Shown here in pieces: positions 1 through 64,000 of a DNA stretch of 64,000 nucleotides. The notes beneath the pieces are model-generated. The model searched no databases. It was not told the DNA's origin and worked only from the letters and a program-made list of their open reading frames with translations. Made by a program: the position numbers and the translations under genes. Numbering within the stretch: position 1 is the first letter of the stretch; every line of letters begins with the position of its first letter. Source of the stretch: Pontibacterium granulatum (lineage in GTDB: Bacteria; Pseudomonadota; Gammaproteobacteria; Pseudomonadales; Balneatricaceae); assembly GCF_029961155.1 (NCBI RefSeq), contig NZ_JASBRH010000002.1, positions 62,001-126,000 on the forward strand, given 5' to 3'.

Positions 1-644
1 ACCTGCACTTCCACGTGGCGAGGGTTTTCCAGGAATTTCTCCATGTACACCGTGTCGTCGCCGAATGCTGCAGCAGCCTCGGAGCGGGTCACATGTACGG
101 AGTTCAGCAGGGATGCTTCGGAGTGGACCACGCGCATACCACGACCACCGCCGCCGGCAGCCGCTTTGATGATTACCGGGTAACCGATGCGCAGTGCGAT
201 TTTCTTCATCGCTTCGCCGTCGTCTACCGGCAGTGGGCCGTCAGAACCCGGTACGGTTGGTACGCCTGCTTTTTTCATCGCTTCGATCGCAGAAACTTTG
301 TCGCCCATCAGGCGGATGGTTTCAGCTTTCGGGCCGATGAACTGGAAGCCGGAACGCTCTACCTGTTCGGCAAAGTCCGCGTTTTCAGCCAAGAAACCGT
401 AGCCTGGGTGGATGCCCATGGCGTCGGTTACTTCTGCTGCAGCGATGATGGCAGGGATGTTCAGGTAACTCTGTGGAGATGGCGCCGGACCGATGCAGAC
501 AGCTTCATCTGCAAGGCGTACATGCATCAGGTCGCGGTCAGCCTTGGAGTGGATCGCTACGGTCTTGATGCCCAGCTCTTTGCAGGCACGCAGGATGCGC
601 AGTGCGATCTCGCCTCGGTTGGCAATGACAACTTTTTCCAGCAT
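1..644 (-). CDS. accC: Acetyl-CoA carboxylase biotin carboxylase subunit, 3' end cut by window edge
   Basis: Biotin carboxylase carboxylates biotin on AccB using ATP and bicarbonate, the first half-reaction of malonyl-CoA synthesis in the cytoplasm. Only the N-terminal ~214 residues are present because the gene runs off the left edge. The minus strand translates from an ATG at 644 as [17 protein letters not shown], the typical AccC opening. The glycine-rich ATP-grasp segment [12 protein letters not shown] follows at about residue 160. It lies 33 nt downstream of accB in the same direction, the usual accBC operon. No stop codon is visible in the window. Confidence 0.95.
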
Positions 645-677
645 CTGGATGTCCTTGAATCAGGTCTGTGGGAACGC

Positions 678-1136
678 TTAAACGATAGTAACCAGTGGCT
701 GGTCAAACTCGACCGGCTGACCGTCTTCTACCAGGATCGCTTCCACAACGCCGGCTTTGTCTGCTTCGATCTGGTTCATCATCTTCATCGCTTCAACGAT
801 GCAGATTACGTCGCCCACTTTTACAGTCTGGCCTACTTCAACGAAAGCAGGGGAGCTAGGAGATGGGGAACGGTAGAAAGTACCTACCATCGGAGACGTT
901 ACAACATGACCGGAATGAGCCGCTGGTGCTTCTGCTTCAGCAGCAGGCGCAGCTGCCGGAGCGGCTGCAGGGACAGGCGCTGCCATAGGCGCAGGTGCTG
1001 CGTAAGCTACCGCTGGTGCAGCTACGCTGCTGCCACGGCTGATGCGTACAGACTCTTCGCCTTCTTTGATTTCGATTTCGTTGATATTGGATTCTTCAAG
1101 CAGTTCGATAAGCTTCTTAACTTTACGAATATCCAT
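678..1136 (-). CDS. accB: Biotin carboxyl carrier protein of acetyl-CoA carboxylase
   Basis: AccB carries the biotin that shuttles carboxyl groups between biotin carboxylase and carboxyltransferase in fatty-acid synthesis. The 152-residue product has the usual three parts: an N-terminal ~35-residue domain starting [13 protein letters not shown], an Ala/Pro-rich flexible linker at about 39-73, and a C-terminal biotinyl domain with the EAMKM motif, whose Lys118 is the predicted biotinylation site. It sits between aroQ, 43 nt upstream, and accC, 33 nt downstream, all transcribed leftward. Length and motif are standard. Confidence 0.97.
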
Positions 1137-1179
1137 TCTGAATTTTGTCTCTTTAGCTGTTTACTGTTGCTGTTCGGTA

Positions 1180-1617
1180 TCACGCAATCTGCGTCATCGC
1201 AGATTGCAGCGCAAATTGGTATCCCTGCGCGCCCAGGCCACAGATCACGCCTACTGCTTTATCGGAGAAATAGGAGTGGTGGCGGAACGCCTCGCGAGCA
1301 TGCACGTTAGATAGGTGGACCTCGATAAACGGTATAGCAACACCCAGTAGGGCGTCGCGCAGGGCTACGCTGGTGTGAGTGAACGCCGCCGGATTGATAA
1401 TAATGAAGGCAACACCTTCATCACGGGCCCGGTGAATACGTTCAATCAGCTCAAATTCGGCGTTGCTCTGAAAACTGTCGAGGTCGTGACCGGCGGTACC
1501 GGCCTGCTGGCTAAGTTCCTGATTGATATCGGCAAGCGTTGTCGAACCGTACACCTCGGGTTCCCGGGTGCCGAGAAGGTTCAAATTCGGGCCGTGCAAT
1601 ACAAGAATTTTCGCCAT
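1180..1617 (-). CDS. aroQ: Type II 3-dehydroquinate dehydratase
   Basis: AroQ removes water from 3-dehydroquinate to give 3-dehydroshikimate in the shikimate pathway. The 145-residue product starts [20 protein letters not shown], the hallmark N-terminus of type II enzymes, and carries the substrate-loop tyrosine (Tyr23) and the NPAAFTHTS and VHLSN segments. The reading frame stays open upstream to 1683, but the extra 22 residues are not family-like, so the ATG at 1617 is chosen. The gene order aroQ-accB-accC is the common Pseudomonas-type arrangement. Confidence 0.95.
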
Positions 1618-1956
1618 CGATGCAGCCTTATGCAAACGTGCTGAATAGCACCGCAGAGAGAGATTTAGCGCTATAGTGTGCACAACTCCGAACTCGATGT
1701 CTACAACATGGCAAGTTTTAGTTGTTTTCTATCAAATTACCCGAATTTACCCACGATTTCCCTGCGGAGTTTGACTAAAGTCCTGGTTGTTTTTGCAGCA
1801 ATTTTTATTCCAGGCTGAAAAGCGATTATTTCCCGTTAGTTTGACGTAAATTCCCCACATAACGATTGACGATCGCTTCAATATTTCGGATATTGCAGTG
1901 CGGAATCGCTGTTTTTGGCGGGCTCGGAAAACTGGGGATGGAGAGGAGCAATTACG
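1618..1956. other. Intergenic region between divergent aroQ and the parA-like gene
   Basis: This 339-nt gap must hold the divergent promoters of the aroQ-accBC operon and the ParA gene. It is A/T-richer than its flanks. I see no convincing -35/-10 pair, RNA gene or repeat. A purine-rich ribosome-binding site (gagaggag) lies at 1941-1948, just ahead of the ParA start. Confidence 0.5.
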
Positions 1957-2733
1957 ATGATCAGACGCGTTGTATTTAACCAGAAAGGTGGGGTGGGTAA
2001 ATCCAGTATCGCCGTTAACCTGGCCTCAATCAGCGCCGCCCGTGGATTGCGGACATTGGTTATCGATCTGGACCCGCAGTGCAACTCCAGCCATTACCTG
2101 ATGGGTGACGATTATATGGAGCTGGACCCAACGGTGCGTAGCTTCTTTGAGCAGACCCTGAGCTTCCAGGTAAATCCGGCTGCGCCATCAAGCTTTATCC
2201 ACGAAACCCAGTACGAAAACCTGCACATGTTACCGTCGGCGTACAATCTGGGAGACTTGCAATCCAAGCTGGAGTCCAAGCACAAGATCTACAAGTTACG
2301 CGATGCGCTGAATAAGCTGGAGAGCGAATACGATGCGGTTTATATCGATACGCCACCTGCATTCAACTTCTTCACTCTGTCTGCATTGGTAGCGGCACAG
2401 CGCTGTCTGATCCCGTTCGACTGTGATGAGTTTGCCCGTCAGGCACTCTATAGCCTGCTGGCAAACGTGCAGGAAACCCAGATGGACCATAATGAAGATC
2501 TGCAGATCGAAGGGATTGTGGTCAACCAGTTCCAGCCGCGCGCCACATTGCCACAGGCGATCGTTGATGAGCTGCTGGCGGATGACCTGCCGGTGCTGGG
2601 TACCAAAATCTCCTCATCGGTGAAGATGAAGGAATCTCACAATGAGGGCATTCCGCTGATTCACCTGGCGCCCAAGCACAAGATGACGCAGGAATACGTC
2701 GCGCTTTTCGAAGAGTTGCACGGAAACGGCTAA
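1957..2733 (+). CDS. Orphan ParA/MinD-family ATPase
   Basis: This 258-residue P-loop ATPase is of the ParA type. It has the deviant Walker A motif KGGVGKSS at residues 10-17 with the signature lysine, a Walker A' aspartate stretch VIDLDPQ near residue 40, and IDTPP at the Walker B position. Such proteins position DNA, chemoreceptors or other cargo by ATP-dependent dimerisation on the nucleoid. No parB-like partner or parS-like repeat is adjacent, so the cargo is unknown. The start is placed at the ATG preceded by gagaggag; the frame extends to 1915 without family-like residues. Confidence 0.85.
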
Positions 2734-2790
2734 CCAGAACTGGGTGAATAGGTCCAGAAGGGCCCGTTCGTGGTGGCTTATTCCCGATGC

Positions 2791-2934
2791 TTATTCCCGG
2801 TAAATGGGTTGATCGTCGCCAGTTAGGCTATCGGAAACAGGCTGGCGGCGCATCTCGACCGCTTTTGCTCGAAGGCTGAGGAGCCAGAAAAAGAGCAGTG
2901 TGGTGGAGACCACCAGAATGACGACTTCCGTCAT
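2791..2934 (-). CDS. Possible 47-residue single-pass membrane protein
   Basis: A short leftward frame begins MTEVVILVVSTTLLFFWLLS and ends QPIYRE. Residues 4-21 form a clear hydrophobic helix followed by a basic stretch (LRAKAVEMRR), so it would be an N-out/C-in small membrane protein. No strong Shine-Dalgarno precedes the ATG, and I recognise no family. It lies between the ParA gene and hpt, ending 58 nt beyond the end of parA and convergent with it. The hydrophobic pattern and charged flank argue for a real gene, but the short length makes chance possible. If it is not a gene, 2734-3092 holds nothing else I can name. Confidence 0.4.
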   Translation of the reverse strand: MTEVVILVVSTTLLFFWLLSLRAKAVEMRRQPVSDSLTGDDQPIYRE

Positions 2935-3092
2935 GATTTAACCATTGGTTGTTTATAACGGTTTCGATTCTATCCAATTTATCCCCGCTGGCAACAGAGA
3001 AAAATTCAATCGCCGATTATCCCTTTGTCTTAGGAAGGTGGTGATTGGGAAGAATAGGGCAACAATCAGGTCTAAACAGGTTTTTCCGGTGC

Positions 3093-3653
3093 TTATTTGC
3101 CTTTAATTGCAAAAATTCCGGGGGCGTTACGCCAGTATCCCTGATAGTCCATGCCGTAGCCGAACAGGTAGCGATCCTCTACATCCAGACCAACGTAATC
3201 CGCTGTCATATTCGGGCGTGCTTTACGACCGTGCAGTTTGTTGACCAGTACGGCGACGCGTACTTCAATGGCACCGTTTTGCTGACAGTAGTCGCAGATT
3301 TCAGCCAAGGTATGACCTTCATCGAGAATATCATCGACGATCAGCACGCTACGACCCTGAAAATCAATGGAAGGTCCAACCTTCCACTCCAAGTCGTTGC
3401 CTGAAGTGGTGTTGCGATAGCGGGTGGCATGCAGGTATCCCGCTTCTAATGGAAAGACCAGCTTGGTGAGGAGTTTGCCGCCGGTGACCAAGCCGCCGTT
3501 CATCACTGTAAAAACCACCGGATTCTTGTCCATCAGATCGTTGGTGATTTCGACCGCCATTCGCTGCAGGGCTTGCTCAACCTCTGCCTCGCTGTACAGC
3601 AGATCAGCCTGCATATATGCCTGCGTAATCTGTTCCAGATCAGGCCTGCTCAT
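3093..3653 (-). CDS. hpt: Hypoxanthine(-guanine) phosphoribosyltransferase
   Basis: This enzyme transfers phosphoribose from PRPP to hypoxanthine and/or guanine, giving IMP or GMP in purine salvage. The 186-residue protein has the PRPP-binding loop VLIVDDILDEGHTL at residues 103-116 and the flexible-loop region around residues 81-86. It is transcribed away from upp with a 171-nt gap, so the two base-salvage genes share a divergent promoter region. The length fits the Pseudomonas-type hypoxanthine-guanine enzyme. Which base is preferred cannot be read from the sequence. Confidence 0.93.
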   Translation of the reverse strand: MSRPDLEQITQAYMQADLLYSEAEVEQALQRMAVEITNDLMDKNPVVFTVMNGGLVTGGKLLTKLVFPLEAGYLHATRYRNTTSGNDLEWKVGPSIDFQGRSVLIVDDILDEGHTLAEICDYCQQNGAIEVRVAVLVNKLHGRKARPNMTADYVGLDVEDRYLFGYGMDYQGYWRNAPGIFAIKGK

Positions 3654-3824
3654 GTTCCTGACATTTCTCCATGTTTAGGGACTAAACGAAAGTTGTATGA
3701 CGCGGTAATATACGCGGCTGAAATGGCGTCGTTTAAATGACATATTTGAACGATTTCGCTAATATTAGCAAGTTTTTCCAATCCTTTCCTTTTGTTTCCA
3801 AAAAGCTTCACTTGAGGTCCAAAA

Positions 3825-4451
3825 ATGAGTGTAAAAGAGATCAATCACCCGCTGGTTAAGCACAAGATCGGCTTAATGCGGGCACGGGATATGAGTACCC
3901 GTAGCTTCCGTCAGCTGGCTGCTGAGGTAGGCTGTCTGTTGACCTACGAAGCGACTAAGGATCTTGAGCTGGAGACTTACACCCTGGACGGCTGGTGTGG
4001 CGATGTGGAAGCGCAACGGATCAAAGGGAAGAAGATTACCGTCGTACCAATCCTGCGCGCCGGTCTCGGTATGCTGGACGGTGTGCTGGAGCTGGTGCCA
4101 AGTGCCAAAATCAGTGTCGTGGGCCTGTATCGTGATGAAGAAACCCTTGAGCCGGTTGCTTACTTCGAGAAGTTGGCAGGCGATATCGACAACCGTATCT
4201 CCCTGGTGATCGATCCGATGCTGGCGACCGGTGGTTCCATGATTGCGACCATCGATATGCTGAAGAAAGCTGGTTGTACCAGTATCCGTGCTCTGGTGCT
4301 TGTGGCCGCGCCGGAAGGTATTGAAAAATTGCAGGCAGCGCACCCGGACGTGGACCTGTACGTGGCGTCTGTGGACAGCCACCTGAACGAAAAGGGATAC
4401 ATTATCCCGGGTCTTGGCGACGCGGGTGACAAAATCTTTGGTACTCAGTAA
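3825..4451 (+). CDS. upp: Uracil phosphoribosyltransferase
   Basis: Upp converts uracil and PRPP to UMP in pyrimidine salvage. The 208-residue product matches the usual length. It carries the PRPP motif DPMLATGGS starting at Asp130 and the uracil-binding C-terminal segment [18 protein letters not shown] gag-containing ribosome site precedes the ATG. The stop lies 19 nt before uraA, so uptake and conversion of uracil form one transcription unit, as in many gammaproteobacteria. Confidence 0.97.
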
Positions 4452-4470
4452 GTAACAGGAGCTGACCTGA

Positions 4471-5763
4471 ATGAGTGATTCTTCCTTCACAAACCTGCGC
4501 ACTATCCTTGCGGGTTCGCAGATGCTGTTTGTCGCTTTCGGCGCCCTGGTGCTGATGCCGCTGCTGACAGGTCTGAACCCAAGTGTTGCGCTGTTTACCG
4601 CGGGTATTGGTACCCTGTTGTTCCACGCAGTGACCAAAAACTCCGTGCCGGTCTTTCTGGCGTCTTCGTTCGTGTTTATTGCACCGATCACCTACAGCAC
4701 ACAGACCTGGGGCGTTTCCGCTACCATGGGTGCGCTGTTTGCGGCGGGTCTTGTGTACATGGTGCTGGCGCTGCTGGTTAAGATCAAAGGCTCCGGTTTC
4801 ATGCACCGCATCATGCCTCCGGTGGTAACCGGTCCTGTGATCATGGTGATTGGTCTGGGCCTTGCCCCAATCGCCGTGAATATGGCGATGGGTAAAACCG
4901 GTGACGGCGCTATCGAGCTGTTCCCATACCAGGACGCAATGATCGTTTCCATGATAGCACTGCTTACCACGCTGCTGGTTGCGACCCTGGCGAAAGGTGT
5001 CTTCCGTTTGGTGCCAATCCTGGCGGGTGTGCTGGTAGGTTACGTCGCGGCAAGCGCCATGGGTATGGTTGATCTGACCAAGGTCGCTGAAGCACCTGTA
5101 TTTGCGATGCCTGAATTCGTAACCCCGGAGTTCAACCTGGCGGCGATTCTATTCATGCTGCCGGTTGCGATTGCACCGGCAATCGAACACGTGGGTGACG
5201 TACTGGCCATCGGTAACGTAACCGGTAAAAACTACCTGAAAAAACCAGGCCTGCACCGCACCCTGCTAGGTGACGGCATCGCGACCTCTGCTGCTTCCCT
5301 GTTCGGCGGTCCGCCTAACACAACCTACTCCGAAGTAACCGGTGCAGTGATGCTGACCAAGGCGTTTAATCCGAAGATCATGATCTGGGCGTCAATTTTC
5401 GCGATCCTGCTGGCGTTTGTGTCCAAGTTTGGTGTGCTGCTACAGACCATTCCTGCACCGGTGATGGGCGGTATCCTGATCCTGCTGTTTGGTTCCATCG
5501 CAAGTGTGGGTCTGAACACGCTGGTGAAGGCGCGCGTTGATATGAGCGAGCAGCGCAATCTGGTGATCGTTTCGACTACCCTGGTATTTGGTATCGGTGG
5601 TATGGCAATCGGCAACGGTGACCTGAATCTGCAGGGTGTAAGCCTGTGTGGTCTGGTTGCCATCGCGCTGAACCTGATTCTGCCTATGCATGAAACCGTA
5701 GCGGATGATCTGCACGAAGAGCAGGCCGTGGTAGAGGATATGGTAAGTCACGGTAAGTCGTGA
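4471..5763 (+). CDS. uraA: Uracil permease, NCS2 nucleobase:cation symporter family
   Basis: This 430-residue inner-membrane protein has about 14 hydrophobic segments and typical NCS2 features. These include the substrate-site stretch around IEHVGDVLAIGNVTGKN and the following GDGIATSAASLFGGPPNTTYSE, which matches the QN/GGP region of uracil and xanthine permeases. Its position 19 nt after upp makes uracil the most likely substrate, with xanthine less likely. The purine-rich sequence ggagctgac sits before its ATG. A factor-independent terminator follows. Confidence 0.92.
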   Translation: MSDSSFTNLRTILAGSQMLFVAFGALVLMPLLTGLNPSVALFTAGIGTLLFHAVTKNSVPVFLASSFVFIAPITYSTQTWGVSATMGALFAAGLVYMVLALLVKIKGSGFMHRIMPPVVTGPVIMVIGLGLAPIAVNMAMGKTGDGAIELFPYQDAMIVSMIALLTTLLVATLAKGVFRLVPILAGVLVGYVAASAMGMVDLTKVAEAPVFAMPEFVTPEFNLAAILFMLPVAIAPAIEHVGDVLAIGNVTGKNYLKKPGLHRTLLGDGIATSAASLFGGPPNTTYSEVTGAVMLTKAFNPKIMIWASIFAILLAFVSKFGVLLQTIPAPVMGGILILLFGSIASVGLNTLVKARVDMSEQRNLVIVSTTLVFGIGGMAIGNGDLNLQGVSLCGLVAIALNLILPMHETVADDLHEEQAVVEDMVSHGKS

Positions 5764-5785
5764 TTTTCGCCTAATCCCGTATTCG

Positions 5786-5814
5786 AAAAAGCCCGCCTCA
5801 TGGTGGGTTTTTTT
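5786..5814 (+). terminator. Rho-independent terminator after upp-uraA
   Basis: The stem gcccgcc/ggtgggt (two G.T wobbles) with a 4-nt loop is flanked by an A run and followed by seven T residues. It lies 22 nt after the uraA stop codon. Confidence 0.85.
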
Positions 5815-5837
5815 GTGGGCGAAAAAAATTCAGGCTT

Positions 5838-5858
5838 TGATATGATTGTCCTGCAATC
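5838..5858 (+). promoter_or_regulatory. Extended -10 promoter and putative auto-operator of the GntR/FadR gene
   Basis: TGATATGAT at 5838-5846 fits an extended -10 element. Overlapping it at 5844-5858 is GATTGTCCTGCAATC, which differs at only two central positions from the core of the long palindrome over the BCCT promoter (GATTGTCCAACAATC). Binding here would cover the -10 and start site, implying negative autoregulation. This is inferred from sequence alone. Confidence 0.6.
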
Positions 5859-5885
5859 GACAATGTGATGGGTATTCAGGAAGAG

Positions 5886-6524
5886 ATGAATAAATCGGCA
5901 AAGATCAGCAAGCGCAGCCTGGAAAGTCAGGCGGCCGATCTGATGCGGGAAGACATTATAAACGGGAATCTGACCCCGGGAACCCGCTTGGTGGAGACAA
6001 CCCTGGCCAAAGAGTATGGCTTGTCCCGTGGCACCATCCGTATCGCACTGCACCAGTTGGGGAGCGAAGGGTTGGTAACCCAGGTTCCTTATGCCGGCTG
6101 GTCGGTTACTGAACTGAACGATCAGGACCTGTGGGAGCTGTATACCCTACGCGCCACATTGGAAGGGATGGCGGCGCGCTTGGCGGCAGAGCGGATCTGT
6201 GAGGAGGGAGCTGAGCGATTGCGTGAGGCCTATCAGCAACTTCTGGCTTTATGTAAGTTGGGGGATCTCAAGGCGATCACCCGCGCCGATCTGGATCTCC
6301 ACAAGCTGATTATCGAATTGTCCAGTCACTCCCGCTTAGCCAGTCAGTACCAACTGGTCGAGAACCAGTTTCTGGCTTATATCGCGGCCGCCAACCGGGA
6401 CTTTGAACCGGAGAGTGTGGGCCTCAGTCATGCAGCCCTGGTGGAGGCAATCTGCGAAGGGGAGAGTGATAGGGCGGAAGCGGAGGCAATCCGTAATATC
6501 ACCGGCTTTGAGGAGCTAAGATAA
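5886..6524 (+). CDS. FadR-subfamily (FCD) GntR transcriptional regulator
   Basis: The 212-residue protein has an N-terminal GntR winged helix at about residues 10-75, with the recognition-helix region EYGLSRGTIRIALHQL, and an all-helical FCD effector domain. The FCD domain keeps the metal-site residues in DLDLHKL and the GLSHAALVEA helix. FCD regulators usually bind small organic acids. The gene converges on the two enolase-superfamily genes, and matching operator-like palindromes lie at its own promoter and at the BCCT promoter, so it probably represses that operon until the substrate is present. The frame also has upstream GTG and ATG codons at 5865 and 5868; the ATG at 5886 is chosen for its aggaag ribosome site. 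Confidence 0.88.
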   Translation: MNKSAKISKRSLESQAADLMREDIINGNLTPGTRLVETTLAKEYGLSRGTIRIALHQLGSEGLVTQVPYAGWSVTELNDQDLWELYTLRATLEGMAARLAAERICEEGAERLREAYQQLLALCKLGDLKAITRADLDLHKLIIELSSHSRLASQYQLVENQFLAYIAAANRDFEPESVGLSHAALVEAICEGESDRAEAEAIRNITGFEELR

Positions 6525-6534
6525 GCAAACAGCT

Positions 6535-6556
6535 AAAGGCGTCAGCCGACGCCTTT
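6535..6556. terminator. Bidirectional terminator between gntR and the dehydratase gene
   Basis: A perfect 9-bp stem, aaaggcgtc/gacgccttt, with an agcc loop sits between the two convergent genes. The T-rich ends on both strands suit termination of both transcripts. Confidence 0.75.
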
Positions 6557-6575
6557 GTTCGTTTCGGGAGCTCTG

Positions 6576-7709
6576 CTAGGTAACTCGGTAACGCTGGATG
6601 ATCTCATCATCCAGCTCCATCCCCAGACCAGGCCCCGTTGGCAGTGGGATCATCCCGTCGAGGGTGATCTGAGGGCCGTTCGTTGCGAGCTGCCAGCGTA
6701 AAGGGGATGTGGAGGTTGAAAACTCCACGTATTCCGCCTTCGGTTGTACAGCCAGAAAATGCAGGTTGGCCGCCAGGGTGAGGTCCGTATTCCAACCGTG
6801 GGGAATCAGTCGGCAGCTATGTTCAGCGGCCATGCCTGCTATCTGTTTCAGTGCGGTGAAGCCGCCTACCCAGCTGATGTCGGGTTGGGCGATATCAATG
6901 CCCGCCTCGGTAAAGAACGGGGTCCACTCTGCAGGGGCGGTCAGGCCCGTATCCCCGGCACCGACCGGTATGTTCGCAGCGCGCAGGGCGGCGAATTGAT
7001 CGATGAGATCCAGTGGGAATGCTGCTTCAAGCCACTGAATCCGACACTCATGCAATGCAGGCAAAAGTGGCTCCAGTTCCTGATAGCTGCGAAAGCTGGC
7101 AGTCGCGTCCAGCATCAGCTCCATCTCATCACCCACAAAACGACGTGCGGCACAGAGCAGCTCCGCGCCGAGTTCAGGCTCCTCCCGCCAGAAGGGATCA
7201 ATCGCCAGTTTCAGGGCCCTGACCGGGTACACCATCGCCCGCTCCAGTGCCTGTTGCAGTTCTGTCACTGTACGTCCCAACGGGTAGACGGTTGTATAGG
7301 CAGGCAGGTGTTGCTGCTGAACATTACCCAGCAGTTCGGCTACCGGTTTTTTTTCCAGTTTGCCTAACAGGTCCCACAAGGCGATATCGACACCACTGAT
7401 GGCATGCATGACAACGCCACGCCGTCCGCAGTAGCTGGTTTGGTGATACATCTTCTGCCACAGGTCGCTAATATCCGTCGGGTCCTGGCCCAGCAGGATC
7501 GACTTCAGACCCATCAGCGTGTTGATGCGGGGAGGTGCGTCAACGATTGCTTTTATAACCGAGGGTAAGCTGTCGACCTCGGCAATACCGCTGACCCCGG
7601 CGTCCGTATCAATCCGGATCAAGCAGTTGTTATTGGTCGGATCCAGGTCCAGTTCGCGCTGACCGGGTACCCGCAGCTCAATGACTTCGACATCTGTTAT
7701 TTGAACCAC
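6576..7709 (-). CDS. Enolase-superfamily (mandelate racemase type) acid dehydratase or epimerase
   Basis: The 377-residue protein has the capping domain plus TIM-barrel architecture of the mandelate racemase/muconate lactonizing group. Predicted metal ligands are Asp201 (MLDATAS), Glu228 (WLEAAFP) and Asp253 (VGAGD). The His304-Asp277 dyad (IPHGWN, QPDISWVGG) is the mandelate-racemase general base. Lys167 is present, but the second lysine of the usual KxK is alanine, so one face of the active site may lack its base. It starts at GTG immediately after the stop of the upstream enolase paralogue, indicating translational coupling. The substrate should be a carboxylate with an acidic alpha-proton, taken up by the operon's BCCT transporter; its identity is unknown. 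Confidence 0.85.
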   Translation of the reverse strand: MVQITDVEVIELRVPGQRELDLDPTNNNCLIRIDTDAGVSGIAEVDSLPSVIKAIVDAPPRINTLMGLKSILLGQDPTDISDLWQKMYHQTSYCGRRGVVMHAISGVDIALWDLLGKLEKKPVAELLGNVQQQHLPAYTTVYPLGRTVTELQQALERAMVYPVRALKLAIDPFWREEPELGAELLCAARRFVGDEMELMLDATASFRSYQELEPLLPALHECRIQWLEAAFPLDLIDQFAALRAANIPVGAGDTGLTAPAEWTPFFTEAGIDIAQPDISWVGGFTALKQIAGMAAEHSCRLIPHGWNTDLTLAANLHFLAVQPKAEYVEFSTSTSPLRWQLATNGPQITLDGMIPLPTGPGLGMELDDEIIQRYRVT

Positions 7710-8828
7710 TTAACCACCTATCGTGTAGTGCCAGACTGCGTGATCCTGAACCGCCTGCCAATCCATTGTGATACCCAGGCCAGCGCCGGAAGGGGCCCGG
7801 ACTTGACCGTCTACTGTGCGTATTGGTGTTAAGCAGCAGGCTTCGTGGCTGGGATAAGGTACAGGCTGTTCGAAGTACTGACTGTTAGGCAGCGATAACA
7901 TCAGGTGCAGGTTAGCGGCCTGAGTAAGGCTGTAACCCCAGGACTGCAGTTCAAGGTTTAAACCATTGGCTTCTGCCAGGGCTGCAATAGTGCGACCGGC
8001 GGTAAAGCCACCGGCATAGGTAACGTCGGTGCGCAGTGCATCCCAGGCGTCCTCTTTCAGGGCCAGATTCAGAAGGCCCGGGGTGAGCAGGGTGTTGCCG
8101 GCCGGCAGTACCGGAACCGTCGTCGCACTGCGCAGTTCGGCATAACCGCGCAGGTCGGTATCCAGCAAAGGGGCTTCCAGCCAGACACAGTTCATCTTCT
8201 CCAGGCGTTTGGCGATGACTAATGCATCCTGGCGGTTGTAACGTTCCTCCAGATCGATCATAAATGGCAATTCAGAGCCAAAGACTTCTTCGATTGTATC
8301 GAGCAGCGCCAGATCCTGCTCCAGATTGCACCAGACATGGAATTTGATCGTACGGTGTCCCTGGGCCAGCAGTTGCCGGACAAAAGCCACATACTCGGAT
8401 GGCTGATCGAATACCGGTGTGCTGGCATAGGCATCGATGCTGTTGCGGCTGCCGCCCAACAGACGGTAGAGCGGCAGATCCAGCGCCTTGGCTTTGAGGT
8501 CCCATAAGGCGATATCGATGATCGATTGGGGTTTTGGTGTCATGCTGTTGTAGCGCCCCATCAGGTGTTGCCAAATCGCATCCGTATGCCAGGCGTTGCG
8601 CCCCAGCAATTCCGGTAGCAGGGACTTCAGGGCGGCTGCCGGCGCGCTGTCAAAGTCGTGTTCCGAGTAGGTGGTAATCCCAGCGAATCCTTGCGCACCA
8701 CAACGGGTGTTCAGGCGCAGCAGGGTCAGGGTTTCAAATACTTCGCCCATATCTCCCGCCAAGCGGTAACGCTCCACCGGAGGTGTAACGGCGAAGACCT
8801 CTGCACTTTTAATTTCAAGCTCTTTCAT
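7710..8828 (-). CDS. Divergent enolase-superfamily enzyme with atypical active-site residues
   Basis: This 372-residue paralogue has the same two-domain fold. Likely metal ligands are Asp192 (MIDLEERY), Glu218 (WLEAPLL) and, unusually, Asn244 (LPAGN), where most relatives have Glu or Asp. The second-strand motif is Lys162-x-His164 instead of KxK, and the seventh-strand histidine is replaced by QSW (295-297), although the dyad-position aspartate (TDV, Asp268) remains. The catalytic bases therefore differ from its neighbour, and it probably performs a different step, for example epimerisation versus dehydration, on the same substrate class. It lies 68 nt downstream of the BCCT gene and abuts the next gene with no gap. 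Confidence 0.82.
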   Translation of the reverse strand: MKELEIKSAEVFAVTPPVERYRLAGDMGEVFETLTLLRLNTRCGAQGFAGITTYSEHDFDSAPAAALKSLLPELLGRNAWHTDAIWQHLMGRYNSMTPKPQSIIDIALWDLKAKALDLPLYRLLGGSRNSIDAYASTPVFDQPSEYVAFVRQLLAQGHRTIKFHVWCNLEQDLALLDTIEEVFGSELPFMIDLEERYNRQDALVIAKRLEKMNCVWLEAPLLDTDLRGYAELRSATTVPVLPAGNTLLTPGLLNLALKEDAWDALRTDVTYAGGFTAGRTIAALAEANGLNLELQSWGYSLTQAANLHLMLSLPNSQYFEQPVPYPSHEACCLTPIRTVDGQVRAPSGAGLGITMDWQAVQDHAVWHYTIGG

Positions 8829-8896
8829 TCACACAATCCCAAAGTTCGGGGAGTTGTGATCGCCGCCCGATCGGACGGCGGTCACGGTACTCATCT

Positions 8897-10477
8897 TCAG
8901 ATGGTTACGTCTGCGGTTGTTTCTTCGCGGCGAGGGGGATGAACCGCTACCGGCACTGGAGCCACGGCTGGCTGTAGACGGTATTCGTCTTCCCGTAACC
9001 AACGCACCAGGGAGATCGCCATAATGGCGGTGATGAACAGTTGCGGCAGAGCAAGTGTGATCGCCGCGGTCTGCAGCGCTTTCAGACCGCCAACAAACAA
9101 CAGGCTGAGTGGCAGTCCTGCCAGGGCAAACGCCCAGAACAGACGGTGCCAGCGCGCCGGATGTTCATCTTCCTTCAGCTCGACCGTTGCGACAGCCGCC
9201 ATGGTGTAGGCTGCCGAGTCAAACTGGGTGGCGAGGAAGATCAGGGCCAGAATACAGAACAGGGGCAGTATGATGCTGGACAACGGCAAGGAGTTGATCA
9301 CTGCGATAATGGCCGTTGGCGCATCCTTTTCATTCAGCAATGTGGTCACAGACAGGATGTCGTTCAACTCCAGATGCATAGCATAGTTGCCCAGTGCACC
9401 GAAGTAGGCCCAGCAACCCAGGCTGCCAAAGATCAGCATACCGGCGATAACCTGGCGAATGGTGCAGCCGCGGGAGATCTTGGCGACAAACAGCCCCATA
9501 AATGGACCGTACGCGATCCACCACGCCCAGTAGAAAATAGTCCAGCCTTCCGGGAAACCGGAATTGGTCACCGGATCGGTCCAGAAGTTCATGCGTATAA
9601 AGTTCTGGAACATCAGACCGATGCCGTTGGTGGTGGTTTTGAGGATAAACAGGGTCGGACCCACCGCGACAATGAAGACCAGTAGGGCGATTGCCAACCA
9701 GACATTGATATCACTCAGCACCTTAATCCCTTTCTTCAGACCGGAGTACGCGCTGATACCAAAGATGGCTGTGCAGAGCAGCATGACAAATACGCTCAGG
9801 CCCATGGTGTTCTCGATACCCAGGATATCGCTCAGACCCGCTGCCACCATCGGTGTGCCCAGGCCCAGGCTGGTGCCGACACCACCCAGCAAACCAAACA
9901 TAAATAGAATATCGATAACACGACCCAGCGGGCCGTGGGCATGTTTGCCGATCACGCCTTCGCAGGCAGCACTGAGTTTCAATTCCGGCTGCTTGCGGAC
10001 ATGGTAGAGGTACGCCAGAGGAATGGCAGGAACCCCATAGAACGCCCAGGCGGTTATGCCCCAGTGGAACATGCCGTAGGTAGCAGCCCATTCTGCGGCG
10101 GCATCAGAGTTTGCTTCAATGCCCAGTGGTGGTGACTGCAGATAATACGCCCACTCGATCACACCCCAATACAGAATACCGGAACCGATACCGGCGCAGA
10201 ACAGCATGCCGGCCCAGCTAAAAGCGGTGAATTCCGGTTTATCTTCAGGACTACCCAGTTTTACTTGCCCGTAACGGCTCATTGCCAGCCAGACCAGCAG
10301 AACAACAGCCGCGATCCCGCCCCAGAGATAAAGAATGCCAAATTTAGACGTCATGATGCCGAAGGCAGCATTGATAAATGCATTCGCTTGCTCGGGCATG
10401 GCTAGCAAGGGAACGCAGATGCCGAGCAGTACCACCAATGTGGTGACGAAGGTCGGCCAGTCAGTACGAATACCCAT
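8897..10477 (-). CDS. BCCT-family betaine/carnitine/choline-type transporter
   Basis: The 526-residue inner-membrane protein has 12 hydrophobic segments and the BCCT hallmarks. One is the glycine-betaine box around GMFHWGITAWAFYGVPAIPL; the other is the aromatic transmembrane-8 motif around WTIFYWAWWIAYGPFMGLFVA. BCCT proteins import quaternary ammonium or sulfonium zwitterions, or exchange them. The C-terminal tail is short and lacks an obvious osmosensing extension, so a catabolic rather than osmotic role is likely. It is the first gene of the operon with two enolase-superfamily enzymes. The start is set at ATG 10477, with gagg 8 nt upstream; a longer frame to 10567 would run into the promoter. 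Confidence 0.9.
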   Translation of the reverse strand: MGIRTDWPTFVTTLVVLLGICVPLLAMPEQANAFINAAFGIMTSKFGILYLWGGIAAVVLLVWLAMSRYGQVKLGSPEDKPEFTAFSWAGMLFCAGIGSGILYWGVIEWAYYLQSPPLGIEANSDAAAEWAATYGMFHWGITAWAFYGVPAIPLAYLYHVRKQPELKLSAACEGVIGKHAHGPLGRVIDILFMFGLLGGVGTSLGLGTPMVAAGLSDILGIENTMGLSVFVMLLCTAIFGISAYSGLKKGIKVLSDINVWLAIALLVFIVAVGPTLFILKTTTNGIGLMFQNFIRMNFWTDPVTNSGFPEGWTIFYWAWWIAYGPFMGLFVAKISRGCTIRQVIAGMLIFGSLGCWAYFGALGNYAMHLELNDILSVTTLLNEKDAPTAIIAVINSLPLSSIILPLFCILALIFLATQFDSAAYTMAAVATVELKEDEHPARWHRLFWAFALAGLPLSLLFVGGLKALQTAAITLALPQLFITAIMAISLVRWLREDEYRLQPAVAPVPVAVHPPRREETTADVTI

Positions 10478-10554
10478 CTTAGGTACCTCATTTATTTTTA
10501 TTTGTCTGAATCGGTCTTTCCGAATTGTTCGTTTAGTGAACAAGAACAGGGTGG

Positions 10555-10602
10555 ATAATATCATCATATTGTAGATTGTCCAACAATCTACAATATGATG
10601 AT
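10555..10602 (-). promoter_or_regulatory. BCCT operon promoter overlapped by a 20-bp perfect inverted repeat (FadR-type operator)
   Basis: Reading leftward, TTGGAC (10583-10578) and TATTAT (10560-10555) are separated by exactly 17 bp, a good sigma-70 promoter. Over it lies a perfect inverted repeat with 20-bp arms (10560-10579 and 10583-10602) and a 3-nt centre. The core TTGTCCAACAA fits the TNGTNNNACNA pattern known for FadR-subfamily regulators. A bound repressor would block RNA polymerase directly. The downstream gntR gene is the obvious candidate. Confidence 0.75.
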
Positions 10603-10751
10603 TGAAATTATATGCCTAAAAGCTCATCGCTTTAGTGATGCAAAAGCAGCACAACGTGGTATCTGATGTTAGAGCTTAGGCGCTTGGTAAACGGTGGATG
10701 CTGCAGGAAAGATGGAGGTTCTAAGGTTGTTTGGGAGTTATGTGGGTCGCA

Positions 10752-10787
10752 AAAAAGCCACCCTGAGCTAAGCTTCAGGGTAAATTT
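10752..10787 (-). terminator. Hairpin with T tracts on both sides, possible terminator
   Basis: The stem accctga/tcagggt (10760-10766, 10775-10781) encloses a small agct/agct element. On the minus strand it is followed by ggcttttttg, and on the plus strand by aaattttt. It lies between the BCCT promoter and the DUF1289 gene and could stop leftward readthrough from the ABC exporter side. Confidence 0.5.
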
Positions 10788-10829
10788 TTGTTTCTTGAAC
10801 AGGACAAGGTAAGTCGGAGAGACTCAAGG

Positions 10830-11015
10830 ATGCAGATGAAAAGGAACACCGCCCCCTGTGTGCGCAACTGTTGCCTGGATGAGCACGATATCTGTCTCGG
10901 ATGCGGGCGCTCGCTGGAGCAGATCCTCAATTGGAGTGAAGTCGATCAGGCGCAGCGCCAGCTCTGGTTGGACGAGGCGGCCGAGCGACGGCAAAAGCGC
11001 CGCTTGTCGATCTGA
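10830..11015 (+). CDS. DUF1289 family cysteine-rich small protein
   Basis: The 61-residue product has the DUF1289 pattern: Cys-rich CVRNCCLDEHDICLGCGRSL followed by a helical, basic C-terminus (EAAERRQKRR). Four closely spaced cysteines suggest a small metal-binding site. The family is widespread in proteobacteria and has no established function. The ATG at 10830 has ggaga about 10 nt upstream; the ATG at 10836 is an alternative. It is a lone plus-strand gene next to the leftward ABC exporter genes, with its stop 11 nt from theirs. Confidence 0.8.
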   Translation: MQMKRNTAPCVRNCCLDEHDICLGCGRSLEQILNWSEVDQAQRQLWLDEAAERRQKRRLSI

Positions 11016-11025
11016 ATTACCTGAT

Positions 11026-12810
11026 TTAACTGAGCATCTCCACCCGCTTCGCTTGCTGCTGAAGCTGGTACATGGAGCGGTATAAACCCGCCTCTTTGCC
11101 CATCAACGCGCTGTGGGTACCCCTTTCCTCAATCCGTCCGTGGGACAGTACCAGTATCTGGCCGGCGTGTTTAATCGTCGAAAGCCGGTGCGCCACAATG
11201 ATCATGGTAACCTGGCCGTGTAACTCTTTCAGCGCCCGCTGGATCACCTGTTCTGTTTCACTGTCCACATTGGCGGTCGCTTCATCGAGCAGCAGAATGC
11301 GCGGTGATGCAGCCAGGGCTCTGGCGATCACCAGTTGCTGACGCTGGCCGGTGGAAAGGCGGGTGCCGCCTTCACCCAGCAGAGTGTCGAGACCCTCCGG
11401 CAGTTGCATAAGGGTGTTGCTCAGGTGGGCTTGCTGTGCGGCGCGCAGCAGTTCAGCTTCTGGAAGACCGCGGCCCATATCGATGTTATCGCGTAGGGTG
11501 CCGGCAACGATGAACGGCTCCTGCGGAATCAGGCCGATACCCCGGCGCAGGTTGTCGTGGCTGAAACTTTCCAGCGGCTGGCCATCCAGTTGGATAGCAT
11601 CCGGGTTGCCCTGATAAAAGTTGAGCAGCAGGCTGAGCAGGGTGCTCTTGCCGCTGCCGGTATGGCCAACGATTGCATAGAGTTCGCCCGGTTGCAGGCT
11701 GAAGCTGATATCGTGCAGCACCGGTTTATCTGCCTGATAGGCGAAGTTGAGATGGGACACCGATAAGCGACCTTCGCTGACCTGTGCCGGGGTGTTGTGG
11801 TACTGCTGCTCGTTTTCCTCGATCAGGGTGTGGACGCGGTCCCCAGCCACCATCGCCTGCTGGTAGAGGTTGAAGCGTTGGGTCACTTCGGCCAGCGGTT
11901 CGGTAAACCGGCCCAGGTAGTTAAGGAAGGCGTAAAGCACCCCGACTTCGGCCACACCGGTGGTGACCTGCAAGCCAAACATCCAGATGATCGCGACCAG
12001 CACCAGAACACTGAGCAGGTCGATGGCCGGGCGCAGCAGCAGGGCGCTCACCTTGATGGTGCGCATGCGGGCGCGGTAGTAATCGTCGTTGACAGCATCG
12101 AACTTGCCGATAAAGCGCTGTTGCTGGTTGGTGGCCTGCAAGACCGACATGCCGGCGATCGATTCGCTGACGTTGGCGTTGATCTCGGAGCGTAGGTGGC
12201 GACTGTGCTGCACCGCCGGACCGCTGAACTTTTCGTACAGAAAGATCACGCCAACGACGGTGGGAATCAGCAGGGCAGACGCCAGCATCAGTTGAAGGTC
12301 CAGCAGCGCCATGGCAATCAGGATGCCCACCAACAGGATCAGGTTGCTCATTACCACCGACAGAAACTGCACGTAGAGATCCTTGATCGCTTCGGTGTCG
12401 TTGGTGATACGGCTGACCAACTGGCCGGTGCGGGCATGATCGAAATAGGCCATCGGCAGGTTGAGTACGTGCTTGAAGGCGCGCTGACGGATGTCCTGCA
12501 CCGCATTCAGCGCCATGGTGGTGAAATGCATGGTCTGCTTGTAACGCAGCCAGGCGGCTGCAACCTGCGTCACCAGATACAGGCCCAACAGGATGCCCAG
12601 CGCCTGGGTATCAAAGTTGCGTGGCATCAGGTAGTCATCGATAAATACCTTGCCCAGGTAAGGACCGAACACGTCGGCCGCAGTCGCCAGCAGCAGGAAA
12701 ATCGTGGCTTTGCTGAGTAGGGCCTTGTCGCCATAGATATAAGCCGACAGCAGCTGGAAGGTGCCGCGGCGATTGTGGTGTTTTGCAATGCGCTGCTGAT
12801 TATCGTTCAT
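11026..12810 (-). CDS. Heterodimeric ABC multidrug-type exporter, MdlB-like subunit
   Basis: The 594-residue half-transporter has six transmembrane helices in about the first 320 residues, then an ATPase domain. It carries Walker A GHTGSGKST, a signature LSTGQ (degenerate from LSGGQ) and a canonical Walker B LLLDEATA with the catalytic Glu. The start is ATG 12810, 11 nt inside the upstream mdlA-like gene, so the two are co-translated. In this pair one ATP site should be degenerate, as in TM287/288-type exporters: this subunit supplies the weak signature to that site and the active Walker B to the other. The substrate is unknown. Confidence 0.88.
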   Translation of the reverse strand: MNDNQQRIAKHHNRRGTFQLLSAYIYGDKALLSKATIFLLLATAADVFGPYLGKVFIDDYLMPRNFDTQALGILLGLYLVTQVAAAWLRYKQTMHFTTMALNAVQDIRQRAFKHVLNLPMAYFDHARTGQLVSRITNDTEAIKDLYVQFLSVVMSNLILLVGILIAMALLDLQLMLASALLIPTVVGVIFLYEKFSGPAVQHSRHLRSEINANVSESIAGMSVLQATNQQQRFIGKFDAVNDDYYRARMRTIKVSALLLRPAIDLLSVLVLVAIIWMFGLQVTTGVAEVGVLYAFLNYLGRFTEPLAEVTQRFNLYQQAMVAGDRVHTLIEENEQQYHNTPAQVSEGRLSVSHLNFAYQADKPVLHDISFSLQPGELYAIVGHTGSGKSTLLSLLLNFYQGNPDAIQLDGQPLESFSHDNLRRGIGLIPQEPFIVAGTLRDNIDMGRGLPEAELLRAAQQAHLSNTLMQLPEGLDTLLGEGGTRLSTGQRQQLVIARALAASPRILLLDEATANVDSETEQVIQRALKELHGQVTMIIVAHRLSTIKHAGQILVLSHGRIEERGTHSALMGKEAGLYRSMYQLQQQAKRVEMLS

Positions 12811-14539
12811 CCAGTGCCGCCTCCATCTGCTGGTAGGTCCACATGCGGCTGTACCAGCCATCCTGCTGCGTCAGGCTGTTGTGGTGACCCCGTTCGCTGA
12901 TCTCCCCATGGTTGAGTACCAGGATTTCGTCGGCATCCTCGATGGCCGAGAGGCGGTGGCTGATAATGATCACGCTGCGATTCTGGGTGTCACTGCGGAG
13001 ATGCTGCAGGATCTGTTGTTCGGTATGTACATCCACTGCCGACAGGGCATCGTCCAGAATCAACACCGGTGCATCGGTGATCAGGGCACGGGCGATTGCC
13101 AGGCGCTGGCGCTGTCCGCCCGACAGGGTGATACCACGCTCACCCACCTGGGTGTCGTACCCCTCGGGGAAGCGCTGGATATCTTCGTCCAGCGCCGCAA
13201 TCCGGGCCGCGTGGCGGATCTCTTCGCGGGATGCATCCGGTTTCGCCAGCGCAATGTTGTCTGCGATGCTGAGGCTGAACAGGAAGCTGTCCTGTGGCAC
13301 GTAGGCAAAACAGGCGCGCAGCTCATGCAGCGAGAGATCCTGCAACGGCGTGCCGTCGATACGGATCTGCGCGGTGCCGGATTCCCAATGACGCGTCAGC
13401 AGCTGGATCAGCGTGGTTTTGCCCGACCCGGTTGGACCGGCGATCCCCAGACGTTTGCCGGGGGGCAGGGCGAAGTTCAGGCCTTTCAGGATCTGTGGGC
13501 CGCCAGACTCGTAGCCGAAGTTGAGATTTGCCACTTCAATCGCGGGTGTCTGCGGGCGTGTCTCTCCGCGATCATCGATGGTATCGGCGGTATTGAGCAG
13601 CTCATCTACCCGTTTGAATGCCGCACTGCCCCGTTCAACGATGTTCAGCAGCCAGCCAAAGGCCCACATAGGCCAGATCAGTTGGCCCATGTAGAGGGTA
13701 AAGCTGGCCAGCTTGCCGACCGTGAGTTCCTGTTGCCACACCAGCCAACCGCCGACCGCCAGGATCAGCAGCAGCGAGGTGGTCAGGCAGAGGTAGATCA
13801 CCGGTTCGTACAGGGCTTCGTAGCGAGCCACCTGGTAGTTACAGCGTGCGGCTTTTTCGGCGATGCCGTTAAAGGTATCGCTTTCCGCCTGCTCTCGTCC
13901 CATCGCCTTGACCAGCCGGATGCCGGCCAGCGCTTGCTGGGTCTGGTTGTTCAGATCGGAAAAACGCTCCAGTGACTCCTGAAAGTGTTGATGAACGGAA
14001 CGGGAGATCTTGTAAAAGCCGTAGCCCATCAGCGGGAACGGCAGCAGGGCGATCAGTGTCAGGCGCCAGTCGATGGCAAACAGCATCATGGCGATTACCA
14101 GAACAAAGGTGAGCGCACCGTCGAAGCCGGACAGCACACCTTCACCGGCCGCCAGCTCGATGGCATCGATATCGTTGGTGGCCTTGGCCATCAGGTCGCC
14201 GGTACTTTGCTGGCTGTAGAAGGCCGGTCCCAATCGGGTCAGGCGCTGGTAGAAACGCTGGCGCAGGATGCCGCCCAAGCGGTAGGAGGTGCCAAACAGG
14301 ATCAGGCGCCAACCTACACGTAACAGATAGATCAACAGACCCATGACCAGCAGCACCAGCAGATACTGTTCAACCGGGCGGCTCAGTTTGCCTTCGGCCA
14401 GCAACAGGTCGATGGTCTGGCCGATCAGGTAGGGCAGAGCGGCGTTGAGCAGGGCAACGCCTGCCAGCATCATCAGGGCCAGGGCATAAGTGCGCCGGTT
14501 GGCTTTAAAAAACCACGCCAGTTGGTGAAACAATTGCAT
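12800..14539 (-). CDS. Heterodimeric ABC multidrug-type exporter, MdlA-like subunit
   Basis: The 579-residue half-transporter starts MQLFHQLAWFFKANRRTYAL, resembling MdlA/SmdA proteins. Six transmembrane helices are followed by an ATPase domain with Walker A GPTGSGKTT, a perfect LSGGQ signature, and Walker B ending LILDD, where Asp replaces the catalytic Glu. The Asp here and the LSTGQ of the partner belong to the same composite ATP site, so the asymmetry is internally consistent. It overlaps the mdlB-like gene by 11 nt. The exported compound cannot be inferred. Confidence 0.88.
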   Translation of the reverse strand: MQLFHQLAWFFKANRRTYALALMMLAGVALLNAALPYLIGQTIDLLLAEGKLSRPVEQYLLVLLVMGLLIYLLRVGWRLILFGTSYRLGGILRQRFYQRLTRLGPAFYSQQSTGDLMAKATNDIDAIELAAGEGVLSGFDGALTFVLVIAMMLFAIDWRLTLIALLPFPLMGYGFYKISRSVHQHFQESLERFSDLNNQTQQALAGIRLVKAMGREQAESDTFNGIAEKAARCNYQVARYEALYEPVIYLCLTTSLLLILAVGGWLVWQQELTVGKLASFTLYMGQLIWPMWAFGWLLNIVERGSAAFKRVDELLNTADTIDDRGETRPQTPAIEVANLNFGYESGGPQILKGLNFALPPGKRLGIAGPTGSGKTTLIQLLTRHWESGTAQIRIDGTPLQDLSLHELRACFAYVPQDSFLFSLSIADNIALAKPDASREEIRHAARIAALDEDIQRFPEGYDTQVGERGITLSGGQRQRLAIARALITDAPVLILDDALSAVDVHTEQQILQHLRSDTQNRSVIIISHRLSAIEDADEILVLNHGEISERGHHNSLTQQDGWYSRMWTYQQMEAALDER

Positions 14540-14580
14540 CTGCAGGTGAGTCCGTTGCTGTCTGCGGGAAAGTTAGGGTC

Positions 14581-14625
14581 AGGAGCCTGCTGGGGTTGAC
14601 CGAGCATGAAACCCAACAGGCTCCT
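14581..14625. repeat. 17-bp imperfect inverted repeat between the VWA and ABC exporter genes
   Basis: aggagcctgctggggtt (14581-14597) pairs with aaacccaacaggctcct (14609-14625) at all but two positions across an 11-nt loop. Neither side has a good T tract. It may be a weak terminator or processing site after the VWA gene. Confidence 0.55.
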
Positions 14626-14719
14626 AGTTTACAGCGTAGACCGGGTTGAGGTGCAGAGGGAGAGGAGCCGCATAACTGCAACAGAGTGATGCGGCGAATG
14701 TATGGAAAGTAGCGCAGGC

Positions 14720-15895
14720 CTACCTGGACAGGTACTTGATGCCCTGTTCGATGCCGTCGAGTGTCAGTGGATACATCCGGTCCTCCATGATCTGCTGGAT
14801 CATGCTGATGCTGTGGGTGTAGTTCCAGTAGCGCTGCTGACTCGGATTGAGCCAGATAACCTTGTCCCAGGTCGCCTTGATGCGTTGCAGCCAGACTTGG
14901 CCCGGCTCATCATTCATGTGCTCCACACTGCCGAAACGGTCGACGATCTCGTAGGGAGACATGGACGCATCGCCGATAAAAATCACCCGGTAGTCGGGGC
15001 CGTAGGTGTGTAATACGTCGAGGGTGGGGATCTTCTCGGCAAAACGGCGGCTGTTGTCCTTCCAGACGTGCTCGTAAACACAGTTGTGGAAGTAGAAGTA
15101 TTCCAGGTGCTTGAACTCGGTGCGGGCGGCGGAGAACAATTCCTCACACATACGGATATAGGGATCCATGGAACCACCCACATCCAGAAAGAGCAGTACC
15201 TTGGCGGCGTTGTGACGCTCGGGCACCATCTTGATGTCCAAGAGGCCAGCGTTGTTGGCGGTGGACTGGATTGTGTCGTCCAGATCCAGCTCATCGGCGG
15301 CACCGCTGCGGGCAAACTGGCGCAGCTTGCGCAGGGCTACCTTGATGTTGCGGGTGCCCAGCTCGACGCTGTCATCCAGATTGCGGAACTGGCGTTTCTC
15401 CCACACTTTTACCGCACGTTTGTTTTTGCTCTCGCCGCCGACCCGAATCCCCTCCGGGTTGTAACCACTGTGCCCGAACGGTGAAGTGCCACCGGTGCCG
15501 ATCCACTTATTCCCGCCGGAGTGGCGTTCCTTCTGCTCGTTCAGCCGCTCTTTAAGGGTATCGAGCAGGGCTTCGAGTCCCCCCATGGCCTCAATCTCGG
15601 CCTTCTCTTCGTCGGAGAGCTGGCGCAGGAAATTGGCTTCCAGCCAGTGCTCCGGGATCAGTGCGTCGGTAAAGTCTTCGACCAGTTCCAGATCCTTGAA
15701 GTAGGCACCGAAGGCCTGATCGAAGCGGTCGAAGTACTTCTCGTCCTTGATCAGGCAGGTCCGCGCGAGCAGGTAGAATTCGTCTGCACTGCAGAAAGCC
15801 AGTCGCGCTTGCAGGGCTTCCAGCAGGATCAGCAGCTCCTTGATGGTGACCGGAACACCACTCTTACGCAGGTGGTAGAAGAGGTCGATCAGCAT
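14720..15895 (-). CDS. CoxE-like von Willebrand factor A domain protein
   Basis: The 391-residue cytoplasmic protein ends in a VWA-like domain whose metal-site motif reads LDVGGSMDPY near residue 235. A second conserved stretch, FIGDASMSPYEI, is near residue 310. Proteins of this family are encoded beside MoxR AAA+ ATPases and are thought to act with them as chaperones for metalloenzyme or cofactor insertion. Its ATG overlaps the stop of the MoxR gene (TGATG), so the two are translationally coupled. No client enzyme gene is adjacent, and its target is unknown. Confidence 0.85.
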   Translation of the reverse strand: MLIDLFYHLRKSGVPVTIKELLILLEALQARLAFCSADEFYLLARTCLIKDEKYFDRFDQAFGAYFKDLELVEDFTDALIPEHWLEANFLRQLSDEEKAEIEAMGGLEALLDTLKERLNEQKERHSGGNKWIGTGGTSPFGHSGYNPEGIRVGGESKNKRAVKVWEKRQFRNLDDSVELGTRNIKVALRKLRQFARSGAADELDLDDTIQSTANNAGLLDIKMVPERHNAAKVLLFLDVGGSMDPYIRMCEELFSAARTEFKHLEYFYFHNCVYEHVWKDNSRRFAEKIPTLDVLHTYGPDYRVIFIGDASMSPYEIVDRFGSVEHMNDEPGQVWLQRIKATWDKVIWLNPSQQRYWNYTHSISMIQQIMEDRMYPLTLDGIEQGIKYLSR

Positions 15896-16740
15896 CAGCG
15901 GTTATCCCGACGGGCCATAAAGGCCAGGCGCTGCAACATGTGAAGATCCTGTTCGTTCTTCAACAGGGCACCGTACAGCGGCGGCATCGCCTGGCTTGGA
16001 TCGCGGTTGATCAGGGCGTCGCGGGAGATGTCGTCGGACAGCAGCAGTTTCAGCCAGTCGATCAGTTCGGAGGTGGATGGTTTCTTGCGCAGGCCGTTCA
16101 CGTTGCGTACCTGGAAGAAGATCTCCAGCGCTTCGCGCACCAGCTCCTGCTTGATCTCGGGGAAGTGCACATCCACGATCTGATGCATGGTCGCCTGGTC
16201 GGGGAAATTGATGTAGTGGAAGAAGCAGCGGCGCAGGAAGGCGTCCGGCAGCTCCTTCTCGTTGTTGGAGGTGATGATAATGATCGGGCGGTGCTTGGCT
16301 TGTACGCGTTCGCCGGTTTCGTAAACAAAGAACTCCATCTTATCCAGCTCGACCAGCAGGTCGTTCGGGAACTCGATGTCAGCTTTATCCACTTCGTCGA
16401 TCAGCAGTACCACCTGCTCGTCGGCGTCGAATGCCTGCCACAACATCCCTTTTTTGATGTAGTTGGCGATGTCGTGCACCCGGTCGTCACCCAGCTGGGA
16501 GTCGCGCAGGCGGCTTACCGCATCGTATTCGTACAGACCCTGCTGGGCTTTGGTGGTGGATTTGATGTGCCAGCGCAGCAGCTTTTTGCCTAGGGAGGCG
16601 GCAACTTCTTCCGCCAGCATGGTTTTACCGGTGCCCGGCTCGCCTTTGATCAGCAGTGGGCGCTGCAGCGTAATGGCGGCGTTAACAGCCATCTGCAGGT
16701 CTTCGGTGGCTACGTACTGGTCGGTACCTTCAAATCTCAT
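15895..16740 (-). CDS. MoxR-family AAA+ ATPase
   Basis: The 281-residue protein starts MRFEGTDQYVATEDLQMAV and has Walker A GEPGTGKTM at about residues 35-43, Walker B VVLLIDEVDKAD, and a sensor-1 stretch IIITSNNEKELPDAFLRRC containing the arginine finger region. MoxR ATPases partner with VWA proteins to assemble or activate other complexes. The start at 16740 is supported by aggagg 9 nt upstream; the open frame to 16791 is discarded. It is the promoter-proximal gene of a two-gene operon with the VWA protein. Confidence 0.9.
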   Translation of the reverse strand: MRFEGTDQYVATEDLQMAVNAAITLQRPLLIKGEPGTGKTMLAEEVAASLGKKLLRWHIKSTTKAQQGLYEYDAVSRLRDSQLGDDRVHDIANYIKKGMLWQAFDADEQVVLLIDEVDKADIEFPNDLLVELDKMEFFVYETGERVQAKHRPIIIITSNNEKELPDAFLRRCFFHYINFPDQATMHQIVDVHFPEIKQELVREALEIFFQVRNVNGLRKKPSTSELIDWLKLLLSDDISRDALINRDPSQAMPPLYGALLKNEQDLHMLQRLAFMARRDNR

Positions 16741-16930
16741 CCAACATTTCCTCCTATGTCCGGAACCGGCAGTGTACCAAAAGCGTTTCACTGGGTACTA
16801 ATGAATAAGGGTAATCATGTAATCCGGTGTGATCCATTTGTGTTAAAAATGACCAGTCCGGTTCTATTTAAGGGGTACTGACGGTAGTATTGCTGGACGT
16901 CTGATTTGAGATCTATTGATTGGAAGGTGT

Positions 16931-19123
16931 ATGGCAGGTTCCGTCGATGAACTTAGCGCTGAATCCAAGTGTGCAGTAGCGCAAACCGAAGTCCCGATGA
17001 CAGTGGAGGAGCTGGACCAGATCCTCAAGCTGCAGCAGGAACTGTTTGCCAGTGTGGCGCGTAACGATGATCATCTGTCGATCATTGCGCAGATCTGCGC
17101 CTTGGCAGAAGGTTTTCTACCCAATGCGGTGGCGTCGGTCATGTTGCTCGATCCGCAAACTGGATTGATGAGTGTGCTTTCCGCACCGAGTGTGCCGCAG
17201 CAGGGAATCGAAGCGCTGCGTGGCCTCAAGCCCGGTAAGTCGGGTGGTTCCTGCGGTAACGCGGTTTTTTCCAATCAGCCTGTGTATGTTCAGGACACCT
17301 TCGCCGATCCCCGTTGGGCGGATCTGAGGCAGATCGCCTACGACTTCAATCTGTGTTCCTGCTGGTCGACGCCGGTGCGCAACGAAAAGCTGGAAGCGAT
17401 CGGTTCTTTTGCGCTGTCCTCCTTTGAGCATCGTTTCCCATCTGCTTTTCATAAACGCTTGCTGGAAGTTGGTGCCCACATTATCAGTATCGTACTGGCG
17501 CGCCAGGGACAGGTTGAAGATCTGGAGGCCAGCCGCAAACGGATCGAACTGATGGGTACAGTGCTGACCCAATCCTCGGAAGGTGTATTGGTGACTGATG
17601 AGCACAATCGCATTGTAGAAACCAACGCAGCGTTTGAACGCATCACCGGTTACCGCAACCATGAAGTGCGTGGTCGCGACCCCAAATTACTCTCCTCTGG
17701 TTTGCAAGATGCAGCTTTCTATGAGCGGATGTGGGCCGAATTGCTGCTGCATGACAATTGGCACGGTGAAATAATCAACCAGCGCAAAGACGGCTCCGAA
17801 CTGTGTCAGTGGATGAGCTTGAGTGTCATTCGTGACCCGATGGGGCGTGTCCGTAACCATGTGGCGGTGTTTACTGACCTGACCGAGCTGAAAGCGGGTA
17901 AGGAGAAACTGGTACACGCGTTGGAGCATGACCAGCTCACCGGTTTGCCCAACAAGTCCAAGCTGACCATGCTGCTGGATGAGGGAGTTCATAGCCGCTC
18001 GCTGTTGCTGCTGAATGTGGATAACTTCAGCTACATCAATACGGGCTATAGCCTGGCCTTTGGCGACAAGTTGCTGTGTGCCATTGCTAGGCGTTTGCTG
18101 GAGATCGAACCCCACGCCCAGATATTCAGAATCAACGCCGACGAGTTTGCGTTGTACTTCGATCGGGAAGTTGATCTGGTGGCGGTCAATGCCCGCGTAC
18201 AGAAGCAGTTCTTCTCCCGTCAAATTGACGTGGAAGACTTGGGATTCAACATTACCTTTACCGCAGGAGGTGCCGTTGGTCGCGAAGGCCTGGCGAGCAA
18301 AGCGGTGCAGGCGCTACGCAAAGCGCGTGAGTTGGGTAAGAACCAGTTCCACCTCTATGCTGCGGACAGCGACGAGCCGGATCAGGCAAAACGGGCCGAG
18401 CATATTTATTGGAACGGTATGTTGCACGATGCGCTGGCGAACGGCGGCATCGAACCGTATTTCCAGGGGATTCGTGATAACCACACCGGCGAGATCGTTA
18501 AATACGAAGCATTGGTGCGCCTGCTTGAGGGCGGCACGGTGCATAGTCCATTCCATTTCCTGGACGCGGCGCGTCTATCGGGATTACTACCGCTGATCAC
18601 CCGTCGTGTGATCGACCGAGGTTTTTCTCAGATTGCCGGTACAGCCATTGAGCTGTCGATCAACGTCACTGAAGAGGACCTCAACCAGCACTACTTGGAG
18701 CAATACCTGGAAACCAAGCTGGCTGAATATGCGGTGCAGCCGGAACAGGTGACGCTGGAGATTCTGGAGGGGGTCAGCTCCACCGGTAAGAAGAACCATA
18801 TTAAGCAGCTGCGTGCGCTGAAGGCACGCGGTTATCATCTGGCGATCGATGACTTTGGCACCGAATACTCAAACTTCGAACGTATCCTCGAGCTGAATGT
18901 GGATGTGGTGAAGATTGACGCCAAGTACATCAAGAACATCGCCGAAGACAGAGCGAGTTACGAGATCACGCGGGCGATTGTGTATTTTGCCAAGAACGCG
19001 GGAATCGAAACCGTGGCCGAGTTTGTCCACAGTGAAGCTGTGCAGGCGATTGTTGAAGAGTTGGGAATTGAGTATTCGCAGGGTTATTTGTTCAGCGAGC
19101 CTGCGGCAGAGATCCATCTGTAA
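16931..19123 (+). CDS. GAF-PAS-degenerate GGDEF-EAL cyclic-di-GMP phosphodiesterase
   Basis: The 730-residue soluble sensor protein has a GAF domain (about 30-190), a PAS domain (about 205-320), a GGDEF domain whose active-site signature is degraded to NADEF, and a C-terminal EAL domain. The EAL part keeps EAL (YEALVRL), the metal-site Asn in SINVTEE, LEILEG, DDFGTEYS, VVKID and VAEF, and ends with GYLFSEP, so it should hydrolyse c-di-GMP. The GGDEF part probably lacks cyclase activity and may bind GTP as a regulator. The start is ATG 16931, preceded by ggaagg; no transmembrane segment is seen. The GAF ligand is unknown. Confidence 0.9.
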   Translation: MAGSVDELSAESKCAVAQTEVPMTVEELDQILKLQQELFASVARNDDHLSIIAQICALAEGFLPNAVASVMLLDPQTGLMSVLSAPSVPQQGIEALRGLKPGKSGGSCGNAVFSNQPVYVQDTFADPRWADLRQIAYDFNLCSCWSTPVRNEKLEAIGSFALSSFEHRFPSAFHKRLLEVGAHIISIVLARQGQVEDLEASRKRIELMGTVLTQSSEGVLVTDEHNRIVETNAAFERITGYRNHEVRGRDPKLLSSGLQDAAFYERMWAELLLHDNWHGEIINQRKDGSELCQWMSLSVIRDPMGRVRNHVAVFTDLTELKAGKEKLVHALEHDQLTGLPNKSKLTMLLDEGVHSRSLLLLNVDNFSYINTGYSLAFGDKLLCAIARRLLEIEPHAQIFRINADEFALYFDREVDLVAVNARVQKQFFSRQIDVEDLGFNITFTAGGAVGREGLASKAVQALRKARELGKNQFHLYAADSDEPDQAKRAEHIYWNGMLHDALANGGIEPYFQGIRDNHTGEIVKYEALVRLLEGGTVHSPFHFLDAARLSGLLPLITRRVIDRGFSQIAGTAIELSINVTEEDLNQHYLEQYLETKLAEYAVQPEQVTLEILEGVSSTGKKNHIKQLRALKARGYHLAIDDFGTEYSNFERILELNVDVVKIDAKYIKNIAEDRASYEITRAIVYFAKNAGIETVAEFVHSEAVQAIVEELGIEYSQGYLFSEPAAEIHL

Positions 19124-19145
19124 GAAAAGGAAGGTGGGAACCTTC

Positions 19146-19427
19146 TTACACCTCAATATCAATCAGTGTGCCGATACGTTCGCTGTCGGCCTGCAAAACC
19201 TTGGTGCCTGCTTCCGCTTCTGTTTTTGCCAGCTGCAGCTCTACCAGTGATGACTCGATCGGTTTATTGGCCACCGGTGCAAAAGTGTTGGAAGACTTCT
19301 GGGCGTCGGTAGTTTCAACCGGAGTATCGATCGGTGCTTGTGCGATCTCGGTTGCCGCCTGATCCATGCGTTGTTGAGACTGGCTGATGGCCTGGTACGC
19401 CGACTGACTGGCGGGTTGAATATCCAT
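19146..19427 (-). CDS. Small unknown protein, flagellar-rod-like ends
   Basis: The 93-residue acidic, Gln/Ala-rich protein starts MDIQPASQSAYQAISQSQQR and ends LQADSERIGTLIDIEV. The helical ends loosely resemble the N- and C-terminal heptad regions of flagellar rod and hook proteins, with a Pro/Thr/Ser-rich middle. I do not recognise a named family. It converges on the EAL gene with 22 nt between stops. A role in the flagellum is only a guess from the terminal patterns. Confidence 0.6.
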   Translation of the reverse strand: MDIQPASQSAYQAISQSQQRMDQAATEIAQAPIDTPVETTDAQKSSNTFAPVANKPIESSLVELQLAKTEAEAGTKVLQADSERIGTLIDIEV

Positions 19428-19561
19428 GGCGGTTCTACCTGATTGGGTGGGATTCAGCCCCTAGGGTAGAGGTTAAAGATGACCGTTACTAGTGTGACTC
19501 ATGCTTTTTTCGTAGTTCTGTTCTTGCATCAGGCTTTTTGTTGATCTCAGGCAGATAAAAT

Positions 19562-19595
19562 AAAACCCCGCCCAGGTTGCCCTGAGCGGGGTTTT
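19562..19595 (-). terminator. Rho-independent terminator after ppa
   Basis: A perfect 10-bp stem, aaaaccccgc/gcggggtttt, with an internal cagg/cctg pair lies 35 nt beyond the ppa stop. It continues into attttatct on the minus strand. Confidence 0.9.
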
Positions 19596-19629
19596 CTAAA
19601 GTGTTAAGCAGCCTGAGACTGCTTACGTA

Positions 19630-20163
19630 TTATTTAGCGGCTTCGTATGCAGCGGCAGCTTCAACAATCGCAGCGCGTGCAGCGTCAGCGTTGTCCCAGC
19701 CTTCAACCTTAACCCACTTGCCTTCTTCCAGACCTTTGTAGTTCTCGAAGAAGTGCTTGATGCGGTCACGCATCAGCTGAGGTACGTCTTCGATGTCGTT
19801 TACATCTTTGTACGCTTTAGTCAGCTTGTCGTGAGGAACAGCAACCAGCTTAGCGTCTTCGCCTGCTTCGTCGGTCATGTTCAGAACGCCTACAGGACGG
19901 CAACGGATTACGGAACCTGGGATTACCGGGTATGGCGTCAGAACCAGTACGTCCAGTGCGTCGCCGTCGTCCGCCAGGGTGTTGTTGATGTAACCGTAGT
20001 TAGCTGGGTAGAACATAGGAGCAGCCATGAAACGGTCAACGAAGATCGCGTCTTCCTCTTTCTCGATCTCGTATTTTACCGGAGAACTCTCTGCCGGGAT
20101 TTCGATCACAACGTAGATGTCGTTTGGCAGATCTTTGCCTGCAGGGATTTTAGCGAAGCTCAT
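19630..20163 (-). CDS. ppa: Inorganic pyrophosphatase
   Basis: Soluble family I pyrophosphatase hydrolyses PPi to phosphate, pulling biosynthetic reactions forward. The 177-residue product has the Mg-binding signature DGDALDVLV with Asp66, Asp68 and Asp71, plus YPANYGYI and the conserved EDAIFVDRF region. It is transcribed alone, leftward, with its own terminator. Length matches the bacterial hexameric enzyme. Confidence 0.97.
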
Positions 20164-20281
20164 GCTTGTCTTCCTGTTAACGATTAATAAATTCAGTGAT
20201 GAGCGGATTATACCCGGATCGTAAACACTCGATGAATACGACTTAACGCTGAGGATAATCCGCTGAAAAGAGTATTTTCGC

Positions 20282-21283
20282 TTAGCTGTTCAGCTTAGCC
20301 GCCTGGGATTCTTCATTACCCTGGTGGTACTCGATCGCAGTGGCCACTTCGTTATGAGAACCCAGTGCGACGGAAACGCGCTGGTGAATGTGGCTTGGCT
20401 CAATGTCCAGAATGTTTTCGTAGCAGGTGCTTGCCTTGCCGCTGGCCTGTTCGATCAGCAGTCCCATTGGGTTGCCTTCGTACATCAGGCGCAGTTTACC
20501 CGGCTTGTTAGGATTGCGCTGATCCCACGGGTAGGTGAAGATACCGCCGCGGGTCAGTACGCGGTGTACCTCTGCAACCATGGATGCAACCCAACGCATG
20601 TTGAAGTTCTTGCCACGTGGGCCTTCTGCGCCCTGCAACAGGTCACCGATGTAGCTCTGCATCTGTGGTTCCCAGAAACGCTGGTTGGACATGTTGATGG
20701 CAAACTCTTTGGTGTCCGCCGGGATCGTTACGTTCTGCTCAGTCAGCAGGAAGTCACCGGTGTGTGCCAGAGTGAACATGTTTACGCCGGAACCGGTGGT
20801 CAGGGTCAGTACTGCGGATGGGCCGTACAGTACGTAACCGGATGCTACCTGTGCGCGTCCCTTCTGCAGGTACGCTTTTTCGTCAGCACCGGTCAGGCCT
20901 TTAGGCAGTTCCAGAATGGAGAAAATGGTACCCACGGAGACGTTTACGTCGATGTTGGAGGAACCGTCCAGTGGGTCGAAGATGATCAGGTAGCGACCGT
21001 CCGCGTGACCTGCAACCGGGTCGTCTTCCTCTTCAGATGCGATACCGGCAACCAGCGGGTTATCCAGCATGACCTTTTTCAGTACGTCGTTGGCGATAAC
21101 ATCCAGCTTTTTCTGTGTCTCACCCTGAACGTTGGTATTGTCTGTGGTGCCCAGTACACCCGCCAGTGCGCCTTCACGCAGCTGAATGGCGATCTCTTTA
21201 CAGGCGATCATCAGGGTGTCAATCAGGTCAACCAGGTTGGTGTCCGTTTTTTGGTGGGTCAGAAACTGGCTCAGAGTCTGCAT
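20282..21283 (-). CDS. fbp: Class I fructose-1,6-bisphosphatase
   Basis: Fbp removes the C1 phosphate of fructose-1,6-bisphosphate in gluconeogenesis. The 333-residue protein starts [20 protein letters not shown] and has the metal site [10 protein letters not shown] at residues 103-112 and the SEEEDDP loop upstream. A longer frame to 21373 adds a non-family tail, so ATG 21283, with ggagag upstream, is used. It is a single-gene unit between ppa and the divergent mpl operon. Confidence 0.96.
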
Positions 21284-21307
21284 CAGATCTGTATCTCTCC
21301 GCTTGTG

Positions 21308-21334
21308 GCAGGTTGGTAAATTGCAGGTTGGTAA
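21308..21334. repeat. Short direct repeat upstream of fbp
   Basis: gcaggttggtaa occurs at 21308-21319 and again at 21323-21334, in the fbp leader. It is a 15-bp-period tandem pair that could arise by slippage; no function is evident. Confidence 0.6.
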
Positions 21335-21493
21335 TTGGGTGGCGATTTTACGTGATATGGCCACGGATTGCATGGCCTGCAGGTCAATTAGTGGGCTTTT
21401 TTACGAATTCCTTCGTAGCGGCAACGTGACCGCCGGGAAAGCGGTAAAAAACTGTTATTATGGAACGTATTGATTGATCAGGGAGTTTGCTAA

Positions 21494-22864
21494 GTGCATA
21501 TCCACATTCTTGGAATTTGCGGCACCTTTATGGGGTCGCTGGCGTTGTTGGCGAAAGAGCTGGGTCATAAGGTGACCGGATCTGATGCCAACGTATATCC
21601 ACCTATGAGCACCCAGCTGCAAGCGCAGGGGATCGAGCTGATGGAGGGGTACGATCCTGCCCATCTGCAACCTGAGCCGGATCTGGTGGTGGTCGGTAAC
21701 GCCATGAGCCGCGGCAACCCGGCAGTGGAGTATGTACTGGATAAAGGGCTGAAATATACCTCGGGGCCGGCCTGGCTGCACGATGCATTGCTGCGTGATT
21801 GCTGGGTGTTGGCGGTGTCCGGTACCCACGGTAAAACCACCACAGCCACCATGCTGGCCTGGATTCTGGAGCACGCCGGTATGAAGCCGGGTTTCCTGAT
21901 AGGTGGTGTGCCGCAGAACTTTCCGGTATCGGCGCGTGTCGGTGACTCGCCGTTTTTTGTGATCGAGGCGGACGAATACGACACCGCCTTCTTCGACAAA
22001 CGCTCCAAATTTGTTCACTACTGCCCGCGTACCCTGATCCTGAATAACCTGGAATACGACCACGCGGATATCTTCCCGAATCTGGCGGCGATCCAGACCC
22101 AGTTCCACCACCTGGTGCGCATTGTGCCGGGTAATGGTCAGATCATTCTGCCAAAGGGGCAACCAGCACTGGATGAGGTACTGGAACAAGGGTGTTGGAC
22201 CGACGTTGTACAGACCAGCGTGGACGGAGGGGAAGCGGATTTTCAGGCCAATCTGCTGAAAGAAGACGGTTCCCACTTCGAAGTGCGTTTTGACGGTGAG
22301 ATGAAAGGCATTGTGGAGTGGTCGATGACTGGCTTGCACAGTGTGAACAACGGTCTGGTTGCCATCGCTGCTGCACGTAACGTGGGCGTCCAGCCGGAAC
22401 ATGCCATTGAAGCCCTGAACGAATTCGGTGGCGTTAAACGTCGCATGGAGCTGGTGGGCGATGTGGATAACATCCGTGTGTATGACGATTTTGCCCACCA
22501 TCCAACCGCGATTGAAACCACCCTGGCAGGCCTTCGTGCCAATGTGGGGGACGCGCCGATCATTGCGGTGATCGAACCACGCTCTAACACCATGCAGCAG
22601 GGCGTGCATCAGGATACGCTGGCTGCTTCCACCGTGATGGCTGATCAGGTGTTCTGGTATCAGCCGTCCCATCTGGATTGGTCGCTGCAGGACGCTGTAT
22701 CTGACAGCCCGGTACCGGCAAAGGTATGCAGTGACACCCAGAACATCATCGACCAGGTGGTGGCGCTGGCTGAACCGGGTACCCATGTGGTGGTGATGAG
22801 CAACGGTGGCTTTGAAGGTATTCACAGTCGACTGGTGAATGCTCTGCAGGAGAAACAGGCATGA
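21494..22864 (+). CDS. mpl: UDP-N-acetylmuramate:L-Ala-gamma-D-Glu-meso-DAP ligase
   Basis: Mpl recycles murein tripeptide by joining it to UDP-MurNAc. The 456-residue protein starts at GTG ([19 protein letters not shown]), has the Mur-ligase ATP motif [13 protein letters not shown], and ends with a C-terminal ligase domain containing [11 protein letters not shown]. The GTG has aggag about 10 nt upstream. The next gene, ubiX, overlaps it by 4 nt (ATGA), a pairing also found in pseudomonads. Confidence 0.95.
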
Positions 22865-23478
22865 GGTTGGATCGTGTAACGCTAGCCATTACAGGGGCCT
22901 CCGGTGCCCAGTACGGTTTGCGCCTGCTGGAGTGTCTGGTGGCCGCAGATATTCAGGTGATGGTATTGATCTCCCGTGCTGCTCAAGTGGTGATTGCGAC
23001 GGAAACCGATCTGAATCTGCCGGGCGGTACCGCCGAGCAGGAGCGGTTTCTGACCGCCCACTGCAACGCCAAAGAGGGACAGGTCCGTGTCTTTGGGCGC
23101 GAGCAGTGGATGTCGCCGGTGGCATCCGGCTCCGGCGCACCGTCGGCGATGGTGGTGTGCCCGTGTAGCACAGGTACATTGTCCGCGATCGCCTGTGGTG
23201 CCAGTAATAACCTGATAGAGCGGGCGGCGGATGTGGCCCTGAAAGAGCGACGCCAGCTGATTCTGGTACCCCGGGAGGCGCCGTATTCTGAAATCCACTT
23301 GGAGCACATGCTCAAGCTGACCCGCATGGGGGCGGTAGTGATTCCCGCCAGTCCGGGCTTTTACAATAAGCCAACTTGTATTGAGGATATGATCGACTTC
23401 GTGGTGGCACGTATCCTCAATCAGCTGGGTATCGAGCAGGATCTGATGCCACGCTGGGGCGATGATCTGATCAGGTGA
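22861..23478 (+). CDS. ubiX: Flavin prenyltransferase UbiX
   Basis: UbiX makes the prenylated FMN cofactor used by the UbiD decarboxylase in ubiquinone synthesis. The 205-residue protein has the FMN-binding [10 protein letters not shown] start, the [13 protein letters not shown] segment and [14 protein letters not shown]. It overlaps mpl by 4 nt. UbiD itself is not in the window. Confidence 0.95.
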
Positions 23479-23533
23479 AATCAGGTCGCGCACAGAGTAG
23501 AATTCGCCCCTTATCTGATAACAGGTTTGAGTC

Positions 23534-24223
23534 ATGCCCAAGATTTTAGCGCTGGATACCTCCACTGATGCCTGCTCCGTGGCGTTGGATATCAACGGAA
23601 ACGTAACGCAGGATTTCCGCATTATTCCTCGTCAGCACACCAAGCAGTTGTTGCCGATGGTGCAGGATATGTTGCGCGAACATGACCTGACTGTAGCGGA
23701 TCTGGACGCCATCGCCGTAGGGCGCGGACCGGGCTCGTTTGCTGGCATCCGTATCGCCACCGGTGCGGCTCAGGGTCTGGCGTTCGCGGCTGAACTGCCG
23801 ATGCTGCCAACCTCCACCTTGGCGGCGATGGCGCTGAAGATTCACCGTGATACGGGCGCAGAGTTTATTGTCACTGCACTGGATGCGCGGATGGACGAAA
23901 TCTATTGCTGTGCGTACCAGATTAAGAATGGCCTGCCCGTTGAATTGATGCCGGAAACCGTGTGTGCACCGCAGCAGCTGAAACTGCCGGATGCGGCAGA
24001 TAGCTGGACCGTGGGTGGCAGCGGTTGGGTGTATCTGGAGGCGATGTCTGCAGAGGTACAGCAGGCGGTAAACCCGCTGGAAACGATGATTTATCCGGCG
24101 GCCGCAGAGATTGTTACATTGGCATTGGAAGATTGGAACGCAGGGAAAGCGGTGGCGCCGGAAGAGGCGTTGCCGGTTTATTTGCGTGATGAAGTTGCAT
24201 GGAAAAAGAAGGACCAGCAATAA
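23534..24223 (+). CDS. tsaB: tRNA t6A biosynthesis protein TsaB
   Basis: TsaB is the non-catalytic ASKHA-fold partner of TsaD in making threonylcarbamoyladenosine at position 37 of ANN-decoding tRNAs. The 229-residue product begins MPKILALDTSTDACSVAL and has the GRGPGSFAGIRIATG segment that defines the family. It follows ubiX by 55 nt and is followed after 3 nt by uppP, so it is probably cotranscribed with uppP. Confidence 0.94.
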   Translation: MPKILALDTSTDACSVALDINGNVTQDFRIIPRQHTKQLLPMVQDMLREHDLTVADLDAIAVGRGPGSFAGIRIATGAAQGLAFAAELPMLPTSTLAAMALKIHRDTGAEFIVTALDARMDEIYCCAYQIKNGLPVELMPETVCAPQQLKLPDAADSWTVGGSGWVYLEAMSAEVQQAVNPLETMIYPAAAEIVTLALEDWNAGKAVAPEEALPVYLRDEVAWKKKDQQ

Positions 24224-24226
24224 GTT

Positions 24227-25027
24227 ATGGATTGGCTACAAGTTACCATTCTCGCCCTGATTCAGGGGTTGACCGAGTTTCTCCCGATCTCAAGCTCCGC
24301 CCACCTGATTCTGCCGTCGCAGTTGTTGGGGTGGGAAGACCAGGGGTTGGCGTTTGACGTCGGCGTACACGTCGGCACCCTGAGTGCGGTGATGCTCTAC
24401 TTCCGCAAGGATATTGCTGCCATGATTGGTGCGTGGCTGAACTCCCTGCGGGGGCGTCAAACCACGGAAGGCTGGCTGGCCTGGTATGTGGCCTTTGCCA
24501 CGATTCCCGCTGTGGTCTTTGGCCTGGCGATTAACGATATCATCGACGTATATGGTCGTTCGATTCTGGTGATTGCGGGTACCACTCTGATCTTCGGCGC
24601 ACTGCTGTGGTGGGCGGATAAGAACCGTACCGAGGTACGCTCGCTGGATAAGATCACCTTTAAAGATGCGATGATCATCGGTGTGGCCCAGGCTGTAGCC
24701 TTGATTCCGGGTACATCGCGTAGCGGCATTACCATTACTGCAGCACTGATGTTGGGTCTGGAACGTCAGGCCGCGGCTCGCTTTTCGTTTCTGCTATCTA
24801 TTCCGGTGATTCTGGGTGCCGGTCTGCTGAAAGGTAAGGAGCTGGTGGAAACCGGCACCGATGCTCAGTGGGCGATGGTGATCGGTGGCGCAATGATCGC
24901 CGCCGTCAGTGCGTTCAGCTGTATCCATCTCTTCCTGAAATGGTTGGATCGCATTGGCATGATGCCGTTTGTGATCTACCGTTTAGCATTAGGTGTAGCA
25001 TTGCTGGTGGTATATTTCGCTGCATAA
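24227..25027 (+). CDS. uppP: Undecaprenyl-diphosphatase (BacA type)
   Basis: UppP dephosphorylates undecaprenyl diphosphate in the inner membrane to regenerate the lipid carrier for peptidoglycan and O-antigen. The 266-residue multi-pass protein has both conserved motifs: EFLPISSSAH at residues 17-26 and PGTSRSGIT near residue 165. It begins 3 nt after tsaB. Length is typical. Confidence 0.96.
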   Translation: MDWLQVTILALIQGLTEFLPISSSAHLILPSQLLGWEDQGLAFDVGVHVGTLSAVMLYFRKDIAAMIGAWLNSLRGRQTTEGWLAWYVAFATIPAVVFGLAINDIIDVYGRSILVIAGTTLIFGALLWWADKNRTEVRSLDKITFKDAMIIGVAQAVALIPGTSRSGITITAALMLGLERQAAARFSFLLSIPVILGAGLLKGKELVETGTDAQWAMVIGGAMIAAVSAFSCIHLFLKWLDRIGMMPFVIYRLALGVALLVVYFAA

Positions 25028-25069
25028 GCCATCATGGTCATAACGCTGGATAGCTGAAAGAGAGTTTAA

Positions 25070-25375
25070 ATGCAGGTTGGTGCGCACAATACACTGCCAC
25101 AACTCGCAACGTTGCAGAAGCAGCGGGCGGTGACACGTGCGCAGCCCCTGCAGAAACCGGTTGATAGCCAGCGTACCGATGCCAGTCGCAAAACCAATCA
25201 CTTTGCTGTGCTGCAAGGCGAATACCTGCAGCAGGGCAGCCGCAGCGAAACCTTTGAACACCTTAAAGGAATAGGTCTTTCGGTGCGAAATGCGCTGGAA
25301 ACCTACACCGAAACCGCCAGCTTTCAGCCGCGTAACCTGAGCGGTGAGCTGGTGGGTGTTGATCTCTACGTTTGA
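25070..25375 (+). CDS. Small unknown protein between uppP and rsmJ
   Basis: The 101-residue basic, Gln-rich protein has a disordered-looking N-terminal half and a more structured C-terminal half ending [13 protein letters not shown] good agag ribosome site precedes the ATG at 25070. No signal peptide or transmembrane helix is evident and I do not recognise the family. It is in line with uppP (42-nt gap) and rsmJ (23-nt gap), and its stop lies just before the rsmJ start, supporting a real coding gene. Confidence 0.65.
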
Positions 25376-25398
25376 TCCCACTCTGTCCCGAGACTTCC

Positions 25399-26196
25399 AT
25401 GAGCGATACTCCCCTGAATCCCTACGCCGTCCTTCCGCTTGGCCCCGCATTTGTTGAGGCAGCGACTGCCCTGGCTGCAGAGATTAACTGTCCGCTGCTG
25501 CGCGAGGGTGATGATCCCGAGCAGTTTGAGGTATTACTGCAGGTAGGCGTGCATGGGTTGGGTCTGCAAGCGACGGGCAAGAAAGCGCCCGGCGCGATCA
25601 ACGCGGACTTTCTGGCCGGGGCCACGGCCCACCGCCGCAAGTTTGGTGGTGGCAAAGGGCAGATGATCGCCAAAGCAGTGGGTATTAAGGGAGGGATTCG
25701 TCCTCAGGTGCTGGATGTGACTGCCGGCCTGGGTAAGGATGCTTTTGTGTTGGCGACACTGGGGTGTGAAATGACTCTGGTTGAGCGCTCACCGGTGATC
25801 CATGCGCTGCTGCGAGACGGGATCGAACGTGCCAAGCAAGACCCGGAAGTTGCAGAGATTGTAGAGCGTATGCAGCTGAACCATGCCAACAGCATTGACT
25901 GGATGCGCGAGCACGCCGCAAACGGCGAACGTTATCAGGTGGTGTATGTGGATCCGATGTTTCCCCACAACGACAAGTCTGCGCTGGTGAAAAAGGAGAT
26001 GCGTGTCTTCCGTCCGGTGGTGGGTGACGATACGGATGCGGAGGAGCTGCTGGAGGCAGCGCTGGGCATTGCCGAGAATCGGGTGGTGGTCAAGCGCCCG
26101 CGCAAGGCGCCAACGATCGGCTCACGGGCGCCGAGTTATCAGCTGGAAGGCAAATCCAGTCGTTACGATATCTATACCCTTAAAAAGTTAGGCTGA
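25399..26196 (+). CDS. rsmJ: 16S rRNA (guanine1516-N2)-methyltransferase
   Basis: RsmJ methylates G1516 of small-subunit rRNA using S-adenosylmethionine. The 265-residue protein has the SAM motif [18 protein letters not shown] and the catalytic DPMFPHN loop, and ends ...[12 protein letters not shown] as RsmJ proteins do. Translation is taken from ATG 25399 ([12 protein letters not shown]); nine upstream residues in frame are dropped. It ends 46 nt from the convergent plsB. Confidence 0.93.
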
Positions 26197-26242
26197 TAAG
26201 GCCAGCGTTTTAAGGCTTAGCGCAGGGGCGTTGAAGCGGTTT

Positions 26243-28519
26243 TTAACCAGCGCTGCCCAGTTTCTGATCCACTGTCACAATCAGGTGGGGGCGCAGGATA
26301 CGGCGTGCCAGCTTGAACACCGGCTGCGGATCTTCACCCAGCATTAATCGTCCTTTCGTTTCCCGCAGCAACCCGTTACTCAGGGCCTGTTCGATAAAGC
26401 TGCTAAATACCCGTTTATCCGCGTACTCCCGTGACTGGAAGCCATAAGAGTGGTGAATCTGCTTGGCCAGGCGGCTGCTTTGGCTAAGCAGATCGTTCTG
26501 ATTGATCTGTTGATAGCGATCGACAACGCGCAGTACCAGATAGTAGCGCAGTAACATAGGTTCGGTGCTCAGTTGCAGTAGTTGGCAAATAACCGATTCG
26601 GTGGCGCAGACCCGCTGCTCAGACTGGATAAGTAGGCCTGTTTCAGTCAGGCTGTCGCGAATATCACGTAGCACCAGTGTCAGTTCTTCCGGTTGCCACG
26701 GGAGGGTGAGTTCAGCGTCCAGCGTGGGATAGAGCTGGCCGATCAGGCGGCTGATCGTTTGTGAGCGACATCCGCCCAAACGCCTTGCTGCCAGGAGATA
26801 GAGGCCAGGCAGTGCCACCAGGTGAGAGATCATATTACGGTAGAAGGTGAGGTTTTGTGCCTGCTCTTCACTGACACAGATTACATTTTCCCGGCGGGAG
26901 ACCAGTTGGTGACGCACCGCTTCATCCAGCCAGGCGTGTGGGGCAGTTTCTGGCAGGCTTAGGTTGACCTTGGGTAAGCGGCGCAGAACATCCAGCAGTT
27001 GCTGGCTTCGGGTCAGGAGCTGATCACTGGCCATACGACGGCTTGGTTGGCTGAGCAGGCAGGTGGCCAGCAAGGAGATCGGCAGGGCCGATGCGACCCG
27101 GTTTACCTCTTTCAGCGTCTGGCGTCCCAGCAAACGAGCCTGCTCGAAGACGGATTTTTCCGGATCATCCTGCTCTGCCAGAAGCAGAGGTTTGCCTATG
27201 TTCAGGTGCACACTGCCAAAGCGTTTCCCCAGGATACCGAGTGACATCAAGCTGTTGCCCAGACTCTCCTGGTTCTTGGCTGCACCGGACAACTCGGCCT
27301 GATAACTGGCGCCCTCGATCAGCCGATCATAGCCGATCCATACCGGCACAATGGCCAGTGGTACATTGGGGGTGGTTCGGAAGGACTCGACGGTCATGCG
27401 CAGCAGGCCGGTACGGGGATGTAAAAGCCGCCCGGTGCGACTGCGGCCTCCCTCAATAAAGTACTCAATGGCGTGGCCGTGGTGGCTCAACGCTTCGAGG
27501 TAAGCCTTGTAGAGGCTGTAATACAGCTTATCGCCCTGGAATGAGCGACGCATAAAGATAGCCCCGCCACGCTTCAGGATCGGTCCGATTACCGGCAGGT
27601 TGAGGTTATCCCCTGCCGCTACATGCGGCAACATCAGCCCATGCTGATAAAGTGCCCACGACAGCATAATGTAATCCATGTGGCTGCGGTGGCAGGGTAG
27701 ATAGATGAGCTGATGGCTTTTCGACAGGCTGTGCAGTTGCTCGGCATTGCGAAGGTGCACACCTCCGGGGTACAAGCGGCGGGTGGCAGCGGTGACGATA
27801 CTGTTCAGAATCCGGGCGATATTGGGGCTGAAGTCCGCGGCGATGATATCGAGAATCTGGCGACTCTGCTGTTCCGCTGCAAAGCGATTACCGCCGTTTT
27901 TACCGCTACTTTGATCCAGTGCTGCTTGCACCTCTTTATGCTGCATCACCTGACCCAGCAGCGTCCGTCGATGGGAGAGGTCCGGTCCGATCACCGTACG
28001 GCGGCTGATCTGGAAGTGGGTACGCAGCACGCGGGTCAGTTTACGACTCGCTTCCTCCAGTGGCAGGTCATCCAGTTCGTTCAGCAGGACTGGTTTATCA
28101 ACGGAGATCAGGGTGTTGCGGCCGTTCAGCAGAATACGCAAAGCGCGGGTCAGCGGGTTGCCCTTAGCCCAGCTTTCGCCAAACAGAGTGCGCAGCAGGC
28201 TTTTTTCACGATGGGGCAGGTGGCCGTAGAACACGGACACCGGCACCAGGCGGATCTTGATGTCGGTGTTGCTGCGCTGTGCCTTGAGTAGGGAGTATAG
28301 GTCTTCCCCCAGTGGCTGCTCACCACCGGAATCGGCAAACAACAATTGATCTTCAGTGAGTGAGGGGAGTAGGTTACGCAGCACCAGGGGTTGGCTGCTG
28401 CGTTTGTATTCGAGAACGTAGTATGTGTGTGGTGCTGTATTTAGGGGGGATTCCCCCACTATGGACGGCTTTACGAACAGTTTCAGCAGTCGTTGCTGCA
28501 GCGGTGCGGTCCAGTGCAT
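26243..28519 (-). CDS. plsB: Glycerol-3-phosphate 1-O-acyltransferase PlsB
   Basis: PlsB acylates sn-glycerol-3-phosphate at position 1, the first step of phospholipid synthesis, at the inner membrane. The 758-residue protein has the acyltransferase HX4D motif HRSHMD at residues 277-282, IEGGRSRTGR, and the VPVWIGYDRLIEG block. It is somewhat shorter than the ~807-residue E. coli enzyme, mainly at the ends, but all four acyltransferase motifs look intact. It follows slyX by 24 nt on the same strand. Confidence 0.95.
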   Translation of the reverse strand: MHWTAPLQQRLLKLFVKPSIVGESPLNTAPHTYYVLEYKRSSQPLVLRNLLPSLTEDQLLFADSGGEQPLGEDLYSLLKAQRSNTDIKIRLVPVSVFYGHLPHREKSLLRTLFGESWAKGNPLTRALRILLNGRNTLISVDKPVLLNELDDLPLEEASRKLTRVLRTHFQISRRTVIGPDLSHRRTLLGQVMQHKEVQAALDQSSGKNGGNRFAAEQQSRQILDIIAADFSPNIARILNSIVTAATRRLYPGGVHLRNAEQLHSLSKSHQLIYLPCHRSHMDYIMLSWALYQHGLMLPHVAAGDNLNLPVIGPILKRGGAIFMRRSFQGDKLYYSLYKAYLEALSHHGHAIEYFIEGGRSRTGRLLHPRTGLLRMTVESFRTTPNVPLAIVPVWIGYDRLIEGASYQAELSGAAKNQESLGNSLMSLGILGKRFGSVHLNIGKPLLLAEQDDPEKSVFEQARLLGRQTLKEVNRVASALPISLLATCLLSQPSRRMASDQLLTRSQQLLDVLRRLPKVNLSLPETAPHAWLDEAVRHQLVSRRENVICVSEEQAQNLTFYRNMISHLVALPGLYLLAARRLGGCRSQTISRLIGQLYPTLDAELTLPWQPEELTLVLRDIRDSLTETGLLIQSEQRVCATESVICQLLQLSTEPMLLRYYLVLRVVDRYQQINQNDLLSQSSRLAKQIHHSYGFQSREYADKRVFSSFIEQALSNGLLRETKGRLMLGEDPQPVFKLARRILRPHLIVTVDQKLGSAG

Positions 28520-28543
28520 ATACCCGTCTCCCGTACTCCGACT

Positions 28544-28753
28544 TCAGTAGTGTGGTGGCGGTGGTTCGTCTTCCGTTGAGCTTAGCGGATCGCCGCGCAG
28601 GGATTCAAGGTTGCGGTTCAGAATCTTGACCATCTGGGTCAGCATCTCGATTTGCTTCTCCTGATATGCCATTTCTTCGCTCATTTTATCCAAAGCATCT
28701 TCCTGAAAAGCGACACGGCTTTCCAGCTCTGTAATGCGTTCTTCGTGTGACAC
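28544..28753 (-). CDS. slyX: SlyX family protein
   Basis: This 69-residue coiled-coil protein begins MSHEERITELESRVAFQEDAL and ends with the characteristic Pro-rich PPPPHY tail. SlyX is widespread in proteobacteria and its biochemical role is unknown. Here it is the first gene of a probable slyX-plsB unit. Confidence 0.9.
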   Translation of the reverse strand: MSHEERITELESRVAFQEDALDKMSEEMAYQEKQIEMLTQMVKILNRNLESLRGDPLSSTEDEPPPPHY

Positions 28754-28833
28754 GGAAAACCTCTAAAACGGGTTAATGTTTGGAGTTTAACCTAATTAGG
28801 TCAAATTTTATTCAGTATTTGTTACTTAAGCTG

Positions 28834-28862
28834 TTGAATAAAGTAACTAAATTGATTATATG
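28834..28862 (+). promoter_or_regulatory. Predicted sigma-70 promoter of the membrane cold-shock gene
   Basis: TTGAAT (28834-28839) and TATATG (28857-28862) are 17 bp apart in a very A/T-rich stretch, 70 nt before the start codon. The implied ~60-nt A/U-rich leader is the kind of 5' UTR seen on cold-shock messages. Confidence 0.5.
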
Positions 28863-28932
28863 TGTGAGGTTGATGCTGTTTAGTAGCATTGTTTCATTAA
28901 AAACAAATAAAGACGAGTTAAGAGATAGCTAA

Positions 28933-29382
28933 ATGAGTGGTAATAAGCTTATCCGTGGTATTGTGATTAGTGCTTTAGCTGCCGTTCTGTTGCCCGTTTT
29001 ACTGGGCGCCGTCGGTGGTGTAGAAGTACCAATGAGTGTTCCTGTTCTGTTGGTTGTGTTTGTTGTTGTATTGGCGAGTACTCTGCTTTCATCTATAGGG
29101 GAAAGTCCAGCAGCTGCATCTGCGAATATGCAGTCCGGTGCAGAAGAAACTGACCTGTCTGATAAGGATGATGGTCGCGAAATGGGCACGGTTAAATGGT
29201 TTAACGTTTCCAAGGGGTTTGGTTTTATCACCCGTGATAATGGAGACGATGTATTTGTTCACTTCCGCAATATTCGAGGTCGTGGACATCGCTCTCTGTC
29301 TGAAGGTCAGAAAGTACTGTTTAGCGTGCGCGAAAGCGACAAAGGTTTACAGGCTGAGGATGTTTCTGTCGTACGTGCCTGA
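28933..29382 (+). CDS. Membrane-anchored cold-shock domain protein
   Basis: The 149-residue protein has two N-terminal hydrophobic helices (about 5-28 and 33-54), an acidic linker (about 57-82) and a C-terminal cold-shock domain. The domain has the RNA-binding motifs KGFGFI (94-99) and VFVHF (107-111). The predicted topology places the nucleic-acid-binding domain in the cytoplasm, tethered to the inner membrane. The usual CSD-membrane fusion (CSD-DUF1294) has the reverse domain order, so this is a less common architecture. It is a single-gene unit with its own terminator. Function is inferred only from the domain. Confidence 0.85.
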
Positions 29383-29391
29383 TAACTTCTC

Positions 29392-29420
29392 GCGGGGATA
29401 GATCCTTATCCCCGCTTTAC
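29392..29420 (+). terminator. Terminator after the cold-shock gene
   Basis: A perfect stem, gcggggata/tatccccgc, with a 6-nt loop is followed by a T-rich run, 9 nt after the stop codon. Confidence 0.8.
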
Positions 29421-29453
29421 TTTCTTCGTAAGTTTCCCGCCTTGTTTCTGCGA

Positions 29454-30062
29454 CTATATATAGCGTTCCAGAGTCCTCTGAACCTGAGTCCAGTCCGAGT
29501 ATCCCAAGCTGATCGGCGTTAGTTTGTCCTCATCTGTTGCCAGGTAGAGGCTGGGAAATCCATTGGCGCCAATCTGCGCGGCCAGGCGCAGATGCTGTTG
29601 CAGCCGTTGTTCTGTCTCTTCCGAATACAGCTGGTCGGTAAAGGCTGCCCGGTCCAGCCCCATGTTGTCTGCCAGCTGAATCAGCGTGTCTGCGTCGGAC
29701 GGATTTTGGGCCTGCAGATAATAGGCGTGCTGAATGGCACGAATCATCGCTTTGCTGCTTCCCGCTTGCTGCTGTTCCGCCGAGATTACGGCACGGCATG
29801 CCGGGTAGGTACTGCGCCGTGGTTTGCAGTTTTGCCAGAACTCGTGGTTAAAACGGGTGCCGGTCTGTTGCTCGATTCGGCGCCAGGTGGCACTGATCAT
29901 CTGTTGCAGTTCCTGTGGCATCGGCACATCAGAGTCGGGGGCAAGGCCTCCCATCACCGTATCAAACGGAATGTTGGGATAGTTGCTGTGTAGTCGATCA
30001 ATCACCGGGGCAAACGCCCAGCACCAACTGCACATCGGGTCCATTACATATAAGAATCGCAT
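29454..30062 (-). CDS. DsbA-family thiol oxidoreductase (FrnE-like, cytoplasmic)
   Basis: The 202-residue thioredoxin-fold protein has a CSWC redox motif at residues 11-14, a helical insert and a cis-proline region (GFPSL). There is no signal peptide: the active-site cysteines come within the first 15 residues, so it acts in the cytoplasm, like FrnE/2-hydroxychromene-isomerase-like DsbA proteins. Its ATG overlaps the stop of the upstream DUF72 gene (TGATG). The partner substrate is unknown. Confidence 0.85.
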   Translation of the reverse strand: MRFLYVMDPMCSWCWAFAPVIDRLHSNYPNIPFDTVMGGLAPDSDVPMPQELQQMISATWRRIEQQTGTRFNHEFWQNCKPRRSTYPACRAVISAEQQQAGSSKAMIRAIQHAYYLQAQNPSDADTLIQLADNMGLDRAAFTDQLYSEETEQRLQQHLRLAAQIGANGFPSLYLATDEDKLTPISLGYSDWTQVQRTLERYI

Positions 30063-30931
30063 CAGAAAAGAGCACTCTGTTGTTGCTGAAGGTCGGGCCA
30101 GTCGCTGAAGCAGACCTGGCCCGGTCGCTGTTCTTCCAGTTTAGACGCAAAAAGGCGTGCGACCTCAGGCGAGCGTTTGTTGTCGGGAGTGTGCAGGAAG
30201 AAGAAGGGTGAACGACCTTCGTCGAGCCACTGCACTGCTTTATTGATCCAGGGGTTCAGATAATCCATGCTGCTTTGCCAATCCAGTGCAGTAATAAAGC
30301 GCACCATCGGTCGCTGACCGGTCGCCAGAACATGCACAGGCATATTGGGTTTTGCGGATAATGCTTCGCGGGTCACGGGATCATTCTGTGGATGATTAAA
30401 CAGGGGGCGGGTGTCAAAGGTGATGCGGTTTATATCACGCTCCATCAGCAGGCGATTAAAACTGCGCTCCTGTTCATCTTTTTGGAAAAAACCAATATTC
30501 CGTACCTCAACGGCGTAGCTAAAATCCTCGGGCAAATCCTGGAAAAACCGGCTGAGCAGGTCGAGGTTGTCCACGCCAAAACTTTCCGGTAGTTGCAGGC
30601 AGAGTAATCCCAGCCGGTCTTCAAACCGATCCATGCAGTTGAAGAGTTCGGTCAGCTCTTTATTGCAGTGCCGGAGTTGTGCCTGGTGGCTGATCGTTTG
30701 TGGAAACTTGAAGCAGAACTGAAATGGCGTGTGTGCTTCATTTAACCAACGGCTGATGGCATCGCTGCTGGGTAACCCATAAAACGTGGTGTTGCCTTCC
30801 ACCGATGAAAAGTAACGGCTGTATCGGATTAAAGGAGAAAGCTGGCTGCTACCAGCCAGCGGGCCGTCATCCCAATCAGGATGATTCCACTGTGGCAGGC
30901 CGATATAACACCGGGCTGATCCTGGCTGCAC
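30062..30931 (-). CDS. DUF72 family protein
   Basis: The 289-residue product has the DUF72 TIM-barrel-like pattern, starting ARCYIGLPQWNHPDW and carrying FKFPQTISH and the VEVRN segment. Members are common in bacteria; the structure is known for the family but no firm function is assigned. The start is placed at GTG 30931, which has ggagg 8 nt upstream; a GTG at 30946 lies on the ribosome site itself. It is coupled to the DsbA-like gene. Confidence 0.82.
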   Translation of the reverse strand: MQPGSARCYIGLPQWNHPDWDDGPLAGSSQLSPLIRYSRYFSSVEGNTTFYGLPSSDAISRWLNEAHTPFQFCFKFPQTISHQAQLRHCNKELTELFNCMDRFEDRLGLLCLQLPESFGVDNLDLLSRFFQDLPEDFSYAVEVRNIGFFQKDEQERSFNRLLMERDINRITFDTRPLFNHPQNDPVTREALSAKPNMPVHVLATGQRPMVRFITALDWQSSMDYLNPWINKAVQWLDEGRSPFFFLHTPDNKRSPEVARLFASKLEEQRPGQVCFSDWPDLQQQQSALF

Positions 30932-31073
30932 TTGATCTCCTCCCACGTTGTCTAAAGAATAGCGGACGTTACCAAATCAGTATGGAAATACCAGCCCGGA
31001 GCTTGTTGATCGGGTTTGTTGTGCGTTATTTGCGCGGTGCAGCAATTTATTTTTATTTCTTTAAAACAAAAGG

Positions 31074-31102
31074 TTGTCAAAATTGTAACGGAGCTATAGT
31101 AT
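31074..31102 (+). promoter_or_regulatory. Promoter of the initiator tRNA array
   Basis: TTGTCA (31074-31079) is followed by TATAGTAT (31095-31102), with a spacer of 15-17 nt depending on the -10 register. Next comes the G/C-rich discriminator cgcccca, typical of growth-rate and stringently controlled stable-RNA promoters. Confidence 0.65.
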
Positions 31103-31116
31103 ACGCCCCACGTTGA

Positions 31117-31193
<77 letters not shown>

Positions 31194-31223
31194 ATTTTTG
31201 GAATTATCAACGTAGTTTATTGA

Positions 31224-31300
<77 letters not shown>

Positions 31301-31331
31301 ATTTATTGGAATAATAAACGAATTTTATTGA

Positions 31332-31408
<77 letters not shown>

Positions 31409-31447
31409 ATAAATCATCAGCTAGTATTTGCTACCAACTAGCACTAA

Positions 31448-31473
31448 GAAACCAGCTTTAGGCTGGTTTTTTT
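31448..31473 (+). terminator. Terminator of the tRNA-fMet array
   Basis: aaccagc/gctggtt with a 4-5-nt loop is followed by seven T residues, 40 nt after the third tRNA. Confidence 0.92.
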
Positions 31474-31544
31474 GTGTCTGGAGGTTGGCCTTCGAAGAAG
31501 CTGCGTGAGTCGTCAGCCTAGGCGGCCCCAGCTAGGCGCCCCCG

Positions 31545-31568
31545 ATCAAATCTGGTCCCCTGCTACCA
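31545..31568 (+). pseudogene. Remnant of a fourth tRNA-fMet (3' end only)
   Basis: atcaaatctggtcccctgctacca repeats the T-loop to CCA end of the intact tRNAs with a few changes. A gtcgtcag fragment at 31509-31516 matches the segment just before the T loop but is separated by a 28-nt G/C-rich insertion. The flanking sequence after the remnant (to 31635) is a diverged copy of that after copy 3, so a tRNA-terminator unit was duplicated and decayed. It cannot fold as a tRNA. Confidence 0.8.
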
Positions 31569-31607
31569 ATAAGCTATCAGCTAGTATTTGCTACCAGCTA
31601 GCGACAA

Positions 31608-31633
31608 GAAACCAGCCTTGAGCTGGTTTTTTT
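31608..31633 (+). terminator. Duplicated terminator after the tRNA remnant
   Basis: aaaccagc...agctggttttttt is a near copy of the terminator at 31448-31473, preceded by the same ctagtatttgctacca block. It is the second half of the duplicated array tail. From here to the bacterioferritin stop nothing else is seen except the hairpin at 31705. Confidence 0.85.
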
Positions 31634-31704
31634 GTGCCTGAAATTTGCCGCCTCTTGGATGTTAAGTTTTTAGCTTTGAGATATCAGGTAAGTTAGAGTG
31701 AAGG

Positions 31705-31728
31705 ACTGCACCGCGGGGGCGGTGCAGT
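31705..31728 (-). terminator. Hairpin after the bacterioferritin operon
   Basis: A perfect 10-bp stem, actgcaccgc/gcggtgcagt, with a 4-nt g loop starts 14 nt beyond the ferritin stop. It is followed on the minus strand by a pyrimidine-rich but not T-only tract. Confidence 0.65.
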
Positions 31729-31741
31729 GGAATGGGGAGGA

Positions 31742-32212
31742 TTAACCCATCTGAGACTGCAGGTAGTTCTGGATGCCGATCTTATCGATCAGGCCCAGCT
31801 GCTGTTCCAGCCAGTAGGTGTGGTCTTCTTCGGTATCGCGTAACAGGACTTCCAGGATTTCGCGGGTCTGGTAGTCTTTTTCCTGCTCGCAGACTGCAAT
31901 CGCGTCTTTCAGGGCCTGACCTACTTCGTATTCCACCTGCAGGTCGTTCTTCAGCATCTCCGGGACGTCTTTGCCTACTTTTAGTGGGTCGCGGGATGCG
32001 ACGTCCGGTGTGCCTTCCAGAAACAGAATGCGTTCCACCAGTGCGGAGGCGTGTTCCAGCTCCTCTTCCTGCTCATGGGAGATACGTTTGTGCAGCTTTT
32101 TCAGGCCCCAGTCTTCGTACATGCGGGAGTGAATAAAGTACTGGTCTGCCGCTGACATTTCGTTGGTGAGCAGTTTGTTCAGGATGCCGATAATCTTGGT
32201 GTTGCCTTTCAT
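31742..32212 (-). CDS. bfr: Bacterioferritin, ferroxidase-type subunit lacking the haem methionine
   Basis: The 156-residue ferritin-like protein aligns with E. coli Bfr. It has all di-iron ferroxidase ligands visible: Glu18, Glu51, His54 and the EEDH cluster near residues 127-130. Position 52, the haem-ligand Met of Bfr, is Leu. It therefore should oxidise and store iron but not bind the inter-subunit haem itself. ATG 32212 has gaggag 8 nt upstream. It is 21 nt downstream of a second bfr gene with the reverse pattern of residues, so the two probably form one mixed 24-mer. Confidence 0.9.
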
Positions 32213-32233
32213 TTGTATACTCCTCAACGAATT

Positions 32234-32704
32234 TTAGTCGTCCATGGAGGACTGCAGGTAATTTGGCAGGCCAACGTTGCCGATCAGGCTGATTTGGGTC
32301 TCCAGCCAGTCGATGCGTTCTTCTTTCACTTCCAGTAGCTTTTCCAACAGCTCGCGGCTTATGTAGTCCTGCAAGGCTTCCGCATCCGCAATGGCTGCAA
32401 CCAGGTCGGTGCGTGCTTCAGTGTCCAGTTGAAGGTCGCCTTTGAAGATCTCTTCAACGTCTTCGCCAAGAATCAGTTTGCCCAGGTCCTGCAGGTTTGG
32501 CAGGCCCTCCAGGAACAGAATGCGTTCGATCAGGTCGTCGGCCACTTTCATGGCTTTGATCGATGCCTTGTATTCATGTTCGTTGAGCTCTTCAAAGCCC
32601 CAGTTTTTGCACATCCGCGCATGCAGGAAATACTGGTTGATGGCGGTCAGCTCGTTTTTCAGTACCAGGTTGAGGTGTCTGAGTACTTTCGGATCACCTT
32701 TCAT
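32234..32704 (-). CDS. bfr: Bacterioferritin, haem-type subunit lacking ferroxidase ligands
   Basis: The 156-residue paralogue keeps Met52, the haem ligand, but has Ala at 51 and Val at 54 (AMKVAD). The C-terminal His is Arg (EERIDW), so the di-iron site is broken, although Glu18 remains. It closely resembles E. coli Bfr otherwise ([25 protein letters not shown]). In heteropolymeric bacterioferritins such a subunit supplies haem for electron delivery from Bfd, while the partner oxidises iron. It is the first gene of the pair and lies divergent from bfd. Confidence 0.9.
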
Positions 32705-32810
32705 AGTTAGGACTCCGCTGTATTTCTTTTTTATCCGGTAGGGGAATCAGTATAGGACAGTCCCCATGGAGTAGGGATTTTCTATCTGATTCAACAGTGG
32801 ATTGTGTTGT

Positions 32811-32866
32811 ATGAGAATAATTAATGCAATTGATATTGCAAACTGTTCTCATTAAGTAGTAAGATT
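32811..32866 (+). promoter_or_regulatory. bfr-bfd divergent control region, possible Fur box and bfd promoter
   Basis: GATATTGCAAACTGTTCTC at 32832-32850 matches the 19-bp Fur consensus at 12 positions by my count. ATGAGAA (32811) and TTCTCAT (32846) form an outer inverted repeat. TTGCAA and TAAGAT, 18 bp apart, could be the bfd -35 and -10. Iron control of bfd through Fur is known in other gammaproteobacteria. Here it is a prediction from a weak match. Confidence 0.42.
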
Positions 32867-32893
32867 TGGTCATCTCTTAATCAGGGGCTGACT

Positions 32894-33103
32894 ATGTACG
32901 TATGTATCTGTAACGCTGTCACTGATCGTGACATTCTGAAAGCGATCGATGAAGGTGTATCTACTGTTGAAGGGCTGGGTGAAGCACTGAATGTGGGGAC
33001 CTGTTGTGGTCGCTGCAAAAGTTGTGCTGAAGGTCTGATTCAGAATACGCAGATGAAAGCGGGTTACGATAGCGATATGTTCCAGCTGGCGGTCAGTGCC
33101 TGA
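32894..33103 (+). CDS. bfd: Bacterioferritin-associated ferredoxin
   Basis: Bfd is a [2Fe-2S] protein that docks on bacterioferritin and passes electrons to its haem so stored iron can be released. The 69-residue product has cluster cysteines Cys4, Cys6, Cys38 and Cys41 (CIC and CCGRC). ATG 32894 has aggggc just upstream. The divergent arrangement with the two bfr genes supports a shared iron-storage role. The haem-bearing subunit next door is its expected partner. Confidence 0.95.
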   Translation: MYVCICNAVTDRDILKAIDEGVSTVEGLGEALNVGTCCGRCKSCAEGLIQNTQMKAGYDSDMFQLAVSA

Positions 33104-33135
33104 ACGCATCTCCAGAGAGTTGTCTCATATAAGAA

Positions 33136-33166
33136 AGCCCGGGTGTTCCGCACTCGGGATTTTTTG
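33136..33166 (+). terminator. Terminator after bfd
   Basis: cccgggtg/cactcggg, with one wobble, and a short loop is followed by attttttg. It lies 35 nt after the bfd stop. Confidence 0.85.
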
Positions 33167-33183
33167 TGTCCTGAGCCTGTTTG

Positions 33184-33579
33184 TTAGCAGCGGGAGAAGC
33201 TGCTCAGGTGGACGTCCAGAAAATGCTGGTAGCACCAGTGTTCGGGCATCAGCTCAGAGAAATATTCCGGTTTAATCAGATAGCACCAGGCCTGCAGATG
33301 TTCGCTGTCCGCTTTGACGGTCACTTGAGTGCGTTTGTAAAGGTATCCCTCGTATCGGTCCAGTTGGTCGATGTCCTGAGTGGTGAGGTTAGGGTAAAGC
33401 AGTCCTTGAGTGATCGCGTCTTCTGTCGGGCGTACGCCGGGAAACGTCTCGCGCTTCACCTTGTAGCAACCGTAGTTATGCAGACTGGCGTTTTGACCAG
33501 GCGTGATAGAGCGGCCGGTAACGCGTTGCATGATCTCTGGCACCATCAGGGTGCCATAACAGAACAAGGGGAGTGGCAT
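33184..33579 (-). CDS. Gamma-glutamylcyclotransferase-fold (AIG2-like) protein
   Basis: The 131-residue protein opens LPLFCYGTLMVPEIM, with the YGTL substrate-loop motif of the GGCT/AIG2 fold. It has the expected acidic catalytic region DIDQLDRYEGYLY and a C-terminal cap. Members cleave gamma-glutamyl peptides or amines, but many are uncharacterised. It converges on bfd. The precise substrate is unknown. Confidence 0.82.
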   Translation of the reverse strand: MPLPLFCYGTLMVPEIMQRVTGRSITPGQNASLHNYGCYKVKRETFPGVRPTEDAITQGLLYPNLTTQDIDQLDRYEGYLYKRTQVTVKADSEHLQAWCYLIKPEYFSELMPEHWCYQHFLDVHLSSFSRC

Positions 33580-33848
33580 GGTTTACTGCGATTCCTGAAT
33601 ACTTATTTCTTATCATCATACCGACTCTTCGGACGGAGAAAAGTCTGTGTCTGGTTCGGATCTTCACTCCTTGGTTGTAGCGGGGGATATTCACTTTAGG
33701 GTGTGGGCCCCGTCTATATGCGCTGTTCTGGCGTGAATTGTGCGCTATCGTCACGGAACTAGTTGCTGAAATCGCTGCCATAGCTAGGATGTTTAGGATT
33801 TTGAGTTCTGCATCTGTCAATTGGCAGGGGCCGAGCTGGAGGAAAAAT

Positions 33849-34148
33849 ATGAAGCTATCTGTAAAAGTATTGGGTGCGGCAGGTCTGGCGGCGTCTTTAT
33901 TTTTGGCAGGGTGTGCGGGGCAGCCGCAGCAGGGCCGTTCTGATCTGGCCTGTAAAACCGGGATCGCAACGGCCTACGATGAGCTGAGTTTCGCCCGCAG
34001 TCAGGGCTTTAGTGGTTCGGTGGCCTGGAGTAAGGCGGCGAGCCTGCTGGGGTCGGCCAAAGTGCTGGAACAGGTGGAAAACTACAGTCAGTGCATCGAT
34101 AACGTCGAAAAAGCCCGCTTTTACATCCGTCAGTCGCAGGGTGGCTGA
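33849..34148 (+). CDS. Small outer-membrane-type lipoprotein of unknown function
   Basis: The 99-residue product starts MKLSVKVLGAAGLAASLF and has a lipobox LAGC with the modified Cys22, so it is exported and lipidated. The residue after the cysteine is Ala, not Asp, so outer-membrane sorting is expected. The mature part is helical (SKAASLLGSAKVLEQVENYSQ). ATG 33849 has ggagga upstream. It ends overlapping the convergent GNAT gene by 19 nt. No named family is recognised. Confidence 0.82.
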   Translation: MKLSVKVLGAAGLAASLFLAGCAGQPQQGRSDLACKTGIATAYDELSFARSQGFSGSVAWSKAASLLGSAKVLEQVENYSQCIDNVEKARFYIRQSQGG

Positions 34149-34576
34149 TACTGCATCAGGATAACGTCTTCTCCTCGTTGTTGATAACTTCGCAGTTTCC
34201 GTAGCAGGTGCTCGGGGGCTTGTTCATCTGGATGCAAAAAGCCGTGCTTTGCGTAAAACGCGTCCAGATGACTGAAGGGGTAGCAAAAGCAGGTGTGCTT
34301 TTCCCAATAGCGGCTGCACCCGGTTAGAAGCGTGCTGCCCAATCCTTCTCCGCGTCTCTCTTTATGGACCCACAAGCCGCGTAAGAGTATGTTGTCTCCC
34401 TCTGTAGTGAAGCGAACTGCGGCCAGGATCTCTTTCTCGTGTTTTAACCAGAATGCTGTGTCGCCTGTTTCTGCCTTGCCTTTGTGTCCGTGGCGCTTAT
34501 AGAACCGGTTGAGGCGAAACAGCTCGGATTCCGGTACGAACTCCACGGAGGGAAGGTGATTGTCTGGGGTGGGCAT
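34130..34576 (-). CDS. GNAT-family N-acetyltransferase
   Basis: The 148-residue protein has the GNAT acetyl-CoA loop region RRGEGLGSTLL near residue 75, following the strand LRGLWVHKE. Substrate residues are not diagnostic. It is a lone leftward gene converging on the small lipoprotein gene, with a 19-nt overlap of 3' ends. Confidence 0.82.
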   Translation of the reverse strand: MPTPDNHLPSVEFVPESELFRLNRFYKRHGHKGKAETGDTAFWLKHEKEILAAVRFTTEGDNILLRGLWVHKERRGEGLGSTLLTGCSRYWEKHTCFCYPFSHLDAFYAKHGFLHPDEQAPEHLLRKLRSYQQRGEDVILMQYQPPCD

Positions 34577-34679
34577 TGTATTTCAGCTCGGTGGTATGGG
34601 GTGTGTTCCGACAGTGTACTGCACGAGGGCCGTGTTCGGGAGTTTGGGGGTATGATGATCGGGTTGCTACGAAAAAACC

Positions 34680-34774
34680 GTGTAGGTTGGTCATCGTGAA
34701 GCGATGCCTAACCAGTTGACGCAGCGTTGTCCCGCAGATGTTGGGCTTTGCGTTGCGAAGGTCGGTCTACAACC
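34680..34774. repeat. Degenerate REP/MITE-like palindromic element
   Basis: The stretch begins gtgtaggttggtcatcgtga and ends gtcggtctacaacc, with inner gaagcgatgcctaacc and gttgggctttgcgttgcg. This resembles the ubiquitous gammaproteobacterial extragenic palindromes built from gtaggttggg...gcgaagcg...cccaacctac. It is decayed, with imperfect arms, and lies in the gap between the GNAT gene and the gatCAB terminator. Confidence 0.45.
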
Positions 34775-34808
34775 TCGTCGCTTTTAGTGTTGCCCTTCGG
34801 TGAACCAA

Positions 34809-34838
34809 AAAAAACCGCAGTCAGGGCTGCGGTTTTCT
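34809..34838 (-). terminator. Terminator of the gatCAB operon
   Basis: A perfect 10-bp stem, aaaaccgcag/ctgcggtttt, with a 6-nt loop is followed on the minus strand by a T run, 18 nt beyond the gatB stop. Confidence 0.92.
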
Positions 34839-34854
34839 GTTTTGTGTCTGTGGC

Positions 34855-36309
34855 TTAGTCGCAGAGTGCGTCCAGCTTTTTCTTCAGGATGCCAGTGACG
34901 GCACCCGGATTGGCCTTGCCGCCGGTCGCTTTCATCACCTGGCCCATAAAGAAGCCGATCATCTTGCCGCGCTTCTCTGGTTCAGCAGACGTGTACTGCT
35001 CAACCTGCTTGGTGCAGTTGGCGATCACTTCGTCGACGGTCTTCTCAATCGCGCCGGTGTCGGTTACCTGCTTAAGGCCTTTGGCTTCGATGATTTCATC
35101 TGCAGTGCCACCCTCGCTCCACATCGCTTCGAACACCTTCTTGGCAATATTGCCGGAGATGGTGTTGTCCTTGATGCGAACCAGCAGGCCGCCCAACTGA
35201 TCAGCGGAAACCGGGCTGTCAGCAATGGTGGTGTCGTTCTGGTTCAGGTGCTTGGACAGCTCGCCCATCACCCAGTTGGCTGCCAGTTTGGAATCCTTGG
35301 CCGTTTTGGCAACGGTTTCGAAGTAGGTGGCCATGTGGTGGTCGCCGGACAGTACCATCGCGTCGTAGTCGCTCAGTGTGTACTCTTCGATGAAGCGGGC
35401 TTTGCGTGCATCCGGCAGCTCCGGCAGATTGTCGCGAATCACGTCGATGTAGTCTTCATCGATCACGATCGGGAGCAGGTCCGGACAAGGGAAGTAACGG
35501 TAGTCGTTGGCTTCCTCTTTGGAGCGCATGGAGCGGGTTTCGTTCTTGTTCGCATCGTACAGGCGGGTTTCCTGTACCACGCGACCGCCGTCTTCGATCA
35601 GGTCGATCTGGCGTTCGATCTCGCCCTTGATCGCTTTCTCGATGAAGCGGAAGGAGTTGATGTTCTTGGTTTCGGTGCGAGTACCGAACTCTTCTTCACC
35701 TTTCAGGCGTACGGAGACGTTGCAGTCACAACGGAAAGAGCCTTCCGCCATGTTGCCGTCGCAGATGCCGAGACTGGTGACGATGGAGTGAATCTTGCGG
35801 ACGTAAGCGACCGCTTCTTCAGCCGAGCGCATATCCGGCTCGGATACGATCTCCAGCAGCGGGGTGCCGGCGCGGTTCAGGTCGATACCGGTCATGCCTG
35901 GGAATTCGTCGTGCAGAGACTTGCCTGCATCTTCTTCCAGGTGTGCACGGGTTACGCCGACGCGCTTGGTGGTACCGTCTTCCAGCGTGATATCCACATG
36001 ACCTTCGCCAACGATCGGGAAGAACAGCTGGCTGGTCTGGTAACCCTTCGGCAGGTCCGGGTAGAAGTAGTTCTTACGGTCAAACACAGAGGTGCGACCG
36101 ATGTTGGCGTCGATAGCCAGACCGAACTTCACCGCCATGCGCAGTGCTTCTTCGTTAAACACCGGCAGGGTGCCCGGCAGAGCCAGATCGACCGCACATG
36201 CCTGGGTGTTGGGTTCGGCACCAAACGCAGTGCTGGCACCGGAAAAGATTTTGGAGTTTGTGGCGAGCTGGGCGTGGATCTCAAGCCCGATTACCGCTTC
36301 CCATTCCAT
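34855..36309 (-). CDS. gatB: Asp-tRNA(Asn)/Glu-tRNA(Gln) amidotransferase subunit B
   Basis: GatB activates misacylated Glu-tRNA(Gln) or Asp-tRNA(Asn) and accepts ammonia from GatA. The 484-residue protein starts [20 protein letters not shown], has the family signature around [14 protein letters not shown]-like [19 protein letters not shown], and ends in a YqeY-like helical tail domain. It follows gatA by 14 nt. Its presence implies an indirect route to Gln- or Asn-tRNA in this organism. Confidence 0.97.
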
Positions 36310-36323
36310 TAGTCGTTAACCTC

Positions 36324-37775
36324 TCAGATGCCTTGTGGTGTTTTCTTGTGCCAGTCGGTTGCCACCTGGAACTGGTGCGCAACGTTCAGCAGTTTCTCTT
36401 CGGCGAAGTAGTTGCCGATGATCTGCAGGCCAACAGGTAGGCCTTCTGTCATGCCGCACGGGATGGAGATGCCGGGCATGCCTGCGAGGTTCAGGGAGAT
36501 AGTGAAAATATCTTCCATGTACATCGCAACCGGATCGGAGGTTTTCTCGCCCAGTTTGAACGCAGGGTGTGGGGTGGTTGGGCCCATGATTACGTCGACG
36601 TCGTTCAGCGCGTTGACATAATCCTGCTTGATCAGGCGACGGATCTGCTGTGCCTTTTTGTAGTAGGCGTCATAGAAACCTTCGGACAGGGCGTATGCGC
36701 CCACCATGATGCGGCGTTTCACCTCGGGGCCGAAACCTTCACCGCGGGAGCGCTTGTACAGGTCTTCCAGATCAACCGGGTTTTCGCAGCGGTAGCCGTA
36801 GCGTACGCCGTCAAAACGGGACAGGTTAGAAGAGGCTTCGGACGGTGCGATGATGTAGTACGCAGGGATCGCCAGCGCGGTGTTTGGCAGGCTTACCTCT
36901 TTAACTGTAGCACCCAGAGCTTCGTATTCCTTGATCGCCGCCTGAACCTGTTGGGCTACAGCCGGGTTCAGGTCGTCCGGGAAGAACTCTTTCGGCAGAC
37001 CAATCTTCAGACCGGTCAGCGGCTTGCTCAGATCAGCAGTGTAATCCGGTACGTCCTTCTGCATGCAGGTGGAATCGTTTGGGTCAAAGCCTGCCATGAC
37101 GTTCAGCATCATTGCCGCGTCTTCAGCGGTGCGTGTCATTGGACCGCCCTGGTCCAGAGAGGAGGCGAATGCGATCATGCCGAAACGTGAAACACGACCG
37201 TAGGTTGGTTTCAGGCCGGTGATGCCACACAGTGCTGCTGGCTGTCGGATAGAGCCGCCCGTGTCGGTACCGGTCGCTGCCGGTGCCAGGTGCGCAGCGA
37301 CTGCTGCTGCAGATCCGCCTGAGGAACCGCCCGGTACGCGGTCTGTGTCCCATGGGTTCTTGGACGGGCCATAGAAACTGGATTCGTTGGAGGAGCCCAT
37401 GGCGAACTCGTCCATGTTGGTTTTGCCCAGCATTACCGCGCCTGCAGTATTGAATTTGTTCACTACGGTGGCGTTGTACGGTGATACAAAGTTGTCCAGC
37501 ATCTTGGAGGCGCAGCTGGTGCGTACGCCTTCGGTGCAGAAGATATCTTTGTGTGCAATCGGCAGGCCGGTGAAGGCGCCTGCATTGCCCGTGGCGCGGG
37601 CTTCGTCTGCGGCTTTAGCCTGTTCCAGTGCCTGTTCGCCGGTCACTGTGATGAAGCTGTTGTATTTGCCATCTTCCGCGGCGATGCGGTCAAGGTAGGC
37701 TTGCGTCAGCTCGACACTGCTGAAATCGCCGTTTTCCAGCCCCTGGGCCAGTTCGGCTAGCGTTTTGTCAAACAT
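36324..37775 (-). CDS. gatA: Asp-tRNA(Asn)/Glu-tRNA(Gln) amidotransferase subunit A
   Basis: GatA is the amidase subunit that releases ammonia from glutamine. The 483-residue protein carries the Ser-cis-Ser-Lys triad as Lys76 (HKDIF), Ser151 (PGGSSGGS) and Ser175 (TGGSIRQPA), each three positions earlier than in S. aureus GatA. It lies between gatC, 80 nt upstream, and gatB. Confidence 0.97.
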
Positions 37776-37855
37776 GAGAATCTGAGTCCTTCGATATTCC
37801 GATAAGGTGCAAGAAGAGGTTCGCTGTCGTGAAGCGGTAATGCTTATTCGATAAC

Positions 37856-38143
37856 TTATTCGATCACTTTAGGAACCTGGAACAGACCGTTTTCTACTGC
37901 AGGTGCGACGGACTGCAGCTTGTCGCGGTTGTTCTCTTCGGTAACGACGTCTGCGCGCAGGCGTTGGACGGCATCCAGAGCATTGGCCATCGGCTCAACG
38001 TTGCTGGTATCCACAGCCTGCATCTGGTCGACCAGATCCAGAATGCTAGACAGGTTTTTGGTGTATTCCGGGATGTCCTGCTCATCAATCTGCAGGCGTG
38101 CCAGATGGGCAATTTTTTCCACATCAGAGCGGTCTAGAGCCAT
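37856..38143 (-). CDS. gatC: Asp-tRNA(Asn)/Glu-tRNA(Gln) amidotransferase subunit C
   Basis: The 95-residue GatC stabilises GatA and GatB as a belt around the complex. It starts [20 protein letters not shown] and ends [12 protein letters not shown], both typical. The open frame continues 30 codons upstream without family resemblance, so ATG 38143 is used. First gene of gatCAB, divergent from mreB. Confidence 0.95.
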
Positions 38144-39543
<1,400 letters not shown>

Positions 39544-39613
39544 TCCGTGCATTGTGATGATGTTACACGCTGTGGGCACCTGGTAACCGAACAACGGAGT
39601 TGGGGGGTGTCCC

Positions 39614-40489
39614 ATTAATCCTATCTTTCGAAGCGGGTCCTCCCGCTTCTTCATGATTGTCCTTCTGCTGTCCTTTATCCTGATTGCCGCCGATGTAACC
39701 TGGAATGGCATGCGGCAGGGGCGTGCCTATATCGCACTGATCCTGACGCCGGTGCAGTGGCTGGTGGATCTGCCCGCAGAGGTAGCCGATGAGGTGTCCG
39801 ACGTGGTGGTGGACCGCGGCCTGTTGATGAAGGAGAACGCGCGTCTCAAAGCAGATGCGTTGTTGCTGGAACAGAAAGGCCAACAGCTGGCGAGCCTGAC
39901 CGAAGAGAACAAACGTTTGCGCGCACTGTTGAGCGGTCGCCAGCGTATTCCGGACGAAGTAACCCTGGTTGAGCTGATCGGCGTGAACCCCGATCCGTTC
40001 CAACATCAGGTGATTATCGATCAGGGAAGTGAAGACGGTATCTATCTGGGGCAACCTGTACTAGATGCCGGCGGCGTAATGGGGCAGGTGGTGGAGATGT
40101 CACACTACACCAGCCGGGTCATGCTGATTACCGATACCCGTCATGCGATTCCGGTTGAGTTGAACCGGACAGGCTTCCGCGCCATTGCGCTGGGTAAAGG
40201 CGAGCCCGACGAGCTCGAACTGCAGCATGTATCTGATACCACCGATATTCAGGTGGGTGACCTGCTGGTGACTTCCGGTTTGGGAGGGCGTTTCCCACGC
40301 GGTTATCCGGTTGCGGTGGTAACCGAGGTAATCCACGATCCGGGCCAGACCTTCTCCAAGGTGCGGGCGAAACCATCTGCGCGTCTGGATAAGAGCCGAC
40401 ACCTGTTGCTTGTGGATCGGGCTGAACCGATCGAGCCGGCTGATCTGGATGCATCCGCTGATCCGATCATTACGGAGAGTGGCGAGTGA
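39614..40489 (+). CDS. mreC: Rod-shape determining protein MreC, probable ATT start
   Basis: MreC is a bitopic inner-membrane scaffold of the elongasome: one transmembrane helix, a coiled coil (about 65-105) and a periplasmic beta-barrel domain. The first ATG (39653) falls inside the conserved N-terminus. In frame upstream, codons from 39614 read (ATT)-NPIFRSGSSRFF, which lines up with the MKPIFSRGPS start of E. coli MreC. ATT sits exactly at the initiator position, and no ATG, GTG, TTG or CTG lies between the upstream in-frame stop (39584) and 39653. ggag and a g-run precede the ATT. The product would be 291 residues; a start at 39653 would trim 13. Confidence 0.85.
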   Translation: MNPIFRSGSSRFFMIVLLLSFILIAADVTWNGMRQGRAYIALILTPVQWLVDLPAEVADEVSDVVVDRGLLMKENARLKADALLLEQKGQQLASLTEENKRLRALLSGRQRIPDEVTLVELIGVNPDPFQHQVIIDQGSEDGIYLGQPVLDAGGVMGQVVEMSHYTSRVMLITDTRHAIPVELNRTGFRAIALGKGEPDELELQHVSDTTDIQVGDLLVTSGLGGRFPRGYPVAVVTEVIHDPGQTFSKVRAKPSARLDKSRHLLLVDRAEPIEPADLDASADPIITESGE

Positions 40490-40974
40490 GCGCACAAAAG
40501 CAGGGCGGTGGCCTGATCATCTTCGCCACCTTCCTGTGTGGCATTGTACTGAGTCAGATGCCGCTACCGGACTTTGTCGGTTGGGCGCGCCCGGAATGGG
40601 TGGCGATGATCCTGATCTACTGGGTGATGGCACTGCCGCATTCGGTTGGGGTCGGTTCCGGGTTTGTAGCTGGTTTAGTCCTGGATGTGATCCGTGGCAG
40701 TGTGCTGGGCGCCAATGCTCTGGCGCTGGCGATCGTGGCCTACTTTGCGTCGATTCTCTATCGCCGGATGCGTGTGTTTCCGATCTGGCAGCAGTCGTTA
40801 CTGGTGATGGTCATCGTCGGCATTCACCAACTGATCCTGCATTGGGTGCAGATGGTGGTTGGATTTACCGGTGACAGCCTGCTGTTTTTGTTACCTTCTC
40901 TGGTCAGTGCGGTCTTCTGGCCATTTATATTCCTCTTTTTACGCCGGATAAGGCGAACTTTTTATGTCTCCTGA
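40486..40974 (+). CDS. mreD: Rod-shape determining protein MreD
   Basis: The 162-residue inner-membrane protein has five to six hydrophobic helices and is the usual third member of mreBCD. It starts at GTG in the overlap GTGA with the mreC stop, so it is translationally coupled. It overlaps the following maf gene by 11 nt. MreD helps link MreC and the RodA/PBP2 synthase. Confidence 0.94.
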
Positions 40975-41581
40975 CACTCATAGAGACTCGTGTGCTGAAC
41001 ATAGAATCGGGCTGGTGCTTGCGTCTGCATCGCCCCGGCGCCGTGAGCTGCTGCAGCAGATCGGTGTTCGGTTCAGCGTGATGCCGGTGGATATCTGTGA
41101 AGACGTTCATCCTGGAGAAAATCCTGCGGCTTATGTCGCGCGATTGGCCAAAGAAAAAGCGGAAGCGGGACTGGCGCACAGCGATGCGGCGGCGGTCCTG
41201 GGATCCGATACCTCGGTGGTGATGTCTGGACAGATCCTCGGTAAACCGGTGGATGCGGACGATGCGGAACGGATGTTGATGTCTCTGTCGGGCAGCAACC
41301 ACGAGGTTATGACTGGTGTTGCACTGGCAACAGCACAGGAAACACAGGTGTGTGTTGTTACCACTGTTGTACACTTTAAAGAGTTAAGCCCTGAAACCTG
41401 CCGTGCATACTGGCAGAGTGGTGAGCCGCACGACAAAGCGGGCGCCTACGGTATTCAGGGACTGGGTGCTGTATTTGTTGACCGCATTGAGGGCAGTTAC
41501 TCCTCTGTGGTTGGATTACCGCTGGCCGAGACGGCCGAGATGCTCATAAAGGCGGGAATCCCGATCTGGCAACCGGAATAA
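40964..41581 (+). CDS. Maf-family nucleotide pyrophosphatase (YhdE type)
   Basis: The 205-residue protein has the Maf motif [16 protein letters not shown] at about residues 20-35 and the conserved LGSDT and GKP segments. Maf proteins hydrolyse non-canonical or canonical NTPs to monophosphates; the YhdE subgroup acts on dTTP, UTP and their modified forms. Its start overlaps mreD by 11 nt. The order mreD-maf-rng is standard for the YhdE paralogue. Confidence 0.92.
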
Positions 41582-41606
41582 GTTGCATCTGCGCCAAGGA
41601 GCAAAC

Positions 41607-43094
41607 ATGGGCGAAGAGATTCTGATCAATTTTACTCCGATGGAAACCCGCGTAGCCGTGATCGAAAACGGCATGCCTCAGGAGGTTTACATCGAGCGAG
41701 TCCGTCGTCGCGGAATCGTTGGCAACATCTATCAGGGCAAGGTGGTACGTGTACTGCCTGGCATGCAGGCGGCATTCGTCGAGATCGGCCTGGAGCGTGC
41801 TGCATTTATTCATGTAGAAGATGTACTGCCACAAACTGCAACCGCGGAAGAAAAAAGCAATGCTTCTATCGCGCACCAGCTGCGTGAGGGGCAATCCCTG
41901 CTGGTTCAGGTGACCAAGGACCCAATCGGTACCAAGGGCGCACGGCTAACCACCCACCTCTCGATCCCTTCCCGTTACCTGGTATACATGCCGGGCAATG
42001 ATCATATCGGTGTCTCTCAGCGAATTGAAGATGTAGAGGAGCGTGATCGCCTGCGCAGCATCATCAATGAACTGCTGGATGAGCTGAGTGAAGGCGAAGA
42101 GGGCGGCAAGTCGAAAAAGGGCGGCTTCATCCTGCGTACAGTGGCTGAGGGGGCTTCGGAGGAAGAGTTACGTGAGGATATCAAGTTCCTGCGTCGTCTT
42201 TGGGGTAAGATCCAGCGCAACTTGAAGGGCGCAAAGGCCCCGTCGGTGATCTACGAGGATCTGCCGCTGAACATGCGTACCCTGCGTGATATGGCGCATA
42301 CCGGCCTGGAGCGCATTCGTATCGATTCCCGCGAAACCTACCAGAAGGCCACGGAGTTTGTGCAGTCGCTGGTACCGGAGATTGCCGAGAAGCTGGAGTA
42401 CTATCCGGGTGAGCGCCCGATCTTCGACCTCTTCAATGTGGAAGAGGAGTTGCAGCGTGCGTTGGGGCGCAAAGTGGAGCTGAAATCCGGTGGTTACCTG
42501 ATCTTCGACCAAACCGAAGCGATGACCACGGTAGACGTGAATACCGGTGCCTTTGTCGGGCACCGCAATCTGGAAGAGACTATCTTTAAGACGAACCTGG
42601 AGGCCGCAACGGCTATCGGTCGTCAGTTGAGGCTGCGTAACCTGGGCGGGATCATCATTATCGACTTTATCGATATGGAAGATCCGGATCACCAACGCCA
42701 GGTACTGCGGACCCTGGAGCGGGTGCTGGAGAAAGATCATGCCAAGTGCAAGGTGACCGGCGTCTCTGATCTGGGCCTGGTCGAAATGACCCGCAAACGC
42801 ACCCGTGAAAGCCTGGAACATGTGCTCTGTGAAACCTGCGAGCAGTGCCAGGGCCGGGGCTCTATCAAAACGGCGGAAACGGTTTGCTACGAGATTTTTC
42901 GTGAGATACTGCGTCAGCACCGCGCCTATGATACCGACTCCTATCTGGTGTTGGCGGCTCAGAATGTGGTGGAGTACATGGTTGATGATGCGTCCGACCA
43001 TGTTGCCGAGTTGGAAGATTTTATCGGTAAGACAATCCGTTTCCAGGTGGAAACCATGTATAGCGCAGAGCAGTACGACGTAGTGCTGCGATAG
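41607..43094 (+). CDS. rng: Ribonuclease G
   Basis: RNase G is the single-domain relative of RNase E that matures the 16S rRNA 5' end and cuts some mRNAs. The 495-residue protein has the N-terminal S1 domain (GIVGNIYQGKVVRVLPGMQAAF region), metal-binding aspartates in DVNTGAF and DFIDM, and the Zn-link cysteines CETCEQC. ATG 41607 has aagga just upstream. It follows maf and is followed after 10 nt by yhdP. Confidence 0.96.
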   Translation: MGEEILINFTPMETRVAVIENGMPQEVYIERVRRRGIVGNIYQGKVVRVLPGMQAAFVEIGLERAAFIHVEDVLPQTATAEEKSNASIAHQLREGQSLLVQVTKDPIGTKGARLTTHLSIPSRYLVYMPGNDHIGVSQRIEDVEERDRLRSIINELLDELSEGEEGGKSKKGGFILRTVAEGASEEELREDIKFLRRLWGKIQRNLKGAKAPSVIYEDLPLNMRTLRDMAHTGLERIRIDSRETYQKATEFVQSLVPEIAEKLEYYPGERPIFDLFNVEEELQRALGRKVELKSGGYLIFDQTEAMTTVDVNTGAFVGHRNLEETIFKTNLEAATAIGRQLRLRNLGGIIIIDFIDMEDPDHQRQVLRTLERVLEKDHAKCKVTGVSDLGLVEMTRKRTRESLEHVLCETCEQCQGRGSIKTAETVCYEIFREILRQHRAYDTDSYLVLAAQNVVEYMVDDASDHVAELEDFIGKTIRFQVETMYSAEQYDVVLR

Positions 43095-43104
43095 CAGGTA
43101 GGCA

Positions 43105-46100
43105 ATGATCGCCCATACAAAACGTTTGATCTGGCTGTGCTACTGGGTTGCAGTGGCATTGCTGGGGCTGGCCGCATTGCTGGTTGTTATCCTGCGACTG
43201 GCATACCCTCAGCTGCCTGCCTATCAGCAGACCATTGAAACCCGTCTTTCTGAGGTCGTGGGTGCTGAGGTATCGTTTGGGCAGATACGTACCTACTGGC
43301 GTGGTCAGAATCCGGTGTTGGAGCTGGACGCTGTCCGTGTCGAGGGTGATACCGCTGTGCGTGTGGATAAGGCGGTTGTTGCGTTGGACCTGCCCCGTTC
43401 GCTTGCCTACCAGCAGTTGGTGTTCACCCAACTGGAGTTGGAGCAGCCCGATATCCGTATCCGAGCAGGCTTGCCGGCACCCGCTCAGGAAGCGGTAAGC
43501 GATCCCGTCTCTCGTCCATTTGATCCTGAACACGCCAAAGGTGCGGCGCTGTTGAAGTTGCTGCTGCGTCAGGAGCGGATATCCATAAACAACGCCTCGC
43601 TTGACCTGCAGCTGGGTGACTTGCCGGCGATACAGTTTGATTCCCTCTCCGCCAACTTACGCTCATCTGGTGAAATGCATCAGTTGAAGCTCGACGGTGC
43701 GTTCGTGAACGGTGAGCAGCGGGTTCCTGTTCGTTTTACCGCAGAAGTAAAAGGAAGTGTCCGCAGCCAGCCGCTGAACTTTTATTTCGATCTTCCCGAG
43801 ATTTCCCAGGATGTGATCAATCCCTGGCTGGCGTATGCCAAGCTGGAACCTTTGGAAACACTGGATGCCCACCTGCGTCTGTGGGGTGCCTATCAGCGTC
43901 GGGCACTGAACTACCTGTATCTGGATACCGAGATTGCTTCTTTGAAAGCGGCTGCGCAGACGCTGTCCGATGTGGATCTGAACCTGACATTGCAGCAGGC
44001 AGAGAGTGGGTATCAGGGGCAGTTGAGCGGTGAACTGACTGCCAATGAGAAGCCCTATCAGCTACCGCTTCTGGCTGCGACCTGGGAGGAAGGTCTGGGC
44101 TTGATGCCGGACCGCTTTTCAATGGATGCACTCGACCTGCAGAAGTTGATGAGCTGGCTGGACGGTCAGCCGTTTCTACCCTACATGGCGCAACGCGCGG
44201 TGACCATGCTGAAGCCACAGGGATATGTCGAGAACCTGCAGGTACGCTGGCAGGCCCCGGAATGGAAGGCGTTTGTCGCCAACGCGGACCTGATCAACGT
44301 CTCCGTTTCGCCATGGGGGGGCGCGCCGGGGCTCAGGTACATTACCGGGCGGTTACGGCATGATGTATCGGGCGGCTCAATCGATCTGGATAACAACCGG
44401 TTTGCGATGTCCTTCCCTGACCTGAAGATGCCGGAGTGGCAGTACAGCTTCGCCCGTGGTCACGTGAACTGGGCTCTAACCGATACTGCAGTGGAAGTCG
44501 GCTCTGGCTTGCTGCAGCTAAAAAACAAAGATGTCACCGCATCGGGACGTTTCTATTTCCGCATGCCGTACGACAAGGACGGGCAGACCGACCTCACATT
44601 GCTGATTGGCGTGCGCGATAGCTTGGGAACCGCCTTTAGAGAGTATATTCCGCCCAAAGAAGTGGGATTGCAGACCCACAAGTGGTTGATGGAGGCGATC
44701 CAGGGCGGAACTGTACGCAGTGGGGGCTTTATGTTGAATGCCAATACTCGCGCACGTTTACCGGATTATCAGAAACCTCTAGTGCAGTTGTTTCTGAACG
44801 TTGATGGCTTGCAGTTTGGCTTTGATCAGGAATGGCCAAGTGTGACTTCGGGGCAGGGACACTTCCTATACCGCGATTTCGGTTTCCTGGCGGAAGCCAA
44901 AGGTAAGTTTTTCGACTCGACGGTTAAGGAAGCTTGGGTCTACAGCGCACCGGGCGCGACTCGGCTACAGATCCTGGGCAATGCGAGCGGCGACGCCAGC
45001 GATATTCGCCGTACACTGATGGAGACGCCAATCCGCTCCGAAGTGGGTGAGGAGCTGCCACGCTGGGAGTGGTCGGCGAATGCGGACACTGCCCTTGATG
45101 TTGATATTGCGTTGGACCGCTCTCGTAAGCCTCGAGTTGTGGCATCAACCCGGCTTGAAAATGGGCGCTTTGTCTCGGTTGAAGATCGCCTGTCGTTTGA
45201 GAACCTGGCAGGGGACTTGAGCTTTTCCACCGCGAAAGGCTTACAGAGTGACAAGCTGGCTGGCACCCTGTTTGGCCAGCCCGTGAGTGCAACGATCAAG
45301 TCTGAGCCCGATGAGAAGTCTGGACAGGTGACAAAGGTAGCCCTCACGGGCAAGGCCAATATGCGTCAGATTGAGCAATGGCTGAATCAGCCGTATTTGG
45401 CGGTTGCGGAAGGGATAACCGATTACACGGCAGATCTGGAGTTGTGTACGGCCAGCCCGTTCTGTAGCTTCCTGAAAATACGTTCTAACCTGCAGGGCGT
45501 AACTGTAGTGGCACCGGCACCGCTGGGTAAGGAGGCAGATCAGAAACGTCATTTCGACATGATGTATGCCTTGGGAGACCCCAGACGACAGAAACTTTGG
45601 TTGAACTATAACGGTGATCTGCGCGCTGTGTTCCAGCTGGCGCAAGATAAAGTTGAATCGGGTCGGGTGGTGATTGGAGGCAAAGAAGCCAAATTGCCGG
45701 TGAATCCAGGATTATGGATTGAAGGGCAGCTTGCACAACTTGATGTGGCAGAGCTTCGTGCCTTCCTGAATAAAGCGGGATTTGTTCAAACAGACCTGCA
45801 AGCCGATTTAGTGCAGGATGCACCCGATATCGCAGGTGATTTCTCGCTGCAGGATATTCGCATGCAGATCGGAGAGCTGACGTCAGGTGGCTTGGCGTTG
45901 GACAACCTTTCTAGTGAGATCCGGAAGGTAAAAGATGGCTGGCGCATCAGTGGGGAAAACCCAATGCTTAAAGGTGTGTTATTTCTGCCTGACGATAAGA
46001 AGCGGATTGCCAGTCTCAACCTGGATTACCTGAATATTCAAAAGGGGCAGTTCGACACCGAGGGTGAAAAGGCTGAAAGCTCCGGCTCGGAGGCGCAAGG

Positions 46101-46977
46101 GTTTAACGCGTCAGAACTACCGCTGATCGATCTGGCCGTCAAATCGGTGACCGTCAACGATAAGCCTTACGGTGCCTGGATGTTGGAGATGCGACCGGAT
46201 GCCACTGGCGCTACCTTCCAGAATGTCAGGGGGGATCTGTTTGGCGTAGAGGTTACCGGGGATGCGCGTTGGGCGACCGCTGGCATAGAGCATTCCGTGA
46301 TGCTGATGCGTTTCCAGGGAGAAGACTTAAACCCGCTGTTCAGTGCCTGGGGCTACGACCGGTTCGTTGAGACCAAGTACCTGGAGGCCAATGCCAATAT
46401 GATCTGGCTTGGTGCGCCCTGGGCGTTTGGTGTGGATAAGTTGAATGGCCACGTTGAGATGTTGGCTAAGAACGGCCGCATCATCCAGGCGGGTGAATCC
46501 GGACAATTCCTGCGTGTGTTGGGGATTCTGAACCTGGAGACGGTGGGGCGACGTTTACGCCTCGATTTCTCCGACCTGTTTGCACAAGGGCTGGCGTTTG
46601 ACCGTCTCAGTGCGGACTATGACCTGAGAAATGGAGTGGCGATAAGCCGTCAGCCGTTCAGCCTGAAAGGCCCGTCAGCGGATATGACCCTATCGGGTTC
46701 GTTGGATCTGGTGAACGAGACGGTCGACAAAGACATGGAAGTGGTGCTACCGGTGACCAAGAACTTGCCGGTGATGAGTGTATTACTGGGGCAGCCTCAG
46801 GTTGCCGGTGCGGTGTTCCTGATCGATAAACTGATTGGTGACAAACTTGAGAAGTTCACCACCATCAAATACCACCTCTCCGGTGACTGGAGTGATCCGC
46901 AGCTGAAACTGGAGCAGAAGGCGAAATCGGGCAATCTGCAGCGCAATGAAGATACGCTCTTTCAGGGGGATAACTGA
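43105..46977 (+). CDS. yhdP: YhdP family AsmA-like envelope protein
   Basis: This 1290-residue protein has one N-terminal transmembrane helix (about 8-30) followed by a huge periplasmic repeat region of beta-rich AsmA/TamB-like type (DUF3971 and AsmA-like C-terminus). YhdP, TamB and YdbH are proposed to form bridges that carry phospholipids to the outer membrane. Length and the N-terminal KRLIWLCYWVAVALLGLAAL helix fit. It follows rng by 10 nt and its TGA overlaps the ATG of the nitrilase gene. Confidence 0.92.
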   Translation: MIAHTKRLIWLCYWVAVALLGLAALLVVILRLAYPQLPAYQQTIETRLSEVVGAEVSFGQIRTYWRGQNPVLELDAVRVEGDTAVRVDKAVVALDLPRSLAYQQLVFTQLELEQPDIRIRAGLPAPAQEAVSDPVSRPFDPEHAKGAALLKLLLRQERISINNASLDLQLGDLPAIQFDSLSANLRSSGEMHQLKLDGAFVNGEQRVPVRFTAEVKGSVRSQPLNFYFDLPEISQDVINPWLAYAKLEPLETLDAHLRLWGAYQRRALNYLYLDTEIASLKAAAQTLSDVDLNLTLQQAESGYQGQLSGELTANEKPYQLPLLAATWEEGLGLMPDRFSMDALDLQKLMSWLDGQPFLPYMAQRAVTMLKPQGYVENLQVRWQAPEWKAFVANADLINVSVSPWGGAPGLRYITGRLRHDVSGGSIDLDNNRFAMSFPDLKMPEWQYSFARGHVNWALTDTAVEVGSGLLQLKNKDVTASGRFYFRMPYDKDGQTDLTLLIGVRDSLGTAFREYIPPKEVGLQTHKWLMEAIQGGTVRSGGFMLNANTRARLPDYQKPLVQLFLNVDGLQFGFDQEWPSVTSGQGHFLYRDFGFLAEAKGKFFDSTVKEAWVYSAPGATRLQILGNASGDASDIRRTLMETPIRSEVGEELPRWEWSANADTALDVDIALDRSRKPRVVASTRLENGRFVSVEDRLSFENLAGDLSFSTAKGLQSDKLAGTLFGQPVSATIKSEPDEKSGQVTKVALTGKANMRQIEQWLNQPYLAVAEGITDYTADLELCTASPFCSFLKIRSNLQGVTVVAPAPLGKEADQKRHFDMMYALGDPRRQKLWLNYNGDLRAVFQLAQDKVESGRVVIGGKEAKLPVNPGLWIEGQLAQLDVAELRAFLNKAGFVQTDLQADLVQDAPDIAGDFSLQDIRMQIGELTSGGLALDNLSSEIRKVKDGWRISGENPMLKGVLFLPDDKKRIASLNLDYLNIQKGQFDTEGEKAESSGSEAQGFNASELPLIDLAVKSVTVNDKPYGAWMLEMRPDATGATFQNVRGDLFGVEVTGDARWATAGIEHSVMLMRFQGEDLNPLFSAWGYDRFVETKYLEANANMIWLGAPWAFGVDKLNGHVEMLAKNGRIIQAGESGQFLRVLGILNLETVGRRLRLDFSDLFAQGLAFDRLSADYDLRNGVAISRQPFSLKGPSADMTLSGSLDLVNETVDKDMEVVLPVTKNLPVMSVLLGQPQVAGAVFLIDKLIGDKLEKFTTIKYHLSGDWSDPQLKLEQKAKSGNLQRNEDTLFQGDN

Positions 46978-47837
46978 TGATTAACTCGGCAGATGCTGCA
47001 GGGCAGAGTGGTAACACGGTAGCGCTGCTGCAGATGGTGTCGACCGATTCGGTTGCTGACAACCTGCAGCAGGCTGAGGTGTTGTTGGCGGATGCGGCGC
47101 GGCAGGGCGCTGTGATGGCAGTGCTGCCGGAGAACTTTGCGTTGCTCGATACCGCGAATCTTAGATCACTGGCGGAAACCGGACTGGACCATGTCGTGCA
47201 GTTTCTCTGTCGTCAGGCTGTGGAGAAGGGGTTGTGGATTGTAGCCGGCAGTCTGCCGATGGCGACTACATCGCAAGGGGATGAGGTATCTGCCCCTCAC
47301 GTACGCTCGGTCTGTCTGGTGATTGATACGTTGGGCCATATTCGTGCTCGCTATGACAAAATACACCTTTTTGATGTCGACGTGGCGGATGCGCAGGGCT
47401 GTTACCGTGAGTCAGATAGCGTAGAAGCGGGTAATGAGTTGGTGGTGGTTGATACTCCACTGGGGAGGTTGGGCCTAACGATCTGTTACGACCTGCGTTT
47501 CCCGGAACAGTATCAACGGCTGCGCGATGCCGGTGCCGACATGATCGTGGTGCCCTCAGCCTTTACCTATGTGACCGGGGAGGCGCACTGGGAGGTGCTG
47601 CTGCGTGCCCGGGCGGTCGAAAACCAGGTGTACATGCTGGGGGTAAACCAGGGTGGGGAGCACAGCCCATCGCGTCAGACTTGGGGGCACTCAATGGTGG
47701 TGGATCCCTGGGGACGAATGGTTGCCGCTTGTGAGATGGGCGTCGGTGTTGTGACAACGACGATTGACCTTGATGCACAGGCTGATCTGCGCAAAAAAAT
47801 GCCGGTGCAGGAGCACCGGCATCGGAGTGGATTCTGA
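46977..47837 (+). CDS. Carbon-nitrogen hydrolase (nitrilase/Nit family)
   Basis: The 286-residue cytoplasmic hydrolase has the Glu-Lys-Cys triad as Glu52 (LPENF), Lys128 (YDKIHLFDV) and Cys170 (TICYDLRFPE). The pattern is closest to Nit1/YbeM deaminated-glutathione amidases. In pseudomonads the equivalent position is followed by tldD; here tldD is absent and the leftward yjgA gene converges. The last codons of this gene contain the terminator that serves yjgA. A 1-nt overlap couples it to yhdP. Confidence 0.9.
   Translation: MINSADAAGQSGNTVALLQMVSTDSVADNLQQAEVLLADAARQGAVMAVLPENFALLDTANLRSLAETGLDHVVQFLCRQAVEKGLWIVAGSLPMATTSQGDEVSAPHVRSVCLVIDTLGHIRARYDKIHLFDVDVADAQGCYRESDSVEAGNELVVVDTPLGRLGLTICYDLRFPEQYQRLRDAGADMIVVPSAFTYVTGEAHWEVLLRARAVENQVYMLGVNQGGEHSPSRQTWGHSMVVDPWGRMVAACEMGVGVVTTTIDLDAQADLRKKMPVQEHRHRSGF
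47792..47822 (-). terminator. Terminator of the leftward yjgA unit embedded in the nitrilase coding end
   Basis: On the minus strand atgccggtg/caccggcat (9 perfect bp, 6-nt loop) is followed by seven T residues, 31 nt beyond the yjgA stop. The whole element lies inside the last codons of the convergent nitrilase gene, so it is both coding and terminating DNA. Confidence 0.88.
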
Positions 47838-47852
47838 GACGATCTGACGTCT

Positions 47853-48389
47853 TTATCCCAGTTGCGCTTCTGCCAGCTCGCGCAGGTATTTGAACAGCTT
47901 GCGGGCTGAAGCCGGTGGCTGCTGTTTCTCCGCTTCCTTCTTAGCGTTACGGATAAGCTGACGCAAGTGCTGAATATCGGCACTGGGGTTTTCGCTCAGG
48001 TACGCCTGCAGCTCGTCATTGCCACCTTCTATCAGTCGGTCGCGCCAGCGCTCAAGTTTATGGAACATGGCGGTATAGGCTTGGCTGCCTGCATCAAAAC
48101 GATCTACGGCGGTCTGGATCGTTTCTGCATCTTCAGAGCGCATCAGGCGGCCCACATAGTTCATGTGACGCTTCATGGCGTTACTGCGCGGCTTGATACG
48201 GCTGCACTCTACGATAGCGGCGCGCAGTGCGTCGGACATCGGCACGGTTTTCAGCTGATCAGCTGTCAGTGTGGCGAGTTTTTCACCCAGATCCTGCAGC
48301 GCGTGCATTTCGCGCTTCATCTGTGTTTTGCTGACCCACTCGATATCGTCGTCGTGAGAATCGTTGGAAAAATCTTCTTCGTTAACCAT
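47853..48389 (-). CDS. yjgA: Ribosome-associated protein YjgA/DarP
   Basis: The 178-residue highly charged helical protein has the YjgA/DarP pattern: an acidic N-terminus, WVSKTQMKREMHALQDLGEKL, and SRIKPRSNAMKRHMNYVGRLMR. DarP associates with late 50S precursors and aids their maturation. It lies 9 nt downstream of mgtE on the same strand. Confidence 0.93.
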   Translation of the reverse strand: MVNEEDFSNDSHDDDIEWVSKTQMKREMHALQDLGEKLATLTADQLKTVPMSDALRAAIVECSRIKPRSNAMKRHMNYVGRLMRSEDAETIQTAVDRFDAGSQAYTAMFHKLERWRDRLIEGGNDELQAYLSENPSADIQHLRQLIRNAKKEAEKQQPPASARKLFKYLRELAEAQLG

Positions 48390-48398
48390 GAAAAACCA

Positions 48399-49748
48399 TT
48401 AGCTATAAAACACCGTGGCCAGGCCCAGGAAGGCAAAAAATCCGACCACATCGGTAATTGTTGTTAGCAGGACGCTACCGGCCAGTGCCGGGTCGATGCC
48501 TACTGCTTTTAGGCCCAGCGGCAGCAATGTGCCCGCGATGGCGCCTGCGATAAGGTTGATGACAATCGCCAGAGCGATGATCATGCCGATCGTCATATCC
48601 TGGAACCAGACCACGGCAACCGCCGCAACCACCAGGGCCCAGAGAACGCCGTTCATGGCGCCTACCACCATCTCACGGTTGAGTAGCCAGCCGGCGTTGG
48701 AACGTTCCACGTGGCCCAGCGCCTGACCACGGATCACCAGGGTCAGTGTCTGGGAGCCGGCAATGCCACCCATCGAGGCGACAATCGGCATCAGGACTGC
48801 AAGGGCGACCACCTTGTCGATTGTCTCTTCAAACAGGCCGATAACCGCTGAAGCTACAAAGGCGGTGATCAGGTTGATCCCCAGCCACAGCGCACGGCGG
48901 CGGGTCGTTTTCATGACTGGGGCGAAGGTGTCTTCGTCCTCGTCCAGACCCGCCATGCTCATCAGAGAGTGCTCGGCATCCTCTCGAATGACGTCCACCA
49001 CGTCATCGATGGTGATACGGCCCAACAGGTGGCCTTCTTCGTCGATTACCGGGGCTGAGACCAGGTCGTGCTGTTCGAACAGTACTGCCACTTCGCTGTC
49101 GGGCATATCCGCTGGAATTGGCTCGATATCGGTCACCATGATCTCGCGAACGGTGATGTTCGGGTCAGATACCAGCAGTTTGGTCAGTGGCAGGATGCCG
49201 ATGTAGGAGTCCTTTCGGCTGACCACGATCAGGCTGTCGGTCATCTCCGGGATCTCTTTGTGGCGACGTATATAACGCAGCGCGGTATCCACAGACACGT
49301 CCGGACGGATGGTTACCGTATCGGTATTCATTAAGCCGCCCGCAGTATCCTCAGGATAGGACAGCGCGTCCTCGACACGCTTGCGGTTCTGCTTGTCCAT
49401 GATGCGCAGCAGCTCTTTCATTACCGTGTCAGGTAGCTGCTGGATCACGTCGACCATATCGTCGGTGTCCAGGGATTCGGTGATCGCCAGTACCTCGGAT
49501 GCGTCCATTCGGCTCAGGATTTCAGCCTGAACGTCGTCGCCAAGATACTGCAGGACATCACCTTCAAGATCTTTGCTGATCAGGTTCCACAGTACCTGAC
49601 GCTCTTTTGGTGGTGACTTCTCGACCAGGCGGGCAACTTCCGCCGGACGCAGACTATGGTTGAGGATAAAGCGGATCTGCTGAAACTCACCACTGTCCAG
49701 CGCATCGGATAGCTTTTCGAAATGTGTTCTCTGCGCTGATGAAGTCAT
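48399..49748 (-). CDS. mgtE: Magnesium transporter MgtE
   Basis: MgtE is a dimeric Mg2+ channel gated by cytoplasmic Mg2+. The ~449-residue protein has the N domain (HEAT-like, about 1-125), two CBS domains (about 130-250), an amphipathic plug helix, and five transmembrane helices with the pore motif PIVASMGGIAGSQT. ATG 49748 is preferred to the in-frame GTG at 49766, which lacks a ribosome site. It lies 179 nt beyond ptsO on the same strand and may have its own promoter there. Confidence 0.92.
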   Translation of the reverse strand: MTSSAQRTHFEKLSDALDSGEFQQIRFILNHSLRPAEVARLVEKSPPKERQVLWNLISKDLEGDVLQYLGDDVQAEILSRMDASEVLAITESLDTDDMVDVIQQLPDTVMKELLRIMDKQNRKRVEDALSYPEDTAGGLMNTDTVTIRPDVSVDTALRYIRRHKEIPEMTDSLIVVSRKDSYIGILPLTKLLVSDPNITVREIMVTDIEPIPADMPDSEVAVLFEQHDLVSAPVIDEEGHLLGRITIDDVVDVIREDAEHSLMSMAGLDEDEDTFAPVMKTTRRRALWLGINLITAFVASAVIGLFEETIDKVVALAVLMPIVASMGGIAGSQTLTLVIRGQALGHVERSNAGWLLNREMVVGAMNGVLWALVVAAVAVVWFQDMTIGMIIALAIVINLIAGAIAGTLLPLGLKAVGIDPALAGSVLLTTITDVVGFFAFLGLATVFYS

Positions 49749-49927
49749 ACCACGGAATCTCGTCACTGAGGGTTGGAGGGCAAAACCCGCCCCAATTATA
49801 GCGGAATGTAAACCGTGGAATAACCCATCAAATGGGTGCGGATTGCAATTAGGTGCGTGTGAAGAGTATCTAAACTACGGAATATTACGAGGATTGGTAG
49901 GAGATGATTGTAGCGGGGAGGAGCCTG
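49749..49927 (-). promoter_or_regulatory. mgtE leader with a consensus -10 and a small hairpin
   Basis: On the minus strand a perfect TATAAT lies at 49800-49795 without a good -35. A 6-bp hairpin (acccat/atgggt, 49823-49837) is upstream of it. Another G/C-rich hairpin overlaps the ptsO stop (about 49914-49940). Together they suggest partial termination after ptsO and a separate start for mgtE. No known Mg riboswitch fold is recognised. Confidence 0.35.
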
Positions 49928-50197
49928 TCACTCCTCCTCGTCGAAACGGTTGTTAACGAGCGTTTCGATAGCCTGCATCGCTTCGATTTCGTCTTCGCCT
50001 TCAACCGAAAAAACCAGCTCGGTACCAATGCTGGCCGCCAGCATCATGACAGACATAATGCTTTTTCCATCCACCTGGCGCCCTTCTTTAGCGATTTTGA
50101 TGTTGCTGGAAAAGCGGCTGGTGACCCCGGTCAGCTTGGCCGCAGCACGGGCGTGGAGGCCCAGTTTGTTGATGATCTCTAGCTTTTTTTCAATCAT
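49928..50197 (-). CDS. ptsO: Nitrogen-PTS phosphocarrier NPr
   Basis: The 89-residue HPr-fold protein relays phosphate from EI-Ntr to PtsN. It has the phosphorylated His15 in LGLHARAAAK and Ser46 in GKSIMSV. It ends the rpoN-hpf-ptsN-rapZ-ptsO cluster, 13 nt after rapZ. EI-Ntr (ptsP) is not in the window. Confidence 0.95.
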   Translation of the reverse strand: MIEKKLEIINKLGLHARAAAKLTGVTSRFSSNIKIAKEGRQVDGKSIMSVMMLAASIGTELVFSVEGEDEIEAMQAIETLVNNRFDEEE

Positions 50198-50210
50198 TGG
50201 CGCAGGTCTG

Positions 50211-51068
50211 TCACTTCAGTTCCCGATGGCGGACATGAACATTATCCATAAGTTGTTCGAAATGAGAAGCTAAACGGGTCGCGAGGTATACCGAGCGGTG
50301 GTGGCCACCGGTACAGCCGATGGCAATCGTGATGTAGCTGCGGTTATTTGCAGCGAAACGGGGCAGCCAGCATTCCAGATACTGGGTGATGTGCTCCTGC
50401 ATCTCGTTGACTTCCTCGGATTCGGAGAGGAAGTCGATCACCGGCTGTTCAAGGCCGGTGTGTTGGCGCAGTTCCGGAATCCAGTACGGATTGGGCAAAA
50501 CGCGCACGTCGTATACGATGTCAGCATCCAGCGGCACACCGTGCTTGAAACCGAATGACTCGAACTGAACCGCCAGGGCCTGTTCGCTACGGTCGGCAAT
50601 CCGGTGTTTGACCGAGTCGCGCAGGTCATACAGATTCAGGCGGGTGGTGTCGATGCGCAGATCGGCCATTTTTGCGATCGGTTCCAGCAGTTGTTGTTCA
50701 AGCTGGATCGATTCGAGCAGACCACGGGTGTCATCGGAGAGCGGATGTTTGCGGCGTGTAGAGCTGTACCGTTTCAGCAGTGTTGCTTCAGACGCATCAA
50801 GATACAGGACCTCGTAGGAGGCTTCCTGCTTCTGCTTGAGGTCTTCAAGTATGCCGGGTAGTTGCTTGAGGTTGCTCAGCAGGTTACGGGCGTCGATGCT
50901 GATGGCGATCCGCTCCGGATGTTGTGGATCGCTGGTCATCTGCGTAACCAGCGAGGGCAATAGGGTCGCTGGCAGGTTATCAATGCAGTAAAAACCGATA
51001 TCTTCCAGCGCCTGCAGGGCGGTACTTTTACCGGATCCTGAGCGGCCGCTAATAACAACGAGCTTCAT
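50211..51068 (-). CDS. rapZ: RNase adapter/nucleotide-binding protein RapZ
   Basis: RapZ binds small RNAs and glucosamine-6-phosphate and presents GlmZ to RNase E in enterics. The 285-residue protein has Walker A GRSGSGKST near the N-terminus, the DLR motif region, and the C-terminal IGCTGGHHRSVYLATRLA segment. It sits between ptsN and ptsO as in most gammaproteobacteria. Whether the GlmY/GlmZ circuit exists here cannot be seen. Confidence 0.95.
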   Translation of the reverse strand: MKLVVISGRSGSGKSTALQALEDIGFYCIDNLPATLLPSLVTQMTSDPQHPERIAISIDARNLLSNLKQLPGILEDLKQKQEASYEVLYLDASEATLLKRYSSTRRKHPLSDDTRGLLESIQLEQQLLEPIAKMADLRIDTTRLNLYDLRDSVKHRIADRSEQALAVQFESFGFKHGVPLDADIVYDVRVLPNPYWIPELRQHTGLEQPVIDFLSESEEVNEMQEHITQYLECWLPRFAANNRSYITIAIGCTGGHHRSVYLATRLASHFEQLMDNVHVRHRELK

Positions 51069-51103
51069 GTCCCTCTCCTGTATGTGGTGAAGCGTTTGTT
51101 ATG

Positions 51104-51559
51104 TTACTTGCTCAAATCGGAAATTACGTTAAACAGCGCAGCGTCACTTTGAGAAGCACGCAACGCGCTGCGCACCGCTTCCTGGCTGAAGAGCTCCGCT
51201 GCTGACGCCAAGGTCTGCAGATGTTCTTCGCAAGCCTCTTCGGGTACGACAAGGGTAAAAATCAGATCAACCGGCTTCCCGTCAATTGAGTCAAAATCGA
51301 TCGGCTCGCTGAGGGTGATGAGATACCCCAGTGCAGTCGGGCAGTCCTTCAGGCGGCAATGGGGAATGGCAACGCCGTCCCCGATCCCTGTACTGCCAAG
51401 GCGTTCACGCCCAAGCAAGCCGGCAAAGACGGTGTCAGCGTCCAGGCCCGGGTTCTGGTCGGCGATCAGTTGGCTGGTTTGTTCCAGTAGACGTTTTTTG
51501 CTGCCACCCTCAAGACCACACAGGGTTCTTGAGGGTGTCAGTAGCTTTTGGATCAACAT
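51104..51559 (-). CDS. ptsN: Nitrogen-regulatory PTS IIA protein
   Basis: PtsN (EIIA-Ntr) accepts phosphate from NPr and modulates potassium and nitrogen functions. The 151-residue protein has the active histidine in the AIPHCRL motif (His67) and the GIGDGVAIP lead-in. It follows hpf by 23 nt. A stable inverted repeat (about 51505-51538, acccтcaag-type arms) lies within its first codons and could affect translation; see the findings. Confidence 0.94.
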   Translation of the reverse strand: MLIQKLLTPSRTLCGLEGGSKKRLLEQTSQLIADQNPGLDADTVFAGLLGRERLGSTGIGDGVAIPHCRLKDCPTALGYLITLSEPIDFDSIDGKPVDLIFTLVVPEEACEEHLQTLASAAELFSQEAVRSALRASQSDAALFNVISDLSK

Positions 51560-51582
51560 AGGTGGTGTTGAATGGATAAGAC

Positions 51583-51873
51583 TTATTTGTGTTTTTTCAT
51601 TTTTTCTTTGTGCTTGATGATCTGACGATCCAGTTTATCGATCAGGCCATCAATCGACGCATACATATCGTCGTGTTCGTGGGTAGCGAAAATCTGACCG
51701 CCTGCCACGTGCATATCACCTTCTGCAATCTGACGTTTTTTGTCGACGCTGAGCGTTACTTGAACGTTGGTGATGTTGTCGAAGTGGCGCTCCAGCTTCT
51801 CGAACTTGGAGTGCACGTAATTGCTCATAGATTCAGTCAGTTCGACATGATGACCAGTGATATTGATCTGCAT
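51583..51873 (-). CDS. hpf: Short ribosome hibernation promoting factor
   Basis: The 96-residue short HPF binds the 30S decoding region and helps form inactive 100S ribosomes. It starts MQINITGHHVELTESMSNYV and ends with the basic HKEKMKKHK tail. It lies 50 nt downstream of rpoN, its usual neighbour. Confidence 0.95.
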   Translation of the reverse strand: MQINITGHHVELTESMSNYVHSKFEKLERHFDNITNVQVTLSVDKKRQIAEGDMHVAGGQIFATHEHDDMYASIDGLIDKLDRQIIKHKEKMKKHK

Positions 51874-51923
51874 AGGTCTCTCCTATTGGCAGTGACTGTA
51901 TTCGTCCTGTGTTTCCGTTTCCA

Positions 51924-53435
51924 TTAAACCAGACGCTTGCGTTCATTAGAAGGCGGAATGTTCATCGCCTCCCGATATTTTGCGATTGTACGTCTGGCAA
52001 CTTTGAATCCCTGTTCGTCCAGGAACTGTGCAATTTTGTTGTCGCTGAGTGGTTTGGCCGGGTTTTCCGCGGCGACCAGCTTCTTAATCAAGGCTCGGAT
52101 TGCGGTCGAGGAGGCCGCTCCGCCGTCGTTGGTGTTAACGTGGCTGGAGAAAAAGTACTTGAGTTCAAAGATACCCCTGGGGGTGTGCATGTACTTCTGG
52201 GTGGTCACGCGGGAGATGGTGGATTCGTGCATCTCTACTGCTTCCGCAATATCATGAAGCACCATCGGCTTCATCCCTTCTTCCCCGTGCTCAAGGAATC
52301 CTTCCTGGCGTTTGACGATCTCGTTAGCCACTTTCATCAGGGTATCGTTACGGCTTTGCAGACTCTTGATGAACCAGCGGGCTTCCTGTAGGTGGCTTTT
52401 CAGGTAGTTGTTGTCGGCGCTGTTGTCGGCACGGCGAACCAGGTCGGCGTAGCCGGAATTGATGCGCAGGCGAGGTGATACTTCCGGGTTAAGGTTGACA
52501 GTCCAGACTCCGCGCTGTTTTGTCACGATCACATCCGGGATCACGTATTCCGCAGCGCTGGAGGTGATGGATGCACCCGGCTTAGGGTTCAACTGCTGAA
52601 TCAGCAGAATCACCTGCTGCAGCTGGGGTTCTTTCAGACGTGCTTTGCGCATCAGCTGGCGGTAGTCATGAGTGCCCAATAGCTTCAGGTAGTTGCGCAC
52701 GACGGTTAGCGCCTGTTTCTTCCAGGTCGTATCGTCAGGCATCTGTTCCAGCTGAATGGCCAGGCATTCGCTCAGGTCACGTGCGCCAACACCGGCTGGA
52801 TCAAACTGTTGGATACGGCGCAACACGGCTTCGATCTCATCCAGTTCCAGCTCTTGCAGGCTATCTTCCTGCCGCAGGTGTTCATGGATCTCTTCCAGAG
52901 CGACTGTGAGGTAGCCGTCAGGATCGATACCGTCGATCAGGCTAGTCGCGATAAGACGATCCTGGTCGCTCATTGGCGTCAGGTTCAGTTGCCAGTGCAG
53001 ATGATCCTGCAGGGTTTCTTCGGCGGTGTCGTTGGATTCGAAGCTGCCTTCACCATCATCTCGTGAACCCGCGGGGGTAGTGCTTTGGAAGGTATCGTCC
53101 CAGCTGCTGTCAGTGCTCAGTTCGGCCGGGATCTCATCGTTCCAGTTGTCATCGGCAACTTGAGTGTCTTCGGTATGCTCCTGCTCGACGGCGGCGGTTA
53201 CTTCGGTTTCTGGCTGAGTCTCGGGCCCCGCGTCTTGCTGACTCTTTTCTTCGTTGCCGGAGGGCGCATCGGAGTCGCCGTCTTCGCTGACGTCCAGCAT
53301 CGGGTTGTTCTCAAGCGCTTCCTGAATTTCCTGTTGCAGGTCCAGTGTGGAGAGCTGCAGCAACCGAATCGCCTGCTGTAGCTGCGGCGTCATGGTGAGT
53401 TGCTGGCCAATTTTCAGTTGTAGCGCTTGCTTCAT
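51924..53435 (-). CDS. rpoN: RNA polymerase sigma-54 factor
   Basis: The 503-residue protein begins with the Gln/Leu-rich activator-response region ([20 protein letters not shown]), then an acidic variable region (about 55-125), a core-binding domain, and the C-terminal DNA-binding part. The RpoN box [10 protein letters not shown] is at residues 480-489. It directs -24/-12 promoters and works with the downstream nitrogen PTS. It follows lptB by 54 nt. Confidence 0.98.
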
Positions 53436-53489
53436 AACTACTCGATAGAAACCTATTGCGTTTAAAGAAAGTAGAGCTTTTTTAACAGC

Positions 53490-54215
53490 TTAGAGCTGGA
53501 ATGTATCACCCAGATAGGCAGCACGCACAGCATTATTCTGCATAATAGCATCCGGTGCACCACTTGCGAGGATTGTGCCCTCACTTACGATGTAGGCTTT
53601 TTCACAGATATCCAGGGTTTCGCGTACGTTGTGGTCGGTGATCAGAATTCCGATCCCTTTGCTCTGAAGATGCTTGATCGTGCTTTTGATGTCGTTGACT
53701 GAGATCGGGTCTACACCGGCAAAAGGTTCATCCAGCAGGATAAAAGAGGGTTCGGTTGCCAGTGCACGCGCTATCTCGACGCGCCGACGCTCACCACCGG
53801 ACAGACTCATGCCGAGGCTATCGATGATGTGGGTGATGTGGAACTCTTCCAGCAGTTCGAACATCTTTGTTTCGCGCTGCTGCTTGTTCAGGTCCTGGCG
53901 GGTTTCCAGGATCGCCAGAATATTGTCGCGTACGCTGAGTTTCCTGAAGATCGAGGCTTCCTGTGGCAGATAGCCGATCCCGCAGCGGGCGCGGCCATGC
54001 ATTGGAAGCTGGGTGATTTCCTGCTTATCGATCATAACCTTGCCGCGATCGGCGCGGATCAATCCAACAATCATGTAGAAACAGGTGGTTTTGCCGGCAC
54101 CGTTAGGGCCCAGCAAGCCGACGATCTCTCCGCTCTTGATTGAGAGAGATACGTCTTTGATGACCTCGCGGCCTTTATAGCTTTTTGCCAGGTTGCTCGC
54201 CTGTAGCTTACTCAT
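53490..54215 (-). CDS. lptB: LPS transport ATPase LptB
   Basis: LptB powers extraction of LPS from the inner membrane with LptFG. The 241-residue protein has Walker [10 protein letters not shown], signature [10 protein letters not shown] and Walker [14 protein letters not shown]. It overlaps lptA by 4 nt. LptFG are elsewhere. Confidence 0.97.
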
Positions 54216-54727
54216 TGAGCATCCTTATTATTAGACGGCTGGATGATCATCTCTACGCGACCTGCACTGCCTTCTTTTGTGTCACTGAAGGCATCTACGA
54301 TTGAGGTTTTCAGATCATAGAGAATACGGTCACCGGTGAAAGTGTCTTTGTCGCTGATTACCTTGGCGTTTTTTTTCAGCGTCAGGTGCTCTTTTTCCAC
54401 CTTGTAGATTATGGTGTCACCCCAGGCGTCAGTGTACGGCTTGTCTAGCTCTGGTTTCTGGCGGAAGTGGGCCTGTTCGCCATACGCAGTCACGATCTCA
54501 ACACCTTTATTGCCACGCTGTAGCTCCACACGTTCGGCCTCGATCAGCAGGGTGCCTTGTGTGATCTTGACGTCACCACGATACACGGTTAAGCCGGTCT
54601 TTTCGTCGATGGATGCGCTGTCAGCACTGACGTGGATCGGCTTTTCACGGTCTTCCGGCAGGGCCTGTGCCGTCATGCTGAACAGTGCGGTGACCATTAG
54701 CGCCAGAAACTTATTTCTCATTCTCAT
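54212..54727 (-). CDS. lptA: Periplasmic LPS bridge protein LptA
   Basis: The 171-residue product has a cleavable signal peptide ([23 protein letters not shown]) and an OstA-like beta-jellyroll region (about 30-150), which polymerises into the periplasmic LPS bridge. ATG 54727 has aggg 5 nt upstream; ATG 54721 is the alternative. The start lies inside the 3' end of lptC (17-nt overlap) and the stop overlaps lptB. Confidence 0.94.
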
Positions 54728-55280
54728 GCTTTCCCTGAACATTGGATAACAGATTAAGCGTTTGCTCTTCAAACGAGGCCTTCATGCCTACCGCGTCGTA
54801 TCGCACATTGTCGGACAGGATGGTAACGGGTAGATCTGTTTCAGCAAACTTGGTGTCGGGGTAGAGCGTCAGCTTTTCCGTCAGGACGCGAGTCTCGATA
54901 CCGGTGGTGGACCTATCATTAACGCGAACATCACCTGTTAGCAAGGCTTTGCTGCGGTCGTCGGGTAGGGTGCCTTTGTTGGAGTCAGTTGTGGTAACGG
55001 TGCCGTCTTCTCTGTACAGCACGATATGCGGGGTGCTAAGCGCGCTGATTTGCTGGTCCGGATAGTGATCCAGACGCGGTGAAATAAGTTCCTGCTCAAG
55101 CTGCCCTTTCATGTTAAACACCCGGGTATGGGCATCGGTGGCAAAGTAGTCTTCACCTTCCTGCAGGGCGCGAGGAGGTTCTGTACGGTGCTCACTGGGT
55201 GCAATGCCCAGTCCCCAGTACAGCAGGATCGGGCCTAGCAGTAGGGCAGCAATAAACAGGCGGATACGGGCGCTTAGCAC
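54711..55280 (-). CDS. lptC: LPS export protein LptC
   Basis: The 189-residue bitopic protein has one N-terminal transmembrane helix (about 7-25) and a periplasmic beta-jellyroll that passes LPS from LptBFG to LptA. Its ATG overlaps the kdsC stop by 1 nt, and its end overlaps lptA. Confidence 0.93.
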   Translation of the reverse strand: MLSARIRLFIAALLLGPILLYWGLGIAPSEHRTEPPRALQEGEDYFATDAHTRVFNMKGQLEQELISPRLDHYPDQQISALSTPHIVLYREDGTVTTTDSNKGTLPDDRSKALLTGDVRVNDRSTTGIETRVLTEKLTLYPDTKFAETDLPVTILSDNVRYDAVGMKASFEEQTLNLLSNVQGKHENEK

Positions 55281-55822
55281 TACAGGTAAGGCTCCTGAAC
55301 CTGATCAAGCTTGTTCTGGGCGGCCAGGATCTTTTCGCAGAACTCGCGGCCTGCACCTTCGCCACCACGGCGTTTAGTACACCAGTCGGCGTGCTGCTGT
55401 ACCAATGGGTGGCCATTGGGTACGGTAGCACCGAAGGACACGGCGCGAATTGCCGAAAGGTCGGGCAGATCGTCACCGATGTAGGCGGTAGTCTCCGCAC
55501 TGTGTCCGCTACGCTGCCACAGCTCCTGCAAGGCAGTCAGTTTGTCTTCCCTGCCCTGTTCCAGATAGGTAATGCCCAGCGCGCGGGCGCGCAGTTCAAC
55601 CTGCGGTGAACGACGGCCAGTAATGATGGCGGTTTCGATACCCCCTTTTTCCAGCAGCTTGATACCAAGCCCATCCAGGGTATTAAATTGTTTTACTTCC
55701 TGGCCGTCCGGCAGGAACAGAAGCTGGCCGTTGGTCAGGATGCCGTCGACATCAAAAACGGCCAGTTTAACGTCCTGTAATTTTGTGATCTGTTCGTCAG
55801 TCAGGTCCTGACACCAGTCCAT
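55280..55822 (-). CDS. kdsC: 3-deoxy-D-manno-octulosonate 8-phosphate phosphatase
   Basis: KdsC removes phosphate from KDO-8-P on the way to lipid A-core synthesis. The 180-residue HAD-type enzyme lacks a large cap and has the nucleophile motif DVDGILTNG with Asp24 and Asp26, plus the conserved GDDLPDL motif. It follows kdsD by 56 nt and is coupled to lptC. Confidence 0.95.
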   Translation of the reverse strand: MDWCQDLTDEQITKLQDVKLAVFDVDGILTNGQLLFLPDGQEVKQFNTLDGLGIKLLEKGGIETAIITGRRSPQVELRARALGITYLEQGREDKLTALQELWQRSGHSAETTAYIGDDLPDLSAIRAVSFGATVPNGHPLVQQHADWCTKRRGGEGAGREFCEKILAAQNKLDQVQEPYL

Positions 55823-55878
55823 AACGGCTTGCTCCAGCTGTATTGTTAAAACGCAGTGTTCATTAAAAGGCGATAAAA

Positions 55879-56853
55879 TCAGAGTACGCCTGCTTTTAGC
55901 AGGTCGTGCATGTTCAGTGCGCCTACCGGTTTGTTGGCATCATCAACAACCAGCAGAGCATTGATCTTTTTGCTCTCCATAATCTGCAGACACTCGGCAG
56001 CCAGAATATCGGCTTTGATGGTGGTGCAGTTGGCGGTCATCACCTGTTCGATCGGGGTGCTCTTCAGGTTTACGTCCTGATCCAGCGCGCGTCGCAAGTC
56101 GCCATCGGTAAAGATGCCGATTACAGCGCCATCTTCATCCAGTACGGCAGTCATGCCTAAGCGTTTTTGGGTCACCTCAAACAGTGCGTCGTAGAGCAAT
56201 GTACCGGCTTTAACACTTGGTACATCCGTGCCGGTGTGCATGACATTTTCGACTTTGAGCAACAGGCGGCGGCCCAGGCTGCCACCCGGGTGTGAAAACG
56301 CAAAGTCTTCTTCGCTGAAGCCTTTGGCTTCAAGCAGGGCAATCGCCAGTGCATCACCCAGTACAAGCTGGGTGGTGGTGCTTGAGGTCGGTGCCAGATT
56401 TAGCGGGCAGGCTTCTTTCTCAACGCCGATATGCAGATTAGCATCCGCAGCACGGGAGAGGTTGGAATCCGGTTTGGCTGTCATGCTGATCAAGGGGATA
56501 TTGATACGTTTGAACAGCGGTAGAATGGTTACGATCTCAGAGGTTTCGCCTGAGTTGGACAACGCCAGAACTACATCGTCTCGCGTGAACATGCCCAGGT
56601 CGCCGTGACTGGCTTCACCCGGATGTACGAAGAATGCCGGGGTGCCGGTGCTCGCTAGCGTGGCTGCGATCTTACGGCCAATATGACCAGACTTACCCAT
56701 GCCGGTCACAATGATGCGACCCTTGCACTGACTCATCAATTCGCATGCGCGCTGAAAGTCACCGTCCAGATGGTTTTCCAGTTCCTGTACTGCTTCGGCT
56801 TCCAATTGGATGGTACGGCGTGCGGACGCCAGAAAATCAGCTTGTTTTGTCAT
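55879..56853 (-). CDS. kdsD: Arabinose-5-phosphate isomerase
   Basis: KdsD interconverts ribulose-5-phosphate and arabinose-5-phosphate, the first committed step to KDO. The 324-residue protein has an SIS domain (about 40-175, with MGKSGHIG and HPGEASHGDLG) and two C-terminal CBS motifs. It follows the Na+/Ca2+ exchanger gene by 20 nt, the enteric yrbG-kdsD-kdsC order. Confidence 0.96.
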   Translation of the reverse strand: MTKQADFLASARRTIQLEAEAVQELENHLDGDFQRACELMSQCKGRIIVTGMGKSGHIGRKIAATLASTGTPAFFVHPGEASHGDLGMFTRDDVVLALSNSGETSEIVTILPLFKRINIPLISMTAKPDSNLSRAADANLHIGVEKEACPLNLAPTSSTTTQLVLGDALAIALLEAKGFSEEDFAFSHPGGSLGRRLLLKVENVMHTGTDVPSVKAGTLLYDALFEVTQKRLGMTAVLDEDGAVIGIFTDGDLRRALDQDVNLKSTPIEQVMTANCTTIKADILAAECLQIMESKKINALLVVDDANKPVGALNMHDLLKAGVL

Positions 56854-56873
56854 AGTACTCTCAGGGACTGAAA

Positions 56874-57827
56874 TTAAACCGCCATATTGTATAGCAGGAC
56901 CAGATAGCCTGCATACACCGCTGCCAGTACTGCGCCTTCGGCGCGGCTGATTGACGGCGGTTTCTGTAGGAAACCAAACACCATCAGGGCAACAGTTAAT
57001 GCCAGCATGGTGCTGTAGTCTCGTAGGATAACGATGTTGTCGATATCCAACGGTGCGATCAGGCCCGGTACGGCCATAACTGCGACCAGGTTGAAGATGT
57101 TGGAGCCAACCACGTTACCGATTGCCATATCATGGTGGCCTTTGAGTGCGCTTGCTATAGAGGCGGCGAGTTCAGGTAAGCTGGTTCCGATCGCTACGAT
57201 AGTCAGGCCGATCACCAGTTCGCTAACTCCCAGTCCCAAGGCGACTTCGGTGGCACCCCAGACCAGCAGGCGAGAGCTTCCGGCAAGAATGATAAGGCCA
57301 ACGACCAACCAGAATACTGCGATACCGGTTTTGAGTTCGGGCAGTTCTTCCTCTTCCTCTTCGCTCTCCTCTGCGGAGGCTGTTTTTTGGAAACGCTGGA
57401 AGAGATATAGGCTAAGCGCCAGCATCGCCAGCAGTACAACGCTGTCGATCATGTTGAGTTTCAGGTCCAGCAACAGCATGCCAGCCATGATCGTGATACC
57501 TAGCAGCAGCGGAATTTCACGTCGCAGAACACCTGATTTCACCGGCAGTGGTGCGATTAAGGCGGTGATACCCAACACCAATGCAATGTTAGCGATGTTT
57601 GAACCTAAAGCGTTGCCTACCGCCAGATCACCCGCATCGTTGATGGACGCCATATAGGACACCAGAATTTCAGGGGCCGATGTCCCAAAGGACACAATTG
57701 TCAGGCCGATGAGCATCGGCGACATGCCGAAATTACGGGCTGTGGCAGCTGCGCCAATAACAAAGCGGTCAGCACTCCATACTAAAAGCACCAATCCAGC
57801 GATGATTGCAAGTGAAGGGTAGAGCAT
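56874..57827 (-). CDS. yrbG: CaCA-family Na+/Ca2+ antiporter (YrbG type)
   Basis: The 317-residue membrane protein has about ten helices with the two inverted alpha repeats GTSAPEILVS and GTSLPELAAS, which form the cation sites. An acidic loop of about 20 residues rich in Glu (SAEESEEEEEELPE) lies between the halves, at about 150-166. It is the first gene of the leftward LPS cluster and divergent from mlaFEDCB. Confidence 0.92.
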   Translation of the reverse strand: MLYPSLAIIAGLVLLVWSADRFVIGAAATARNFGMSPMLIGLTIVSFGTSAPEILVSYMASINDAGDLAVGNALGSNIANIALVLGITALIAPLPVKSGVLRREIPLLLGITIMAGMLLLDLKLNMIDSVVLLAMLALSLYLFQRFQKTASAEESEEEEEELPELKTGIAVFWLVVGLIILAGSSRLLVWGATEVALGLGVSELVIGLTIVAIGTSLPELAASIASALKGHHDMAIGNVVGSNIFNLVAVMAVPGLIAPLDIDNIVILRDYSTMLALTVALMVFGFLQKPPSISRAEGAVLAAVYAGYLVLLYNMAV

Positions 57828-58085
57828 TACTTCTCTCGTTGCCGTTGATTTGAGGGGCTATTAAAACAGAATGCGCATTGCGATTAAACGCCGTTTACCG
57901 CGGCGAGCGGAATAATCTTATGCAGTGTACAGCACTATAATTTGTTCAGATTTTAAGACCCCAGTGTTACAATCTGCCCCCTTTTGAACTATGGCAGGGA
58001 GAAATGGGCCGTATTTCATTCGTAAAGTTTTGCAAGCGTAGCGAAATGAATGAATCAGTCAGGGCTCCGTGCATCTATTAGGCCT

Positions 58086-58895
58086 ATGGATAGCTTCGAA
58101 GACGTTATCATCGATATACAAAACCTGAGCTTTGCGCGTGGGGAGCGGGCGATCTATAACAACGTGGACATTCAAGTGCCACGGGGAAAGATTACCGCCA
58201 TCATGGGGCCTTCGGGTACCGGTAAAACCACCTTGCTGAAGCTCATCGGTGGGCAGTTGAAGCCTGATCAGGGCTCAATTTTGGTTGCCGGAAAAGATAT
58301 TCCACGCCTCGGCCGGCGCGAGCTATTTGATATGCGTGCCCGCATGGGAATGCTGTTTCAAAGTGGCGCGCTGTTTACCGATATCAGTGTCTACGAGAAT
58401 GTTGCGTTTCCATTGCGTGTGCATACGGATCTGTCTGAAGAGATGATCCGTGATGTAGTGTTGATGAAGTTACATGCGGTCGGACTGCGTGGTGCGCGGG
58501 ATCTGATGCCAAGTGAATTGTCAGGCGGTATGGCGCGTCGCGTGGCACTGGCGCGTGCGATTGCACTGGATCCGGAAATCGTGATGTACGACGAGCCGTT
58601 TGCAGGTCAGGATCCGATTGCTATGGGTGTGCTGGTCAATCTGATTCGGCGTCTGAACCGCGCACTGGGTCACACCAGTATTATCGTATCCCATGATATT
58701 CAGGAGACGCTGGGGATTGCAGACTATATCTATCTGATCTCCGATGCTGAAGTGATTGCTCGAGGTACACCGGAGGAGATCGCGAATACATCCTCGCAGA
58801 AGGTCCGTCAGTTTATCGATGGACTGCCCGATGGGCCGGTGCCGTTCCACTTCCCGGCTGGGGATTATCAGTCAGAACTTTTGCAGGACAGCTGA
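58086..58895 (+). CDS. mlaF: Mla phospholipid transport ATP-binding protein
   Basis: MlaF is the ATPase of the inner-membrane MlaFEDB complex, which moves phospholipids between the membranes. The 269-residue protein has Walker [10 protein letters not shown] (residues 41-49), signature [14 protein letters not shown] and Walker [12 protein letters not shown] 58086 gives the 269-residue length of the E. coli protein; an in-frame ATG at 58050 is the alternative. A consensus -10 (tataat, 57936) lies upstream without a good -35. Confidence 0.95.
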
Positions 58896-58897
58896 GT

Positions 58898-59680
58898 ATG
58901 CTGGATTTAGTTGCCCGTCTTGGGCACAAGGGATTAAAAAAGCTGGAAGCGTTTGGTTCGGCCGGCGTTATTTTGATGCAGGCGCTGGTTGCCCGGCCGC
59001 AGCCGTTTACCATGTTGCCGTTGGTGGTAAAACAGATCCACTTTGTCGGCGTATTGTCGCTGATAATTATCGTCGTATCCGGTCTCTTTATCGGTATGGT
59101 GCTTGGGCTGCAGGGCTACACAATCTTGGTGGACTACGGTTCCGAGCAAGCAGTGGGGCAGATGGTGGCCTTGAGCCTGGTGCGTGAGTTGGCGCCGGTG
59201 GTGACCGCGTTGCTGTTTGCCGGCCGTGCCGGGTCGGCGCTGACGGCGGAAATCGGTCTGATGAAGGCAACTGAACAGTTGTCGAGTCTGGAAATGATCG
59301 GCGTCGACCCACTGAGACGCATAATTGCGCCTCGTTTCTGGGCGGGTTTTATTTGCTTACCGGTGTTGGCGACTATTTTTTCCCTCGTGGGGATTATGGG
59401 TGGTGCACTGGTAGGGATTGATTGGCTGGGAATTTACGAAGGGTCTTTCTGGTCGAATATGCAGAATTCTGTCGATTTCCGTGAAGATATTCTAAACGGA
59501 TTGATCAAGGCAGTGGTCTTTGGTTTTGTCGTCACCTGGATCGCAGTATTTCAGGGGTACGATTGTGTTCCGACGTCAGAGGGGATCAGCGATGCTACCA
59601 CTAAAACCGTGGTGTACTCATCGCTTTCAGTGTTGGCACTGGATTTCGTTCTGACTGCATTAATGTTTGGAGATCTATAG
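58898..59680 (+). CDS. mlaE: Mla permease subunit MlaE
   Basis: The 260-residue permease has about five hydrophobic helices and MlaE features: [21 protein letters not shown] (EQ-loop region), [17 protein letters not shown], and a C-terminal TTKTVVYSS segment. It starts 2 nt after mlaF. Confidence 0.95.
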
Positions 59681-59681
59681 T

Positions 59682-60137
59682 ATGCGCATCCGAGTCATGG
59701 AGATCGGAGTTGGTGCTTTTTTGCTGGCGGGCATGGTTGCCCTGTTGATGCTGGCACTGAACGTAAGCGGCCTGAATCTGGAACGTAAGAATACTTACAA
59801 GGTCTATGCACGTTTCGAGAATATTGGAGGGCTGACCGAGCGCTCCAAGGTGACTATGTCGGGTGTACTGATTGGTCAGGTCAGCGATATCCGTCTGGAT
59901 CAGGATGCGTTGCAGGCGTTGGTTGAGATGGAGATTCATGAGGAGGTGGATTTCCTGTCCATCGACAGTTCTGCTTCTATACTGACTGCGGGTTTGTTGG
60001 GTGAAAAGTACATCGGTGTTGTCGTTGGTGCAGAAGAGGAGTATCTGCAGGACGGAGATTTCTTTGAGGATACCCAGTCGGCACTGGTGCTGGAGGACTT
60101 GATTGGTAAGTTCCTCTTCAACGAAGTTTCAGAGTAA
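59682..60137 (+). CDS. mlaD: Mla MCE-domain protein MlaD
   Basis: The 151-residue protein has one N-terminal transmembrane helix (about 7-27) and a single periplasmic MCE domain (KVYARFENIGGLTERSKVTM). MCE hexamers form the lipid channel on MlaFEB. ATG 59682 has ggaga 8 nt upstream. It follows mlaE by 1 nt. Confidence 0.93.
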   Translation: MRIRVMEIGVGAFLLAGMVALLMLALNVSGLNLERKNTYKVYARFENIGGLTERSKVTMSGVLIGQVSDIRLDQDALQALVEMEIHEEVDFLSIDSSASILTAGLLGEKYIGVVVGAEEEYLQDGDFFEDTQSALVLEDLIGKFLFNEVSE

Positions 60138-60146
60138 GGATTGTCT

Positions 60147-60794
60147 ATGATTGAGCAGCTGTTTAGTCGTGTGCTGGTTATTGTTTCCGCTTTTATGCTG
60201 GTGGTCGCAATGCCGGCTACTGCATCGTGGGAGGAGGCTAGCCAGGTGGTGGACGATGCCACCGGAAAAATGTTCTCGCTACTGGAAGATCCAAGCTACA
60301 GAGAGGAAGCGAAGTTTGATGCTCTGATGTCCGAAATAGACAGCTTGCTCGAGCCAGTAGTCGATTTTCCATACATCTCCAAGCTGGTGATGGGTAAATA
60401 TTACCGTAAGGCATCAGAGGCTGAGCGTGCCCAGTTTTCAGATGTGTTCCGTACAACGCTGCTGAAAACTTATGCCAAAGCGATCGTTGGGTTCGACATC
60501 AAGGGGTATGAGATTGTCCCGGCTAAGAATAAGAGTCCGAAACCGGACAAGCAGATTGTCACTGTTGAAGTAACTTCCGGTGCAGGCACCAAGTACCTGC
60601 TGGTTTATTACATGCGCAAAAAACAGGGTGAATGGCGTCTGGTTAACGTAGTTCTCGACGGTGTAAACCTGCGTCTGACGTTTAAAAACCAGTTTGCAGA
60701 TCTGGCGCAGAAATCCCGTGGCGATGTGAGCAAGACAGTTGCGCTGTGGAAAGAACACGTTGATCCGGATGCGAGCACTGCAGGCAATGGCTGA
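60147..60794 (+). CDS. mlaC: Periplasmic phospholipid shuttle MlaC
   Basis: The 215-residue protein has a signal peptide ending near AMPATASWEE and the MlaC (Tol-Tol_Ttg2) domain with PYISKLVMGKYYRKASEAE. It ferries phospholipids between MlaFEDB and the outer-membrane MlaA complex; mlaA is not in the window. Start 60147 has aagga 6 nt upstream. Its end overlaps mlaB by 8 nt. Confidence 0.94.
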   Translation: MIEQLFSRVLVIVSAFMLVVAMPATASWEEASQVVDDATGKMFSLLEDPSYREEAKFDALMSEIDSLLEPVVDFPYISKLVMGKYYRKASEAERAQFSDVFRTTLLKTYAKAIVGFDIKGYEIVPAKNKSPKPDKQIVTVEVTSGAGTKYLLVYYMRKKQGEWRLVNVVLDGVNLRLTFKNQFADLAQKSRGDVSKTVALWKEHVDPDASTAGNG

Positions 60795-61083
60795 TTGGAG
60801 TGTTGAGCGCGCGGGGGAAAACGAAGTACGTTTGACCGGTGAATTGCGCTTTGCGGATATCATGTCCATCCGTAAAACGCTGGATCAGCTGCTAGGTAAG
60901 ATGAAGGGTGATGTGGTTGTGGATTTCTCCGGCGTGACCCGTGTCGATAGCTCGGCCTTGTCTCTCTGGATGTGTGGCCTGAGGCGCGCTGAAGCGCTTA
61001 GTATTACCCTGAAACCGGCAAACGTGCCGGCTGAGATGCAATCGATCGCCGGCCTGGTTGGTCTGAGTCAGTGTCTCAGTTGA
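60787..61083 (+). CDS. mlaB: Mla STAS-domain protein MlaB
   Basis: The 98-residue STAS-fold protein has the phospho-site-like motif VTRVDSSALSLW and stabilises MlaF in the complex. ATG 60787 (MADWSVERAG) lies 8 nt inside mlaC, so translation is coupled. It ends the mlaFEDCB operon before a terminator. Confidence 0.9.
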   Translation: MADWSVERAGENEVRLTGELRFADIMSIRKTLDQLLGKMKGDVVVDFSGVTRVDSSALSLWMCGLRRAEALSITLKPANVPAEMQSIAGLVGLSQCLS

Positions 61084-61097
61084 TTCCCGCTGTTCAG

Positions 61098-61125
61098 AAG
61101 GCGATCCCACGGATCGCCTTTTTTG
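61098..61125 (+). terminator. Terminator after mlaFEDCB
   Basis: A perfect 10-bp stem, aaggcgatcc/ggatcgcctt, with a 3-nt loop is followed by tttttg, 14 nt after the mlaB stop. Confidence 0.93.
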
Positions 61126-61189
61126 TTCCGTTCCGGTATGATTTCGCGTTTATTTGAACTATTGCTTAAGTCGCCAGTTGGAGTATCAG

Positions 61190-62721
<1,532 letters not shown>

Positions 62722-62741
62722 ATACAGGTATTGAGAGTAGC

Positions 62742-63398
62742 ATGAAGCAGCAACTGACTATCGCGCTGTCCAAAGGGCGTATCCTCAAAGAAACTCTGCC
62801 GTTGCTGGCAGCCGCTGACATTGTTCCAGCTGAGGATATCTTTAGTAGCCGTAAGCTTATCTTTGATACCAACCATGACCATATCAAGCTGGTGGTGATT
62901 CGCGCCACCGATGTACCAACCTACGTTGAGTACGGTGGTGCAGATATGGGTATCGCTGGTAAGGATGTGTTGCTGGAGCATGGTGCTAAAGGCCTGTATG
63001 AGCCACTGGATCTTAAAATTGCCCGTTGCAAACTGATGGTTGCAGGCATGAAGGATGCCCAGCCTGTGGAAGGTCGCATGAAAGTGGCCTCCAAGTTTGT
63101 TAATGTGACCCGGGACTACTTTGCCAAGCAGGGGGTTCAGGTCGACATCATCAAGCTGTACGGCGCGATGGAGTTGGCACCGATCATGGGATTGGCTGAT
63201 CGTATCGTGGACATTGTTGATACAGGCAACACCCTGCGTGCCAACGGCCTGGAGCCGATGGAGTCTATCGACGATGACATCAGCTCTCGTCTGGTAGTGG
63301 GGCAGGCGTCCATGAAAATGAAGCATAGCGTTATCCAGCCGATTCTGGATAAGCTGGCGGAAGCGGTCGATGCCCGTGAAGCGGAGGCAACTGCATGA
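62742..63398 (+). CDS. hisG: ATP phosphoribosyltransferase, short form
   Basis: HisG joins ATP and PRPP in the first step of histidine synthesis. The 218-residue product lacks the C-terminal ACT-like regulatory domain, so it is the HisG-S form that needs HisZ; hisZ is not in the window. Motifs [13 protein letters not shown] and the PRPP loop [14 protein letters not shown] are present. It overlaps hisD by 4 nt. Confidence 0.96.
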
Positions 63399-64000
63399 GT
63401 GAACTGAACCTCAGACGACTCGATTCCCAGCAGGCAGACTTTGCTGAGCAGATGGACAAGCTGCTAGCGTGGGAAGCGGTGTCCGACAGCAAAGTCAACC
63501 AGATCGTTGATGAAATTCTGGCGCGCGTAAAGGCAGAAGGTGACGCGGCGGTAGTGGAGTATACCAACCGCTTTGATCGTCTGCAGGCGACCGGGATGGC
63601 TGAACTGGAGATGAGTCAGGCGCGTTTACAGCAAGCGTTGGAAAACCTCCCGGCAGAGCAGCGTCAGGCGTTGGAAACGGCGGCAGAGCGTGTACGTGGT
63701 TACCACGAGCGCCAGAAAGGTGAATCCTGGCGGTACACTGAAGCTGACGGCACCATGCTGGGTCAGAAAGTGACACCAATGGACCGTGTTGGCCTTTACG
63801 TGCCGGGTGGTAAGGCTTCTTACCCATCGTCCGTATTGATGAATGCAATGCCAGCTAAAGTGGCGGGTGTTGGCGAGATCATAATGGTTGTGCCAACCCC
63901 TGACGGTGAGGTGAACGAGCTGGTATTGGCTGCCGCCGCGCTGGCAGGTGTTGATCGCGTGTTCTGTATTGGTGGTGCTCAGGCAGTAGCTGCTTTGGCT
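63395..64000 (+). CDS. hisD: Histidinol dehydrogenase, N-terminal part, cut by window edge
   Basis: HisD oxidises histidinol to histidine in two NAD-dependent steps. The 202 residues present start [18 protein letters not shown] and include the [25 protein letters not shown] segment, split here as [10 protein letters not shown] and [10 protein letters not shown], typical of HisD. The ATG sits in an ATGA overlap with hisG. The frame is open at base 64000. Confidence 0.96.

Follow-up and report, generated by a model that had tools for sequence, protein, structure and literature searches.

What is the substrate of an operon that combines a BCCT family transporter with two different enolase-superfamily enzymes? 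The question is raised by a locus from Pontibacterium granulatum, analyzed within a window of 64,000 nucleotides (contig NZ_JASBRH010000002.1, positions 62,001 to 126,000). The initial annotation had described a BCCT gene, two abutting enolase-superfamily genes and a convergent gene for an FCD-type GntR regulator, and had proposed that a trimethylammonium or sulfonium carboxylate is imported and then epimerised and/or dehydrated. The layout is confirmed by the ORF list and by Pfam profiles, with all four genes present at 5886..10477 (Table 1); the interpretation is supported in part. With moderate confidence, we propose a catabolic operon, repressed by the FCD regulator, that takes up a zwitterionic hydroxy acid with an onium group (quaternary ammonium or sulfonium) and subjects it to two-face dehydration or beta-elimination.

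The GTG start codon of EnoA directly abuts the stop codon of EnoB (spacer of 0). The listed ORF of the BCCT gene begins at 10567, with an ATG that lies within the palindrome, and GAGGTACCTAAG precedes the ATG at 10477. For these reasons, the latter is taken as the start codon.

Table 1. Features of the operon and its flanks (positions are those of the window)
Feature	Position	Strand	Evidence or remarks
FCD-type GntR regulator	5886-6524	+	ORF 5865-6524; FCD 69.5 bits, GntR 54.2 bits
EnoA, MR/MLE-type enolase-superfamily enzyme	6576-7709	-	MR_MLE_C 136 bits
EnoB, mandelate-racemase/muconate-lactonising-type enzyme	7710-8828	-	MR_MLE_C 148.8 bits
BCCT transporter, DddT-like kind	8897-10477	-	Pfam BCCT family profile (PF02028) 547.7 bits, spanning 2-485 of 485
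43-bp perfect palindrome, core ATTGTNNNACAAT	10560-10602	.	20-bp arms, 3-bp centre; upstream of BCCT start
Hairpin between convergent regulator and EnoA genes (possible terminator for both strands)	6534-6557	.	10 pairs; consensus match only
ATTGTC-N8-GACAAT, an imperfect inverted repeat upstream of the regulator gene (may serve autoregulation)	5845-5864	.	spotted by eye

The survey of the EnoA and EnoB families covers 18 loci of Pseudomonadota and Bacillota, that of the window among them. The BCCT gene adjoins EnoB in 9 of 10 loci and EnoA in 12 of 14. Seven of eight loci with an EnoA- or EnoB-family gene hold a BCCT gene, versus none of 71 loci with other enolases (flank lengths differ between the two sets). 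The association of BCCT and enolase genes is not a chance effect. The initial proposal would have been refuted by a lack of operon conservation, but both enolases and BCCT occur together in six loci, the window among them. Among the exceptions, L018 has EnoB without BCCT, and in L108 an EamA transporter accompanies EnoA in place of BCCT. A scan of viral contigs returned three loci, at 23-25% identity.

Several loci that lack EnoB code for UxaAB, a galactarate/altronate-type dehydratase (recognised as PF20629/PF04295 plus a small subunit). It is found in 6 of 8 EnoA loci without EnoB versus 0 of 6 with EnoB (hypergeometric 0.009, for loci that are not independent). Because EnoB and UxaAB never co-occur, EnoB probably replaces the UxaAB of sister operons. 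Such UxaA/GarD-type altronate/galactarate dehydratases, with split subunits as in SuyAB, occupy the place of EnoB beside EnoA, BCCT, FCD regulator and operator. However, their fold is unrelated to that of enolases, and they are absent from the window operon. Single-genome searches, run without a positive control, returned no homologue of UxaA or of an FAD-oxidoreductase in the genome of the host.

The regulator carries a GntR and an FCD domain (Pfam), which assigns it to the FCD-type GntR regulators. It is 46.7-50.5% identical to the regulators of six related loci (L014, L044, L088, L108, L109 and L117) and 18.3-23.8% identical to those of seven others. The operator consensus of FCD-type GntR regulators is GT-N3-AC, and TTGTNNNACAA within the perfect palindrome fits this type. 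The window contains one such palindrome versus 0.02 expected, and one is present in 2 of 100 shuffles. Its core recurs ahead of EnoA genes in six other loci; five of these code for the same regulator type, and five pair EnoA with UxaAB. Eight core sites occur in 7 module loci (147,097 bases) versus three in 1,570,661 bases of other loci. The FCD regulator probably uses the palindrome as its operator. In L014, the regulator type is present without the operator, while L117 has the operator and EnoA and no UxaAB. A second operator match in the host genome adjoins genes for RppH-like and HAD proteins; it is taken as a chance match, since a reversed-pattern control also gives one place. The palindrome, the regulator link and the EnoB/UxaAB alternation go beyond the initial annotation.

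That the BCCT protein is of the onium type, as suggested initially, agrees with its retained onium cage: it shares 11 of the 12 residues that form the DMSP pocket of DddT. The DMSP transporter DddT of Psychrobacter sp. D2 is the nearest solved structure (PDB 21ff, 612 bits, 54.3% identity), whereas CaiT (3hfx) scores 293 bits. TIGR00842 reaches 499.9 bits, above its cut-off of 407.55. The protein differs from DddT by a Gly in place of Ala99, and its gene adjoins enolases, not dddX/dddB/dddC. The cage positions W105, Y112, W140, W313 and W321 (DddT numbering) are kept in all 13 cluster transporters compared, a set that excludes L117, L118 and the row own_L099 (a wrong-strand ORF). The EnoB-adjoining transporters of L100 and L104 share only 30-34% identity with that of the window. 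According to PMC13270143, the substrate of BCCT transporters is not decidable from sequence, and two DddT-like transporters failed to carry DMSP when assayed.

PF02746 and PF13378 score above cut-off in both enolases, but their active sites differ. EnoA has K167-x-A169, D201, E228, D253, D277 and H304. In the alignment of its family, KxG/A, the beta-7 His and the His-Asp dyad are each kept in 11 of 11 members; among other enolases, 82 of 85 have the beta-7 His. EnoB has K162-x-H164, D192, E218 and N245, while Q295 replaces the usual beta-7 His. KxH and the beta-7 Gln are found in 9 of 9 family members, so that the His-Asp dyad (strands 7 and 6) is lacking in the alignment. The three acidic metal ligands typical of the MR/MLE type are D/E/E. 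At these places, EnoA has D201, E228 and D253, the third being Asp; in EnoB, the third place after D192 and E218 is taken by Asn245 (Gly244 in the MAFFT alignment). On the basis of these residues, each enzyme is predicted to retain a catalytic base on a single face, that of EnoA being opposite to that of EnoB.

The best structure match of EnoB is 4jhm (247 bits), an enolase-superfamily protein with the same GN and QS motif replacing Glu and His. For EnoA, it is 3sjn (223 bits; next 151). The 3sjn molecule is named merely as a mandelate racemase/muconate lactonizing protein. It matches the EnoA of Psychrobacter with 585 bits versus the 223 bits for the window EnoA, which is a far more divergent member. 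With 34-38% identity to its relatives, the window EnoA lacks many residues that are invariant among them and is on a long branch, placed without firm support in the tree. Because of the low identity, the lost invariant residues, the Asp as third ligand and the long branch, its function may have shifted. At E 1e-60, which is too strict to recover its relatives, the window EnoA retrieved only itself among 293 genomes. With the EnoA of Psychrobacter as query, none of 369 genomes of the class gave a match.

For the reactions, their facial stereochemistry and the repression, we infer the following scheme. The BCCT protein would import the onium hydroxy acid. EnoA and EnoB would each abstract the proton alpha to the carboxylate, the two enzymes acting on opposite faces, and would expel the beta substituent by dehydration or another beta-elimination, thereby covering two stereoisomers or two successive steps. 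EnoB would act in place of the UxaA-type dehydratase found in sister operons. On binding the substrate as its ligand, the repressor is expected to leave the palindrome.

A carnitine/choline O-acyltransferase gene (353 bits), located between EnoB and BCCT in one Sporosarcina locus (L015), makes carnitine or a hydroxylated carnitine the favoured substrate. This lends support to the carnitine-like option raised at the outset. The catalytic His, and the Arg found in carnitine enzymes, are aligned in this protein; the searched plasmids contain no second carnitine acyltransferase. Within the favoured carnitine-like class, the best fit is 2,3-dihydroxy-4-trimethylammoniobutanoate (hydroxycarnitine), the structure of the anemone pheromone anthopleurine, followed by carnitine. 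The hydroxycarnitine class, taken by itself, is a tentative and rather improbable assignment. Several observations speak against the favoured reading: the acyltransferase is found in one locus only, L018, L108, L117 and L014 are exceptions, the window EnoA is divergent, the L100 and L104 transporters are distant, and UxaA-type enzymes classically require an alpha-hydroxyl.

It is conceivable, at low probability, that carnitine itself is the substrate, with EnoB and/or EnoA dehydrating D-/L-carnitine to crotonobetaine without CoA. The product would then enter a cluster elsewhere in the host genome (BCCT / ADP-forming CoA ligase / acyl-CoA dehydrogenase / CaiD-like hydratase / CaiE). This cluster fits the idea, as does the L015 acyltransferase adjoining EnoB. 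However, UxaAB partners EnoA in six loci, and its action on an acid like carnitine, which has no alpha-hydroxyl, is not obvious. Also, the substrate of the host cluster is itself unsure: CaiE is above its cut-off (385 bits, cut-off 305), but the CaiD-like hydratase is below (352 bits, cut-off 500), and the ligase shows similarity to the DMSP lyase DddX as well (261 bits). The initial statement that no CoA ligase follows holds at the operon, while this cluster lies elsewhere in the same genome. The CaiTABCDE pathway likewise has a BCCT transporter and carnitine-like chemistry, but its enzymes act on CoA thioesters, whereas the window operon has no CoA enzyme and, in the ORF list, none of the CaiA/B/C/D partners.

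It is unlikely that the enolases are ordinary sugar-acid dehydratases while BCCT carries something else. The superfamily neighbours are sugar-acid dehydratases, and the UxaA-type partners belong to a sugar-acid dehydratase family, but the BCCT adjacency is recurrent and specific. Closeness to characterised enzymes had been singled out as a check; neither enolase attains the cut-off of any NCBIfam equivalog for these dehydratases (EnoA: top 148.9, cut-off 650; EnoB: top 120.6, cut-off 500). Nor was a sugar-acid transporter, the other anticipated sign, noticed to replace BCCT in any of the 18 loci (one has EamA).

We consider it quite doubtful that EnoA and EnoB form an epimerase or racemase pair whose role is to convert a stereoisomer that cannot be used into one that can. 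The superfamily does include racemases (mandelate racemase) and the hydroxyproline betaine 2-epimerase HpbD, which also acts on a betaine. However, two-base racemisation requires both bases, and each family retains a base on only one face, so the epimerisation suggested in the initial annotation is not borne out and the pair was rejected. HpbD differs as an epimerase and has other neighbours; its entry is absent among the best 60 of 145 structure matches for EnoA and the best 60 of 167 for EnoB. Nothing specific to hydroxyproline betaine, also suggested initially, was found, and the ORF list shows no demethylase gene in the operon.

A further variant, to which we assign a similarly small probability, is that a C-N or C-S bond is cleaved by the enolases, and in sister operons also by UxaAB. 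An alpha-hydroxy-beta-onium acid would lose trimethylamine or dimethyl sulfide and yield pyruvate or another 2-oxo acid. The absence of further enzymes from the operon would then be accounted for, and lyases that release trimethylamine or DMS would gain a new kind.

Least probable is that DMSP or a close sulfonium analogue is cleaved, one enolase eliminating dimethyl sulfide as a DMSP lyase from a superfamily new to this activity. The similarity to DddT and the alpha-proton abstraction with beta-elimination would suit DMSP, but it was rejected as first choice because a DddD-type cluster, complete with a BCCT, an Fe-ADH and an ALDH gene, is present separately in the host. The DddT-like transporters that did not carry DMSP (PMC13270143) as well as the unexplained acyltransferase and UxaAB partners also argue against it.

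No such operon is described among the literature matches listed that link enolase or mandelate racemase to betaine, BCCT, carnitine or 3SJN. Two enzyme families with solved structures (3sjn and 4jhm) gain a shared context, regulator, operator and narrow substrate class, and their function thereby becomes directly testable. If the favoured reading is right, the operon would provide a route without CoA for onium acids, carnitine-like or other, that are relevant to trimethylamine and methylated-sulfur turnover. It would also be a case of one pathway in which a family of iron-dependent dehydratases and an enolase substitute for each other.

The initial annotation had placed the FCD-GntR regulator, the two enolase-superfamily proteins (EnoA and EnoB) and the BCCT transporter correctly, and Pfam confirmed each family (see the table). 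Transcription proceeds from BCCT via EnoB to EnoA, with the GTG start of EnoA directly abutting the EnoB stop codon. The convergent regulator is set apart by a hairpin. Elsewhere in the window, three tRNA-Met genes lie in tandem (31117-31408).

Features of the window operon
Feature	Position	Strand	Evidence or remark
FCD-GntR regulator	5886-6524	+	Pfam
EnoA	6576-7709	-	Pfam
EnoB	7710-8828	-	Pfam
BCCT transporter	8897-10477	-	Pfam
Perfect palindrome, 43-bp	10560-10602		upstream of BCCT; core ATTGTNNNACAAT

Operon conservation, named beforehand as a test, was borne out: both enolases occur with BCCT in six loci (the window, L013, L014, L016, L017 and L118). Among 18 compared loci, window included, BCCT adjoins EnoB in 9 of 10 (exception L018) and EnoA in 12 of 14 (exceptions L108 and L116). 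The L116 contig stops 0.2 kb past EnoA, and L108 has an EamA transporter (9974-10909) in place of the BCCT of its sister operons, which combine EnoA with UxaAB, a split galactarate/altronate-type dehydratase. Scanning genome contigs yielded 79 loci with flanks of about 3 to 21 kb; BCCT was present in 7 of 8 with an EnoA- or EnoB-family gene versus 0 of 71 others. EnoB relatives are rare. Within the order, 3 of 293 genomes, own genome counted, have one (E 1e-60); in another genus (that of G193, perhaps Marinomonas-like), 2 of 48 do. With the Zooshikella EnoA as query, 3 of the order's 390 genomes gave a match (E 1e-70), as did 3 of 37 in the family to which G226 belongs. The genes also occur on plasmids: BCCT accompanies both enolases on those of Psychrobacter urativorans and Pseudomonas sp. 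MPC6, and EnoB on one from Vibrio. In L118, a window-like EnoA is split over two ORFs (7886-9018) beside intact EnoB, BCCT and flavoprotein genes, which may reflect decay or a sequence error.

The top structure matches, 4jhm for EnoB (247 bits) and 3sjn for EnoA (223 bits), have entry names without a function, and neither protein reached any NCBIfam sugar-acid dehydratase cut-off. When 105 enolase rows were aligned, all 9 EnoB rows showed K-x-H, and their strand-7 residue was Gln; at this place, His is present in 82 of the 85 other enolases. All 11 EnoA rows have K-x-G/A, the strand-7 His and a strand-6 Asp. In mandelate racemase, one face is served by the final Lys of K-x-K and the other by the strand-7 His. 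Each family would thus have kept one base, on opposite sides, which fits one-base elimination, unlike racemisation; epimerisation, also proposed initially, suits these enzymes poorly. The third metal ligand of EnoB is Asn, or Gly in another alignment, and its family-specific aromatics (positions 54, 166 and 299) could form an onium cage. In a quick LG+G4 tree, the 9 EnoB rows form a single clade (SH-aLRT 100). The branch leading to the window EnoA is long (1.02); the EnoA rows are its nearest neighbours, with no firm placement beyond that. Since the profile used to pick those rows itself contained the window EnoA, the case for its membership comes chiefly from the 3sjn score, the order of the genes and the regulator. 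Many residues that never vary in the other ten rows are missing from it, so its specificity may have shifted.

The UxaA-type dehydratase occurs in six EnoA loci without EnoB (L044, L056, L088, L108, L109 and L116), is absent from two others (L073 and L117) and was found in 0 of 6 loci holding both enolases (hypergeometric 0.009, calculated by hand with loci treated as unrelated). As UxaAB is confined to loci without EnoB, EnoB looks like its substitute, and EnoB-BCCT looks like the constant pair of the non-UxaAB set. A PF12831 flavoprotein recurs beside this pair (L100 10838-12229, L104 6633-7988, L118 11801-13192). On the Pseudomonas plasmid (L014 12303-15573), the enolases are followed downstream by genes for an FAD oxidoreductase, a 2Fe-2S protein, a second FAD oxidoreductase and RidA, possibly an imino-acid dehydrogenase set.

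The window regulator shares 46.7-50.5% identity with its counterparts in L014, L044, L088, L108, L109 and L117 but 18.3-23.8% with those in seven further loci. The palindrome core (probable operator core) occurs once in the window versus 0.02 expected, and in two places in the whole genome, one probably by chance. L044, L088 (two sites), L108, L109, L116 and L117 have it 5' of their EnoA genes; in the window, it precedes BCCT. It was not found in L014, and L116 has no visible regulator because its contig is short. Module loci contain 8 sites in 147,097 bases versus 3 in 1,570,661 bases of other loci. The shared regulator type and operator core therefore tie the window operon to the EnoA-UxaAB operons.

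The best solved relative of the window BCCT is the DMSP transporter DddT (612 bits, 54.3% identity; carnitine transporter CaiT, 293 bits). Of the 12 DMSP-pocket positions of DddT, as listed in PMC13270143, 11 are unchanged. Such a cage would ask for an onium group in the substrate. In Sporosarcina, a carnitine/choline O-acyltransferase (L015 11325-13100; PF00755, 353 bits) lies between EnoB and BCCT; PLSDB plasmids held no homologue at E 1e-30. Aligned to carnitine enzymes, it has retained both the catalytic His and the carboxylate-holding Arg, for which choline acetyltransferase has Asn. The acyltransferase would ask for a carnitine-like hydroxyl. UxaA-type enzymes and most enolase dehydratases require an alpha-hydroxyl and a beta leaving group. 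Carnitine satisfies all these demands except the alpha-hydroxyl, and 2,3-dihydroxy-4-trimethylammoniobutanoate satisfies them all together. Anthopleurine has a structure of this kind; it is an anemone alarm pheromone (PMC6270930).

The host has other BCCT clusters. DMSP is probably degraded separately, via a DddD-type cluster (L094 5073-12990, C44; compare those described in PMC8163506) encoding an 837-aa double CoA-transferase III, BCCT, Fe-ADH, ALDH and a LysR-like regulator. A second cluster (L098 6162-15634, C55) comprises BCCT, an ADP-forming ligase also resembling DddX (261 bits), acyl-CoA dehydrogenase, HCDH, hydratases, a CaiD-like protein and CaiE. It could accept crotonobetaine; its substrate may be of the carnitine or the DMSP type. 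At a further locus (L097 7726-10729, C9), BCCT adjoins a Rieske oxygenase resembling the glycine betaine monooxygenase GbcA (427 bits; cut-off 670).

We consider the chances of the general mechanism to be about evenly balanced. The window operon itself is real, conserved and regulated, and adds a new variant to bacterial betaine catabolism.
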